Assembly (NCBI GenBank): GCA_946408385.1
Contig: CAMJSB010000004.1
Location: forward strand, 1 to 64,000
From: an uncultured bacterium
GTDB lineage: Bacteria > Patescibacteriota > Gracilibacteria > Absconditabacterales > Absconditicoccaceae
Length of the DNA: 64,000 bases
Direction: 5' to 3'
Under the pieces are notes generated by a model. It saw only the letters and a list, made by a program, of their open reading frames with translations, did no database searches and was not told the DNA's origin. Shown here piece by piece: positions 1 to 64,000 of the stretch. How positions within the stretch are numbered: position 1 is the stretch's first letter; every line of letters begins with the position of its first letter. Both the position numbers and the translations under genes were made by a program.

Positions 1-2
1 GA

Positions 3-398
3 AAATGTTTTTTCTTGCACAAAAAATGAACAGATAAATATACCTGCATCTGCATCAGGTATTCCAAATTACACGACATAAAATCTGACAAATATACCCA
101 CGAAATTTTTCACAAAATCAAAAATACCCACTTTGACGACGATAAACTGTATTGTTTATTTTCTACTCATGAAAGTGCTCCAGATATAGTCAGATTTTCT
201 TTAATTTTCACCTGAAAAGAAATCAAAGAGTTATTGAATAAAACTACCAAAAAAGACGGAACAAAATCTGATTATCTCAAAATTTTGATAGATAGGAGAC
301 CATATTGGTCATTAAGTGGAAGAAATAATTGCTGTGATATTACGTGATATTTATGCGTTAAGAGATTAGAGTGGTTGAAAAGTAATTATTTGGATTAA
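3..398 (+). CDS. hypothetical protein, 5'-truncated by window edge
   Basis: Open frame with TGA=Gly from the window start to TAA at 396-398 (...YTHEIFHKIKNTHFDDDKLYCLFSTHESAPDIVRFSLIFTGKEIKELL...). Confidence 0.55.
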
Positions 399-476
399 TA
401 ATTATAATAACACACTTGAAACCAAACAATAAAACATTATTTTCTTATTCAGAATTTAACCTGTTTTTCTATTTTC

Positions 477-956
477 ATGCAAAATATCATATTCTGCTCA
501 TATAATTCAGATTTACTTCCATATAAAGCTACTGAATGATCAATTTGACGGGATCTGAAACTTTCAGAAGATATTACAGTTCCACAAGGCTATGTAGCAC
601 TCGCTCCTACATGAATTAAGTCAGCATTGCCATTATGATGGTGAATAAAAGTTTATGCTCGCAGTTCTTTACCTGTGAAATTTTGACTCATAGTCGCAAA
701 TTCAGTATGACTTATTGATGCAGACTATCGCTGAGAGATTAAAGTTGAACTGACTTCTCTAAACTGAGAAGTAAAACTAGAAGCCTGAACTAGAATAGCT
801 CAATTAGAAATCTGTCCATATTTTCAGGAGTGAAAAGCTTTTCCAAACGAGACTCCAAAAATTGAAATGATAGTCGATTCAGAAATTTATGAAAATTTTG
901 CAGAGAAATTTCCTAGTGATAGGGGAGCGGGAGGATTTGGAAGCACAGCTCATTAA
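477..956 (+). CDS. dut: dUTP diphosphatase (dUTPase)
   Basis: Motifs ARSSLPVKFGL, GLIDADYRGEIKVEL, GTRIAQL and C-terminal RGAGGFGSTA; requires TGA=Gly. Confidence 0.93.
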
Positions 957-974
957 TTTAAATAATATATAATA

Positions 975-2159
975 ATGGAAGAAGATTTTTTATTAGATAG
1001 TTATGATTACAATTTACCAGAGGAGATGATAGCTCAGGTTCCAGCTCAGCCAGCGGAATCTGCAAAACTTCTCGTTTTTTCAAGGTCAGATTCGTCGATT
1101 CAAGACAATCATTTTTATGATTTGCCGAATTTACTTTCTTCAAATGATGTCTTGGTTTGTAATAATACCAAAGTTTTTAAGGCTAGAATTCCTCTCAATC
1201 AGACTAAAATAATCAGAAAAAGCTGAGAGATTCGTTATGTGGACGGAGAAATTTTTGTATATCAATTACTTCATGATGGTAGATTAGAATGTCTGGTTTC
1301 TGATGATAAAAATTTTAAACCATGAGCTGAAGTTTTTCTTGATGAGGAGAAATGAATTTCACTCACGAGCGACGAATATGCAGAAGATTGAATCATCTTT
1401 TCAGTGAAATGAATTTGAATTTTTGATTTTTTGGAAATATATGGTCAGATGCCACTTCCACCATATATTCATTATGAAAAGGAGAAAGAGAAACGATATC
1501 AGACGACTTTCGCCAAAGATTTGGGTTCAGCCGCGGCTCCTACGGCATCTCTGCATTTTTCTCAAAATTTGCTTTCAGATTTACATTCAAAATGAGTGGA
1601 GATACATTTTACGACTTTGCATGTTGGACTAGGGACTTTCAAGCCAGTTTATGAATCTGATATTAGAAAACATAAAATTCATAGAGAACCGATTATTATC
1701 GAAAATTCACTTTTTCAGCAAATCTATGAGCGAAAAGATGGAAAGAAAAATCTGATAGCAGTTTGAACGACAATGGTAAGATTACTCGAAACTTTACCAT
1801 ATTTACGAGCATCTTTATCTTCCAGTGAAAAAGAATCTATACTTCCAAACGTTGAGGCTTTCCATTTTCGAGAGTCTCTCACTTCCGATATTCAGCCATT
1901 TTATTACGAAAAATACGTCCATGATGTTTCACTTCAAACAAATCGTATCGTGTGTGAAACTCAGCTTTTTATTTTTCCTGGTTGGAAATTTCGCATAATC
2001 GATGAAATGATTACCAACTTTCATCTGCCAAAATCATCACTTTTGATGCTTATTTCAGCCTTGATGTGAAGAAAAAAAGCTTTGCAGTCCTATGAACATG
2101 CAAAGAAAAACGGATATAAATTCTATAGCTTCTGAGATTGAATGCGAATTAGGAAATAG
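975..2159 (+). CDS. queA: S-adenosylmethionine:tRNA ribosyltransferase-isomerase
   Basis: [75 protein letters not shown]; 395 codons with TGA=Gly. Confidence 0.95.
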
Positions 2160-2174
2160 AGAAAATATTACAAA

Positions 2175-2513
2175 TTAGTATTGATTAGGATTATAATATG
2201 CAGAGAGAACTCTCCATATTTCTGCTCAGGCAGGATAAAATTGTATAAAATTGAGATATTTAGCAATAATATCTCATTCATAGTCACTCTGAATGACAAA
2301 AGAATCTGGATTCGTTTCTCATAATTTTATTTTCATAATCGTATCATTTGATATTCATTCAGAATTCTCATAAATGATTTTTGCAACGCTATAAAATTCT
2401 GATTGGATATTCTTTTTATCTTGATCAGATAAATTCAAAGATTCAAAAAGACTTTTTACCTGTGAATATTGTCTTTGCGGTAGAAAATCACCATTAGATT
2501 TTGGAGTGTTCAT
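2175..2513 (-). CDS. hypothetical protein
   Basis: Open frame MNTPKSNGDFLPQRQYSQVKSLFESLNLSDQDKKNIQSEF..., 113 codons. Confidence 0.6.
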
Positions 2514-2643
2514 ATTGTATAAAAATATATGATTAAATTAATTTATTATATAATTTTTTATAAAAAACGCAAGAGTATTTTAACTTTTTGTTACGAACTA
2601 TTTTAGATTTTTTGCTTTTTTTTGAAAATTGAATATAATAAGC

Positions 2644-5157
2644 ATGTTTTATATCTTCGTGAAGATGAGCGACTGAGTAATATTCTTAATTAGTTTAATG
2701 TGTGCATGAGCTTTGATGTGAATCTGTCGATTCTTTCGAAGATTTTTTATTGTGCGTAGAATAAAAACTCATAGATATTCACAAAGTAAAAAAATCAGAT
2801 TTTTGCAAGTTCGTGTGCCTAAAAATGCAGTAGCAAGAAGTTCAGATATCGAAGCTAGTGATCATGTTAATTCGATGAAAGATAATATAGCTTTGATGAA
2901 TCAGGTTTATAAGAATTTCTATGCAATTTCAGATTCAAATTTATTAAAAAAGAAACTGTGAGATAATTATATTTCCATGGAAATCGTAGTAGAGCATGAA
3001 GTTATCAAATTTTTTGTTTGAGTGCCAGAGGATCATCTTCTTACCGTACAAAAAATGATTGCTTCATTTTATCCATGAGCATTAGTAGAAATTACATCTC
3101 AGCCAAAGCTTCTTGAAGCATGAAAGTATATGGCATGAGGGGAGTTTACACTCACGAAGGATAGTGTTTATCCGATTAAAACTTATGAAAGTTTCGAAGC
3201 AGATCCAATGGATAGTTTGCTTTCTGCATTTTCCCATGTATGAAAACAGGAAAAAGTTTGTTTTCAAATCTTAGCTGAACCATTATCTGAAAAACGGCTA
3301 AAAAACATGAGAAAAGAATGAGAAAAAATTAAGAAAAATGAAAAAAAATGATTCACAAAATTTATACATGATTTATTCACAAGCGACAAAAAAAGAGAAC
3401 AGGAGAAAGAAAAGGAAAATAAACATAATTTTTCTCAGCAACAGTTATCAGATTTTGATAAAAAAATGGATGATGAGCTGTTTAAAGTAAAGATTAAAGC
3501 TATTGCAACATCTCCAGATAAAGCTAGACCAAAGAAAATGTTGGATGATTTAGCTAGGCTTTGTAATCAGTATAATTATTTATGACTCAATACTTTAAAA
3601 TTTGAAAAAGTAAAGAATGATGAATTGAATCTTTTTGCTAGGAATTTTGTGGAAAGAATATTCTATACACAAAAAGTTTTCTTAAATAAGATTCTTCATC
3701 CAGCTAAGAATAACGTTTTAAACATTAAAGAGCTTTCATCTTTGATTCATTTTCCACATGGAAGATTTAATCAAAATCCAAGAATTGCTCGACAAAAATT
3801 TAAGATTGTTCCAGCTCCAGATGATCTTCCAAGTGAATGAATGGTAGTAGGATATAATAATTATGGATGAGTGGAAAGAGAAATCAGAATTACAGATAAA
3901 GACAGATTTAGACATATCTATATTCTCTGACAGACAGGTACCTGAAAATCAACGATTATGTATGCTCAGGCGGTTGATGATATGGATAATGGAAGATGAT
4001 TTACATTTATTGATCCACATGGAGATGCTTGTGAAAATCTTTTGAAATGGTTTCCAAAAGAAAGAATTAATGATTTAATATATTTTGATCTTTGAAATAC
4101 AGCATATCCAATCTGACTTAATCCTCTTGAAGTGAATCCAGAAGATGCAGATGAAAAGGATGTAGTTACAAATGACCTAGTAGAGATGTTTATTCAGATG
4201 TATGGACCAGAAATATTTTGACCTAGAATTCAGGATTATTTTCGTAATGCTTGTCTATTACTTATGGATCAGCCAGAATGATGAACTATTGTAGATATTA
4301 TGAGACTCTTTACAGATGATGCTTTCGCTGAGGCAAAGATTAGAAATATTAAAGATCCAGTAGTTGCAGCTTGGTGGAATAAAACTTACAAGAAAATGTG
4401 AGATAGAGAAAAAGCTGAAATTATCCCATTCATTCAGGCTAAATTCTGACCATTTACTACTTGAGTTTATGTTAGAAATATTATAGGTCAGCCAAAATCA
4501 GCGTTTAAAATGTATGATGCTATGCAGGAAAAGAAAATTATATTGATGAATTTGGCAAAATGAATCGCAGGTGAAGAGACCTCTAAATTAATATGAAAAA
4601 TTATTTCTATGCAGGTTAAATTATCAGCTCTAAAAAGAGCGAAGATTCCAGAGTCAGAAAGAGTACCTCATTATCTATATGTAGATGAATTCCAGAATTA
4701 TGTCTCAGCTTCATTCGAATCAATAATGTCAGAAGCCAGAAAATATAAACTTTGACTTGTTGTGGCTCACCAGTATATAGAGCAGCTTAAGCAAGAGTGA
4801 CTAGGATGAAATATGGATATGTCAAAGACGATTTTTGGTAATATATGAAATATGTTTGTATATAAAGTCTGAGCACCAGATGCTGAATTTTTAGCTAAGG
4901 AATTTGAACCTGAATTTAATCAAACAGATTTGACTTCAACTGAAGAGTTTATGGGAGCATGTAAAATTTCAATAAATAATCAGCAAACCAGGCCATTCAC
5001 ATTCAAATCAAAGGTACTTTATCCATGACATCCACATGGATTGCCATATCGTAATTCACCTGAAAAAGTTCAGATTATCAAAGAAATTTCATCTCTTAGA
5101 TGGTGAAGCAAGAGAGAAATTGTAGATAAGGAAATTTATTTTAGAGTTGGAGTTTAA
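2644..5157 (+). CDS. VirD4/TraD-like (DUF87, HerA-type) membrane-anchored ATPase
   Basis: N-terminal TM segment, Walker A ILGQTGTGKST, FTFIDPHGDACENLL, YLYVDEFQNYVS, GLVVAHQYIEQL; 838 codons with many in-frame TGA. Confidence 0.88.
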
Positions 5158-5170
5158 AATTCACTTATAT

Positions 5171-5202
5171 AAAACGTCCTTGAATTTAAGGGGCGTTTTT
5201 TT
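5171..5202 (+). terminator. rho-independent terminator
   Basis: aaaacgtccttgaatttaaggggcgttttttt hairpin plus T-run just after the ATPase stop. Confidence 0.75.
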
Positions 5203-5233
5203 ATTTATTAAATAGTTTATTAGTAGAAAATTA

Positions 5234-6262
5234 ATGTCAGAAAATCAAACAATAATTACAATTGATGAAAGTAGTTCAAATCAGCGTTTTGATCGTTTTT
5301 TACGTAAATATTGCAAAAATTATCCAACTGTGAAATTGACTGACATTTATTCTGCGATTCGTAAGTGAGAGATTACTATAAATTCTAAGAAATCCAAAGA
5401 AGACTATCGTCTCCAGATTTGAGATCAGATTTCTTTTCCGGCTGATTTATTCTGAAAAAAAGAGCACGTTCAGTGAATTTCTTTCAAAGAGAAACAGATG
5501 AAAAAGCTGACTAAAGAGGAGATTCTTCCACGAATTTTATACGAAGATGCCGAATGGGTAGCTTTTAATAAACCTACATGAGTAGTGGCTCATGAGAGCA
5601 ATAAACACCGAAAGGACCTTTCAATGAATGATTATCTTGCTTGTTATGCCAAAGAATATGAAAGCTGAACTTTTAAGCCAGCATTTGGGTATAGACTAGA
5701 CAAGGATACTTCGTGAGTGCTTATAGCTGCCAAAACATACGAAGCTCTACAATATTTCAATCAGATTATTCGCGACCGTGAGATAAACAAAGAATATCTC
5801 ACTATTGTAGTCTGAAAAACTCCAGAACATTTGATTATAGATAAACCTCTCGAAAAGAGTTATAATGCTCATTTTGATCGTGCTCAAATGAATATTGCGA
5901 AATTTTGATGATTAGAATCCAAAACTGAAATCTTTACTGTGAAAACATTTTTTCATCATGATTTAGGTCAGCTTTCTTTGCTTCGTGTAAAACTTTATAC
6001 AGGTAGAATGCATCAAATTCGTGTACATGTCGCTAGTGAATGATTTCCAGTGGTGGGGGATTTAATTTATTGAAATCCTGCGGTAAATAGGAAATGTAAC
6101 AAAGTCTTGCATATTCAAAGACAATTGCTACACTGCTATAGATATAGTTTTTCTGATAGAAATGAAAAAGTGATTACTGTCAAAGCTCCATTACCAGAAG
6201 ATTTTCAGTTGGTGCTGGGTTCTCAGTTAAAGCAGATTTCTACTCTATTGGATAATCAATAA
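5234..6262 (+). CDS. RluA-family 23S rRNA pseudouridine synthase (S4 domain)
   Basis: S4-like N-terminus, [43 protein letters not shown]. Confidence 0.92.
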
Positions 6263-6292
6263 TAAAAACTTTTACTTCTTACAAAAACAAAC

Positions 6293-6802
6293 ATGAAAAC
6301 TTTTCTTTGGACTACATTATTTTGGATTGTGGCAGCTATAGCATGATTGTTATGCTTAGGGTTCGGAAACCTATGAACTCAGGTTCTGGATAATACATGG
6401 ATGATAAAATTTCTTCCAGAAACTATTCAGACTAGAGCTTGTGAACCAGTAGTTGCTGAAACTTTAAAATGAATAGATTGGTGTGAACAAGCACAGGAAG
6501 CTGAATGTAATTTAGTTACAACTGTAGAAACATGAGATTTACAGTGAATCCAAGCAAGTATAGAAGCTTTGTTGTCATGACAAGCATTAATGTATGATGA
6601 AATGAAAGAATCTTTAAATTCACTTAATGAAAAAATCGCATGAGAAGCTAGTGATGAATTAAATAATTTATCAGACAGTGAATCCAAATTAGCTAAAGAA
6701 CAGAAAAAGAAAGAATTACAAGAACAATTAAATTTAGCTGTTGCAGAATTAAGATTTGAAGATGCTGCAGCTATTCGTGATCAGATTAAAGAATTAGATT
6801 AA
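6293..6802 (+). CDS. membrane protein with C-terminal UVR (UvrB/UvrC) motif
   Basis: N-terminal TM; C-terminal KKELQEQLNLAVAELRFEDAAAIRDQIKEL matches the UVR motif pattern. Confidence 0.75.
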
Positions 6803-6900
6803 TTAATATTTAAATACTCAAACAATATATAAAAAGATATTTGATAGTTCTTTGTCGATAATTTTTTCTCGTTGGATTCTTTAATTACAGCGCTGTTTTT

Positions 6901-8139
6901 TTATGAAATTCTAGGAATCAATAAAGAATTATCTTTCAAAGTTAAATAATCAATTCATTGCAATACAAACGACACCAATGTTGTAGCATAACTTCAAGTA
7001 GGCAAAAAAAATTCTAATTTTATATCATCTTTATCCCATTCAAATTTCAAATCTGGGACTTTAATAAACAGCACTCTTCTCACTCACCATAAATTATAAA
7101 TTTTACAAACCTGTTGCATTCATTCATCAAATTCAGCCAATTCTAGTAATTGATTATCACGAATACGAGCTTTACTTCATTCTGTTGTTAGCAACAAATT
7201 CCATCAAAGCATTGGTCATGTTGGGAATCGTTTATTTGCATCATACAATTCTTCGACAGTTTGTCATTCTGAGTGAAACGAAGAATCTTGTGTTTCACCT
7301 AAGATCCTTCACTCCGTTCAGGATGACAAATTAACATTTGGTTCAAAAAAATTCAAATCAGATTTTTTTTTCTTCAATTTTTGATAATCAAAAGGATAGA
7401 TTTTCTGATTTTCATAAACAGCAGTTTTTACTCAATTCGCTCAAAACTGGTCGACCAAAATATCTCACTGCAACAAAAATAATCATTTCTCCCAGCGATT
7501 TAGTACATATTCATTAAAGTACATACTTGCATATGCCTGTAAAAGGAATCTCAAGTGATATGGCAAATCTGATTCTACAAGTTTTCATTTAGCTTCATAT
7601 TCACGAGCTAAACTTTCCAAACGGTCCTTAGCTTCGTAAAAATTCTTTTTTCATTTACCAAATCTCTGCATACCAAAACAATTTGGAAATCATTTTTCTA
7701 ACACTTTCTGAATATTATTTTCAATCAGATTCTTTATTTCTGTTGTAATATTTCCTCTAGCCCTTAAACGAATTTTGAATTTATTTCACTGATTACTAGC
7801 CACTTTTAGTCAAAATTCATTATAAGACTTTTCTAAAATTCTGACTTTTTTTCATATAGTTTGAATAAATTTTTCTTCTCATCATATTTTAGATAATGAA
7901 CTCTGCGAAATAGAAATCCATTGCCTAGTTATTCCTGCTTTATCTTTCAATCATGCTATTCCAATTCCATCACGTTGCAGATGAAAGCTCTTGGTCAAAT
8001 CATCCACAATATCCATAGTAGTCAGATTTTCTTTTTCAAAAAAAATATATAAGAAGTTTCATTTTCATGAAGGAACTCATTCTCACAAAACTTCTTCTAC
8101 AATGAAATCTTCTGGTTTTGATTTAATCTGAAATTGCAT
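6901..8139 (-). CDS. truD: tRNA pseudouridine synthase D, with repeat-derived in-frame insertion
   Basis: MQFQIKSKPEDFIVEEVL, FHLQRDGIGIAGLKDKAGITRQWISI, NKFKIRLR, NCFGMQRFGKG, KARIRDNQLL; 413 codons. Confidence 0.9.
7263..7327. repeat. dispersed palindromic repeat (GTCATTCTGAGTGAA...TTCAGGATGAC) inside truD
   Basis: Shares GTCATTCTGAG/GAAGAATC signature with copies at 8789, 27015 and 27429. Confidence 0.85.
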
Positions 8140-8148
8140 CTCATTATT

Positions 8149-8757
8149 TTATTTAAAATATTTAATATTCTGAATTAATTCTGGAAATTCTTCCATATTC
8201 ATGTGTCCTCTATCCTCAAAAACTTCAAATTTTGCATTTGGTAAAAATTCATACAATCTTTCTCACTGAGAAAATGGGACACAAAAATCATCTTTTGAAT
8301 GATATAAAAATATTTTATCACAGATTTTCTCTATTTCTGGAATTTTTTGGATATCAAAAACAAAATCTCAAATATATGATTCCTCTGGTGGTAAACCTTG
8401 ATTATCAATTAAAGCTGACACTAAATGCAATTGCCTAATCTTTTTTTGAAATCAGTTTTCAATTAAATATTTCAAAATAAATATAGTTCAAAGTGAATGA
8501 GCAATAATAATCTGATCACCATTTAAAAATTCAAATATTTTCTCGAACTGAATTTTCCACTCTTTATACAATGCAATATTTTTATTTGGCATATCTAAGA
8601 TAGCTACCTGATAATTTTCTCACAGTTCTTTTTGTAAACTATTTTTCCATTTTTTCTTTATTTCAAATGGATTATAGTCCCATTTCTTCAACTCTTCTTG
8701 AAAAGCTTCACGATTAGGATAAGCATTTCATCATCAAATAAATAATACTTGTTGCAT
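8149..8757 (-). CDS. alpha/beta hydrolase (RBBP9/YdeN-like)
   Basis: MQQVLFIGGGNAYPNREAF, IIAHSLGTIFILKYL, LYHSKDDFCVPFSQGERLYEFLPNAKFEVFEDRGHMNMEEFPEL. Confidence 0.85.
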
Positions 8758-8788
8758 TTTTAATAATTGAATAAATTAAACATAACTT

Positions 8789-8868
8789 GTCATTCTGAGC
8801 GATAGCGAAGATTCCAGATAAACATAACATAGATGGATTCTTCGGTCGCTTTGCTCCCTCTGAATGAC
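8789..8868. repeat. dispersed palindromic repeat, intergenic copy
   Basis: gtcattctgagcgatagcgaagattcc...ggattcttcggtcgctttgctccctctgaatgac. Confidence 0.85.
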
Positions 8869-8885
8869 ACATCAACACACTATTT

Positions 8886-9572
8886 TTATCAAATAATTCA
8901 ATACTTAAAACTTATATCATCTCATTCTTTTCTAAAGAAAGTCCCTTCTTTATCCAAATTAATTTTTGATAATTCATATTCTCCCACTCTAATCCTCCTG
9001 AGCATTGTAAGAATTCATCCAAGTCAAAACTGTTCTCATAACCAATGTCAAATTGACCTAATATAAGTTCAAGATCCCACATCTAATCTTAATTTTAATT
9101 CAGGGAAATTATAATCTAGGATTTCATATCCATATGTTTTCATCAATCTATTTTCAACGATTTGTTCTCATTTTCTAGCTAAATCGTAAAGTTTTTTTCA
9201 GTCTTTTTTCTTTGCACTAAACGGTGTAAGAGGCAATTCATACTCTGGAATAAGTAAGTCTAATTTCGAGTTGATATCCTCAAGAGAAATTTCTTTTCAT
9301 TTCACATTTATCTCTTCATAATAATCTCGATATCACATATCCCAGGTATCAGATTTTTTGGAAAAATCTATTATAGTTTCATATGATTTATCGAATCATA
9401 ATAAATCATTTAATCTTTTGGTATCATCTCATGTTCAAATCAGCATTAATCCAGTTGCAAGCGGGTCTAATGTTCAACTATGTCAGATTTTTTTCTCTCA
9501 TAATTCTCTTTTTAGCACACGAATTACATCAAAACTGCTTATTCATTTTGGTTTATCTACAGCTATTAGCAT
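8886..9572 (-). CDS. truB: tRNA pseudouridine synthase B
   Basis: MLIAVDKPKGISSFDVIRVLKRELGEKKIGHSGTLDPLATGLMLI; DVGSGTYIRSIGHWLGEQFG. Confidence 0.95.
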
Positions 9573-9729
9573 TAAATGTAAAGCAAAATAAAAATTTGAA
9601 TTATTAATATATTTTTTTTACATTTTAACAAGAAAATTTTATATTGATATTTTTTTCTTGTATTATATAAATTTATTTGTATTTTTTAGTTGTGCATATT
9701 GTATTTTTTTATTTTTTAATACAATTACA

Positions 9730-9987
9730 ATGGCAGAAAAATCTCGATTTAAAAAATTTTGGGACTTTGATTTTTTTATTTTACCTATAATTATCAAAGT
9801 GCTCATGGTAGTTTGAATGATAGGTTGTATCGTATGAGCAATTGCTATGCGAGTAAAATGAGAAAGTTTTTGGGAATGATTAGGAATTTTTATTCTTGGA
9901 CCAATTGGAGTTCGTATATATGCAGAAATATTCATTCTTGTATTTAAAATAGCAGAAGATACTCAAAAAATAGCAAATAAAAAATAG
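9730..9987 (+). CDS. DUF4282-like small membrane protein
   Basis: FWDFDFFILPIIIKVLMVVGMIGCIVG...GPIGVRIYAEIFILVFKIAEDTQKIA, 86 codons. Confidence 0.7.
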
Positions 9988-10015
9988 GATATTCTGCATT
10001 AAATCTTAGAAAATC

Positions 10016-10672
10016 TTACTCATTAATTGGGTGAGATTTTTTTATTATTTTGTTCGCAGCTCAAACTGTTCCCATTGATATTACGAAAGATATTGCATCA
10101 GATACTGGTACATCTGTTTCCACAAAATCTCTAGGATTAATTAAAACCAAAAAACCATTAGCTGGATTTGGAGTAGTCGGTATAAATACAGAAACTAAGT
10201 TTGACTCTCATATAGCACTTTCAAAATTATCCAATTCTTCTCATGTTAAAAATCAAACAGACCAAGTATTTTCAACTGGGAATCTAACTAAAACAACTTT
10301 CTTGAAAGAATTTGTATTCTGTAGTGTATTAGCAGCCTGATTTGTAATCTTAGTTAAGGAATTTAATAATGGTATTTTTTCAATTAATGGATCTAAACAA
10401 GCTTTAACTCTCTCTCAAATACGTCACTGATTTAATGTAAATCATAACAACCAAATCAATCCACATAGTACCAAAAATCATAAAAAATGAATTAATAAAT
10501 CTGGTAGCCCTAATTTATCTACCATTGCATCTGGGAATAGTTCAACAATTTTACCAATCCATCTCAAAATTAAAGATATTATCCATCAAAGAATCACAAA
10601 AAATAATACTGTAGGTAAAATCATCAACAATCACGTTAAAAAATGACTTCTTCATTTTCCAATTTTTTCCAT
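10016..10672 (-). CDS. DUF502 family membrane protein (TGA-using copy)
   Basis: LTGLLMILPTVLFFVILGWIISL...DPLIEKIPLLNSLTKITNQ...FVETDVPVSDAISFVISMGTVG; 11 TGA and 6 GGN Gly codons by hand count. Confidence 0.85.
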
Positions 10673-10752
10673 TGTAAACTTATTATTATCATAAATAATG
10701 ACCAATCAAAGTAAATCATATTGTAGCGTTATAAAAACAAAAAACAATAAAA

Positions 10753-10785
10753 AAAGTCTCCCTCCTTATACGGAGGGGGTCTCTT
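10753..10785 (-). terminator. rho-independent terminator overlapping the end of the DUF502 paralog
   Basis: aaaaaaagtctccctccttatacggagggggtctctt, inverted repeat plus A-run (T-run on minus strand). Confidence 0.75.
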
Positions 10786-11395
10786 TAATGATTTCATTTG
10801 TCGCACCAGCAGATCCCATAGAGATTATATAGGATATAGCAGTCGCTACTGGTACATCGGTTTCTACCACATCTTCAGGTCTGAGTAAAAGTACTCTATA
10901 GCTGGTAAGTGGTGAGAAAGGTAATACCACGGATATTAATTCAGATTCATGCAATGCCTCGCAGAAAGCTTGCGGTTTCTCGCCTGTAATAAATCCTACT
11001 TCATACCCATTTTCGAGGGTTTTTACCAAGACCACTCTTTTGAATGAGTCTGTATCTCTTAGAGAGCTGGCCACCTGATTTGTTATTTTAAACAAGTGAC
11101 TCAAGAGAGGAATTCTATAAATAATAGGGTCCAACCAGCTTTTGAATTTTTTGCTCATTCTAGGTTGTTTCGAAATTACTCCAATAATCCATATGATTAT
11201 ACAGATTAATAATAACCCCAATAGCCTAACTGCTATACTAGGCAAACCAATAGAATTCATAGTCTCCTCAGGAATCAGAGATTCCACAGACTCAATCCAG
11301 CCAGATAAAGTTCCCAAAATCCAGCTAAGAATGATTATGAACAATAATATTGGTAGTATTGTCCTTAATCCTGAGAAAAAATTATCTTTAACCAT
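10766..11395 (-). CDS. DUF502 family membrane protein (TGA-free paralog)
   Basis: Full ORF readable in the standard code; GLRTILPILLFIIILSWILGT...DPIIYRIPLLSHLFKITNQ...VVETDVPVATAISYIISMGSAG. Confidence 0.9.
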   Translation of the reverse strand: MVKDNFFSGLRTILPILLFIIILSWILGTLSGWIESVESLIPEETMNSIGLPSIAVRLLGLLLICIIIWIIGVISKQPRMSKKFKSWLDPIIYRIPLLSHLFKITNQVASSLRDTDSFKRVVLVKTLENGYEVGFITGEKPQAFCEALHESELISVVLPFSPLTSYRVLLLRPEDVVETDVPVATAISYIISMGSAGATNEIIKETPSV

Positions 11396-11628
11396 TTTTT
11401 ATGTGTTTTTTTGTTGTTTCCAACAATTAGATCAAAATTTTATTATCTCTAATATTTAGATTAACTTTTTTGATAAAAAAAACAACACATTATTTATGTT
11501 AGTCAATCATTCTTATAGATTTTTTATATAATGTATATACAATTTCTCCGAAAATCTTTTGAAAAATAGGATAATATCCTTAATGTTCTATTTAAGTTTT
11601 GGCTTTTTTATTTGCTTTTTAAAAATTC

Positions 11629-13716
11629 ATGAAAAAATACTCAATTTTTCTCGGGTTATCCGCTATATTTAGCATTTCTCTGCTATGAAATTTTAGTAAT
11701 GCAGAATATAATTTGCAGATAGATGCAGATAAGAATGAAGTTTATCTTACATCATGAGATGATAAAATAACACTAGAAAATGCCGATAAATACTTGTCAT
11801 GAAATGAATCTAACAATAATTCATGATCGACATTAAGTGTTTCTGTTACATCTCCTAATACACAAGCAAATACGTGAAGCGAAAGTAACTCATGAAATAT
11901 TGCATGAACATGAGATGTAAACACTTGATCAACAGTTTGAACTTGAGCAGAAAATTGAACATGAAGTCAAGTAAATTCTTGAGATGTAGAATGAACTTGA
12001 ACTGTAACTACATGATCAGCAGCATCCACATGAGCAACTCGTGTATTTTGAGAAAATATAAATGCTGAATTATTAACCTGAGATGAATTTGATAGAGCAT
12101 TATACTGGATGTATATGAATTGACTAACAAAATATAATAATTCTGACGAGTTCCGTCCATACGATAATCTTACTAGAGAAGAATCTGCAAAAATGATAGG
12201 TCAGCTCTATAGTGTATTATGATTTCCAAAAGAAGATAAATGATTCAATTGTAGTTTTGTAGATACAAATATGTTTGATCCAACATTGGCAGAACATATT
12301 TATAATGTATGTAGACGAGGAATATTTAGATGAAATGACAAAACCCAGCAATATATGCCACACGATAATTTGACAAAAGGTCAGCTTTTAGCCGTACTTT
12401 TGAGAATATTTGAATGAAAAATGTCAAATGAAACTGCTCAACCACGATGGATTGAATATTATGTAAAAGCTTTAACTTTGTCTATGACTAATGAAAAAAA
12501 TTTAGCAAAATTTGATCAGCCTGTATCTAGACGAGAAGCATCATTATTAATTTTCAGATTCAAGAATATGGTTAGTGATGAAGAGCAGTACAAACTATAT
12601 CTAGCACGTTTAACTAATTTAGAATGAGATAATGATAGTTATTTAAAACAAATTGAAGAACTAAAATCACAATGGGAAGAATCTAAAACATCAAGTGAAG
12701 AGGAAGATTCAAAGATAGATAATTCAAATCCTGATTCTAATGAAATTGTTTCTTGAACTTGAGAAAATGCAACTACAACATGAAGTGATGTAAGTTTGGC
12801 TATAATTGCATGAAATGAAAAATTGACTGATAGTTCTGAATTTATGGAATCTCTCAATTGGATGTATGATAATGGTATGACTTCATACAATACTACAGAA
12901 TCATTCATGCCATACCAAACCATAACTCGTGCTCAGGTTGCTAAAATGTTGGATAAATTTGCTACAGCAACTAATTTAACGACAATCAGAAATGAATGAA
13001 ATTGTGAATTTAGCGATGTAGATCCTCAATCAGAATATAAAGATTCTATTACTAAAGTTTGCCAATATGGAGTAATGGCAGGTTCTAGTGATAAATTTTC
13101 TCCTGATCAAGTCGTAACAAAAGCTGAATTTATAGCAATGCTAATCAGATTGTTTGATTGAGCTAAATTAGATGAAAGCGTAAATCCTTGGTGGACAGAA
13201 TATTATAAAAGAGCGATAGAAATCTGACTCATTTCTGCACAAGATACAGTATCATTCACTTCTGATATCGCTAGATATGATGTGGCAACATATCTATACA
13301 GATTAAAAGTCAGACTTACAATGTATAATAATTTAAATTCTACTCAACTTTCTGATGAAGTTCTAAAAACACTTTCAGAAACCGTAGCTACATGAGATGA
13401 TTGAAAAGTAAATGTAAAAGCATACGTTGATATACTTGCATTAAATAATTCAGCTTTCACTGATGGATATATAGAATTCCTTGATGAAAGATATAAAGTT
13501 TCTAGATCTGAATTAGATAGTTATAATGTTGGTGTCAATAGTTTCGTACGATATGGAAAGGTTTACAGTTTGGAAACTGATGAACAAGTGGGAAGTATAT
13601 CATTCATCCTTACAAACTGAACATTAGTAGAATGATCTATCCGTGTTAATAAAAATTCATATTATCTAACAAAAGATTCTAATACTACCACATACTATAA
13701 CTTAACTCAAAAATAA
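11629..13716 (+). CDS. secreted protein with S-layer homology (SLH) repeats and Gly/Thr/Ser linker
   Basis: Signal peptide MKKYSIFLGLSAIFSISLLGNFSNA; SLH-like ALYWMYMNGLTKY...FRPYDNLTREESAKMI, SLNWMYDNGMTSYNTTESFMPYQTITRAQVAKML, DSITKVCQYGVMAGSSDKFSPDQVVTKAEFIAMLIRL. Confidence 0.88.
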
Positions 13717-14939
13717 TGATAAAATTAATCTGAAAAAAGGATAATAAATGGAAAAATCTATTCCCTATTTTTGGTGAACATCCATATTTAGTTTATCTTG
13801 ATAATGCAGCTTCTACTCAAAAACCCAAAACTGTAATAGATTGAGTTTCAGATTTTTTGAAAAACGATTATGCAAATATTCATCGTTGATTATATTCTCT
13901 CTCTGAAAGATCAGAAGAATTATACTACGAATCAAAATGCAAACTTGCAGAGTTGATTGACTGTAAACCCAGTGAAATAATTTATTCATACAATTCTACA
14001 TATTGCATAAATTTACTAGCTCAAGCATTAGTGAACAGTTGAAAACTCTGAAAATGAGACAAAGTTTTATTATGAATTCGAGAACATCATTCTAATATTT
14101 TACCACGAAAAGTTCTATCAAAGATTTTTGGATTCAAAATAGAATTTATAAACGAAGATAAAAATTATAATATTGACCGAAAAGATTTTGAAAAAAAATT
14201 TGATAAAAAAGTTAAAATAGTATCATTATCTCAGGTATCTAATGTTACGGGACAGATAATGGAAATTGAAAAAATTAGAGAAAAAGTCTGAGAAAATGTC
14301 TTTTTCATGGTTGATTGATCTCAGTCAGTGCCACATTTCCCCATAGAAATTAATCAAATTAAATGTGATGCGCTAATTATGACGTGACATAAAATGATGG
14401 CACAAACTTGACTATGAATGATGTATTTAAAACGTGAATTAATAAAAGAACTAGATCCCCTAATCCTCTGATGATGAACTGTTAAAGATGTTAGCATTGA
14501 TAGTTTTTCTTTGCAAAATAATGCAGATAAACGGGAGGCATGAACCCCAAATATAATTTGAGCTGTTAGTCTTTTGAAAGCATTAGAAACTATAGAATCA
14601 ATTTGATGAATGGAAAAAGTTCGAGAACATGAAAAAACTCTGATTGAAATTTTATGTGAATGATTTGAAAAAAGAAAGGATAAAATCAGACTGATATGAA
14701 ATTATGAGCCACATAACCGTATCTGAACATTTTCCTTTGTTATAAAAAATGAAAAAAATTTTAATAAAATATGAGAAATCTTTTCCAAAAATAATATATG
14801 TATACGTACGTGATGACATTGTGCATATCCATTACATAAATCACTGAACATATGATGAAGTGCAAGAGTAAGCACATATTTATACAATACAAACCAAGAT
14901 ATAAAGAAATTTTTTGAATGTTTGGATAGCATAATTTAA
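13716..14939 (+). CDS. sufS: cysteine desulfurase (SufS/aminotransferase class V)
   Basis: YLDNAASTQKP, REHHSNILP, VDGSQSVPHF, LIMTGHKMMAQTGLGMMYLK, ICIRTGGHCAYPLH; overlaps the upstream stop codon (TAATG). Confidence 0.92.
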
Positions 14940-15054
14940 CTTATAAAATTTTTAAAATTTGGACTATAATTAACTATAAAAAAGTCCAATTTTTTTTGCA
15001 TTTTTTGATATATGTATGTATAATTAATATAGATTAATTTAAATTTTAAATTAA

Positions 15055-16551
15055 ATGTGTATGAGCAAAAATATCGAACAATTCAGAACAGAAGTAGATG
15101 ACATTAAAAAAACATTAAGCGAATTAAAAAGTAATGTCGATATTTCTGAAACTGAAAAAAAGACAAAAGCAGAAGCATTAAAAGCACAAGCAGAGACTAC
15201 GAAACAGAAGATACAGAAAGAAATTAACGATTTATCAAATCAATCAGGACAGTGAGTAGAAAGTAAAAAAGAAGAAGCAGAAGCTCTGTTGAATAGTTTT
15301 AATGAAATAATGAGTTTGTATGATTCAATAACGAATACATGAAATAATATTCCAATTCAACAACAAACATTACCAGAGACGGAAGATAAATGAATATTTT
15401 CTAAGGCAAAAGATCGAATTTGAGATCAGTGGTCAGATGTAAAAAGTTGAGATAAATGGAAATCGGAGCCTTGAAAAAACATATTACGTACATTATGATT
15501 TTGACTGACTTGATATGCAGCATACAAATGAATAAAGGCATTATGGAAAAAAATATTCTGAAAGAAAGAAGAGGACGATGAAGATGAAGAAGAGAAAGAA
15601 GAAAAGAAATCAAAAAAGAAGAAAGAAGAGGACGATGAAGATGAAGAAGAGAAAGAAGAAAAGAAATCAAAAAAGAAGAAAGAAGAAGAGGATGACGAAG
15701 AAGAGAAAGAAGAAAAGAAATCAAAAAAGAAGAAAGAGGAGGATGAAGATGACGATGACAAAGATGATGGAGAGAAAAAATCTTTTCGAAGTAAATGGTA
15801 TTGAAAAACTATATGATGAGGGGCAGTATGAGCATGAATTTATTTTTTAGGTAAATGGTTACATTTATGGTGAGATAAAGAAGATAAAACAGAGCAAAAA
15901 ACTCAGGAACAAATTACAACAAAACAGGAAAAAGATGAAGTAAAAGAATCGCAGAAAGAATGAAATGATATTGTAGAGAGCAAAGAAACAGCAAAAGAAT
16001 GATGAGATAAAATATCTGATGAAATGTTTCAACAGTTATTAAAAATGGAAGGTAGCCAAAATCATGTTGCAAAAACTGCAAAATACTTTGGAGAAACGTT
16101 TACTACATGACCTTATGGTCAAGTATATAAACATATAGATGAAAATGGAAATCTATTGAAAACACCGGTTCCTTTTAAAGAATGAGAGAAATTAACCGAA
16201 GAACGATCGAAAAATAATGCAAAAGCATTCTACGATAAAAAAGCAAAAGAATGGAAAAAAATATTAGATGAAAAATGATGTAAATATAACCAGGATATGC
16301 TTGATTCTTTAGTTTGTAAATCAGGATGAACAGCGAAGGCGACAAACAACCTCAAGAATTTTGTTTTATCACATCGAAACAATAAAGATGAAATATTTGA
16401 ATATATGAGCAAGCATGCGATAACTGCTGCATGAAATTGAAAAGTTATGCCTGGACTCGTAAAACGTGCTCTATTCGCTGCAAATTGGTTTAAATGAGAT
16501 AAAAAACCATTTTCTGCATATTCTTATTCAAAATCCAAAAAAGCAGGATAG
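15055..16551 (+). CDS. membrane-anchored protein with charged repeats and C-terminal lysozyme-like (GH24/T4-type) domain
   Basis: C-terminal MFQQLLKMEGSQNHVAKTAKYFGETFTTGPYGQVYKH resembles the T4-lysozyme E...T-x-G catalytic region; paralog at 17743. Confidence 0.65.
15568..15765 (+). repeat. 57-bp tandem minisatellite encoding (KKEEDDEDEEEKEEKKSKKK)n
   Basis: gaagaggacgatgaagatgaagaagagaaagaagaaaagaaatcaaaaaagaagaaa repeated about 3.5 times; unit starts 15568 and 15625. Confidence 0.9.
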
Positions 16552-16571
16552 TTTATAATCATAAAATATAA

Positions 16572-17282
16572 TTATTTCCCAAAATTTTGACTTCATAAGC
16601 TATCATTCCACCATATGATAGCTTTTTCTAATTCTTCAACTGTAAACTGAGGACAGTATAAGTCAGTAAAATAAAGTTGAGCATATCCAATTCGCCAAAG
16701 CATAAATCCAGATAATCTTTTTGCTAATTTTTGTTTAGTTCTAATCACCAAATCCACTGTTGGCAATCATCCAAAATCCATATATTTTTCCAAATTTTCT
16801 TTATTAATTTCTTCTCATGAATCGCTTAATTTTTTTATTGCCCTTAATATTTCATCTTGTCATCCATAATTCACAGCCAAAACAAAAGTTTTAGAACTAT
16901 CAGGGAATACAAATTCAGATTCTTTTTCATTGATAAAATCAACTAAATGACTTGGTAATTGAGTTTTGTCTCCAGCAAAACGAAAATTGACATGATTTTT
17001 ACGCATCATATCATACAAATTTTCTGTAATTCTCTTATATAAATCAAAAAGATAATTCAATTCCATTTTAGTTCTATTTTTTAGGTTCTCTGTACTCAAT
17101 CATCGCAAAGTAAAAACATCAATTGCTGTATTTTCAAAAATATAAATAGCTAACTCTATACATCTCTGAAATCATTCCAAATGTCATTGTAAGCTAGTTT
17201 TTCACAACTCTTTTGCCCATGTTCTATTTCAATCTGGAATTAGAGCTACATGTTTTGGATATTGCATAATATGATTTACCAT
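16572..17282 (-). CDS. uppS: isoprenyl transferase / undecaprenyl diphosphate synthase
   Basis: PKHVALIPDGNRTWAKE, GHLEGFQRCIELAI, AVNYGGQDEILRA, VDLVIRTKQKLAKRLSGFMLWRIGYAQLYFTDLYCPQF. Confidence 0.92.
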
Positions 17283-17447
17283 AAAATAAAGCTAAACTTA
17301 AGTGTAAACAAAGAAAGATTTTTTTCAATAAAAACTAATGAAATAATTTACACACACGAAAAATATGTAGTAAAAAGTTCGCAAAAAATTGACAAAATGC
17401 GATTTTTGAGTATACTCCTATATAAGGTGTTTATATAATCATAGCCA

Positions 17448-17741
17448 ATGGTAGCAAAAGAACAAAAAAAAGAATTACTTGTAAATATATTAAAAGCTAT
17501 AGATTCATTCCGAGACTTAGCAGAATGATTTTTAACAATAGTCGAGAATACAAAAGATGACAATCTAATAAATAATATTTTAATTGAAATCCAAAATTGA
17601 ATCAAACTTATTAAATCCCAGAGGAAAAGAGAGAATATTAAAAAAGAAATAAATAATATATACGAGAAATATAATAATAAAACAGAACAAGATAAAGAAA
17701 AAGCTGAAGAATTTTTAGAAAATTTTATAAATAATATTTAA
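17448..17741 (+). CDS. small hypothetical coiled-coil protein
   Basis: MVAKEQKKELLVNILKAIDSFRDLAEGFLTIVENTKDDN..., 98 codons. Confidence 0.65.
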
Positions 17742-17742
17742 G

Positions 17743-18747
17743 ATGCCTTGAGAAACTATTAAACAGCGTATAGATATTGATAAAAATAATTTCATAGATA
17801 CAAAAGAAATTAATGATTTTATTTTTGATGAAAAATTATGAGAAAAAAATTTAAATGACCTATGAAATTATTTAAATGAGTTGCCTTTATTCAATAATAA
17901 TGAAATTAGATCAGCAATAAAAAATGGTTTTTACAATTCGAAAGAATGGCTAGAAATACAACAAAATATACGAAAAAAAATAAGAAAAAACAATCCATTA
18001 AATAAAAAAGAATTAAGTTTAATATATCTTGATATGTTGTCTGGAAATTCTAGTTTTATACCTACGGTATTATCTAAAGATCAAATAAGATTTGAAGCAA
18101 ATAAACCAATTAATCAGATTTGTGGCTGACAATTAATCCAATTTATTAGAAGAAAATATTTTATGGTTACATATACTGGGGAAGTGTTTGAAAAGTGATG
18201 AAACAAAATATCGGAAGATATGTTCCAACAATTATTAACAATGGAAGGTAGTCAAAATTTTATTGCTAAGATCCACAAAAATAAATTTTGAGAAACTTTT
18301 GTTACTTGACCTTATGGTATGGTATATAAACACATAGATGAAAATGGAAATCTATTGAAAACGCCGATTCCTTTTAAAGAATGAGAGAAATTAACCGAAG
18401 AACGATCGAAAAATAATGCAAAAGCCTATTATGATAAGAGAGCACAAGAGCGGAAAAATTTATTAGACAATAAATGATATGAATATAACCAAGCCCAACT
18501 AGATTCTTTAGTATCTGCATCATGATGAACTACCACATCAGTAGAAAAACTTAAAAATTTTACCCTATCTCATCGAGGTAAACCTATGGAAATCTCTAAG
18601 TTTATTCTCACATTTGCCACGAAATCAGCTTGAAATTGACAAGAACAGCCATGACTTGTAATTCGTAGACAATTTGAATCAAATTGGTTTAAGTGAATAA
18701 AAAGACCTATTTGAGAATATCAAAGAAAATATTATGAAAGAAGGTAA
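17743..18747 (+). CDS. EF-hand plus lysozyme-like protein, paralog of the 15055 product
   Basis: N-terminal EF-hand loop DIDKNNFIDTKE; C-terminal MFQQLLTMEGSQNFIAKIHKNKFGETFVTGPYGMVYKHIDENGNLLKTPIPFKEGEKLTEERSKNNAKAYYDK, near-identical in parts to the 15055 product. Confidence 0.65.
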
Positions 18748-18997
18748 AAGCAGAAAAAATAGATATCTTATCACAACAAAACATACAATAATTATATTCA
18801 TATATTATAGTGTCTCATATAATTAAGTATGAACGATAAACGTTTCAAAATTATTCTTGTTTTTTCTAATAATCAAAAGATAAAACAAAGTATTCATATA
18901 TGTAAATAATAATAAAAAAAGATAATCAAGCCTTGAAATCCTATTGTTAAAATCTATCATTCATTCAGATTTTTTTAATTTTTCATAATTTGGGATA

Positions 18998-21502
18998 ATG
19001 AAATATCATTCACAGTTGATTAGGAAGTATATCACAATTGAAGATACTCCAGAGAATATCGCTAATAATTTGATTTTAAAGACAGTTGAAATCGAGGAAG
19101 TTATTCAACGTAAAATAGACAAACATATCGTAATCTGAAAAGTGATTAGTGCAGTAAATCATCCAGATTCTGATCATATGAGCGTATGTCAGGTGGATTT
19201 ATGACCTAAATGACAATTCCAGATAGTGTGTGGAGCTGCGAACGTTCAATGAGCAAAATATGTAGCAGTGGCTATGGAGTGAGCATTTTTTCCACAAGCA
19301 GGGATCACTATCGCACCTAGAAAATTACGCTGAGTAGATTCAAATGGAATGATATGTTCAAAGAATGAATTATGAATCAATGAAGATACAGATAAACCCC
19401 GAATTTGGGAATTAGATAAAGATTTAGAAGTGAGTGATGAAGATTTGGGAACTCCATTGACTGATAAATTCGAATGGTTGGATAGTTATGTTTTGGATAT
19501 CGATAATAAATGATTGACAAATCGTCCTGATTTGACTGGACATTTCGGAGTAGCTTGGGAATTCAATTCAATGTATAAACCTCAATGAAAAATCTGATTT
19601 AGTGCATTGCCAAAATATCAACAAGATTTCGAAACTACCAATATGTTAGATTTACTCGAGCATGGAGAAAAGAAAGGGAAGAAATCTGTAATTTGTGAAA
19701 CTCAGTGATTGAATAACTATATATTACTTGAGCTTAATAACGTAGAAGTGAAGGATTCAGATTTTTATATGCGTTTGCAGAATGCTGATTTGGGAAATGG
19801 AAGCGTGAATAATTGGGTAGATTTCTCTAATATTTTTATGAATATTTCATGAAATCCAGTTCATTTCTTCGATGCAGACAAAATCGAGTGAAATATTCAT
19901 GTTCGTGATGCTCATGAATGAGAAAAATTTGTAGATTTGTTTGAAAAAGAGCATACTCTAATTCCACAAGATATCGTAATCGCTGATGATAAAAAAGCAC
20001 TTTGTTTGTGAGGAATAATGTGAGGTTTGAATAGTTGAGTAACAGCTGAAACCAAAAATATTTTGGTAGAAATAGCAAACTTCGACCCAGTGAGAATTCG
20101 TAAAACTGGAGTTAGGCTATGATTACGTTCAGATTCAGAACTTAGAAATGAAAAACATATCGCTCCTACATATTCATTATATGCATTGTTATTATTCTTG
20201 GATGAATTGAAATATTATGCAAAAGATTTGTGAAATTTTGAAATCTGAGGAGTAAGTTCATATGTTAAACCTTGACTTCATCCAGTTCAACCAACTACAA
20301 TTACAGTGGATTGGGATGATATGAATCAATTCATATTTGGAAAAGATGATAAAAAACCTGACTTCCAAGAAAGAGCTTCTGAAATTCTTAGAAACTTGTG
20401 ATTCAAGGTAGAATGAAATCAAGTAACTGTTCCATTATGGAGAGGACCAGATGATATTACTATTCCTGCTGATATTTCAGAAGAAGTAGCTAGAATTCGA
20501 GGTTATGAACAGATAAAACTAACTGCACCACTTACTCAAATTCAGAGTCAGAGTTTTATTTGAAATACTGAAGTAATTCGTATAATAGAAGAAACTTTGG
20601 TAGAGAAATGTCGCTTCGATCAATGAGAAAATTATCCATGGGTAAGTGAAAAAATGGTGCAACCATTTGGAAAAACGAGAAAAGATTTCATCACATTGAC
20701 TAATCCAGTAAATCCTGAATGTCCATTGCTTCGTAATACATTCTTGTATCAATTTTTACAGGTGGCTTCAAAAAATTCAAAATTCTTTGATACAATTCGT
20801 TATTTCGATACTGGAAAAGTATGGACAAAGAATGAACCAAATAATGAGATTTCTCCAGAATTTGCTGCTGCACATTTGGATGAGCAATTACATGCTGCAT
20901 TCTTTATGTACAAAAAATCTATCAATTCGTGGGATGAAGATACATTACTAGAAGCTAAATCAGTAATTGATGAGATTATGCATGATTATGAGCTGAATGG
21001 AAAGATTACTTATGAAGCTACAGATTTACCATATTTTCATCCAAAAAAGCAAGGTAAAATCTTATTCAATAAACAAGAAATCTGAGTAATCTGAACTATT
21101 CATCCAACGATTTTGAAAGCTAATAAGTTACCAGAAAATGCAAATTTAACATTTGTAGAAATATCGCTTGAAAAGATTAAAGAGCTTAGAAGTCAGGCAA
21201 CTGAAAAAACATATATTTACGAAACTATGCAGGATCAGATTTTATGGAGAGATTTGAGTTTCGTAATAGATGAAAAATCTGATTTTTCTAAAGTTTTGTC
21301 AGCACTTCGTAAGATAGAGGAAGTGAAGGATATCCGTGTATTTGATGTTTATCAATGAGAGAATTTGCCTGCAGGTAAGAAGTCGATTTCATTACAGATA
21401 AAAATTATGGGAGATGGAAATATGACAAGTGAGCAGATTGGAGCTATAATGCAGAAAGCGATTGATGCGGTAAGTAAGGTTGGAGGTGAATTGAGAGGAT
21501 AA
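18998..21502 (+). CDS. pheT: phenylalanyl-tRNA synthetase beta subunit
   Basis: VISAVNHPDSDHMSVCQVDLG, IVCGAANVQGAKYVAVAMEGA, LTNRPDLTGHFGVAWEF, LRDLSFVID-type C-terminal anticodon-binding domain. Confidence 0.95.
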
Positions 21503-21519
21503 TTAAGTTAAAAGAAATA

Positions 21520-21551
21520 TAAAAAGCTGTCCGTAAGGGTAGCTTTTTTTG
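21520..21551 (+). terminator. rho-independent terminator after pheT
   Basis: aaaaagctgtccgtaagggtagcttttttt. Confidence 0.75.
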
Positions 21552-21586
21552 TTTGCTTTTTTTGAAAATATTGGTATAAGGAAATA

Positions 21587-21755
21587 GCTTAGGTTAATAT
21601 ATTTAAATCTTACGAGACAAGAGGACATTTTGCGATATCTTCAGCAATTTGTCTTCTTGTAAGATTATTGTGTATTGGCCTAAGCAACCGTGAAGTATCG
21701 TAAAGTGTCCTTTTTATTACGATAGTTCAGGTTATGCTTTATGACCTGTTTTTTT
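21587..21755 (+). ncRNA. putative structured RNA (nested stems, pseudoknot) ending in an intrinsic terminator, directly upstream of the R-M gene
   Basis: GCTTAGG(21587)/CCTAAGC(21679); ATCTTAC(21607)/GTAAGAT(21659); TATCGTAA(21696)/TTACGATA(21717); possible AGGACA(21622)/TGTCCT(21706) pseudoknot; CAGGTTATgcttTATGACCTG-T8 terminator. Confidence 0.6.
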
Positions 21756-21758
21756 ATT

Positions 21759-24074
21759 ATGGATAGATTCGATATTATTCAAAAAATATGAAGAGAGTAT
21801 TTTGATAAAAATACAGAAAAATGAGAATTTAGTTATCAACAAGCTCTTAAAAAAAAGTGAAAGAATATAGAAAAATATTTTGAATCATGAGAAAAACAAC
21901 ATAAATATTTAGATATTAGATTTGCAGATAAATGACTTTCAATTTTAGTAGAAACTAAAGATAATTTTGATAAACGAAATAAAGTAGAAATTTATAAACA
22001 ACTTCAAGATTACGTTAGGTTAGAAAAAGAATATACTTGAAATAAAATAATTGCGATTATTGCGAACACACAAGATGATAGAATTTTAGTGCGATATTGA
22101 GAAAATATAGATGATGAAAATGTAAAAGTAATGGAAAGTTTGAAAACTTTTGAAGAATATAAAAATTTCTATTTCTGAACAAAAAATGATAAATCAAAAG
22201 TTATAAAAAGTACTTACGAACTAAACGAACTTTTGCATGAATATTGAATAAAAGAAACTATTAGAAGTCAGTTCGTTTGAACATGTCTTTTGGCTTTGAA
22301 ACACGGATTACAATATGAGAATTTACCAACAAAATCTATTATTTGATGAATACAAGATATATTATCGCATTTATTAAGCGATGATTTAAGAAAAGCCGAG
22401 AAACTAACAATATTAAATAATAAAGTTATAGAATCCCAAGATGTAAGAGTATTGAAAAAAGAAGAATTTCAACATATTTTGAATAAAATTAATGATGAAA
22501 TTGTACCTTATATAAACGATAAAAGCACAGCAGGACAAGATTTACTAAATTTATTCTTTACTACATTTAATAAATATGTAGGTAAGGCCGATAGAAACCA
22601 AGCATTCACACCAGACCATATCGTTCATTTTATGTGTAAAGTAATATGAATTAATAGAAATTCAAGAGTTTTAGATCCTTGTTGCTGAAGTTGAGCATTT
22701 TTGGTAAGAGCAATGGTTGAAGCGATGAATGATTGTCAAACAGATAAAGAAAGAGAAGAAGTAAAAAAGAAACAAATATATTGAATAGAATATGAAGAAA
22801 CGGCATTTTGATTATCAACTACAAATATGTTGATTCACTGAGATTGAAATTCAAATATTGTTCAATGAAGCTGTTTTGATAAATCAGAATTTATAGAAGA
22901 TGCAAAAATAGATAGAGTTCTGATGAATCCGCCTTATAATGCACAAAAGAAACATTGTAAGCCAGAATATGTGGCAACTTGGAAAGCAAACACAAAAGAA
23001 GATCCATCAAAATGATTACACTATGTATATGAAATAGCAAAAAAAGTAAAAACATGAAAATTAGCTGTGCTTTTACCTATGGCATGTGCTATTGGTTCAA
23101 GTAGCGATATAAAATCATTTAAAGAAAAAATGTTGAATGAACATACACTTGATGCTGTTTTTTCTTTACCAAGTGAAACATTTTATCCTTGAGCAAATGC
23201 TGTACCATGTTGTATGATATTTACATTAGGAACTAGACATATAAATTCACCTGTGAAATGAACATTCTTTTGATATTTTAAAGATGATTGATTTACCAAA
23301 AAGAAGAATTTGTGAAGGATAGAGAAAACAGATGAAAATTGAATTTGAATACGAAATAAGATAGAACAAGAACGACTAAATTTATATTATAATAGAATAT
23401 CAAAACCTTGACTTTCAGTAGTAAAAGAAGTGACAGCTGATGACGAGTGGCTAGCTGAAGCATACATGGAAACTGATTATTCGCAATTAACAGAAAAAGA
23501 TTTTCAAAAAGCAATTAATAATTATCTAGCATATTTAATTAAAAATAGTGATATTCAAGAACCAAAAACGGAAGTATTTGCAAATAAAAAATGGCAACGA
23601 TTTCCATTACAAAAAAAATCCAATAATAATTGAATCTTTGATATTAAAAAATGTAAGTGTAATTGTGCTTGAGATTTGGAAGAATGAAATGATATTATGT
23701 ATATATGAGCAAAAAAAGATGATAATTGATTTATGAAAATGGTAAAAAAAGAAGAAAAATTAATAACAAAATGAAATTGTATTATTTTTATTTGTGATTG
23801 AGAATGATCTGTTTGATATTCAAATTACATGGATAGAGATTTTATTTGATCAACTACACTTTCTGCATGATATAATGATAATTTAAATCAAAAGAATTGA
23901 ATATTCCTCGTATCTTTACTTGATTTAGAAAGGAAAAAATATTCTTATTGAAGAAAATATTGAACAAACTTATCTACAGCAAAAATTAAACTTCCAGTTG
24001 ATAAAAATTGAGAACCAGATCGAGAATTTATGGAAAATTATATCAAAAATTTACCATATTGAGATAGAATATAA
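21759..24074 (+). CDS. single-polypeptide restriction-modification enzyme (N6-adenine methylase with N-terminal nuclease-like region and C-terminal specificity region)
   Basis: VLDPCCGSGAFLVRAM and VLMNPPYNAQ methylase motifs; N-terminal LDIRFADKGLSILVETK PD-(D/E)xK-like; C-terminal target-recognition-like domain; 772 codons with TGA=Gly. Confidence 0.8.
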
Positions 24075-24143
24075 AATTTCTGTTTTTGTAACAAAATTAA
24101 AAATCATTCGTAAGAAAAAAGAGCAATAATTGTTCTTTTTTAA

Positions 24144-24845
24144 TTATTTCCAAGATTTTGGTTTATGAACGGTTCAAACCTGATTAGGAAGTAATGAAAC
24201 TTTAAGATTTTCTTCCGTTATATTCTTAACTTCATCACATACTTTTTCCATAGTGTGAGCCTTAGCTCATGGTGGCATTAATAGTATAAATTCTTTTTTA
24301 TTTCATTTAGTGTGCTTTTTTACAGACATAATAGATGGGGAAATATCACTATCTCAACTAATAACAAATGCTTTATCATATACATCTAGCAATCAATCCT
24401 CCAATATATGTAATGCAACATTTACATCAGTTCTTTTTTCTTCAAAGTTTTTATATTCTATTCTATCAGGAAGAAAATATTTCTGCCAAGATACAGGTAA
24501 CTTACGTATAATATTTTTATATACAAATTTTTGAATATTGTTTTTACGATTTACGAATTTTTTAGTTACTTCTTGATATTTTCAGAGGATAGTTTGAATT
24601 CATTTAAAATTTAATGCTTGTACATATGCTCTATGTCTATTTTCTCAGTCTTTATCTGGGAAAAAATATGCAGTAAAATATTCTACTTTAACAATTTTTT
24701 CATTATGTCATATAAATTGTCTAGCGAGTTGTTTATAATCTAATCGATAATATTTTTTACCATATAATTTTTTCATATGATGAAAAAAATTGAAACCATC
24801 GATATATACAGCGACTCTAACTGATCATTTTGATTTTTTCGTCAT
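24144..24845 (-). CDS. NYN (PIN-like) domain ribonuclease family protein
   Basis: VRVAVYIDGFNFFHHM, KGIQTILGKY, KRTDVNVALHILEDGLLDVYDKAFVISWDSDISPSI. Confidence 0.85.
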
Positions 24846-24860
24846 CAATGATATTTTTTC

Positions 24861-24950
24861 TAAAAAAAAGAACCCCCTCGCCGTTAAAGAAGAGGGGTGG
24901 ATAAGTAATAGAAGCTATCCGTAGATAACAGCACCCTTATCTCTTGGTGT
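24861..24950 (-). ncRNA. putative structured leader/small RNA with intrinsic terminator upstream of the NYN gene
   Basis: Minus strand: GATAAG..GTTATC-TACG-GATAGC..CTTATC hairpin, then ACCCCTC..GAGGGGGTT hairpin plus T8, 22 nt before the NYN ATG. Confidence 0.55.
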
Positions 24951-24956
24951 GTTAAC

Positions 24957-24984
24957 AGTATATACATTTTCTATAAAAAGTCAA
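24957..24984 (-). promoter_or_regulatory. sigma70-like promoter for the NYN leader RNA
   Basis: Minus strand TTGACT - 16 nt - TATACT. Confidence 0.55.
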
Positions 24985-25120
24985 ATTTTTGTCAAGTTAT
25001 TTTTTAGATAATATTTTACATTTAATTTTTTTGTTTTATTATATCTTTAAAAAAATAATTTGTTTTTTTGAAATAATTTTATATAGAATTATTTATCTTT
25101 ATATCCTAAAAATATCACTC

Positions 25121-25303
25121 ATGGAAAAAGAAAAGAAAGTAATATTAGAAGCTATGAAAAAGGCTTGAGAACCTGTTAATGCTTGAAAAGTAGCAGAACT
25201 TACATGATTAGATAGAAAAGTCGTTGATAAAGTTTTTGCAGAATTGAAGAAAGAATGAGCAATTGTTTCTCCAGTTAGATGTAAATGGGAACCTGCTAAA
25301 TAG
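25121..25303 (+). CDS. small winged-helix protein
   Basis: MEKEKKVILEAMKKAGEPVNAGKVAELTGLDRKVVDKVFAELKKEGAIVSPVRCKWEPAK. Confidence 0.75.
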
Positions 25304-25341
25304 CTTGAAGAATCTGATTTATTTTTTTATTATCATTAATT

Positions 25342-25848
25342 ATGGAATTTGAACAAGTGATTAAAGGTAGATTTTCTGCTAGAAAATACACAACTCAATC
25401 TATCGAGCCAGAGAAATTAAATGCAGTTTTGGAAGCATGAAGACTCGCTCCAACTGCTAAAAATATTCAACCTATCAAAATTTATGTAGTAAAATCAGAG
25501 GAATGATTGGCTAAAGTTGATAAAGCTAGTCGCTGTAGATATTGAGCTCCTACAGTTTTGATAGTATGTGGAGATAAAGAGTCAGCTTTTGAGAGAAATG
25601 GTCATTCTACTTATGAAGTAGATGCAAGTATAGTTGCAACTCATATGCTGCTCGAAGCTACGAATCAGTGATTGGGAAATATTTGGATAGATCTTTTTGA
25701 TAGAGGTGTGATTAGAGAGGAGTTTGATATTCCTGAGAATTTAGTGCCAGTTTGTCTTTTGCCTATGGGTTATCAAGCTGAAGATTGTCCAATAAGTCCA
25801 TTACATTATGAGAGAAAAAATCTGAATGATATTGTGGAGGAGAGGTAG
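25342..25848 (+). CDS. nitroreductase family protein
   Basis: FEQVIKGRFSARKYTTQSIEPEKLNAVLEAGRLAPTAKNIQPIKIYVV. Confidence 0.9.
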
Positions 25849-25928
25849 TATCTTTTTATATTTTCAATTCGTATAGATTTAATAGATTAAATTTATAGAA
25901 TTAATTATTATTTAAATTAAAAATCTGA

Positions 25929-26468
25929 ATGAAATTAGTAGTTTGACTTGGAAACCCATGACAGTCATACAAGGCCACTCGCCACAACATTTGAGCTACA
26001 ATGCTTGAAAGATTTTTGGATTGGGAAAATTTTTGAAACCTGAAATATGATAATAAATGGAAAGCTGAAATACTGACTACAGACAAATTTTGAGATAAAG
26101 TAACATTCTGTTTCCCCCAGACTTATATGAATTTAAGCTGAGAAGCTGTATGACCATTAGCTAAATTTTTTAAAATCAATCCTGAAGATATTTTAGTACT
26201 TCATGATGAAATAGATTTTGTAGTTGGAAGGGTAGCTTTTAAGAAATGATGAAGTGCTGCGTGACATAATGGACTTAAGAGCATAATAGAGAAGCTTTGA
26301 ACCAAAGATTTTAATCGTATCAGAATCGGAGTAGGAAGACCTGCAACTTCAAATATGGTGGCTGATTATGTGCTTTCCACATTCAAGCCGAATGAGAAAG
26401 AATTAATGGATGAAAAATTTGATGAAATTTCAGATTTTATTTTATGATTTTTGAAAAATGTTCATTAA
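25929..26468 (+). CDS. pth: peptidyl-tRNA hydrolase
   Basis: MKLVVGLGNPGQSYKATRHNIGATML, PQTYMNLSGEAVGPLAKFF, DEIDFVVGRVAFKKGGSAAGHNGLKSI. Confidence 0.95.
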
Positions 26469-27003
26469 AAACGACAGTATCGAAAATGTTAATAACGGAA
26501 TGGAAATTATACTGGTAGATGAAAGTGATAATCCAATTTGATTCTGAGAAAAAATGGATGTTCATAAAAGGTGACTCTTGCATAGAGCTATTTCAATTTT
26601 GGTTATAAACAAGAATTGAAATATGTTGTTACAACAAAGGAGCTTGAGTAAATATCATTGTAGTTGAATGTGGAGCAATGCTACATGTACTCATCCATTG
26701 CCTAATGAAAATAATATTGATGCAGCACATAGGAGATTAAAACAGGAAATGTGATTCGATACTGAGTTGAAAGAATTGTTTGAGTTCCGTTATTCTGTTC
26801 ATTTTGATAATTGACTTACAGAAAATGAGTACGATCATGTATTTTTGTGATATTATGATGGGGGAGTTTTCCCAAATCCAGAAGAAGCTCATGGATATAA
26901 ATGGATTTGAATAGAGGAACTAAAAAATGATATAAGAAAAAACTCTGATATTTATACACCACGATTTAAAATTATATTGGAAAAGTATTTTCAAATGAAA
27001 TAA
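26458..27003 (+). CDS. idi: isopentenyl-diphosphate delta-isomerase (type I, Nudix)
   Basis: LLHRAISILVINKNGNMLLQQRSLSKYHCSGMWSNATCTHPLPNE; overlaps pth by 11 bp. Confidence 0.92.
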
Positions 27004-27014
27004 GTTGATGTTGC

Positions 27015-27052
27015 TGTCATTCTGAGGGAGAGGAACGACCGAAGAATCCAGA
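27015..27052. repeat. 38-bp direct repeat copy of the dispersed palindromic element
   Basis: tgtcattctgagggagaggaacgaccgaagaatccaga, identical to 27429-27466. Confidence 0.9.
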
Positions 27053-27056
27053 TATG

Positions 27057-27344
27057 TTATGTAACAGGGCTTAAATCTTGCCATTGAGGATTTGTGCTTT
27101 CAATTAATGCAATTTTCTTGTTTCTATTTATTCATTTCAAGTGTTTCTCCCATTCTATAGCTTCTGTTATTGTAGGAAATTCTTGATATCGGACTAAGTT
27201 GTGAATATGATACTTCTTTGTAAATCATTCTATTAATTCATTTTTATGTTCATAAATTCTTTTTTCTAAATTTGAAGTCACTCAAATATATAAAGTTCAG
27301 TTTCTTTGAGATGCAAGAATATATACAAATCATTTTTTATTCAT
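27057..27344 (-). CDS. single-domain GIY-YIG endonuclease
   Basis: FVYILASQRNGTLYIGVTSNLEKRIYEHKN...LVRYQEFPTITEAIEWEKHLKGINRNKKIALI. Confidence 0.93.
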
Positions 27345-27384
27345 TTAACGTGAACGGTTTGTAGAATATTAAATTATTTTTACT

Positions 27385-27512
27385 GGATTCTTCGGCTAAA
27401 GCCTCAGAATGACGGATTTATGTTACATTGTCATTCTGAGGGAGAGGAACGACCGAAGAATCCAGAAATCTTACTGTTTTTGTCCTGGATCTTTCGCTAT
27501 GCTCAAGATGAC
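27385..27512. repeat. cluster of dispersed palindromic repeat copies
   Basis: ggattcttcggctaaagcctcagaatgac; tgtcattctgagggagaggaacgaccgaagaatccaga; ctggatctttcgctatgctcaagatgac. Confidence 0.85.
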
Positions 27513-27549
27513 AAGTGAGATGAAGTAGATTCCGTGGTCTAAATTATAG

Positions 27550-28734
27550 TTATCTTAAATATCCATTACAGAAGCTTTTCCAATCCATAGCCTTTTTTCA
27601 TTCAGGTTTGATGGCAATATTTACTACTGCTGGGTTGAGATCTTTTCATTCAATTAAAGGTCTATTTTTATTTTCATTATATTTATTTTCATCGAGCTGT
27701 AATTCCTCGATAATTACAGTCTTTTCATTCAATTTAAACCAAATTTTTGGCCATATAGTGTATGCTCTATATTTAGCATAAATATTTTCTAATTTGTTTT
27801 TATGAACATCGATTTCTCAGTCAGATTTTTCTATTTTTTGGCAAATTGTAGCTTCAGATTCATCTTGGGCTGTAGCTGCAATTTGTCTTTTACTATAGTT
27901 CCATAACGTATTACACAAGAATTTAGGTCACTCTTTCTCCAAAGCAGTTATCAAATCTTTCACGGTCCACTCAAATTTTAAAGGAAAAGAAAGCTGATCG
28001 ATGATATCTCATGTATCCATTCAGGCATTCATGTGCATTATTGTGATTCAGCTTTTTTCTTCCTTATTTAAGAAAATTGATTGAAGAGGAGATGCACCGC
28101 GGTATTTTGGTAATAATGATCCATGTACGTTAATTGGTCCAAATGTTGGTATATCCAAAATTGATTGAGGTAAAATTTTTCCATATGAAATAACTACCAA
28201 AAAATCTGGATTCTTAACTTTCAGCCAATCATAAAAATTTTGTCATTCTACACTTTTTTCTGGGTTTATTTTCAACGGAGTTTGAATAAAATCTTCAGCT
28301 TCATTTGGAAATAATTCTTTGGCTTTTACTTTGATTGGATTTTCTTTGAGTTGCATTCACCTTCATGCAGGTTTGTCAGCCTGTGTAACTACTCAACAAA
28401 TTTCAAATCTATCGTCAGAATTTAATTCCTCTAAAAATGGAATTCATATATTTGCACTACAAAAGAAAACTACACGATAAAAAGCTGGATCATACATTTT
28501 TTTATTACTTGGTTTACAGGATAAAACTCTATCGGCGATTGGTGCTAGACCTCTACAGAATCAATATCTTTTGAGAATTTGAACTGCGTATTCACTACAG
28601 TGTGGAGTGTGGCTACAAACTCTATCTTTTAGAATCGGAGAGAAAAATCATTTGTCGGGGGAGATAGTTAATTGATAAAGCTTTATCAAAATTAAAGTTA
28701 TTGTAGTCAAAATCTTGTCTATGAAATGATACAT
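27550..28734 (-). CDS. fmt: YidD-Fmt fusion: membrane insertion efficiency factor fused to methionyl-tRNA formyltransferase
   Basis: [85 protein letters not shown] runs in frame into [17 protein letters not shown]...[18 protein letters not shown]; 395 codons without TAA/TAG. Confidence 0.87.
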
Positions 28735-28915
28735 GAATTTGATTGTTTTTCGTAGAATAGACATTATTTACTCAAATATTAAATCTGATTATACTCTATT
28801 AAAGTTTAGTTTTTTTTCAATGGATAAAGCTAGTATTGACTTTTATGTTTAAATATTTATTATAAAATCGTTCTTGAGAAAGAACACAAAAATAAAAATA
28901 TATAGGGATAATATT

Positions 28916-29437
28916 ATGACAAACTATTTTGAAGATTTGCTTGTAGGTTTTGAGCAAGCAAAAAACGATGCAGTGAAAAGCACAATTTATGATGCTATGG
29001 TAGAATATGCTGATTCTTACCATCCTGGTTACACATGTTACGACATGGATATGTATGTTGCTTTGTACAAGTGTGCAAAGACGTCCAAAGAGCGTAAACA
29101 TGCATTAGAGCATATTTACAGTATCATAGCAGATGATTCTTTTCAGTATCACGAGGAACTCATTCAGAATCTTAAAGAGTTTACTCAAATGAAAGATTTC
29201 TTGAATGAAAAAGATGTCGAGGAATTCGATGCAATCTGTATGGAAGCTTTAGATTTCTTTGAGAAAAAGAAAAAAGAATCAGAATTTGAGGCCTTTGCAG
29301 GTCAAGCCGATTTTATTCCTGAGGTTCCTTTATGGAAGGCTTATGAAGAGCTTAAAGAAGTTGCTGAAATTATCGTATCTACGGATATGCATAACTTAGA
29401 AAGCTATCAGAATGCACAATTAGTTCTCGGACAGTGA
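28916..29437 (+). CDS. hypothetical acidic helical protein, apparently terminated by TGA
   Basis: No in-frame TGA until 29435-29437; the four Gly are all GGN; intrinsic terminator hairpin begins 6 nt after TGA. Read in code 25 it would extend to TAA at 29479. Confidence 0.7.
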   Translation: MTNYFEDLLVGFEQAKNDAVKSTIYDAMVEYADSYHPGYTCYDMDMYVALYKCAKTSKERKHALEHIYSIIADDSFQYHEELIQNLKEFTQMKDFLNEKDVEEFDAICMEALDFFEKKKKESEFEAFAGQADFIPEVPLWKAYEELKEVAEIIVSTDMHNLESYQNAQLVLGQ

Positions 29438-29442
29438 GATTT

Positions 29443-29472
29443 AGCCGTGAGTGTTTCTCACGGCTTTTTTCT
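29443..29472 (+). terminator. rho-independent terminator
   Basis: AGCCGTGAGtgtttCTCACGGCTTTTTTC, perfect 9-bp stem. Confidence 0.88.
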
Positions 29473-29479
29473 TTTATAA

Positions 29480-29507
29480 AAAATCCTGTGAATGCAGGAT
29501 TTTTTTA
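29480..29507 (+). terminator. second terminator hairpin
   Basis: aaatcctgtgaatgcaggattttttt. Confidence 0.8.
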
Positions 29508-29545
29508 AAAAGATATTTCATAAACGAATACAAATTTTCTCGCTC

Positions 29546-29597
29546 AAAATTTGCATAATTTTAAAGTTTTGATTATAATTTGACTGAGGTGTTTTAT
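29546..29597 (+). promoter_or_regulatory. promoter copy 1 (TTGCAT-17-TATAAT plus TGAGGTGTTTTAT)
   Basis: 36-bp exact match to 34835-34870, then TGAGGTGTTTTAT at identical spacing. Confidence 0.8.
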
Positions 29598-29613
29598 TGT
29601 GAGAGTGATAGAA

Positions 29614-32600
29614 ATGGTGATTAGGAAAAAATCAAGAGAAGATTTAGACAATCAGGTAAAATGATTTTTTGAATATGCAAAAAAAATATGAAAAATTTCT
29701 GAAGATAAAGCAGAGGAAATATTATGAATACTATCAGAAAATGACAAATTATCGGATAAAAATAGTATTAGGGATAGCTTATCTTGAAAAATATCATCTG
29801 AGGAGTTCGATAAGATATATTGAGAATATGAAAATTACCAAAAGATGAATTTTATGGAAATAAAAAAATATATAAAAGAAATTAAATTGTTGCCGGAAGA
29901 AGCTAAGCCTTTCATAAATGAGATTGTTAAAATTTTAATTCAAGAAAATTGAAGTATTGAAAATTTAAAAGAAGTGAACATAAATGAAGAAGATATAGAA
30001 TCCATAAGAGAAAATTTAAAATGAAATATTTTAGCTCTTAAAAGAGCAATTTGAGATAAAAAAAATCTATCTCCAAAATTAATAAATATAGTTATTAATT
30101 GAAAAAAAGAAAATATAGAAGCTTTTGCAAAAGTGTGAATTAAAACGACGTCAGATTTTTTAAAATTAGAAAAACTTATTTGTAAAGGAAATATTATAGC
30201 CGAAAATATAGAAGCACTAAGAAAAGCTTGAATAAAAGAGTCTGCAGATTTTGAGAAATTGAATTACATTATTCTAACATGAAAGGCCAGAAATATAGAA
30301 TTATTAAGTAATTGTGGAATACATAAAGCTGAAGATTTTTTAACTCTAACGGAATTAATAGAGTACTATGATACTGATGCCATGGAATGAAAAATAAAAT
30401 TATTAAATACTTATTGAATTGATGTTACTAAAAATTTTCTTGATTGGTGGGATGTTATCCTTAGATGAAAAAAAGAAAATATAGAAGCATTATGGAACGC
30501 ATGAATAAGAAAGGAAGACGAATTTATAAAGTTGCAAAGTTTAATATCTAATTTTCGAACTAGAGCAGAAATCATAGAAGCATTTGGAAAAATATGAATA
30601 AAAACAGCAGATGAATTTATAAAATTACAATATTTGATTTGTAATTATGATACTAAAGCCGAAAATATAGAAGTATTTGGAAAGCTGTGAATAAAAACAG
30701 CAGATGAATTAGCAAAAATGGATGAACTGATTTGAAGTTATAGAATTAGAGATAGAGCAGAAGTTTTAGAAGCATTTGGAAAAGTATGAATAAAAACAGC
30801 AGATGAACTTATAAAATTGAAGGATATAATTTGAGATTATTGTACAAGAGTAGACAATATAGAATCATTGTGAAAAATTTGAGTAAATACAGCAGATGAA
30901 TTTCTGAAGTTGGAAGATATAATTCGTAATTATCGGGCTAGAGCAGAAATTTTAGAAGCATTTGGGAAGGCATGAATAAAAACAGCAGATGAACTCATAA
31001 AATTGAAGGATATAATTTGTAATAATAGAGCAAAAGTAGAAAATATAGAAGCGTTTGGAAAAGTATGAATAAAAACAGCAGATTATTTTTTGAAATTAGA
31101 AAATCTGATTATTAATTATAATACAAGACCAGAAATTATAGAAGCATTTGGAGAAGTGTGAATAAAAACAGCAGATGATTTTATAAAATTGAAAAATATA
31201 ATTTGTGATTATAGAACAATAGTAAAAAATGTGGAAGCATTGTGAAAAATTTGAGTAAAAACGGCGGATGGTTTTTGTACATTAAAAAGGTTTTGTACAA
31301 GTAAAAATATTGATTTGATTATGAAAAAATTTGACCAAGCTGGTATCTTATCATCAAAAGATCGTATAAAAATTTTAAAATACATGAGTGAAGAAAATAC
31401 TGATAGTATGTTTGTGGCATTGGATAAAATAGTAAGAAAAAGATGAGAAGATTTTGTCAAAATTTTTGGAGAAAATATAAGTGAATTATTAAATATTCTC
31501 AGAGAATTTTGATGATGAGAGGATGCGATACTTTTATTATATTATAAATGATTTTCAGTAGATGATATAAAAAAATATATATCAAATTGTTGAATTTGTT
31601 GTACTAATCTAGAAAGTTTAGAATTTCTTCTTGAAAAATTTGATATTAATATAGATGAGTTGATTTATTTAAAAGACAGTTTTAATTATGCAAAAAAAGA
31701 GAATTTAGAAGTAATCGTTAAGAAATATGAGGATATCACAGTAGAACAATTAAAATCATTGTGAAATGTAATTTCATATTCAAAAAAAGAAAACTTGGAA
31801 GTGGTTTTCAAAAAATATCCAAATATTGGAATTAATGATTTAATAACATTAGAGTCCATACTTTCAGATTCAGATAAGGAAATTTTGGAAGTGGTTTTCA
31901 AAAAATACCCAAATATTGGAATTAATGATTTAGTACCATTAGACTTAATATTTTCAAACTCAAAGAAAGAGAATTTAGAAGTAATCATTAAGAAATATGA
32001 GGATATCACAGTAGAACAATTAAAATCACTGTGAAATATAGTTTCATATTCAAAAAAAGAAAACTTGGAAGTGGTTTTCAAAAAATATCCAAATATTGAG
32101 ATTAATGATTTAATATCATTAGATTTAATACTTTCAAATTCAGATAAGGAAACTTTGGAAATAGTTTTCAAAAAATACCCAAATATTGAGATTAATGATA
32201 TAATAACATTAGAGTCCATACTTTCAAATTCAGATAAGGAAAATTTAGAAGTAATTTTCAACTATTATAAAAATATTAGTATAGAAGATTTGAAATCCTT
32301 GGAAGGTGTAATTAAAGGTAAACATGGGAATCTTAAATTAATTTTGAATCATTATAAGAACACAGATATTAATGAATTAGTGTCATTGTGAAATGTAATT
32401 TTTAATTCAAAAGAAGAAAACTTAGGTCTTATTTTTAATTCTTATCCTAATATTAAAGCCGAAGATTTAAAACTTTTATGTGATATATTAAGAAATCTTT
32501 ATTTTAAAGACATTTTCCAATGTTTTAGTCCTCTTGAAATTGAAGATATAAAGCAATATGAGAAAGTTTTTAAGAGTTCGATATATTTACCTGAAAATAC

Positions 32601-34770
32601 TGTATTTAAAGAAGAAAATCACAAATGATATTTAAAATATATACAACAAATTATTGAAATGTGAGGTGATGATTATCTATTTGAGGTAAATAAGAGAGAA
32701 ATTGTACTCGATATATTGAAATTGCCTTTTCAAGATATTAAAAACTATTTATATCATCTATCTGATTTTTGTGGAAATAAAGGTTATTCATACAAACAAT
32801 TTTTAAATTGTTTTGATTGAAAATCCATAAATTCAAAAGCATTGAGATTTGTATCAAAGTGATTTGATATTTCTTGAGCTAAAGATACAGAAGTAGAAAT
32901 CTTAAATGATTTTATGAATTCATTATATCCAAGATTAAATGTGAAATTTAGTGAGATAGAAACAGAAAAAATCTTATGATTTATAGAAAAAATTTGATGA
33001 ATCAATAAGTGATATTCTATACTTATTCTAACAGTTGAAAAATTATATAGAGATGGCATAAAAGAAAAGGATTTTAATTCTGAATTGTGTAAAAGAATAG
33101 ATGAGTATAAAAGAATTATTGATATGTACCCTGAAGATAAAATTCCTGAATGACTGAAAATTAGTACATGAATAGAATTTGAAATGACCAACTATTTTTT
33201 AAATTGGTATAAAGAAACAACTTGAAATGACTATTATGATGTAGTAAATAAAATTGTAGATAAAGCTAAAATTGGAATTGAAAGAGAAGCTGCATATGAA
33301 TTCGCGACAAAACCAGCTACAAATCCCATGATTACATTGTTGGAAATACACTTATTACAAGAGTTAAACTTGTTAGATATTAATGATATGCAAAAACTTT
33401 GAAATATTAAAGCTACAAATTATAAGAGTAGAAATTGAACATGATATCATTTGAATATTTGATCTGATTCAGATATGTGAATAGATGATAATATTCAATT
33501 TATACAAAATCTATCTACAATTATGCCACGATCTTGAATTAGCAATGGAGAAAATATAGGTAGAATTAATAGGTATTCTAATTTAAATTCTAAGACATCA
33601 AAATTTTCTGTATTTCCTAATTCAGAGTCAAAAAAATATGTAGAATTACGTACATATAGTGTAGATGATGTAGAGCTTTTTGAAAAGAATGTATTGTTTA
33701 ATACATATGCCATAATGTGAAGTCAAGCTCAGAAAAAAGTTTCTAAAATGCATTCTATAGATTTTTTCCATTCAAAAATTATTAACAGTTCCATAAATAT
33801 ATCCATAAATAATTCTGATGATCTAATGCATTTGCTAGAAGAAAAACAGTTATTTCTTGATAATCAAGATCTAAAATCAAAGAAAATAGCATCTGAATTT
33901 ATGTTTATGCAAATTAGTGTATTAAGAGCAATAGATTATTATAATAAAAATTTTATTGATAATGAATTATTTGGTCAAAATCTATTATCGAATTTATCAG
34001 ATCCATGGAAAAATTATTTCATTGATTTTTCGCTTTCTGATAAAAGAGAGTCAATTTGATTTGAAGATATGTGACAATCTTCATTGGTTGTAAAAAAATA
34101 TGCAAAAAATTTAATTAAAACATTTAATGTACAAGAGTATATAGAAAAAGATACCCCATTCTCGGATGAAGAAACTAAAAAAATATTAAAAGAAAGTAAT
34201 AACTCAGGTATCGATGAAAAGCGAATTCCATACATAACTAGGTGGTTGAATAAAAAATTATTATGGGAAATTTTAAGTAAATGAAAAGATACACAAGAAT
34301 TGCAAGATGTAATTAATAATAAATTATCAAATATTGATAGAATAAAAAACTATCTTAGACAAGAAACATCTAATGAAAAAATAGATAGACAATATTTGTA
34401 TAATTATTTCAAAACTAAAATGTCTTTGGAAAATTATAACCTTTATTATTCAATAAATACGGAATTTGTTAATAGAATTATAAATCTTAATAATTTTTTC
34501 TTAAAAAAGGATGATGCTAATGCAAATGGTGTATTACAAACTACAATTTTAAATTGAAATAAAGATGAAGAGCCTGATATCTCGAAATCTAGTGTATTTG
34601 AAACTTGATATATGAGAGAATGATACAATTATTATCAATGATGAAGTGAAAACATGCTTTTACATAGTGTTCAAAAAATAGCTTTAAATTATATGAAAAA
34701 TGTAAAAAATATATTAAATACAGATTACCCAACGGATACCAAAAATCTTAGATTGGATAATGTTGCATAA
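29614..34770 (+). CDS. giant (1718 aa) helical-repeat protein with C-terminal amidoligase-like domain
   Basis: Single frame with TGA=Gly; arrays of [ENIEAFGKVGIKTADEFIKLKDIICNYRTRA] and [ENLEVVFKKYPNIGINDLITLESILSNSDK]; C-terminal GIEFEMT...EREAAYEFATKP...GTGYHLNIGSD...RINRY...KYVELRTYS. Confidence 0.75.
30560..31270 (+). repeat. ~93-bp tandem protein-coding repeats, about 8 copies
   Basis: gaagcatttggaaaa(g/a)tatgaataaaaacagcagatgaa... recurring. Confidence 0.85.
31694..32233 (+). repeat. 90-bp repeats arranged as two ~270-bp higher-order copies
   Basis: gaaaacttggaagtggttttcaaaaaatatccaaatattg(g/a)(a/g)attaatgattta; block at 31694 recurs at ~31964. Confidence 0.85.
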
Positions 34771-34834
34771 TAATCATGCGATTCATTTAACACAAAGCAT
34801 AATAAATATTTTTTAAAAATTAAAAAACTAGCAT

Positions 34835-34886
34835 AAAATTTGCATAATTTTAAAGTTTTGATTATAATTTTTATGAGGTGTTTTAT
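34835..34886 (+). promoter_or_regulatory. promoter copy 2
   Basis: Duplicate of 29546-29597 upstream of the next CDS. Confidence 0.8.
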
Positions 34887-34903
34887 CTCAATAAACTTCT
34901 ATA

Positions 34904-36628
34904 ATGAAAAATAAAATTCAGTCAGATTTAAAAAATAATCTTGAAGAATTATTTTCAAGGTATGAATTTGTAATTAGTGGTCATTTTTGATTTAATCGAT
35001 TCCCTGAGTGAATTGGCTCTGCATCAGATCATATCAGTATTATACAGAAATTAAAAGCTAAGTGCTATCTATGAATCAGAAAAGTGGAAAAGGAATGAAT
35101 AACTTTTGATAGTATCAAAATGTATGACGGAGCAGAAATTATCGATTATAACTTAGATAAATTCAATCAACAATATGAAAAAGCTATCAATTTTTTGGAA
35201 AATAAACTAGATTTACATGATAAAAAATATTGATATGAAATAAGTGTAGTATCTGAATGTGCAAAATGAGAATGAGTTTGATTCACAGGAACTATCATGG
35301 CATTATTAGTTTCGGGGATTTACTATCAAGATGGAAAACTTACTCGTGAAGATTTGAAAGACTATGAAAAGTTTCAGACTTCTAATTTATTTAGAGAAAT
35401 CAATAATTTATCACATCAATGCACTATAATCGCTAAAAACTGAAATATTTGATCAGCATTTTTTACAGCTTTGGCTCAATGATCTCATCCTTATGCTTAT
35501 ATCACAGATATTGAAGATGAACTGAATTATGAAGATGTAGATAAATCTTTTGAATATGGAAAACAGTTGACTGAATTATTCAATGTTAGGAATTTCCCTA
35601 TGGAGACTTTGCCTGTATGTTGGGCAATAGTTTATACATGACAGAAATCTAGTTCTTCATTTGCAGTTTGACAGAAAAAGTTCTTGGAATATGCAAATAT
35701 GGAATATCAAAATTGGTTTGAAGATTTAGAAATTTCAAAAATCGATAGTCAACTTAAATTATGATTAGAAAAATCAAATTATTATGAAACGAAAATTAGA
35801 AATCTGAGCAATTTGAGTATAAATATTCTCTATATTATGGAAAAGATTTACAAAAAATGAGCCCAAAATAATGATATTCAAGACCTGATAAAATTGCTGA
35901 ATGTGATTACTAAAATGTATGATAATATAGAAAGAGATTTTGATGTTACTGAAGATTTTCATCAATCTTGTATTGAGAACGGTGTTTCAAAAGGCGTGTT
36001 TTGATTTTCTCCCATTTACACAAATAGATATGGTGGAAATTATTTAGTTGTTTTCGAGGATTATAGTGATTTAGATGTGCTGGAAGCTGTACTTGAAGAT
36101 ATGAAAAATAACTATCCAGATATTAGAATTCGTGAAACTTATGATTTTGAGATGCCGGCAAAAGATGGAATCGTGATTGAGCAGGATATTAATAATAATA
36201 TTTGAAAAGAAATCTGAAAAGATTTGTACGTATTAATAGATTATGAGTGAAATCAAAAGTTTGTGAATTATACAGATATCAATCCAAAAGAGCAGAAATG
36301 AATATTTTTAGATGGAGTGAAAAATAAAGTTTATGTGAATTGAAAAGTTTTAACTTCAAAAGATATCAAGTCTGCGACTACAACGATAGAATTATTCTAT
36401 TATTTACTAAAATCTGAAGATCATGAAGTGAAGAATAATGAACTTTGACCTTCAAGTTTTTCATGACAACAAAATCAGATGGAAAGTAAAATTATTAGTC
36501 CATTTGTGAAGTATATTAAGAAAATTTTAGGGAAAAGACTTGATATAGAATGTTCTGGTTCTCTAAGGGATTTTTATATTACTCTGTGAAAAACAGATAT
36601 TCCAATCCAGTTGGTGAAGAAGTATTAA
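34904..36628 (+). CDS. possible GHMP-kinase-fold protein with C-terminal winged-helix-like region
   Basis: SECAKGEGVGFTGTIMALLVSGIYY weakly GHMP-like; C-terminal VYVNGKVLTSKDIKSATTTIELFYYLLKS...MESKIISPFVKYIKKILGKRLDIE resembles OmpR-type wHTH; 575 codons. Confidence 0.5.
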
Positions 36629-36642
36629 TTTATCTTCATTTG

Positions 36643-36675
36643 AAAAGTGTGAAAATTAAAAATTACACTTTTTTT
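36643..36675 (+). terminator. rho-independent terminator
   Basis: aaaagtgtgaaaattaaaaattacacttttttt. Confidence 0.7.
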
Positions 36676-36821
36676 GAAAATTTCAAATTGCTAAAAATGT
36701 GAGTTCTAAAGGAGTAAATTATGATTATATAATTTTTCACAAATTTTGGTATATTTTTCACAAAGTCAATGTTTAATACTATAACTGCAAAAATGAAATA
36801 ACATCATTTGAGCACACTGTA

Positions 36822-36846
36822 CAGTAAAACAAAAAGTAAAATAAAA
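36822..36846 (+). repeat. 25-bp intergenic repeat copy 1
   Basis: cagtaaaacaaaaagtaaaataaaa, identical at 39198-39222. Confidence 0.8.
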
Positions 36847-36964
36847 AATAATCTACCAAAAAAAATATAAATGGTGAGATTAAAGGAAATTATTAATTGT
36901 ATGACTATATTTTTTTCATGCAATTCGAGAGTAAACTTATTTTATATTATTACAAATTATTAAA

Positions 36965-37174
36965 ATGACAGAAGAAAGAATATTAGAGTGAGGTTCAAAA
37001 ATCGAATTAACAGAATCTCCTAAAAAAGGTTTTAAAGAGAAAACGTTATCAATGTTAAAGTCTTTTTGAGAAAAAATTGCTGCTTCATTCGAAAAAATAT
37101 CTTGGAAAGATAACCCAGAATGATTGCAGTATAAGGAAGAAAGACTTGAAGAGATCAGATGACTTTATTGCTAA
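36965..37174 (+). CDS. small hypothetical protein
   Basis: MTEERILEGGSKIELTESPKKGFKEKTLSMLKSFGEKIAASFEKISWKDNPEGLQYKEERLEEIRGLYC. Confidence 0.65.
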
Positions 37175-37205
37175 ATAAACTTTTATATTATTACAAATTA
37201 TTAAA

Positions 37206-37661
37206 ATGACAGAAAAAGAAAATTTATGACAAGTGCAGTATAATGAATCATTAAATGAGAATTTTGCATGAGAAAATTTAAATAGAGAGAAAGAAATTTC
37301 AAAAATGAGTCAAATTTGAGATTCAATACATAAAGATTTAGAAGAAACAATTGAAGATAAAAAAAATGAAAAGCTTTATTATGTCCATTTAGAGAGACAA
37401 AATCCAAATCATGGTACAGTTGGATATATAGATCTTGTTGCAGCAACACATGATGTAGCCTTCCCTAAAGATTATCTATGGGACTATGATTATGATGTAA
37501 GATTGTCAATAAAAATTGAACATGAGCATGATAATAAAATCAGGCTGACATGTGGATGAAAAAGTATTGTTATCGATATTGGATATTTTGAGCGAAGACC
37601 TGAAGAAATTAGTAAAAAACATATAAACAAAATCTTAAATGTTTTGTGATATGAATTATAA
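37206..37661 (+). CDS. hypothetical protein
   Basis: MTEKENLGQVQYNESLNENFAGENLNREKEISKM...; 152 codons, same 5' leader as 36965. Confidence 0.65.
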
Positions 37662-37720
37662 GAGATATATGAATTTACATTTATATGAATTAAGTATTTA
37701 AATTATAAATAAAATTTAAA

Positions 37721-38107
37721 ATGGAAGAACTAAAAACAACAAAATTTACAGCGACTTTATGAGTCTGTGAATGATATGGTCATGAAAATGATACATGATG
37801 AAAAACTGCAAAGGAAATAGTTGCTAAAGTCTGGCAAGAAATGGCAGAAAAAGTTTTTTGAGAGACAGGTATTTATGTCTCAGCATGAGTTACAGATTCA
37901 AATATGGTTTACTCAACTAATCGATGATGTCCAGAATGATGAGAAAAAATTGCCGAAATTTCAGGGACAAGGAATCCAGCATTTTGTAAAGATGTAGAAA
38001 AATGGAAACAGGCAGTGATTGATGTATTAAAATTGTCCAAAGATGAATTAAAGCAATCGACAGCACAAGTTGAATTCTTGGACGTAGATATGGTTTATGT
38101 TAATTAG
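37721..38107 (+). CDS. hypothetical protein
   Basis: MEELKTTKFTATLGVCEGYGHENDTGGKTAKEIVAKVWQEMAEKVFGETGIYVSAGVTDSNMVYSTNRG... Confidence 0.7.
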
Positions 38108-38226
38108 GTCTTTTTAATCAGAATTTATGTAATTTGATGCAGTAGAATAAATAAAATCTCTAAAAATTTGACAAAATGGGTGTAATCAATTATAATTGTC
38201 TTAGTTCTTTTAAATTGAATTACATA

Positions 38227-38997
38227 ATGAACGAAAAATTAATCCCAATATTACAAAATTATTGATTCTCTGAAAAGGAGGCGAGGATATATCTTACCTT
38301 GCTTTCTTTATGAGAATCTCAGGCTAGTACTATATCTAGAAATATTTGAGAAAAGAGAACTACGACATATTCTATTTTGAAGGAAATGATTAAGAAATGA
38401 TATATTTCAGAAATGGAGAAGAACTCTACATTCCAGTATTCGGTAGTATCACCAGAAATATTATTATGAAATATGGAAAAAAAATATCTTAATTTTAAAG
38501 AAGTTTTGCCAGAATTGTTATGATTGATGGATCAGAATTCTATGAATGTAAATATTCAATATTTTTACTGAGATAGTTGATTAGATTCTCTGTTTTTGGA
38601 TTTTGCTAATAGTGATATAGAAGTAAAAACATTTGCATGAACGTGGAAATATAATAGTGAAATATTGTTGCAGAAAAGTAAAATTTACATTCAAAAGAGA
38701 ACGGAAAAATGATTATGATATAAGAGAATAATATCTAGACATAATATAGAATCTGGATGAAATGAATCAGAAGATGTTAATGATATGAAAAATAAGGATA
38801 AACTTTACGGTAGACAAACTGCAATTGTAGATAATTTGGACGATATTCATGCAGATATCGATATATATTGACCTTGAAAGGTATCTTTCCTTTTCTTTAA
38901 AAATGGGGTGCCAAATATTATTATTATAAATAATCAGTTGATCTATGACTGTCTAAATACCATATTTGATGTTATCTGGCAGCAAAATTATAAATAA
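38227..38997 (+). CDS. TrmB-family-like transcriptional regulator
   Basis: ILQNYGFSEKEARIYLTLLSLGESQASTISRNIGEKRTTTYSILKEMIKKGYISEMEKNS. Confidence 0.85.
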
Positions 38998-39197
38998 TTG
39001 ATAAAAAAATACTGATACCAAATTCTCTTTTTTTAGGTGGCATATTTTTGATGATTTTCGACGACAGAATATTGTGTCATTATATTGACATATTGTGTAT
39101 AATATGTATATATGCGGTATGATTATTTTGTATATAGTATATTCTTTTATTTGGTATGAAATTTAAAAGAATGAATTATATAAAAATAATTACTGAT

Positions 39198-39222
39198 CAG
39201 TAAAACAAAAAGTAAAATAAAA
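39198..39222 (+). repeat. 25-bp intergenic repeat copy 2
   Basis: cagtaaaacaaaaagtaaaataaaa. Confidence 0.8.
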
Positions 39223-39264
39223 TATCATATTATAAATGTGTTTTATATAATAAATTTTATTAAA

Positions 39265-41115
39265 ATGAAAAATTTAGGGGAAAGGGATGCCATAATGGGA
39301 CTAACAAATGAAGAAAAAAATCAAACTATACAGAATCAATTGACTGAAATTTTGTGAGAAAAAATGTTTGATTTGGAAAAATTTTATAGATTTTTGATGA
39401 AAAAAATTAGTGGATATAGAGATGTTCATAGTCGAGCTATTTGGAAAGATATTGAAAATTTTAGAGATCAAATGCGAGAAAATCATATAAAGGTTATATC
39501 AGAAAGTGAGGTTAGAAGAATTTTAAGGAATTTAAATTCTTATCTCAAAACAAAAAGAGAAATATTGAGAGAACCATTTACACAAGATATTCCATATTTT
39601 AGAGCAAATAGGGAAGATAGGGGATATTATCTTGATAAAATTAATGATAGGTCACTTACAGTGGAAGAGTATGAAAAAATGCAGAGAGAGATTGAAAGTT
39701 ATGGAAGCATTTTATCTAGATCAAATAAACGTAAATGGGAATTTGGAGGGTGAGATTGAGATTTAATATTATCTCTTACAACGTGAAAAGTTTATGATGT
39801 TGAATGAGATTGAGAAAAATGACTAGAAGAAGATTATAATTGAAAAAGGTGTTATTCCTCACGAAGCTGATTATCTGGAGCGTGAAATATTTATGCTGGC
39901 AGATGAAGTCTGATTTATATGCCTAGTTCGAGAATGGACGTTAAACACCCAGAATTATATTTCAGAGATATAAATGGATTGAATATGACAATGTGTACAG
40001 CAAGGTGAGTTATAGATGAAAGTTTCCCCACTATAATTAAAAGCTGAAAGGTAAATTTATGAGTGGATGCAGTGTTTTTAAGTCAAAAAGACCATTTGCA
40101 GCAGTGAAATGCTAGAGATTTGATTAAAATAATTGAGAGTAAATGAGAAAATTTGAAAGATTGGCCTGTATACTCTTATAGAATAAGGTATTTCGATGAA
40201 AATTTAGAAGAAAAGGAGAAGATTTTTACATATAAAACGAATATGAATCCTAAAGATATCAATCTTAAAATTATATGAAGAGGTGTGTTTTGAATTGAAC
40301 GTTGATTTATTGTTGAGGACACTTGATCATTCGTAGATAAAATGGTTTGAATAAAAAAGTATAAGTGAAAATATGTTCGTTTGTGACAATTTGGATTAGT
40401 TAAAGAAGTTTTCGATGAACATCCAAAGTCAGAAATGGATAAATTATATTATGATGATATAGAAATCTGAGATAATAATGAAATCATTCATAAGAAAGTA
40501 GAAGTTGAGCCTATAATAGCAGATTATAATGAAATAAGAAAATTCAATTGATGGATTGTATGAGATAATTTTGCATATAAAAATCTGAAAAATCTACATA
40601 ATCTTTCAAAATATGATCTGGAGGATATTTGTTCTGAGCATAATATTAGTTATGATGAAAATTTAAATAATGATGATGTATATCATTTAGTTTATGAGAA
40701 TGATATATCTAAATATAATGAAATATTATGAATATTATGAGAAGTGAATATGGAATTTGAATATTATGTACCAAAGATAATATTTGAAAAATTCCCAGTT
40801 GACTATTGGAAAGCATTCTTAGAAAAAAAGTTGAGAACTAAAGTGATTAGTAATTTAGATATTTCTTCATTGTCAGAGGATACTCAGAGACATATAGCAT
40901 TAAATTACATAAAAACGCACTTGAATACAGTTTTTACATTTCAGGATTCATATGATAGTTGAAATTGCCGTCCTGGAACGGATCGTTTTGCAGAAACATT
41001 TAAACTTCCTGATAGAATATTAGGTAAAGACCTATTAAACCATAAAGATTTTGAAAAGATGTTAAGTATTTATGACTTTAGAAAAATCTTTGTTAGAAAG
41101 GCAATACATAACTAG
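39265..41115 (+). CDS. hypothetical protein, 616 aa
   Basis: Single frame with TGA=Gly: MKNLGERDAIMGLTNEEKNQTIQNQLTEILGEKMFDLEKF...RKAIHN. Confidence 0.7.
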
Positions 41116-41142
41116 TTATTTATATTATTATTCGTAATTAAA

Positions 41143-41916
41143 ATGAAAAAATTAGAGAATTTAAAAAATTTGAAGAATCTAAACATGGAAGAAGCTCCAA
41201 TATTTAGAAACATCAATACAATTGATAAGAAAAAGGAGAAAGTTACTACCGCACTTGCTGATACTTTAGGTTGATGACCAACTTGACCTGAAATTATCGG
41301 AGAGGACGGCGTATTAAAAATTGATACACTGTCTAAAGCATTATGAATGGAAAAACAATTAATAAAACTACCAAATGGTAAAGAAATTACGACTTATGTT
41401 TGGAAACCAAAATATTTACCAAGAGTATTTGAAATTATTAATAATTCTGAAGTGAAAAATAGTTTGGGTAAAAATGATGTGGTGACTGTTGATTGAGTTT
41501 GTCCATGATGGTTATTAGCAACTATTACACATGCCTTACATCCAATTAATGTAGCAGTTAGCTATCCACAATGATGACCTGATGCAACTTTACCAGTTTC
41601 ATGATTTGAAATGGATCAAGAATGAAAATGAAAAGATTTAAATTTCGAGATTAAAGAATTAGAAGATAGGACTGAAGTTACATTTTCACTAGACAATCCA
41701 AATATTGATGCTTTAGCAACAATAAATTCATTGGTTGCTCCAGAAGTACCATCATGAAAACCCGTATTTATCTCATGAAGATGACCAATAGCTATATTAA
41801 CAGCTTTATCAGATGCTTATGCACATAAAGTTCCATTTGTAGCGTGTTTTCAGCCATGAACGTGAAATGTAGTAGCTATTAGTCATAGTAGAACAGATTT
41901 ATGAACAATTTTATAG
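41143..41916 (+). CDS. Csx3-like protein, possibly two tandem Csx3-fold halves
   Basis: PVFISGRGPIAILTALSDAYAHKVPFVACFQPGTGNVVAISHSRTDLGTIL matches the remembered Csx3 signature (ISGRGPIWL..LAH.Y.H.PFVAVYDPRLGAVVV.SHS...G.VI); first half VDGVCPGWLLATITHALHPINVAVSYPQGGPDATLPVSG is a weaker similar unit. Confidence 0.75.
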
Positions 41917-42072
41917 GAAACAATCTATTATATATTAGTTAAAATAGCGATCTAAATAAAATTTGAATTTGAGTGAATTAATATTCTTTTTGTAAAGGAG
42001 TGGCTAATCTATTTTAGTTACTCCCTTTTATATATTAGAAATATTAGCTAATAACTGAATGTTTTATAAAAT

Positions 42073-42099
42073 ATAGCACCTAAATAAAAAAAGTGATAA
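42073..42099 (+). promoter_or_regulatory. CIRCE-like operator 1
   Basis: ATAGCACCT-N9-AAGTGATAA, compare with CIRCE TTAGCACTC-N9-GAGTGCTAA. Confidence 0.6.
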
Positions 42100-42133
42100 A
42101 AAACTTGCAAAATAAAAAAAAATAATTATATTT

Positions 42134-42160
42134 GTAGCACCTGTGATGATTGAGTGATAT
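42134..42160 (+). promoter_or_regulatory. CIRCE-like operator 2
   Basis: GTAGCACCT-N9-GAGTGATAT upstream of dnaK. Confidence 0.65.
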
Positions 42161-42255
42161 TTTATATCTAATATTGAATATGTAAACTTTAGTGAAAGTT
42201 AAGTTCACAGCTCAAAAATTACATCAGTATTTTATTCCTTTATTAATATAAAACA

Positions 42256-44145
<1,890 letters not shown>

Positions 44146-44164
44146 TTAGATAAAGAATAAATAA

Positions 44165-44203
44165 AAAATCTGATTGGATGGGGTGTTCAATCAGATTTTT
44201 TAT
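44165..44203 (+). terminator. rho-independent terminator after dnaK
   Basis: aaaaaatctgattggatggggtgttcaatcagattttttatt. Confidence 0.85.
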
Positions 44204-44252
44204 TTATTATTGCATTTTTGAACTGAATCAGTATATATTTAATCACTTTTAT

Positions 44253-44325
44253 GGGAGTGTAGCTTAGTCGGTAGAGCAGATCCCTCTTAAGGATAAGGTC
44301 GTGGGTTCGAATCCCACCCCTCCCA
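44253..44325 (+). tRNA. tRNA-Lys(CTT)
   Basis: gggagtgtagcttagtcggtagagcagatccctCTTaaggataaggtcgtgggttcgaatcccacccctcccA; anticodon loop CTCTTAA. Confidence 0.92.
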
Positions 44326-44339
44326 AGTTATATAACTTG

Positions 44340-44371
44340 AAAGGTCGATAGAGAAATCTATCGACCTTTTA
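44340..44371 (+). terminator. rho-independent terminator after tRNA-Lys
   Basis: aaaggtcgatagagaaatctatcgacctttta. Confidence 0.85.
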
Positions 44372-45058
44372 TTTTAGATTAATTTTATTATCAGATCTCC
44401 ATTTTTTAATTTCTTCCGCATTTCCATCCAATAATATTTTAGGCACACTAAATCATTTTACATTTTCTGGTCTAGTATAATTTGGTTCTTCCAGATATTG
44501 CATATTATCTTTCAATGAGTAGCTTTCGTTTTGCCAGCTCGCAGATTCTTTAATTACTCATGGAATTAGTCTAGTGATAGACTCAATCATTGTCATAGTT
44601 GCCACTTCTCATCATAGTAAAATAAATTGTCAGAGCGATATTTTTTGAAATTGTTCTGGATAATGTTTTTGCATATAGAGTTCTCGACGATAGTCAATTC
44701 ATTCATATCTTCAGCATACAAAAATTAAATGTTCTTGCTTAGAAAATGTATATGAATATTTTTGATTGAAAACTTCTCTAGCTGGAGATGGAAAAATAAT
44801 TTTAAAATCTGATTTTTTTAGTTCGTTTTTTTTGATAATTGATTCTACAGCATCGATTATCGGTTCAGCCTTGATAAGCATTCAAGCTCATCATCAGTAT
44901 ATTTCATCGTCGATTTGTTGATGTTTATCTGTGCAGAAACTTCTAGGATTACAAAAATCTATAGACATAATTCACTTCTCTTGTGCTTTTTTGAGCAGAG
45001 AAGTAGAAAAAAAAGAATCAAAGATTTCAGGAAAGAGTGATATTATATGAATATTCAT
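44369..45058 (-). CDS. trmD: tRNA (guanine37-N1)-methyltransferase
   Basis: MNIHIISLFPEIFDSFFSTSLLKKAQEKGIMSIDFCNPR, DDEIYGGGAGMLIKAEPI, FVCGRYEGIDYR, LGGEVATMTMIESITRLIPGV. Confidence 0.96.
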
Positions 45059-45087
45059 TGAATTATTTGGGTATATAAAGTTATTAG

Positions 45088-45972
45088 TTATTTCAAATTG
45101 TTACGCCTCTCAGCTTCTATGAAAATTTTATACCGATAAGTGTAATCAAAAGCTTTAAATACAGCTTCCAAATATATAAAAACCAAAACTCATATTGATA
45201 TCAGTATTCGAGAAATTATTTCTATTGCTGCATTATCAATGAGGTCCATTTGTATAAAAAAGATCATGAGAATTAATGGAATTCAAATAACAATACAAGA
45301 ATTTAATAAAAATCTACACCTAATAATAGCTTGCTTGAGTAATCATTTTATAGTTAATCATAAATTGGAAAACACAAGATTCATACTTTTTACTACGGCA
45401 TCTCGCGCAGAATAATCCTTTAATACAATATAATAGTTTACATACGGTCGAAGTATGATTTTTACCAAAACACATAGTACCCAAATAATAAATACAGTTT
45501 TAACAATTACATTATCCAAATATCAAAGCATCCAAAATCTGACTACGAAAATAAAGACAGATCGCATACTTAGTCACCACATATTAACTCATCCAAATTC
45601 AGCCATAATTCACCATTTTTTCCATCATTTTACAAAAGCAGATCCTGTGCTTAAATTTTCATTATCAATGCTGTATATCAATGCTTGTCTTCATATCGGT
45701 CAGAATATAGAGATTCATAGTAAAAAAATTATAATCACAGCAATAATTAATCATAATATATTGAATCTTTGTACAGCATTGACAAAATATATGAGAGCAT
45801 TAGATACATCAAATCATGAATTATATTGAATATTTACAAGTCAATTTATAAAGTAAACAATTCAGTAGATTTGATAGAATGTATAAGAATATGACGTCAA
45901 AAGAGCAAGCCTGATTAGCCTTGGCCTGTTTATAAGTACTTTAACTGTGTCTTTAACTATTTGTTTTAGCAT
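45088..45972 (-). CDS. multi-TM membrane protein
   Basis: 295-codon frame with TGA=Gly, several hydrophobic segments; the plus-strand ORF 45455..45829 is antisense to it. Confidence 0.75.
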
Positions 45973-46002
45973 ATGTTCATATATTAATTATGAGCAAAAT
46001 GT

Positions 46003-49000
46003 TTATTTTCATTCGTTAATTCAATGACATTTTTTATATTTTTTACCGCTTCCACATGGACATGGATCATTTGGTCTAACTTTTTTTCTCGTTGGTAATA
46101 CAACTCATTCACTAGGTTCCTTACCAGAAACATCATCAGCATCAAATACTTCTACTCCATCTTCATCTTCGAATATCATTTTTCTTGGATCTGTTTTTGT
46201 CTGAGAAATAGTCTGATTTCAAGCTTGAATTACTACTTTACCATCTTTTTTAGAAACTTGAACAGGAACTCTTCATCCAAATTGTTTACTTGCTTGCTTA
46301 AGTTTTTCCATCACTTCAGGATTATCTTGAACCATTTCAAATAATAGATTTTGAGCTTCTTGCTGCTCAGCTACTGCACGATAATCAATTCTCATCAGCT
46401 TAGTTGTTGTATCGGCTTTGATATTTTGCTGTAGTAATTCAAACTTTTCAAATGATTCCTGCTTATAAACGATAAGTGGATCCATTTGTGCATAGCCCAT
46501 GAAACTAACTTTATCCTTCAAATATTGCATATCATCGATATGAGCTACCCAAAGTTTATCGATTACCTGTAAATTGACATCTCTTAAAATATTGAAAAGC
46601 AGATTCTGATCATATTTTTCTCGAGTTTCAGTGAAATATTCTACTAATCTACGATCTAAACTATTGGCTAAAGTTTTGAAATCCATCTGCTCATATTCAG
46701 CTTTTTGTTTTGCATCAATTTCTAGTCAAAACTCTTTATTTAAAACCAATAATAAATCTCACACACTCTGTCATGTTGCTTCAGCTGTAGAAACCTGAGT
46801 ATTCAAGATTTCTTGAGAATCAAGCATAAACTGCTGTTTAGCTGTTTTTAGCCATTCAGTCTTTTTCTCCTCATCTTCATTTGCTTCAATAATACTATCT
46901 CTAATGAAATATATTCTCTTTCTTTGCTTATCGATTACTGAATCGTAGTCAAATAAGTGTTTTCTGGTACTAAAATGCCAAGCTTCAATCTCTTTCTGAG
47001 ATCTAGTGATAGCAGATGTAAATTGTCTTTGAGTCAGTTCTAATCCTGCTAAATCTTCTTTGGAAAGCAGCATTCATGCCATAGCTTGAATTCTTTCTCA
47101 TCACATTTTTCTCATCAAAGTATCGTCCAAAGCGACAAAGAAAACTGAAACTCCAGGATCTCATTGTCTACCGGCACGTCCGCGTAACTGGTTATCGATT
47201 CTTCTAGATTCATGCTTTTCTGTTCAAAGAATGAATAGTCCATAATGGAAATCCTTTTCAATGGTTTCTTTTGTTCATTCTGCTGATTCTATTGTAATCT
47301 TTGCGAAAATATCAGTTTGTTCTTTCTTTTTCTTGTTGATTTGAATACTGATTTTTAATCAATCCTTAGAAATGCTTGATTTTTCAGCTTTTGTAATATC
47401 ATCATTTTCAAGTCAGAATTGATTCTTTAGTCATTCAATAGTCAATTCATATTCTTTTCTTGAATATATATTAGCTTTTACGGCAGTCTGATTTTTAATT
47501 TGCTTTGCACACCATTTAGCGTAATTACCTGCCATTTTTTCGTTCAATCAGTCTTCCAATTTGATATCGGTTCCACGTCATGCCATGTTCGTAGCTACTA
47601 CAACTGATTGATATTTACCAGCATTGGCTACAATATGAGCTTCCTGTTCATGGAATTTAGCATTCAAAACGTAGTGAGTAATTGCATCTTTTTCGAGGAT
47701 ACGAGAAACATATTCAGATGTAGCAATATCAGCAGTTCAGATTAGGATTGGTTGTCAGATTTCATGATAAAATTTGATATAATCCTTCACAAATTTCCAT
47801 TTTATCTGCTGATTATAATAAACTTTATCGTTTTTGTCTACTCTAATTATTGGTTTATTTGTAGGTACGATAACAACTTCTAGTTCGTAAATTTTTTGGA
47901 ATTCCTCAGCTTCAGTGGCAGCAGTACCAGTCATACCGGCTAATTTTTTATATTGCTTGAAAAAATTCTGATAAGTAATTGTAGCCATGGTCTGAGATTC
48001 ACGCTGAATCTGTACTCATTCCTTAGCTTCGATTGCCTGATGAAGTCATTCACTAAATCTTCTTCATGGCATTGTTCTACCAGTGTGTTCGTCAACGATA
48101 AGGACTTCTCAATTTGAAACGATATAATCTACATCTCTGATATAAACAGCTTTTGCTCTTAAAGCATTTTCGATATGGTGAATCTCTTCAAATCAAAAAT
48201 CTTTATAGAGATTTTCTACATTCAATAGTTGTTCAAGTTTTGCGATTCATTTTCCACTTAATGAAGCTGTTTTAGTCTTTTCATCGATATAGTAATCTCC
48301 GTCTTCTTCTTGCTCTTTTGGCTCATCATTTATCAATTCATTCAAAAGTCATTTGCTTACTTTTTTCTTTCCGCTACATGGAGTAAGCATATTTACGATA
48401 TTTGCATAATATGTGTATTTTTCTGTAGGTTCTTCTCTGGCTTCTGAAATAATTAATGGAGTTCTAGCCTCATCAATTAGGATGGAGTCTATTTCGTCGA
48501 CGATGGCAAAATTTAAAGGTCTCCAAATCAGATTTCTTCTTTCCATTGTCTGAACTAGATTATCTCTCAAATAATCAAATCATAATTCTGAATTTTCTAC
48601 ATATGTGATATCTTTTGAATATTCTTCTCTTCTTTTTTGTAATGGAGTTCATTTAACTACGCTTCAAACCGTTAATCCAAGCCATTGGTATAAATATCCT
48701 ATCCATTGGGCATCACGAGATGCTAGGTAATCATTTACTGTAACTACGTGAACTCAATTTCCAGATAATGCATTTAAATATACTGGAGCGGCTGCAACGA
48801 GAGTTTTTCATTCTCATGTTTTCATCTCTGCAATTTTACCTTGATGAAGAATAATTCATCAAAGAAGCTGAACATCATAAGGAATCATATTCCAGGTTTG
48901 TTTTTCTCATTTCACATCGTAAGTATCTCCCACCATCCTTTTACAAGCCTGTTTTACTACTGCAAAAGCTTCTGGAAGAATGTCATCAAGAGTTTCTCAT

Positions 49001-49167
49001 TTAGTTAATCTTTCTTTGAATTCAGGTGTCTTAGCTTTAATCTCGTCATCAGAAAGAGTTTCAAATTTGTCGTATCGTTCATTGATTTTGGTAACGATTG
49101 GCCATAATGCATTAATCTGCTTTTGATTATAATCTCATCAAATCAAATTAGTTAACCAGTTAAACAT
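46003..49167 (-). CDS. secA: preprotein translocase SecA with C-terminal SEC-C zinc motif
   Basis: [98 protein letters not shown]; 1055 codons. Confidence 0.97.
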
Positions 49168-49386
49168 ATTTTTAAATTGAAAATAAAGACTTTTTTCTTG
49201 CAAGAACTCAAGCAAGTTTACTGATTATATGAATCCGAGAGAATAAAACAATCTGATTTTTATAAAAACGGCTGTAATATTTGAAGTAAAAATTCATAAA
49301 TATCACATGGTCTTGATTTATTCTTTTTTTTATTTATAATAATGGAGTAATAATTAATTAGAGTTAAAATAAAAAGTAAAAACAGA

Positions 49387-49806
49387 ATGAAAACTTTTGC
49401 GATGATTAAACCTAGTTGTATTGTATATTCAACAGAGGTTGAGGCAGCAATAATAGCTGCGGGGTTAAGAATCGAGACTTCTGCTGAAGTCCGTTTCACG
49501 AGGGAAATGTCAGAGGAATTCTATGCTGAGCACAAAGGTAAACCTTTCTTCGAAGGATTGGTTGCTATGATCTCTTCTGCTCCAGTTAGAGTATACTGCT
49601 TATCTGGAGAAAATGCTATTCAAGTATGGAGAGACTTGATAGGTCCCACAAATCCCAACAAAGGAAAAGAGGATCAATTGCGTAGAAAATATGCTGACGC
49701 AGAAGCCTATGCAGCAGGAAGTCCAGACAATGGGTTCCATGGCTCAGCCAATCCAGAGGATGCTGAACGTGAGATTGATCTTATGAGAAAATGGCAATTT
49801 TTATAA
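49387..49806 (+). CDS. ndk: nucleoside diphosphate kinase (TGA-free gene)
   Basis: MKTFAMIKPSCIVYS, FYAEHKGKPFFEGLVAMISSAPV, LSGENAIQVWRDLIGPTNP, FHGSANPEDAEREI; no in-frame TGA. Confidence 0.93.
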   Translation: MKTFAMIKPSCIVYSTEVEAAIIAAGLRIETSAEVRFTREMSEEFYAEHKGKPFFEGLVAMISSAPVRVYCLSGENAIQVWRDLIGPTNPNKGKEDQLRRKYADAEAYAAGSPDNGFHGSANPEDAEREIDLMRKWQFL

Positions 49807-49827
49807 GGAAATCTTTTAAAACTGAAA

Positions 49828-49860
49828 GGGCTGGTTGTTTACCAGCTCATTCTTTTTTTT
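49828..49860 (+). terminator. rho-independent terminator after ndk
   Basis: gggctggttgtttaccagctcattctttttttt. Confidence 0.75.
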
Positions 49861-49924
49861 AATCACTTGAAAAAATAACAAGGAATTATACAATGAACTA
49901 ATATTTATTATATTGAAATAAAAT

Positions 49925-50476
49925 ATGTTTCATTATTTTCAGTGAAAAGTAGAAAAGAAAGGCTGAATTACATTGTTAATTCACGATTTTATTGGGGTTC
50001 AGGTTTTTTATGCTTGAAAAAAATCTCAGTGAGAATTCTATCTTTTTCCAGTTTATGATGAAAATAAGAGAACGGTGCAATATTTTGCATTCGATACGTT
50101 AGAGCAAAAAAAGATTTTTGAACAATTCTTAAAAGTAAACTGAATTTGAAGTAAAACAGCATTTCAACTTGCACAAACTCCATCGGAAGAGCTATCAAAT
50201 GCAGTCAAAAATATGGATGTGAAATTCTTTCAATCAATTCCATGAGTATGACCAAAATGAGCAAAGAAAATCCTACTTGAACTCAAAGATTCACTTAATG
50301 CAAATGAATTATCATCACTTGATGTGGATCAGAAATTATTCAAAGATATTGTGAAATCTATGCGTTGACTGGGTTATGAAGCGGAAAGTGTAAAAAAAGT
50401 TTTGCTTACATACAAAGAGCCAATCACCAGAGAAAAAATGCCAGCAATTATCAAACGAATTATAACACAGCTTTAA
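49925..50476 (+). CDS. ruvA: Holliday junction branch migration protein RuvA
   Basis: MFHYFQGKVEKKGGITLLIHDFIGVQV, FEQFLKVNGIGSKTAFQLAQ, FFQSIPGVGPKGAKKILLELKD. Confidence 0.9.
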
Positions 50477-50494
50477 AAATCAGACTATTATTAT

Positions 50495-50926
50495 ATGTTT
50501 CAATTAAAAACAATATTAAATACATACGGAACAAAGATAAAATATGCATTGCGAGTAGTTTTTTTTGTTGCAATGATTTTTGCAATTAGAACATATGTAA
50601 ATTATTTAACAGTGGTAGATTCAATTGAGACAGTGAATGTGAGAACCGCATCAGTTCAAAATGAAATGGATTATGCTCAGAATTTTCAGAAAAAATATTT
50701 AGCTTCAGATTATGGTTATCTTTTCCTTGCGCATGATAATTCTATGGTATTTTGATGAGAGGAAATCATACTTTTTAAATCTTCATGAGATGTATTAGAA
50801 TCATGATTTAATGTTGATTTGACACATATTCCATATCGTCCAACTGAAGAAGAACAGAGGAAAATGTTAGATCCGAAGAAGGCATGGAATTTATACTTTG
50901 CAGAGACTTGGGAAAAAATAAATTAA
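50495..50926 (+). CDS. single-TM hypothetical protein
   Basis: MFQLKTILNTYGTKIKYALRVVFFVAMIFAIRTYVNYL..., 144 codons with TGA=Gly. Confidence 0.7.
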
Positions 50927-50999
50927 ATACAATGCTACTTAAGCAATATAAACGAAATAATTGTGATAAAATAATATTTATAATTTGTAAAAAATTATA

Positions 51000-52325
51000 A
51001 TGTTAACTGCATTCTCGATATTCTGGATATTAAACGTATTTTATCAAATCATATCTACATTTTTTGTATATTGAATTCATTTATGTAATCCCTCAGATCC
51101 AGCATTAATTCGTGAATGAATATGGATATTGTTCCTATTTGTAACTCTGATTTTATGATATAAGAAATTTAAACCATATTGGAAAAGGCGGAAGAAAGTT
51201 TGGATAGTGTTTATAATCCTTATTTTAGTTTCAGTATTTTTCTCATGGTTAAAAGATGTTTCATGGAGTAATATGTTTATATGAATCAAATACTGATTTT
51301 GGTGGACTTTTATTTTGATATCCGCGAGTTTCTTTGGATATGTATACTCAGAAAAACGAAAAAAATCCAATCTGATTCAATTTCTCCCACGAATCTTAAT
51401 TTGAATAGTTTGAGCAGGATTTTTATGGCAATGAGCCAAATTGTTGCGACCAAATTTTTTCTATTCTTTGGGATACTGAGGCTTAAATGATTACGCATTT
51501 AATATAAATCCACCAATATATTATCTAACTTGATTTGGATGAACATTACGTCGACAATGATTCTTTTCATGACCAAATAATTATTGATATTTCTTGGTTG
51601 CATTCCTTCCATTCGTTTGGCGATTCTTTACGAATAAAATCAAAAAAAATGAAAATTTAGTATGATCAATTATAGCACTAACAATTTGGATGGCATGAAT
51701 GGCGGCTACATTATCACGTGCAGTTTTAGTATGAGCGGTTGTTGTGTTTTTAGTTTTTTATCGGAAGGAATTAAAATCTAAAAAGCGATTATTACTCTGA
51801 TGATGAATATGAATTCTTACTATTCTAGTGGGATTGTCAGTCCGAAAACGAGAATCGACAGTTTGACATATTGCAAGTAAATTTGAGACAATCCCAGAAG
51901 TAATCTCTGCTCCAATATGACATGGACTTGGAAGTTCATGACCAGGAGTTCATTACAAATGAAAATACCTTCCAGAGAATTATTTCTTACAAATAATGCT
52001 TGATATTTGAACTATTTGATTCCTGTTCCGAGCTTTTTCAATGTTATATTTATTTTTAATCCAGCATAAAGTGGTGTGATTAAATAAATGAAAGCTGACC
52101 ATTGAAGAGGAATATTATCTTCAAGTATTACATAAATTACAAATCTGATTTTTTGCATTACTTATAATGTGATTATTCTTACATGTATTTGAGGATAGTA
52201 TGGTGAATTATCTATTCTTTACGATATATGGAATAGTTCTAGGAGGCTTGAGTACAAAGTTGAAAGGGGAGTTGTCTCGAAAAGAGGTGTTGATACAAAA
52301 TAAAAAACTGCAATTAAAAATCTAA
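51000..52325 (+). CDS. polytopic membrane protein, O-antigen ligase (Wzy/WaaL)-like
   Basis: ~10 hydrophobic segments; GIGILTILVGLSVRKRESTVGHIASKFETIPEVISAPIGHGLGSSGPG...PENYFLQIMLDIGTIGFLFRAF typical of Wzy_C proteins. Confidence 0.8.
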
Positions 52326-52332
52326 AGATAAA

Positions 52333-52365
52333 AAAACTCTCCAGCCGGAGAGTTGAAACTTTTTT
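52333..52365 (+). terminator. rho-independent terminator
   Basis: aactctccagccggagagttgaaactttttt. Confidence 0.8.
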
Positions 52366-52383
52366 ATCTATCCGTATAAAGGA

Positions 52384-52800
52384 TTAAGCATAGATTGAAA
52401 TAGTAATTTCATCCAGCATTTTTCTAATTAAATCTTTCAATTCATCAGTAGCAAATGAAAATTGATTTCTAAGATATCCATCATTTACACAAACTGTATC
52501 AATTGTATCGATAGTATTCAATAATCATTCAACGATGCATTTTAGTTCTTCTTTCGAAGAGATCAATCCATTATTCAACTCTTTCTCTAGGCGAATAAGA
52601 TGGTATTTGATTTTAAGAATATTTTTTATCAGAAGATCAACATATTCAGTGTTGATTTGATGAGCTACTCATCCACCATAAGCCCCAACAGATTCTGCAT
52701 TTACTTCAAGAGCAGAGATTAATGCATCACAGGTTTCATTGATTTTATCCATCAAGTTGGATAATTTTTCATTTGACTGAATTGAATTTACTGATTCCAT
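52384..52800 (-). CDS. hypothetical helical protein
   Basis: MESVNSIQSNEKLSNLMDKINETCDALISALEVNAESVGAYGGGVAHQINTEYVDLL...; the track ORF stops at an in-frame TGA (Gly). Confidence 0.7.
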
Positions 52801-53113
52801 GATATTGATATGAAATGAATAAAAATTTATTTTTTTATTTGACGATGTAATTATACTCATAAAATTAAAAATATGCAAAATTTTTGATAATTTTCATTCC
52901 CAATCCTCTTACGTTTTAAAAATCTGATTTTTTTAATATTTACTTTAGTAAATTTTGAATAGCTTTTGATAACATTTGGTTTGATAACAAAGGGTTTGCA
53001 AAAATATCCACAAATTTCCTCTAAAAGCAAAATTTATACAAAAAATCCATATTGATTTTCTTGTTTAAAAGCATAATTTGTAATCAGATTTTTAATTATT
53101 TATTTGAAATTAT

Positions 53114-53893
53114 ATGAAAATAGTTCAATGAGCAATAAAAACTCCAAAACAGATTGCGAACATCAGAGAAAGCTGAAAGTATCTGAATGAAATGTTATTG
53201 ATTCTTAGAGAAAAAGCCAAAGCATGAGTAGCACTTATAGAGCTTGAATTTGTAGCAGAACATTTCATTCAACAACACAATTTAAAATGAGCTTTTAAGT
53301 GATATGATGGATATCCTACAAATTTATGTTTATCCGTAAATAATTGTGTAGTTCATTGAATTCCAAATGAATATATTCTCAAAAATGGAGATTTGCTAAA
53401 AATCGACGCATGAGTAATTTATCAAAAATGATATTCTGATTCTGCGATTTCGGTAGTGATTGGATGAGAAATGGCTAATCCATTAGCTCATGAATTGATA
53501 ACAGTGACAAAAAGTGCACTAGATAATTGAATAGCGACTATTCAGCCTTGAAAATCAATGTATGATTATGGAAATACGGTAGCAACTACGGTTCGTGCAG
53601 CTGGGTTTAAAGTTCTAAAAGATTTGACAGGTCATGGATGTGGAAATGCTGTGCATGAAAGACCATATGTTTTCAATTATGGGCATCCAGATATGAAAAA
53701 ACAATTTTTTACTCCATGAATGGTACTTTGCTTCGAGCCGATTACTGCGGTAATGAGCGATGATTTCTATATGGAATACGGAGATGAATGAATGTATACT
53801 CAGCATTGAGATTTAGGTTGTCAGTGGGAATATATGCTGTTGATTACTGAAAAATGATATGAAATGATGAGTGGAATTACTGAGTGGGAGTAA
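53114..53893 (+). CDS. map: methionine aminopeptidase (type I)
   Basis: AFKGYDGYPTNLCLSVNNCVVHGIPNEYILKNGDLLKIDAGVIYQKGYSDSA, DLTGHGCGNAVHERPYVFNYG, CFEPITAV. Confidence 0.96.
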
Positions 53894-53959
53894 TGTTGAA
53901 AAAAAATGGTAAAAATATAAATTAAAAAAGTCAGATTTTTATTTTCAGTTTTGGTTTGA

Positions 53960-54973
53960 ATGACAGAGGAAACTCCAAAAAAAATCTTTCTTTTTACGTG
54001 AGAGAATACATATACATTAAATAAAGAACTTAAAAGGCGAAAGGATATGTTTGCAGAAAAAAATGGAGCAAATAGTATTTTTTCGTTTAATCGTGAAAAT
54101 CGAGATTATGGTCAGATTAAACAAACTATTTTTAGTGGATGATTCTTTGTTACCAATAAATTAATTATTCTTTACGGAGTTCCGCTAGACACAGAAAAAT
54201 CTAATGCAATTAAGGCTGATGAAATTGAAAAATTAGCTGAAGATATTATGAACTACCAACTTCCAAGTGAAGTTCTTGTAATTTGTGTATCTTACAAACC
54301 TGATAAACGTGGTCGTTTCTATAAGCGATTTGATAAATTGCATAAAGATAATCCAGCTCAGAAAATTATAAAAACATTTGCTCCTTTATCTGAACGTGAA
54401 TTGCCAGATTTTGTAAAGGAAAATTCAAAAGATTTAAATCTGGACTTGAAAGTTATTCAGGCTTTAATACATAAGATTTGAAACGATCAATTTCGTCTGG
54501 AGTCAGAAATAGATAAATTAATATACCGAAAAAAATATTATAATGAAGAAATTACACCAAAAGTAGTAGATGAAGTTTGTTTTGGGATGATAGAGGAGGA
54601 TGTTTTTCAGCTTTTGGATTTAGCTTTAACTGATACAAAATCTGCAATCAAATTTGTTCAATGATTACAAGATGATGGATTGGATCGAAATGCAGTAAAT
54701 GGTTCATTCGCATGGGGACTTAGGAATTGTTTATTTGTACTTGATTACGCTGATCATTGAATTACGGATTCAAAACAAATAGCTAGCGAATTAAAACAAA
54801 ATCCATGGGCAATTATGAATATAACTAAAAAATTAAAACTTCTAAAAGAAAAAAAGAATCTGATTCAGAATTTATTCAAAAGTATTGTAGATATAGATTA
54901 TGAGATAAAAAGTGGAAATTCTCAACCTGAAAGTTATTTCTTTACAATAAAAAAAATATTACTCCAAAATTAG
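53960..54973 (+). CDS. holA: DNA polymerase III delta subunit-like
   Basis: KKIFLFTGENTYTLNKELKRRKDMFAEKNG, KLIILYGVPLD, KENSKDLNLDLKVIQALIHKIGNDQFRLESEIDKLIY. Confidence 0.82.
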
Positions 54974-55033
54974 TCCATTATTTGATTTTTTTGTGTAATT
55001 GTTTATAAAACTGTTGAATGTGTTTTACTTAAA

Positions 55034-55636
55034 ATGAAGTGTATGCGTAAATTTGGAATATTTCTGTTATTGATATTTATGACTTTATTATCTAGTCAGA
55101 CTTTTTGATATTTAGAAAGTAAAGTATATTGTAATCTTGAAAATAACAATGTAACGATTTTTATGAAAAATGAAGAATGAACTACGAAATGTCAGATTTA
55201 TCTAGATACGATATATCAATTGGCATTGAAAAAATATAATGAAATCTCAGCAATCCGTTCATATATAGAACAGGGAGATGATGCATATTATTGGAAAAAA
55301 ATATGAGAGGATAAGAATGCAGAATTTCTTAAATTAGTAAACTATAGAACACAGATAAAAACAGCAATAGATAAGTTTGAGTCAGCATTGTTTGATAAAT
55401 ATAGTTATTCATTGAAAAAGCCGATGCAGACTTATTATTCAGAACTAGAATCTCAATATTATATATTGGTAAATCAAGATGTATCACTCAGAAAATCAGA
55501 CCATTCTCTAAAACTTACTCAATTAGAACAACAAATGTGGAATGTGAATCATATTATAAATGCAAAGAATTTGGATGAGATTATGGAAGTGGTTTCATCA
55601 TATATTTATCTGAAAAAGCAAATAGAATGAAAATAG
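55034..55636 (+). CDS. secreted hypothetical protein
   Basis: Signal-like MKCMRKFGIFLLLIFMTLLSSQTFG, 201 codons. Confidence 0.65.
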
Positions 55637-56439
55637 GGATAATTAGCTCAGGAATAGATACACTAGCATTGTTTCAATTTTTGACTCGTTATGACAATGA
55701 ATATTTAGTTTATTGTGATCAAACTAGTTTTCCATATTGAGAAAAATCACTCGATTTTGCATTAAATAATATAGAAAAAACAGGGGAGTTCTTGACTAAA
55801 AAATGAGCTGAAATAATAATTGTAGATCCAATCTATGAACTAGCTTTGAAGTATTCAGATAAGAAATTTTGATTTAAAAATTTACCATTATTTCAAGAAT
55901 ATTTACACAAATTTGCATTCAAACATTCATTAGTAGGTAAAATCTGAATTTTATCAGATTTCTGATCTAGTTGAAAAGTTCAGGGATTCCTTGAAAAAGA
56001 AGAAAAAGACTATAAACCAACTGAAGATCAAAGCTCTATCAAAAAATTCAGTTATCCTTTTCATTATTGGGTAAAATCAGCTAGTTCACGAGTTGCAAAT
56101 ATTAATGATTTATGAGTTCATAATCCATATTTGATTCGTACGATGAAAAACGATTTACGTTATTTCAAGGATGCATATGTGGATACAATTTTGCCCATGC
56201 ATTACCATTATTTTCGTATGCAGAGAGCGATAAAATCATTTTTCAATTTCCATAAAATCAGATTTCATGATTTTTTAGTAGTTGAGGAATGTTTTAATAA
56301 TTTAGTAGAAAAATCTGACTGAATATATTGAGTTAATGTACGAATAAACCAGTCTTGAGAATTTTTAACTCGTAATAAACAGTTGATGTGGCTGATGCAG
56401 AGAGGAAAATCTGTAGAGGTGAAAATTGAAGAGGTATAA
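55627..56439 (+). CDS. glutamate racemase-like protein (Asp/Glu racemase fold)
   Basis: MKIGIISSGIDTLALFQFLTRYDNEYLVYCDQTSFPYGEKS resembles MurI (DSGVGGL..., D...PYG.K); catalytic positions look divergent. Confidence 0.6.
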
Positions 56440-56454
56440 AATTTTAATAAGAAT

Positions 56455-56482
56455 AAAAAATAAAGGGACAAGCCTTTATTTC
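56455..56482. terminator. bidirectional terminator hairpin
   Basis: aaaaaataaagggacaagcctttattt. Confidence 0.7.
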
Positions 56483-56499
56483 TCTAATAAACTATCTTT

Positions 56500-56583
56500 T
56501 ACCAGGGATGGGACTCGAACCCACACGACCGTGAAGTCACCAGATTTTGAGTCTAGCATGTCTACCAATTCCATCACCCTGGC
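56500..56583 (-). tRNA. tRNA-Leu(CAA)
   Basis: GCCAGGGTGATGGAATTGGTAGACATGCTAGACTCAAAATCTGGTGACTTCACGGTCGTGTGGGTTCGAGTCCCATCCCTGGTA; anticodon loop CTCAAAA, long variable arm. Confidence 0.93.
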
Positions 56584-56653
56584 TAGGGTGATAGTTTATT
56601 TACCTCCTTATAATTTTTTCCTATTTAATTTCAATATACTTTTTTTAACTACA

Positions 56654-56683
56654 AAAAACGGAGCATTCAATGCTCCGTTTTAT
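56654..56683. terminator. hairpin terminator
   Basis: aaaacggagcattcaatgctccgttttatt. Confidence 0.8.
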
Positions 56684-56704
56684 TATTCGTGATTTTTATG
56701 CTTT

Positions 56705-56992
56705 TTAATCATTAAAATTTTTAAGATATTTTTTTTGCCAAATTATATATAATTCACTTAAAATATTATCAAAATTTGCAATTTTATCCTTGAAAAAGTC
56801 TAAATTTTTATCTTTAAGCTTATCATATTCAGATTTTTCTTGCTCATCTAAGAACTTATATAAATTTAGTTCGATATATTCATCCAAAATTGGACGCATA
56901 TCTTCTTTCAGCATCTCAAAATTATCCACTTTAGGATCAAATCCTGCCATAACGAGTGTATCGTTTAGGAATTGTTCTTGTTCAATATTCAT
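56705..56992 (-). CDS. small hypothetical protein
   Basis: MNIEQEQFLNDTLVMAGFDPKVDNFEMLKEDMRPILDEYIELNLYKFLDEQEKSEYDKLKD...; intact ORF. Confidence 0.7.
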   Translation of the reverse strand: MNIEQEQFLNDTLVMAGFDPKVDNFEMLKEDMRPILDEYIELNLYKFLDEQEKSEYDKLKDKNLDFFKDKIANFDNILSELYIIWQKKYLKNFND

Positions 56993-57061
56993 TTTTATTT
57001 TGTTTATGAATTAAATTAATTGTATTTTATGAAATCTGTGTGATATTGCAAATTATTCAGT

Positions 57062-60000
57062 TTATTTAATATTAGCTAGCTCTTTATATTTTTTTATTAT
57101 AGGATTTTCTTGATATAAATCTCTTATATCCATATAACTTCAATATCTCGTTCCATTTCGCTTTACTGGAACTTGTCGAGCACTACTTGTAGCATAATCC
57201 ATAGGTTTTGCAACTAATGGTCATCCATTTATTTGTTCATTGTATAGTCAGAATGAATTAATTTTGGCATCAGAATATACTATATTTTCGATTCGTACTT
57301 TATTTGGAGAATCTTTTTCAGATCTTGAAAAATAGATATCTACATCTCTTCAATTATACTTCATTCTGTATATCTCTACATTTACTTTGCCTAAATATTC
57401 GTGGTTGTATGAATATTTTTTTCTTGCAACTTTTTTCATATCTTTATATTCCAATCATTCAGGTATTAATTTTTTGTATCATTCAATGACATCTTCAGAA
57501 TCTTTTCATTGATAAAATCACACAGCATGATTTTTTTCTTTAGGGAACATTTTTGTATTTATTTTTACTTGTCTTTTCATCTCATCTAGTAATATTTCAC
57601 TATCTTCTTTATCAGTCCATTCAAGTTTGCTGTCCTTTGATTCTGGTATTTTATCAAGGATTTCTCAAACTTTAAAGTCCACTTTTGTTGTAGTCTCATA
57701 TGATCAATTTGGTAAAGTCTCTCATTTTGAGTATCTGCGACCATCCATTCATGGTGCGGATCTCCAGCATCACTCAGAATTTGATCTATACAATAATCTT
57801 ATATCGATTTTTCAATCTGTATTGCGAGAGTATCCCACAATTTTTTTTCTACTTCAAAATTCAGTATAATTGGTAAGATATATTATTTCTCAACCTGGAA
57901 GTTTTAATATATTTTCTGGTTTAAAATCTTTTGTATAGTCTTTGGCTCTATCAGTAAAATCGCTTTTATTAAAATTTTCAAGGTCTTCATCAGTCATTTT
58001 TTTCAAAGAAAATCATTCTTCCTTATCGGTAGTTTCGGTAGTTTCTTTTGTGTCTTTATCATCAATTTCATCTTTTTCATCTAAGTCGTCAGTAGGAATA
58101 GCTATTGGTGATCCTCAAGTTCATTTACCTCAACCAGATGGAGGTGTGTTTTTTCACTTATCTTTTCACGTGTCTCCAATGACTAGAGATGGAGCAGTAT
58201 CGCTTCATTTAACTGATTTACCTCAATTAGATGGAGGCGGAGGAGTGTCATCTCATCACTTATCACCTCACTTATCTTTTCATTTACCTCAATTAGATGG
58301 AGGTGGAGGAGTATCATTAGGTCATCTATCATTAGGTCCTTTATCTTTAGGTTTTCCATTATTCTTTCTTTTGAATGTATTAGAGAACCATGGTAGTCCA
58401 ACTACTAACCACTCTTTACCTCATTCTACTGCAGCAGTTCATGGAGTACCTGGTATTACATTTGTGATTTCTAAGAAAGCATTACTTACCCTAGATGCTG
58501 CATCATGCACTATTGTTCAGTCTATATCCATAATAGGATCGTAGCTTAGATTTAGAGTTCCAGAAAAATTTCATGCTCATTTTACTGTCTCTTCAATAAC
58601 CTCTAAACATCTCATTCAATGTAGATTTGTATTTGTAAATCAACTAGTCGCGAATCAGTGGTCTAATTGCTTAATCAAATCTACTTTGTTTTGTATAGAA
58701 GAATCTCAAATTAATGATTTAACATGTTCAAGTTTATCTGTGTAGTTATTTGGATCTAATAATTCGCTTCCAATACGTACAGGTGTTCAATCTGTACCGG
58801 CTCAGAAATGTAGTGTAACAGATTGTGTGTATTCACCTGTAACAGAAGGTTCACTAATAATATTATTGCGTGCTGCAGTAAAAACATTGTTTCATCCTTC
58901 TCGTTTTCACATATCATAGTAATCTTTAACATTTCATGTGTTTGTTGTGGATGTAGATTCTGGAGTTCCAGGAGTTCAAGGAACGGCTTCTTTTGCAAAC
59001 ATTCAAGTACCAGTAGCCGCTTGTATTGCAGCAGCAGTTCCGAATGAGATTGCTGCAGTTCATAATCACCATTTTGTAGCTAACCAGGCTCTTTCTCATC
59101 TGAATTTTTTAGTAGCAGAATTATAATCTTTTCTATATTCTTTTAATAAATCATCATAATTTATTTGTTTTCAATCATAATAAGCTTCGATTTCTGCAGG
59201 TATGTCCTGTAATGTTGCTGAAGGCCCTATGATATGTATTGCACTTAAATTGAGAGCATTTTCTAAATCATAGAAATCTCTTTCAATTTGATTTCTATCT
59301 TTTGATCTTAAGAAATTATGTCCCATAGACCGGTAGGCTTCGAGTCTTGCTCTAGCGTCCAATAAATTAGTATTTAAGACATTTTTTTCATTAGGAGATA
59401 ATGTATCATAATGTTCTAGACCACTATAGATTAAATCAGAAAGTTGTTTAGTATTAAAGTCATCATCTCTTTGTAACTCAACTTGAGTGGTCTTACCATA
59501 TAATTCAAGCTGCCTTTTTGCTCTATAACGTTTAAACCATGAATTAGTATATTTTCATTCGCTATCTTTTTCAGCCATAATTCTTTCCCATTCTTTCATT
59601 TTAGCAATCTCTTCTTCATAGTTTCTAGTCAAATTTTTTTCATATGTATTTTGTTCTTTTGTGTGATGAGTGAATTTTTTAACAGCAGCTTTAGCTCATA
59701 TTAATCAAGATGTAGTTAATGTGGCAGCTAGGGCTCATCATCATAATAGTCACACAGCCATTCAAGAAACACTAATTCCAGCAATAGTTAATGCCTGTCA
59801 CCACCATGGCATTTTATCTAATTTATTTCAAAGTTTGAATAACCATCATTTTTCACGATCTTTGTTGCTTGTTTGATATGCTCATTTACCGTTTGTAAGT
59901 AAATCCAATTTAATTTGTAGATTTTCGGTAGATAATTTAGCTAAAGCAGCTTGATGCCTGATGAATTTTTGAATTTCTTTGTCCAGCATAGCTTCATCTA

Positions 60001-62227
60001 ACCCACTAGGATTTCATAATATATCCATAATTTCTTTTCTAAATCTTGGATCTTTTCTATATCTTTTAAAATTTGTATCAATTTGTCTGCGAATTGAATC
60101 GAAATGGGAATCGTTATGATCAGTTAAATATTTTTCTAAATCTGATCTAATTGCTTTAAATAATTCATTATCATTTTTGATTGCATTTAATTTCTCTAAT
60201 ACATTAGTTGCAACAAATTGTTGCTCTCCAGGTAGTCATAGTCTAACTCTAACGAATTCATTAAATCTTTTCTTAAAATCGACAAGTGAAATTGCTCAAG
60301 AAATATAACCTTGGCATAATTCTTTTAATTCCCTTCATCTTTCAGTTTCATATAATTCATCTCATTCATTTGATTCAATCATTGTTTGTCTTTGAATATT
60401 TCAAAAGGCATTACGAGTTAGTCATTTTCATTGTAAAATTTCTTCTAAATCATGACGAGAGGCTTGAGTACCCATTTCTTTATTAAAAATGGCATTATTT
60501 GTGAAAGGAGTTCTCTCGTAATTTTTCTTTTTTTCGTTTATTTTTTTTCTTCTAACTTTTCATCTCATTAAAAATAATTTTCCTCTCTTGAGTACATTAT
60601 ATCGTGAAGTATTATGCCATTCCTCATTAATCTCATTTTCTACTTCACGGGAAATCATATCCTCATAAGATTCTGATACATCGGAAAGTACTACATTTTC
60701 TTCAAATGATGTAGGTAAGTCGATTTCAGTTTCAGTCTTGGTTTCAATTTCAGTCTCGGTTTCAGTTTCAGTCTCGGTTTCAGTTTCGGTTTCAGTTTCA
60801 GTTATAATAATAGGTGGGATAGGAGTTTCAGTTTCAGTCTGAGTTTCAGGTTGTGTTTCAGTTTCAGTCTCGATTTCAGTTTCAGTCTGAGTTTCAGTTT
60901 CGGTTTCAGTTTCAGTTATAATAATAGGTGGGATAGGAGTTTCAGTTTCAGTCTGAGTTTCAGGTTGTGTTTCAGTTTCAGTCTCGGTTTCAGTTTCAGT
61001 CTGAGTTTCAGGTTTGGTTCCAGTTTTTCTAAAATGGTAATAATAATCGTCAGGTTCTGTTTCAAAAGGTCATCGAACGGTTTTTCCACTGGTATCTTTA
61101 TCCCAAATATCTAGTATGTAAATATTTCCATCTTCATCTTTAAATTTTGTATTTTTACGTAATTCTCGCATATCTGGATTAAAATCTGAAACTTCTTCAA
61201 ATCCATTTCAATTTCAAAAGTCTACCAATAAAGTACCAGATTCGATTAACTTTTTCATCATTTCTTTTCACTTTGAGCTATCGGTATATATATCGTTTAT
61301 TGTTGGTTTTCATAATGTTTCTTTTTTCTCCTTAGATTTTTTATTGATATTTTTTTCAACCTTTTTTATTGCATAGAATTTTTCTCAGTTATGAGTAAAT
61401 TTTATAGCATCAGTTGATATTCAAATTTTTTCCAATCACTCCTTACAAATTTTTAAATTTTGATGTAATTCTCAATCCTTTTTATAGTTTGAATTTCGTG
61501 TAGGCAATAATTGGTTATTAATTTGAATTATGTATCATGATTCGAGAATTAATAGCTCGGCTAATCTAGTGTCAAGCTTTGCTTTTTCATTATTATTTTT
61601 TGCATTATCGTATTCTTGTTGGTATTCTCTAATTATTGAATTAAATTTATCATCGGATAAATCAATATTAATTCAATCTCTTAGTTGTATCAATCATTTT
61701 AATGATGTAGATTTTCATCTGATTTTATAAATTTGTTCCGCTACTTCATCACGAGAACATAATTTGGATTTAAATTCTTCAATATCAAATTCTTCGAGCT
61801 TTTTTTCTTCTCAGTTTATTAATAATTCACCTTCTGTATCATGAACTTTATCTACTAAGAATAAGATAAAATCGATTAATTTATTTTCTGCATGAATACG
61901 AAATACATTAGCAAGATCTGGTAAATTTTGTTCATCACTGTATTTTTTTGCATCTTCAAAATTTTTCCTAAATATATTGTACTGACCATAAATTGAATCT
62001 AAAGAAATATTTATGCCTTTAAATGAAATTTCTCCTGCTGGAAATGGGTAGGGTCTATTTGTGCACCCTTCTAATTGTTTTCTTATTTCGTTTATATCTT
62101 CTTGAGAATGAGAAGAAAGAACTTCTTCTATTTCACGTTCTGCTTTATGACAAATCTCATCAACTTTTTTCTGGGAGTCGGTTTCTTTAATGATTTCATC
62201 TAGATTTTTTTTTGGTGCTTTTGCCAT
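57062..62227 (-). CDS. giant (~1721 aa) protein with TM segments, (TE)n/(TETQ)n and PPPP/GGGK low-complexity regions
   Basis: Start 62227 and stop 57062 are in the same frame as internal track ORFs (61811..62227, 59171..59362); joins only with TGA=Gly. Confidence 0.72.
60721..61022 (-). repeat. TETETE-coding low-complexity array with a duplicated ~115-bp unit
   Basis: gttataataataggtgggataggagtttcagtttcagtctgagtttcaggttgtg occurs at about 60802 and 60916. Confidence 0.9.
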
Positions 62228-62359
62228 TTTGAGTTGATAATAAATAAAATACTCGATAATATTATAATCACAAATATAAAAAAAGTCAAAAAAAAATAGA
62301 CTTTTTTCATAATATTTATAATTTTCATATCTAATTATATATTTTTTTGCTTTATTTGA

Positions 62360-63841
62360 CTAGAATTTTAATCTCTCAACTATGCATTTTAAATGCTCAT
62401 CTCTCATGATTAAATTGTTTTCATATAATTTTTGTTTATTTATAAGCTCTATTAATTTTTCATCCCAATATGTTTTCATAGAAGATGGCTCTTTAAATTT
62501 ATCATATGATTCAATAAGACGTTTAAAATTAGAGTAATCACTTAATTCTTGATTTTTGTGACATCTATTATAAATAGGATAAGAATATGCATATATGAAA
62601 GCTTTCCATATATCATCGTTTGATTCATTTTTATACATAGCAGAATACGAGCCTACTGTATTTTGCTTACGCTTATCGTAAATATAGTACGCGTTTTTAC
62701 ATAACGCAAATTTATCTATATATGAATAAAGAGTGGCTGTATATGCACAATCTTCATACAAAACAACTTTAGTCGGCCACTCAGTTGGAAATTCAACCTT
62801 CTTTGCAACTTCTGTCTTAATAATCTTGTTCCATACTGCTACATAATATATATTATCCTTATTATGTTTATTATCCATTACTTCTTCATAAGAATACACA
62901 ACTACGTCTGTTTTCTTATTAGGCATATTTAAACATAACTCTTTTTCACTAACATTATTAAGAATAATGGTTGTAGCAATAGCTATATTCGTCTTTTCTT
63001 CTTTACAAGTATTAAATAAAATTTCATACATATATGGATGTACAATATCATCACTATCTATAAAAGCAAGATACTCTCAGTTCACTAACTTCGTTCAATT
63101 ATTCCTAGCTATAGCAACTCATTGATTCTTTTGGTGGATAACAGAGATACAAGGAAAGTTTTTTTCATACCATTTACATACCTTTAAACTATTGTCAGTA
63201 GAGCCATCATCAACTAAAATAATTTCGATACCAGACATTGAAGAATTAAGCACAGAATCCACAGTTCTTGGCAAAAAAACTTCAGAATTATAAACAGGTA
63301 TTACTATAGATATCTTATAATCAGATTTTTTTCTTTCTGGTAACTTGGCGACTCCCTCTGATACTCATCATAAAATGTATCTATCATCTTTTTTGATATA
63401 TCATTCTACTATAATTTCATTTAATTCTTTTTTAGTTATTTTATGCAATAACTCTATTATAGAATCTTCCGTTTCTGCAATTAATCAAGTTTTATTATAT
63501 ATTTTATACAAATCGTAAACTCACTTACTTCTAAAAGCTAAGGTTGTTCATCTATATCCATTTAATGCAGTAATTTGAAATCTTTCAATATCTGAAAGTG
63601 ATACATCAATTTCATTACTTTCAATCAAAAAATCATTATTTACAGATTCTGCAATAATTTTAAAACGGATGTATGAACTATATTTATCCTTAGGTAAATC
63701 ATATGTTAAATCTAATGTTGAACCAATCGTATAATAGACAAATGTTTGAGACATGGCCATTATTTTATAATGATGTGCATTTGAAACATAGTCCCAAGAA
63801 AGTGATAATGTTCAATTTATAATTTTATAATTGAGTTGCAT
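62360..63841 (-). CDS. family 2 glycosyltransferase with N-terminal beta-rich extension
   Basis: YKISIVIPVYNSEVFLPRTVDSVLNSSMSGIEIILVDDGSTDNSLKVCKWYEKNFPCISVIHQKNQGVAIARNNGTKLVNGEYLAFIDSDDIVHPYM. Confidence 0.93.
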
Positions 63842-63952
63842 ATGTGTTTTAAAAACTATAAAATCGAATACCTAATACTTAATTATATAATAAAACTTTA
63901 AATTTGTCAAAAAAAATCAGACTTTTTTATTATAGAATATAAATTTATAAAA

Positions 63953-64000
63953 ATGTACCCATTTTGGTGAGTTATAGAACATTTCAACTGTAAAATAAAA
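63953..64000 (+). CDS. 5' end of a CDS truncated by window edge
   Basis: MYPFWGVIEHFNCKIK... open to the window end; weak. Confidence 0.3.

Follow-up and report, generated by a model that had tools for sequence, protein, structure and literature searches.

A conserved pseudoknotted RNA with attenuator anatomy in front of restriction-modification genes of Absconditabacteria

What is the function of a structured RNA that ends three nucleotides before the start codon of a restriction-modification (R-M) gene? This question is raised by positions 21587–21755 of a 64,000-nucleotide stretch of DNA from an uncultured member of the Absconditabacteria (the window), for which the original prediction, made from the sequence alone, had proposed a pseudoknotted RNA followed by an intrinsic terminator, possibly a riboswitch or attenuator of the R-M gene. 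An R-M system entering a new cell is dangerous, restriction having to wait for methylation, and the known solutions to this establishment problem are C proteins and antisense RNAs. Absconditabacteria recode UGA and are hard to study genetically; the window was read with genetic code 25 (TGA = Gly).

The RNA and its locus

The stems, the loop complementarity and the terminator of the original prediction were all found by direct reading of 21587–21755 (+). Folding, covariation and a terminator scan, together with the flanking genes, give the following features:

18998–21502 (+), pheT (TIGR00472, E = 2.6e-166)
21521–21548 (+), terminator of pheT (terminator scan)
21553–21580 (+), promoter-like TTGCTT-16-TATAAG (putative, direct reading)
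21587–21685 (+), domain 1, a long bulged hairpin (folding and covariation)
21587–21593/21679–21685 (+), outer stem GCTTAGG/CCTAAGC (direct reading)
21587–21602/21670–21685 (+), P1 of domain 1
21607–21613/21659–21665 (+), P2 of domain 1, ATCTTAC/GTAAGAT (direct reading)
21614–21618 (+), 5′ bulge GAGAC of domain 1
21619–21627/21650–21658 (+), P3 of domain 1
21622–21627 (+), AGGACA of the P3 5′ strand, with the hp2 loop as alternative partner (pseudoknot; covariation)
21630–21633/21644–21647 (+), P4 of domain 1, with loop GATATCTTCA
21686–21733 (+), second hairpin (hp2), the antiterminator (constrained folding, eight loci)
21686–21694/21726–21733 (+), hp2 outer arms AACCgTGAA and TTCAGGTT (constrained folding)
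21696–21703/21717–21724 (+), hp2 inner stem TATCGTAA and TTACGATA (direct reading)
21706–21711 (+), hp2 loop TGTCCT, complementary to AGGACA (direct reading)
21728–21755 (+), intrinsic terminator, hairpin CAGGTTATG/TATGACCTG at 21728–21748 and T7 at 21749–21755 (terminator scan, constrained folding)
21759–24074 (+), Type IIG restriction enzyme-methyltransferase, 771 aa (N6_Mtase PF02384, E = 1.7e-31; PADLOC REase_MTase_IIG, E = 9.6e-56)

Since pheT has its own terminator, the upstream transcription unit is closed before the RNA starts. The promoter-like sequence, of which the −35 hexamer is weak (3/6 matches) and which a consensus scan did not list, would place the transcription start near 21586–21588, at the 5′ end of P1; its 16-nt spacing recurs at the same position in three other copies of the RNA (L002, L037 and L090, see below). 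It is the sole predicted promoter for the IIG gene and lies upstream of the RNA. The minimum free energy of 21580–21765 is −65.2 kcal/mol as compared to −34.4 ± 3.8 kcal/mol in 200 dinucleotide shuffles (z = −8.07, 0/200 as good), and the terminator scan finds two sites in 500 bases, that of the RNA and that of pheT, versus 0.1 in shuffles. That the RNA fits none of tmRNA, RNase P, SRP or T-box, until now a judgement by eye, agrees with a covariance search of the whole window against Rfam 15, which at the gathering cut-off yielded two tRNAs only and no match for the RNA; at E up to 5 there were only chance matches, none near the cut-off (6S RNA and AbiF RNA RF03085 included).

The start of the IIG gene agrees with that of a homologue in L083 (MERFSMIERVG versus MDRFDIIQKIG). 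No Shine-Dalgarno motif precedes any of 36 long open reading frames of the window (background 6%), the starts being only AT-rich, so that an ATG following a terminator immediately is nothing unusual here, and transcriptional attenuation is more likely than control by hiding a ribosome-binding site.

Copies, covariation and downstream genes

Covariance searches brought the number of copies to ten, the window and nine others, all from one family of the Absconditabacteria. Two of these, L002 (82%) and L003 (80%, with the 3′ part replaced), were detected at the DNA level among 99 relatives; L034, L035, L036, L037, L040 and L042 were recovered with a covariance model of domain 1 (R1), and L090 with a model built from eight copies (R3). 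Searches of the whole class (353 genomes) and of a sample of the phylum (342 genomes), in which about nine candidates were scored per genome, gave no convincing member outside the family, where weak members may be missed because of this low number of candidates. One of the RNA-bearing genomes (L056, identical with G002) is named Candidatus Absconditabacteria. A pattern search of genome contigs returned three true matches, from the same genomes as G002, G006 and G016, whereas none of ten matches in viral contigs fitted the covariance model.

Several candidates were rejected: G576/L165 (31 bits, outside the family) is a plain terminator hairpin without hp2, G620 (23.6 bits, outside the family) aligns poorly, pattern matches in G291 and G335 occur at the rate of the control, and matches on the opposite strand are echoes of the near-palindrome. 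A score near 30 bits alone thus proves nothing. L090 (35.7 bits) and L040 (45.4 bits) were accepted because promoter, P1, pseudoknot and the motif CGTAAR-YGYC also fit; L090 has in addition hp2 and the terminator, L040 is without a clear terminator. L091 (22.6 bits), which adjoins another IIG gene and points away from it, is only a possible divergent copy. Two copies have peculiarities of their own. L035 (about 1604–1670, −) has a tandem duplication of the RNA's 5′ half, with an outer copy (GCTTAGACTAACACA) that fits the P1 3′ strand better than the inner one does. In L042 (1636–1695) a second hairpin (ATGGTAGATTT/AAATCTACCAT) extends across the terminator as far as the start codon of a type III mod gene.

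The original prediction would have fallen had homologous intergenic regions lacked covarying substitutions. In the alignment of all ten copies 25 of 36 pairs are changed on both sides, and 95.4% of the cells are paired as compared to 71.7% after shuffling and 38–46% in slid registers. With eight copies the values are 23/36 pairs (0/500 shuffles as high), 95.3%, 75.0% and 41–47%. Changes on both sides affect 14/17 pairs of P1, 5/6 of P2 and 4/9 of P3 in eight sequences; P4 is nearly invariant, so that covariation gives no test there. It should be noted that fitting the alignments to the model biases them in favour of the structure, but the difference from the controls is very large, and P1 has another sequence in nearly every copy. 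A fairer test is the pseudoknot because it is absent from the covariance model: its pairs are 87% standard, with 10 double-change cells and a covariation score of 0.51 versus 0.31 in shuffles (0/500 as high). Strand and loop match better within a copy than when a strand is combined with loops from the others (permutation p = 5e-5), and the pairing often runs past 8 pairs into the conserved bulge. A conserved pseudoknotted RNA, as originally predicted, is therefore borne out, and we regard the structure as practically certain. It represents a new, previously undescribed family of structured RNAs.

In six of the ten copies an R-M gene lies directly downstream on the same strand, and in five of these six its ATG follows the T run by 3–5 nt. 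The genes that follow are:

Window, L002, L037: Type IIG
L035/L056, L042/L061: type III-like mod, then a ResIII protein
L090: N4/N6 methylase and a BglII-like endonuclease
L034, L040 (both in G005): putative surface proteins with a common motif LTAxxWDxLID
L036: hypothetical membrane protein
L003 (3′-truncated): beside ftsH and an AAA/DUF4143 gene

The 11 searched genomes, of about 1 Mb, have about 47 methylase-domain matches, which at about one gene per kb is well below 1% of the genes, so that six of ten copies before R-M genes is far above chance. L090, which the covariance model detected with no information on gene context, is followed by the gene of an R-M methylase. Beyond the one gene first noted, the association takes in three kinds of R-M system (IIG three times, III-like twice, BglII-like once), but it is not exclusive: four of ten copies precede no R-M gene, and most R-M genes in the searched genomes are without the RNA. 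The proteins downstream of L034 and L040, without a Pfam match above the cut-off, are possibly surface-like proteins under the same RNA, to judge from their sequences.

The distribution of the copies bears on whether the RNA might be a stand-alone small RNA (6S-like or antisense-like) that acts in trans and was mobilized with R-M genes, these being expressed by leak-through or from another promoter. An RNA that ends in a terminator and leaks some transcription into the gene would have the same anatomy, the long bulged hairpin resembles 6S RNA in outline, L034 and L003 are without R-M genes, and the possible copy L091 runs away from one. It is nevertheless found in only 7 of 49 genomes of the family, close relatives being without it; neither 6S nor any other Rfam family matches, and the few nucleotides between T run and ATG leave no room for another promoter. 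We consider such a small RNA improbable and have set the 6S assignment aside.

Terminator and antiterminator

The segment 21686–21694 can pair with 21726–21733, a pairing missed in the original prediction, which takes in the 5′ arm of the terminator. The terminator and the extended hp2 both need this arm and are therefore mutually exclusive. An alternative partner for the terminator's 5′ arm, a segment just after P1, is present in each of the eight copies whose 3′ end is complete, and pairing with it extends hp2; the upstream arm tracks the sequence of the terminator arm, though the arms differ between copies. The energies (antiterminator/terminator, kcal/mol), calculated without pseudoknots or kinetics, are given below with the number of 300 shuffles of the upstream part that were as good in energy and shared arm and, for four copies, with the energies of P3 and of the pseudoknot duplex:

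Window: −16.1/−15.8; 0/300; P3/pseudoknot −15.2/−12.1
L002: −15.9/−12.4; 1/300; P3/pseudoknot −11.2/−12.2
L034: −11.2/−9.6; 24/300
L035: −15.6/−15.8; 6/300; P3/pseudoknot −14.6/−13.8
L036: −13.0/−15.2; 9/300
L037: −19.6/−19.3; 6/300
L042: −16.8/−19.8; 1/300; P3/pseudoknot −14.4/−17.8
L090: −16.6/−16.3; 7/300

The two states are thus 0.2–3.5 kcal/mol apart, and the energies of P3 and the pseudoknot duplex are close in every copy. The shuffle test is weak for L034, and for two to three of the eight copies overall. Such near-equality in energy of two alternatives is required of an expression platform, and an exclusive terminator and antiterminator directly before an open reading frame is kept in all eight copies; the RNA therefore has the anatomy of a switch. 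Of the proposal that a riboswitch or attenuator controls the R-M gene, this anatomy and the linkage to R-M genes have stood.

We propose, with a probability of about 0.7, that the RNA is a leader of about 169 nt which gates transcription of the R-M gene as a riboswitch-like terminator/antiterminator attenuator. Transcription would begin at the foot of P1, and domain 1 would fold first, with P3 closed. The 5′ strand of P3 could then stay in P3 or pair with the hp2 loop, and the CAGGTT segment could close hp2 as antiterminator or form the terminator. The OFF state would be P3 closed plus terminator, and the ON state pseudoknot plus full hp2, with read-through into the adjacent ATG. The full hp2 (about 16–18 pairs) is approximately long enough to reach P3 along P1 and P2 (about 23 pairs), and this reach would link one choice to the other. 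A putative signal, received by domain 1 through its conserved bulge AAGARAAA and P4 loop, would shift the balance; a likely purpose is to keep the restriction enzyme low, e.g., during establishment in a new host. A phage-sensing role, also part of the original prediction, is speculation.

Opening of P3 could also be imagined as the work of a ribosome translating UUG-CGR-UAU... in P4, as in a leader-peptide attenuator. Several copies have an AGAGG tract before the UUG, and a short open reading frame (MRYLxQFVFL) is common to three close copies. The start is UUA in L042, though, neither length nor residues are conserved, and Shine-Dalgarno motifs are not in use in the window (see above), which makes a leader peptide hardly credible; it was set aside.

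Known systems and mobility

Like riboswitches and protein- or tRNA-dependent attenuators, the RNA lies in a 5′ leader, with a structured sensor domain, exclusive and nearly equal antiterminator and terminator, and a terminator just before the open reading frame. It differs from them in belonging to no Rfam class, in targeting R-M rather than metabolism, and in that a long kissing pseudoknot joins a sensor strand to the antiterminator loop. Judged by analogy of anatomy, the nearest analogue is RCd22 (AbiF RNA, RF03085), in which a promoter, a structured RNA and a terminator precede a phage-defence gene, abiF, that is reached by read-through, and in which premature termination and direct inhibition by the RNA act together (PMC12373285). 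The structure of RCd22 consists, by contrast, of two small hairpin motifs, the protein is another, and an explicit antiterminator is present only in the window RNA. Type III toxin-antitoxin RNAs (ToxI, CptI, TenpI) likewise combine a pseudoknotted RNA and a terminator before an effector gene, but with short tandem repeats and a ToxN-like nuclease, whereas here one fold goes with unrelated proteins.

These parallels lend some interest to a different reading, in which the terminated RNA would be the end product and would keep the restriction enzyme in check by binding it, with the terminator providing for a large excess of RNA over protein. ToxI/ToxN and RCd22/AbiF show the same succession of promoter, structured RNA, terminator and defence gene, and the latter is a precedent for combining both modes of action (PMC12373285). 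Beyond the methylase fold, though, the downstream proteins (IIG, type III Mod, BglII-like pair) are unrelated, and one RNA fold binding all of them is therefore unlikely. They are R-M methylases and nucleases, with no toxin of the ToxN, AbiQ, CptN or AbiF type among them; the window RNA has no tandem repeats and does not match RF03085, and the balanced antiterminator of all eight copies would be superfluous. We hold an RNA inhibitor to be unlikely, and type III toxin-antitoxin was set aside.

Like the C proteins and the antisense RNAs of EcoRI and Eco29kI, the proposed attenuator would limit expression of the restriction enzyme; unlike them it is a putative cis leader on the sense strand. A review of R-M regulation treats antisense RNAs and reverse promoters, and neither attenuation nor hairpins were found to be mentioned there (PMC3874152); nor was a description of an attenuator or riboswitch for R-M genes found in open-licence PMC articles. 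The RNA may be a cis-acting switch reserved for R-M, the first of its class, and a mobile module joined to at least three unrelated kinds, with a pseudoknot coupled to the antiterminator, a restriction enzyme transcribed only on a signal (e.g., new-host establishment or infection state) and possibly a terminated RNA acting in trans on nascent leaders. This wider proposal is tentative, and we would give it somewhat less than even odds. If true, unrelated R-M systems would have in common an RNA attenuator as a novel answer to the establishment problem; defence genes would be seen to possess a regulatory module that is portable, and the RNA would join the few regulatory RNAs described for Absconditabacteria. 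The two competing helix pairs give direct predictions for reporter assays.

R-M genes and the RNA seem to move together, since orthologous sites in close relatives hold other cargo. In G006 a pheT 95% identical to that of the window is followed by an Mrr-type endonuclease without the RNA (L157, 926–1447) and then by the same nitroreductase, whereas the pheT-nitroreductase interval of the window (21503–25341) holds the IIG R-M gene and a gene for an NYN-domain protein. This interval is therefore a variable defence site, with RNA plus IIG as cargo. The RNA plus IIG of G006 itself follows an O-antigen-ligase-like gene, of which the homologue in the window (51000–52325) is without an adjoining RNA. 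Three copies lie near large serine recombinases, the recombinase gene overlapping a tRNA gene in L056 and L061 (tRNA-Gly and tRNA-His). Such islands with their two overlapping tRNA genes, the same RNA at different chromosomal sites and the near-palindromic P1 could point to an element acting as DNA, i.e., a recombination site or folded single-stranded DNA (attC-like) at the edge of a mobile defence cassette. To a DNA site, though, the pseudoknot, the terminator/antiterminator pairings and the promoter spacing would be useless; the R-M genes, where present, are always on the 3′ side, and no recombinase was found closer than 5 kb to L002 or L037. A DNA element is accordingly very improbable, and attC was set aside.

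Some other genes of the window deserve mention. The NYN-domain protein (24144–24848, −) adjoins the R-M gene, matches the PADLOC candidate defence family HEC-09 (E = 6e-42) and is probably part of the same defence cargo. Upstream of pheT, 15055–16551 and 17743–18747 (+) encode two paralogous proteins with a common C-terminal part (EMFQQLL..EGSQN..AK..FGETF.TGPYG), which by eye look lysozyme-like. A very long repetitive protein (29551–34770, +; about 1739 aa) has tandem helical repeats (EAFGKVGIKTADEFIKL; ENLEVIVKKYEDITVEQLKSL).
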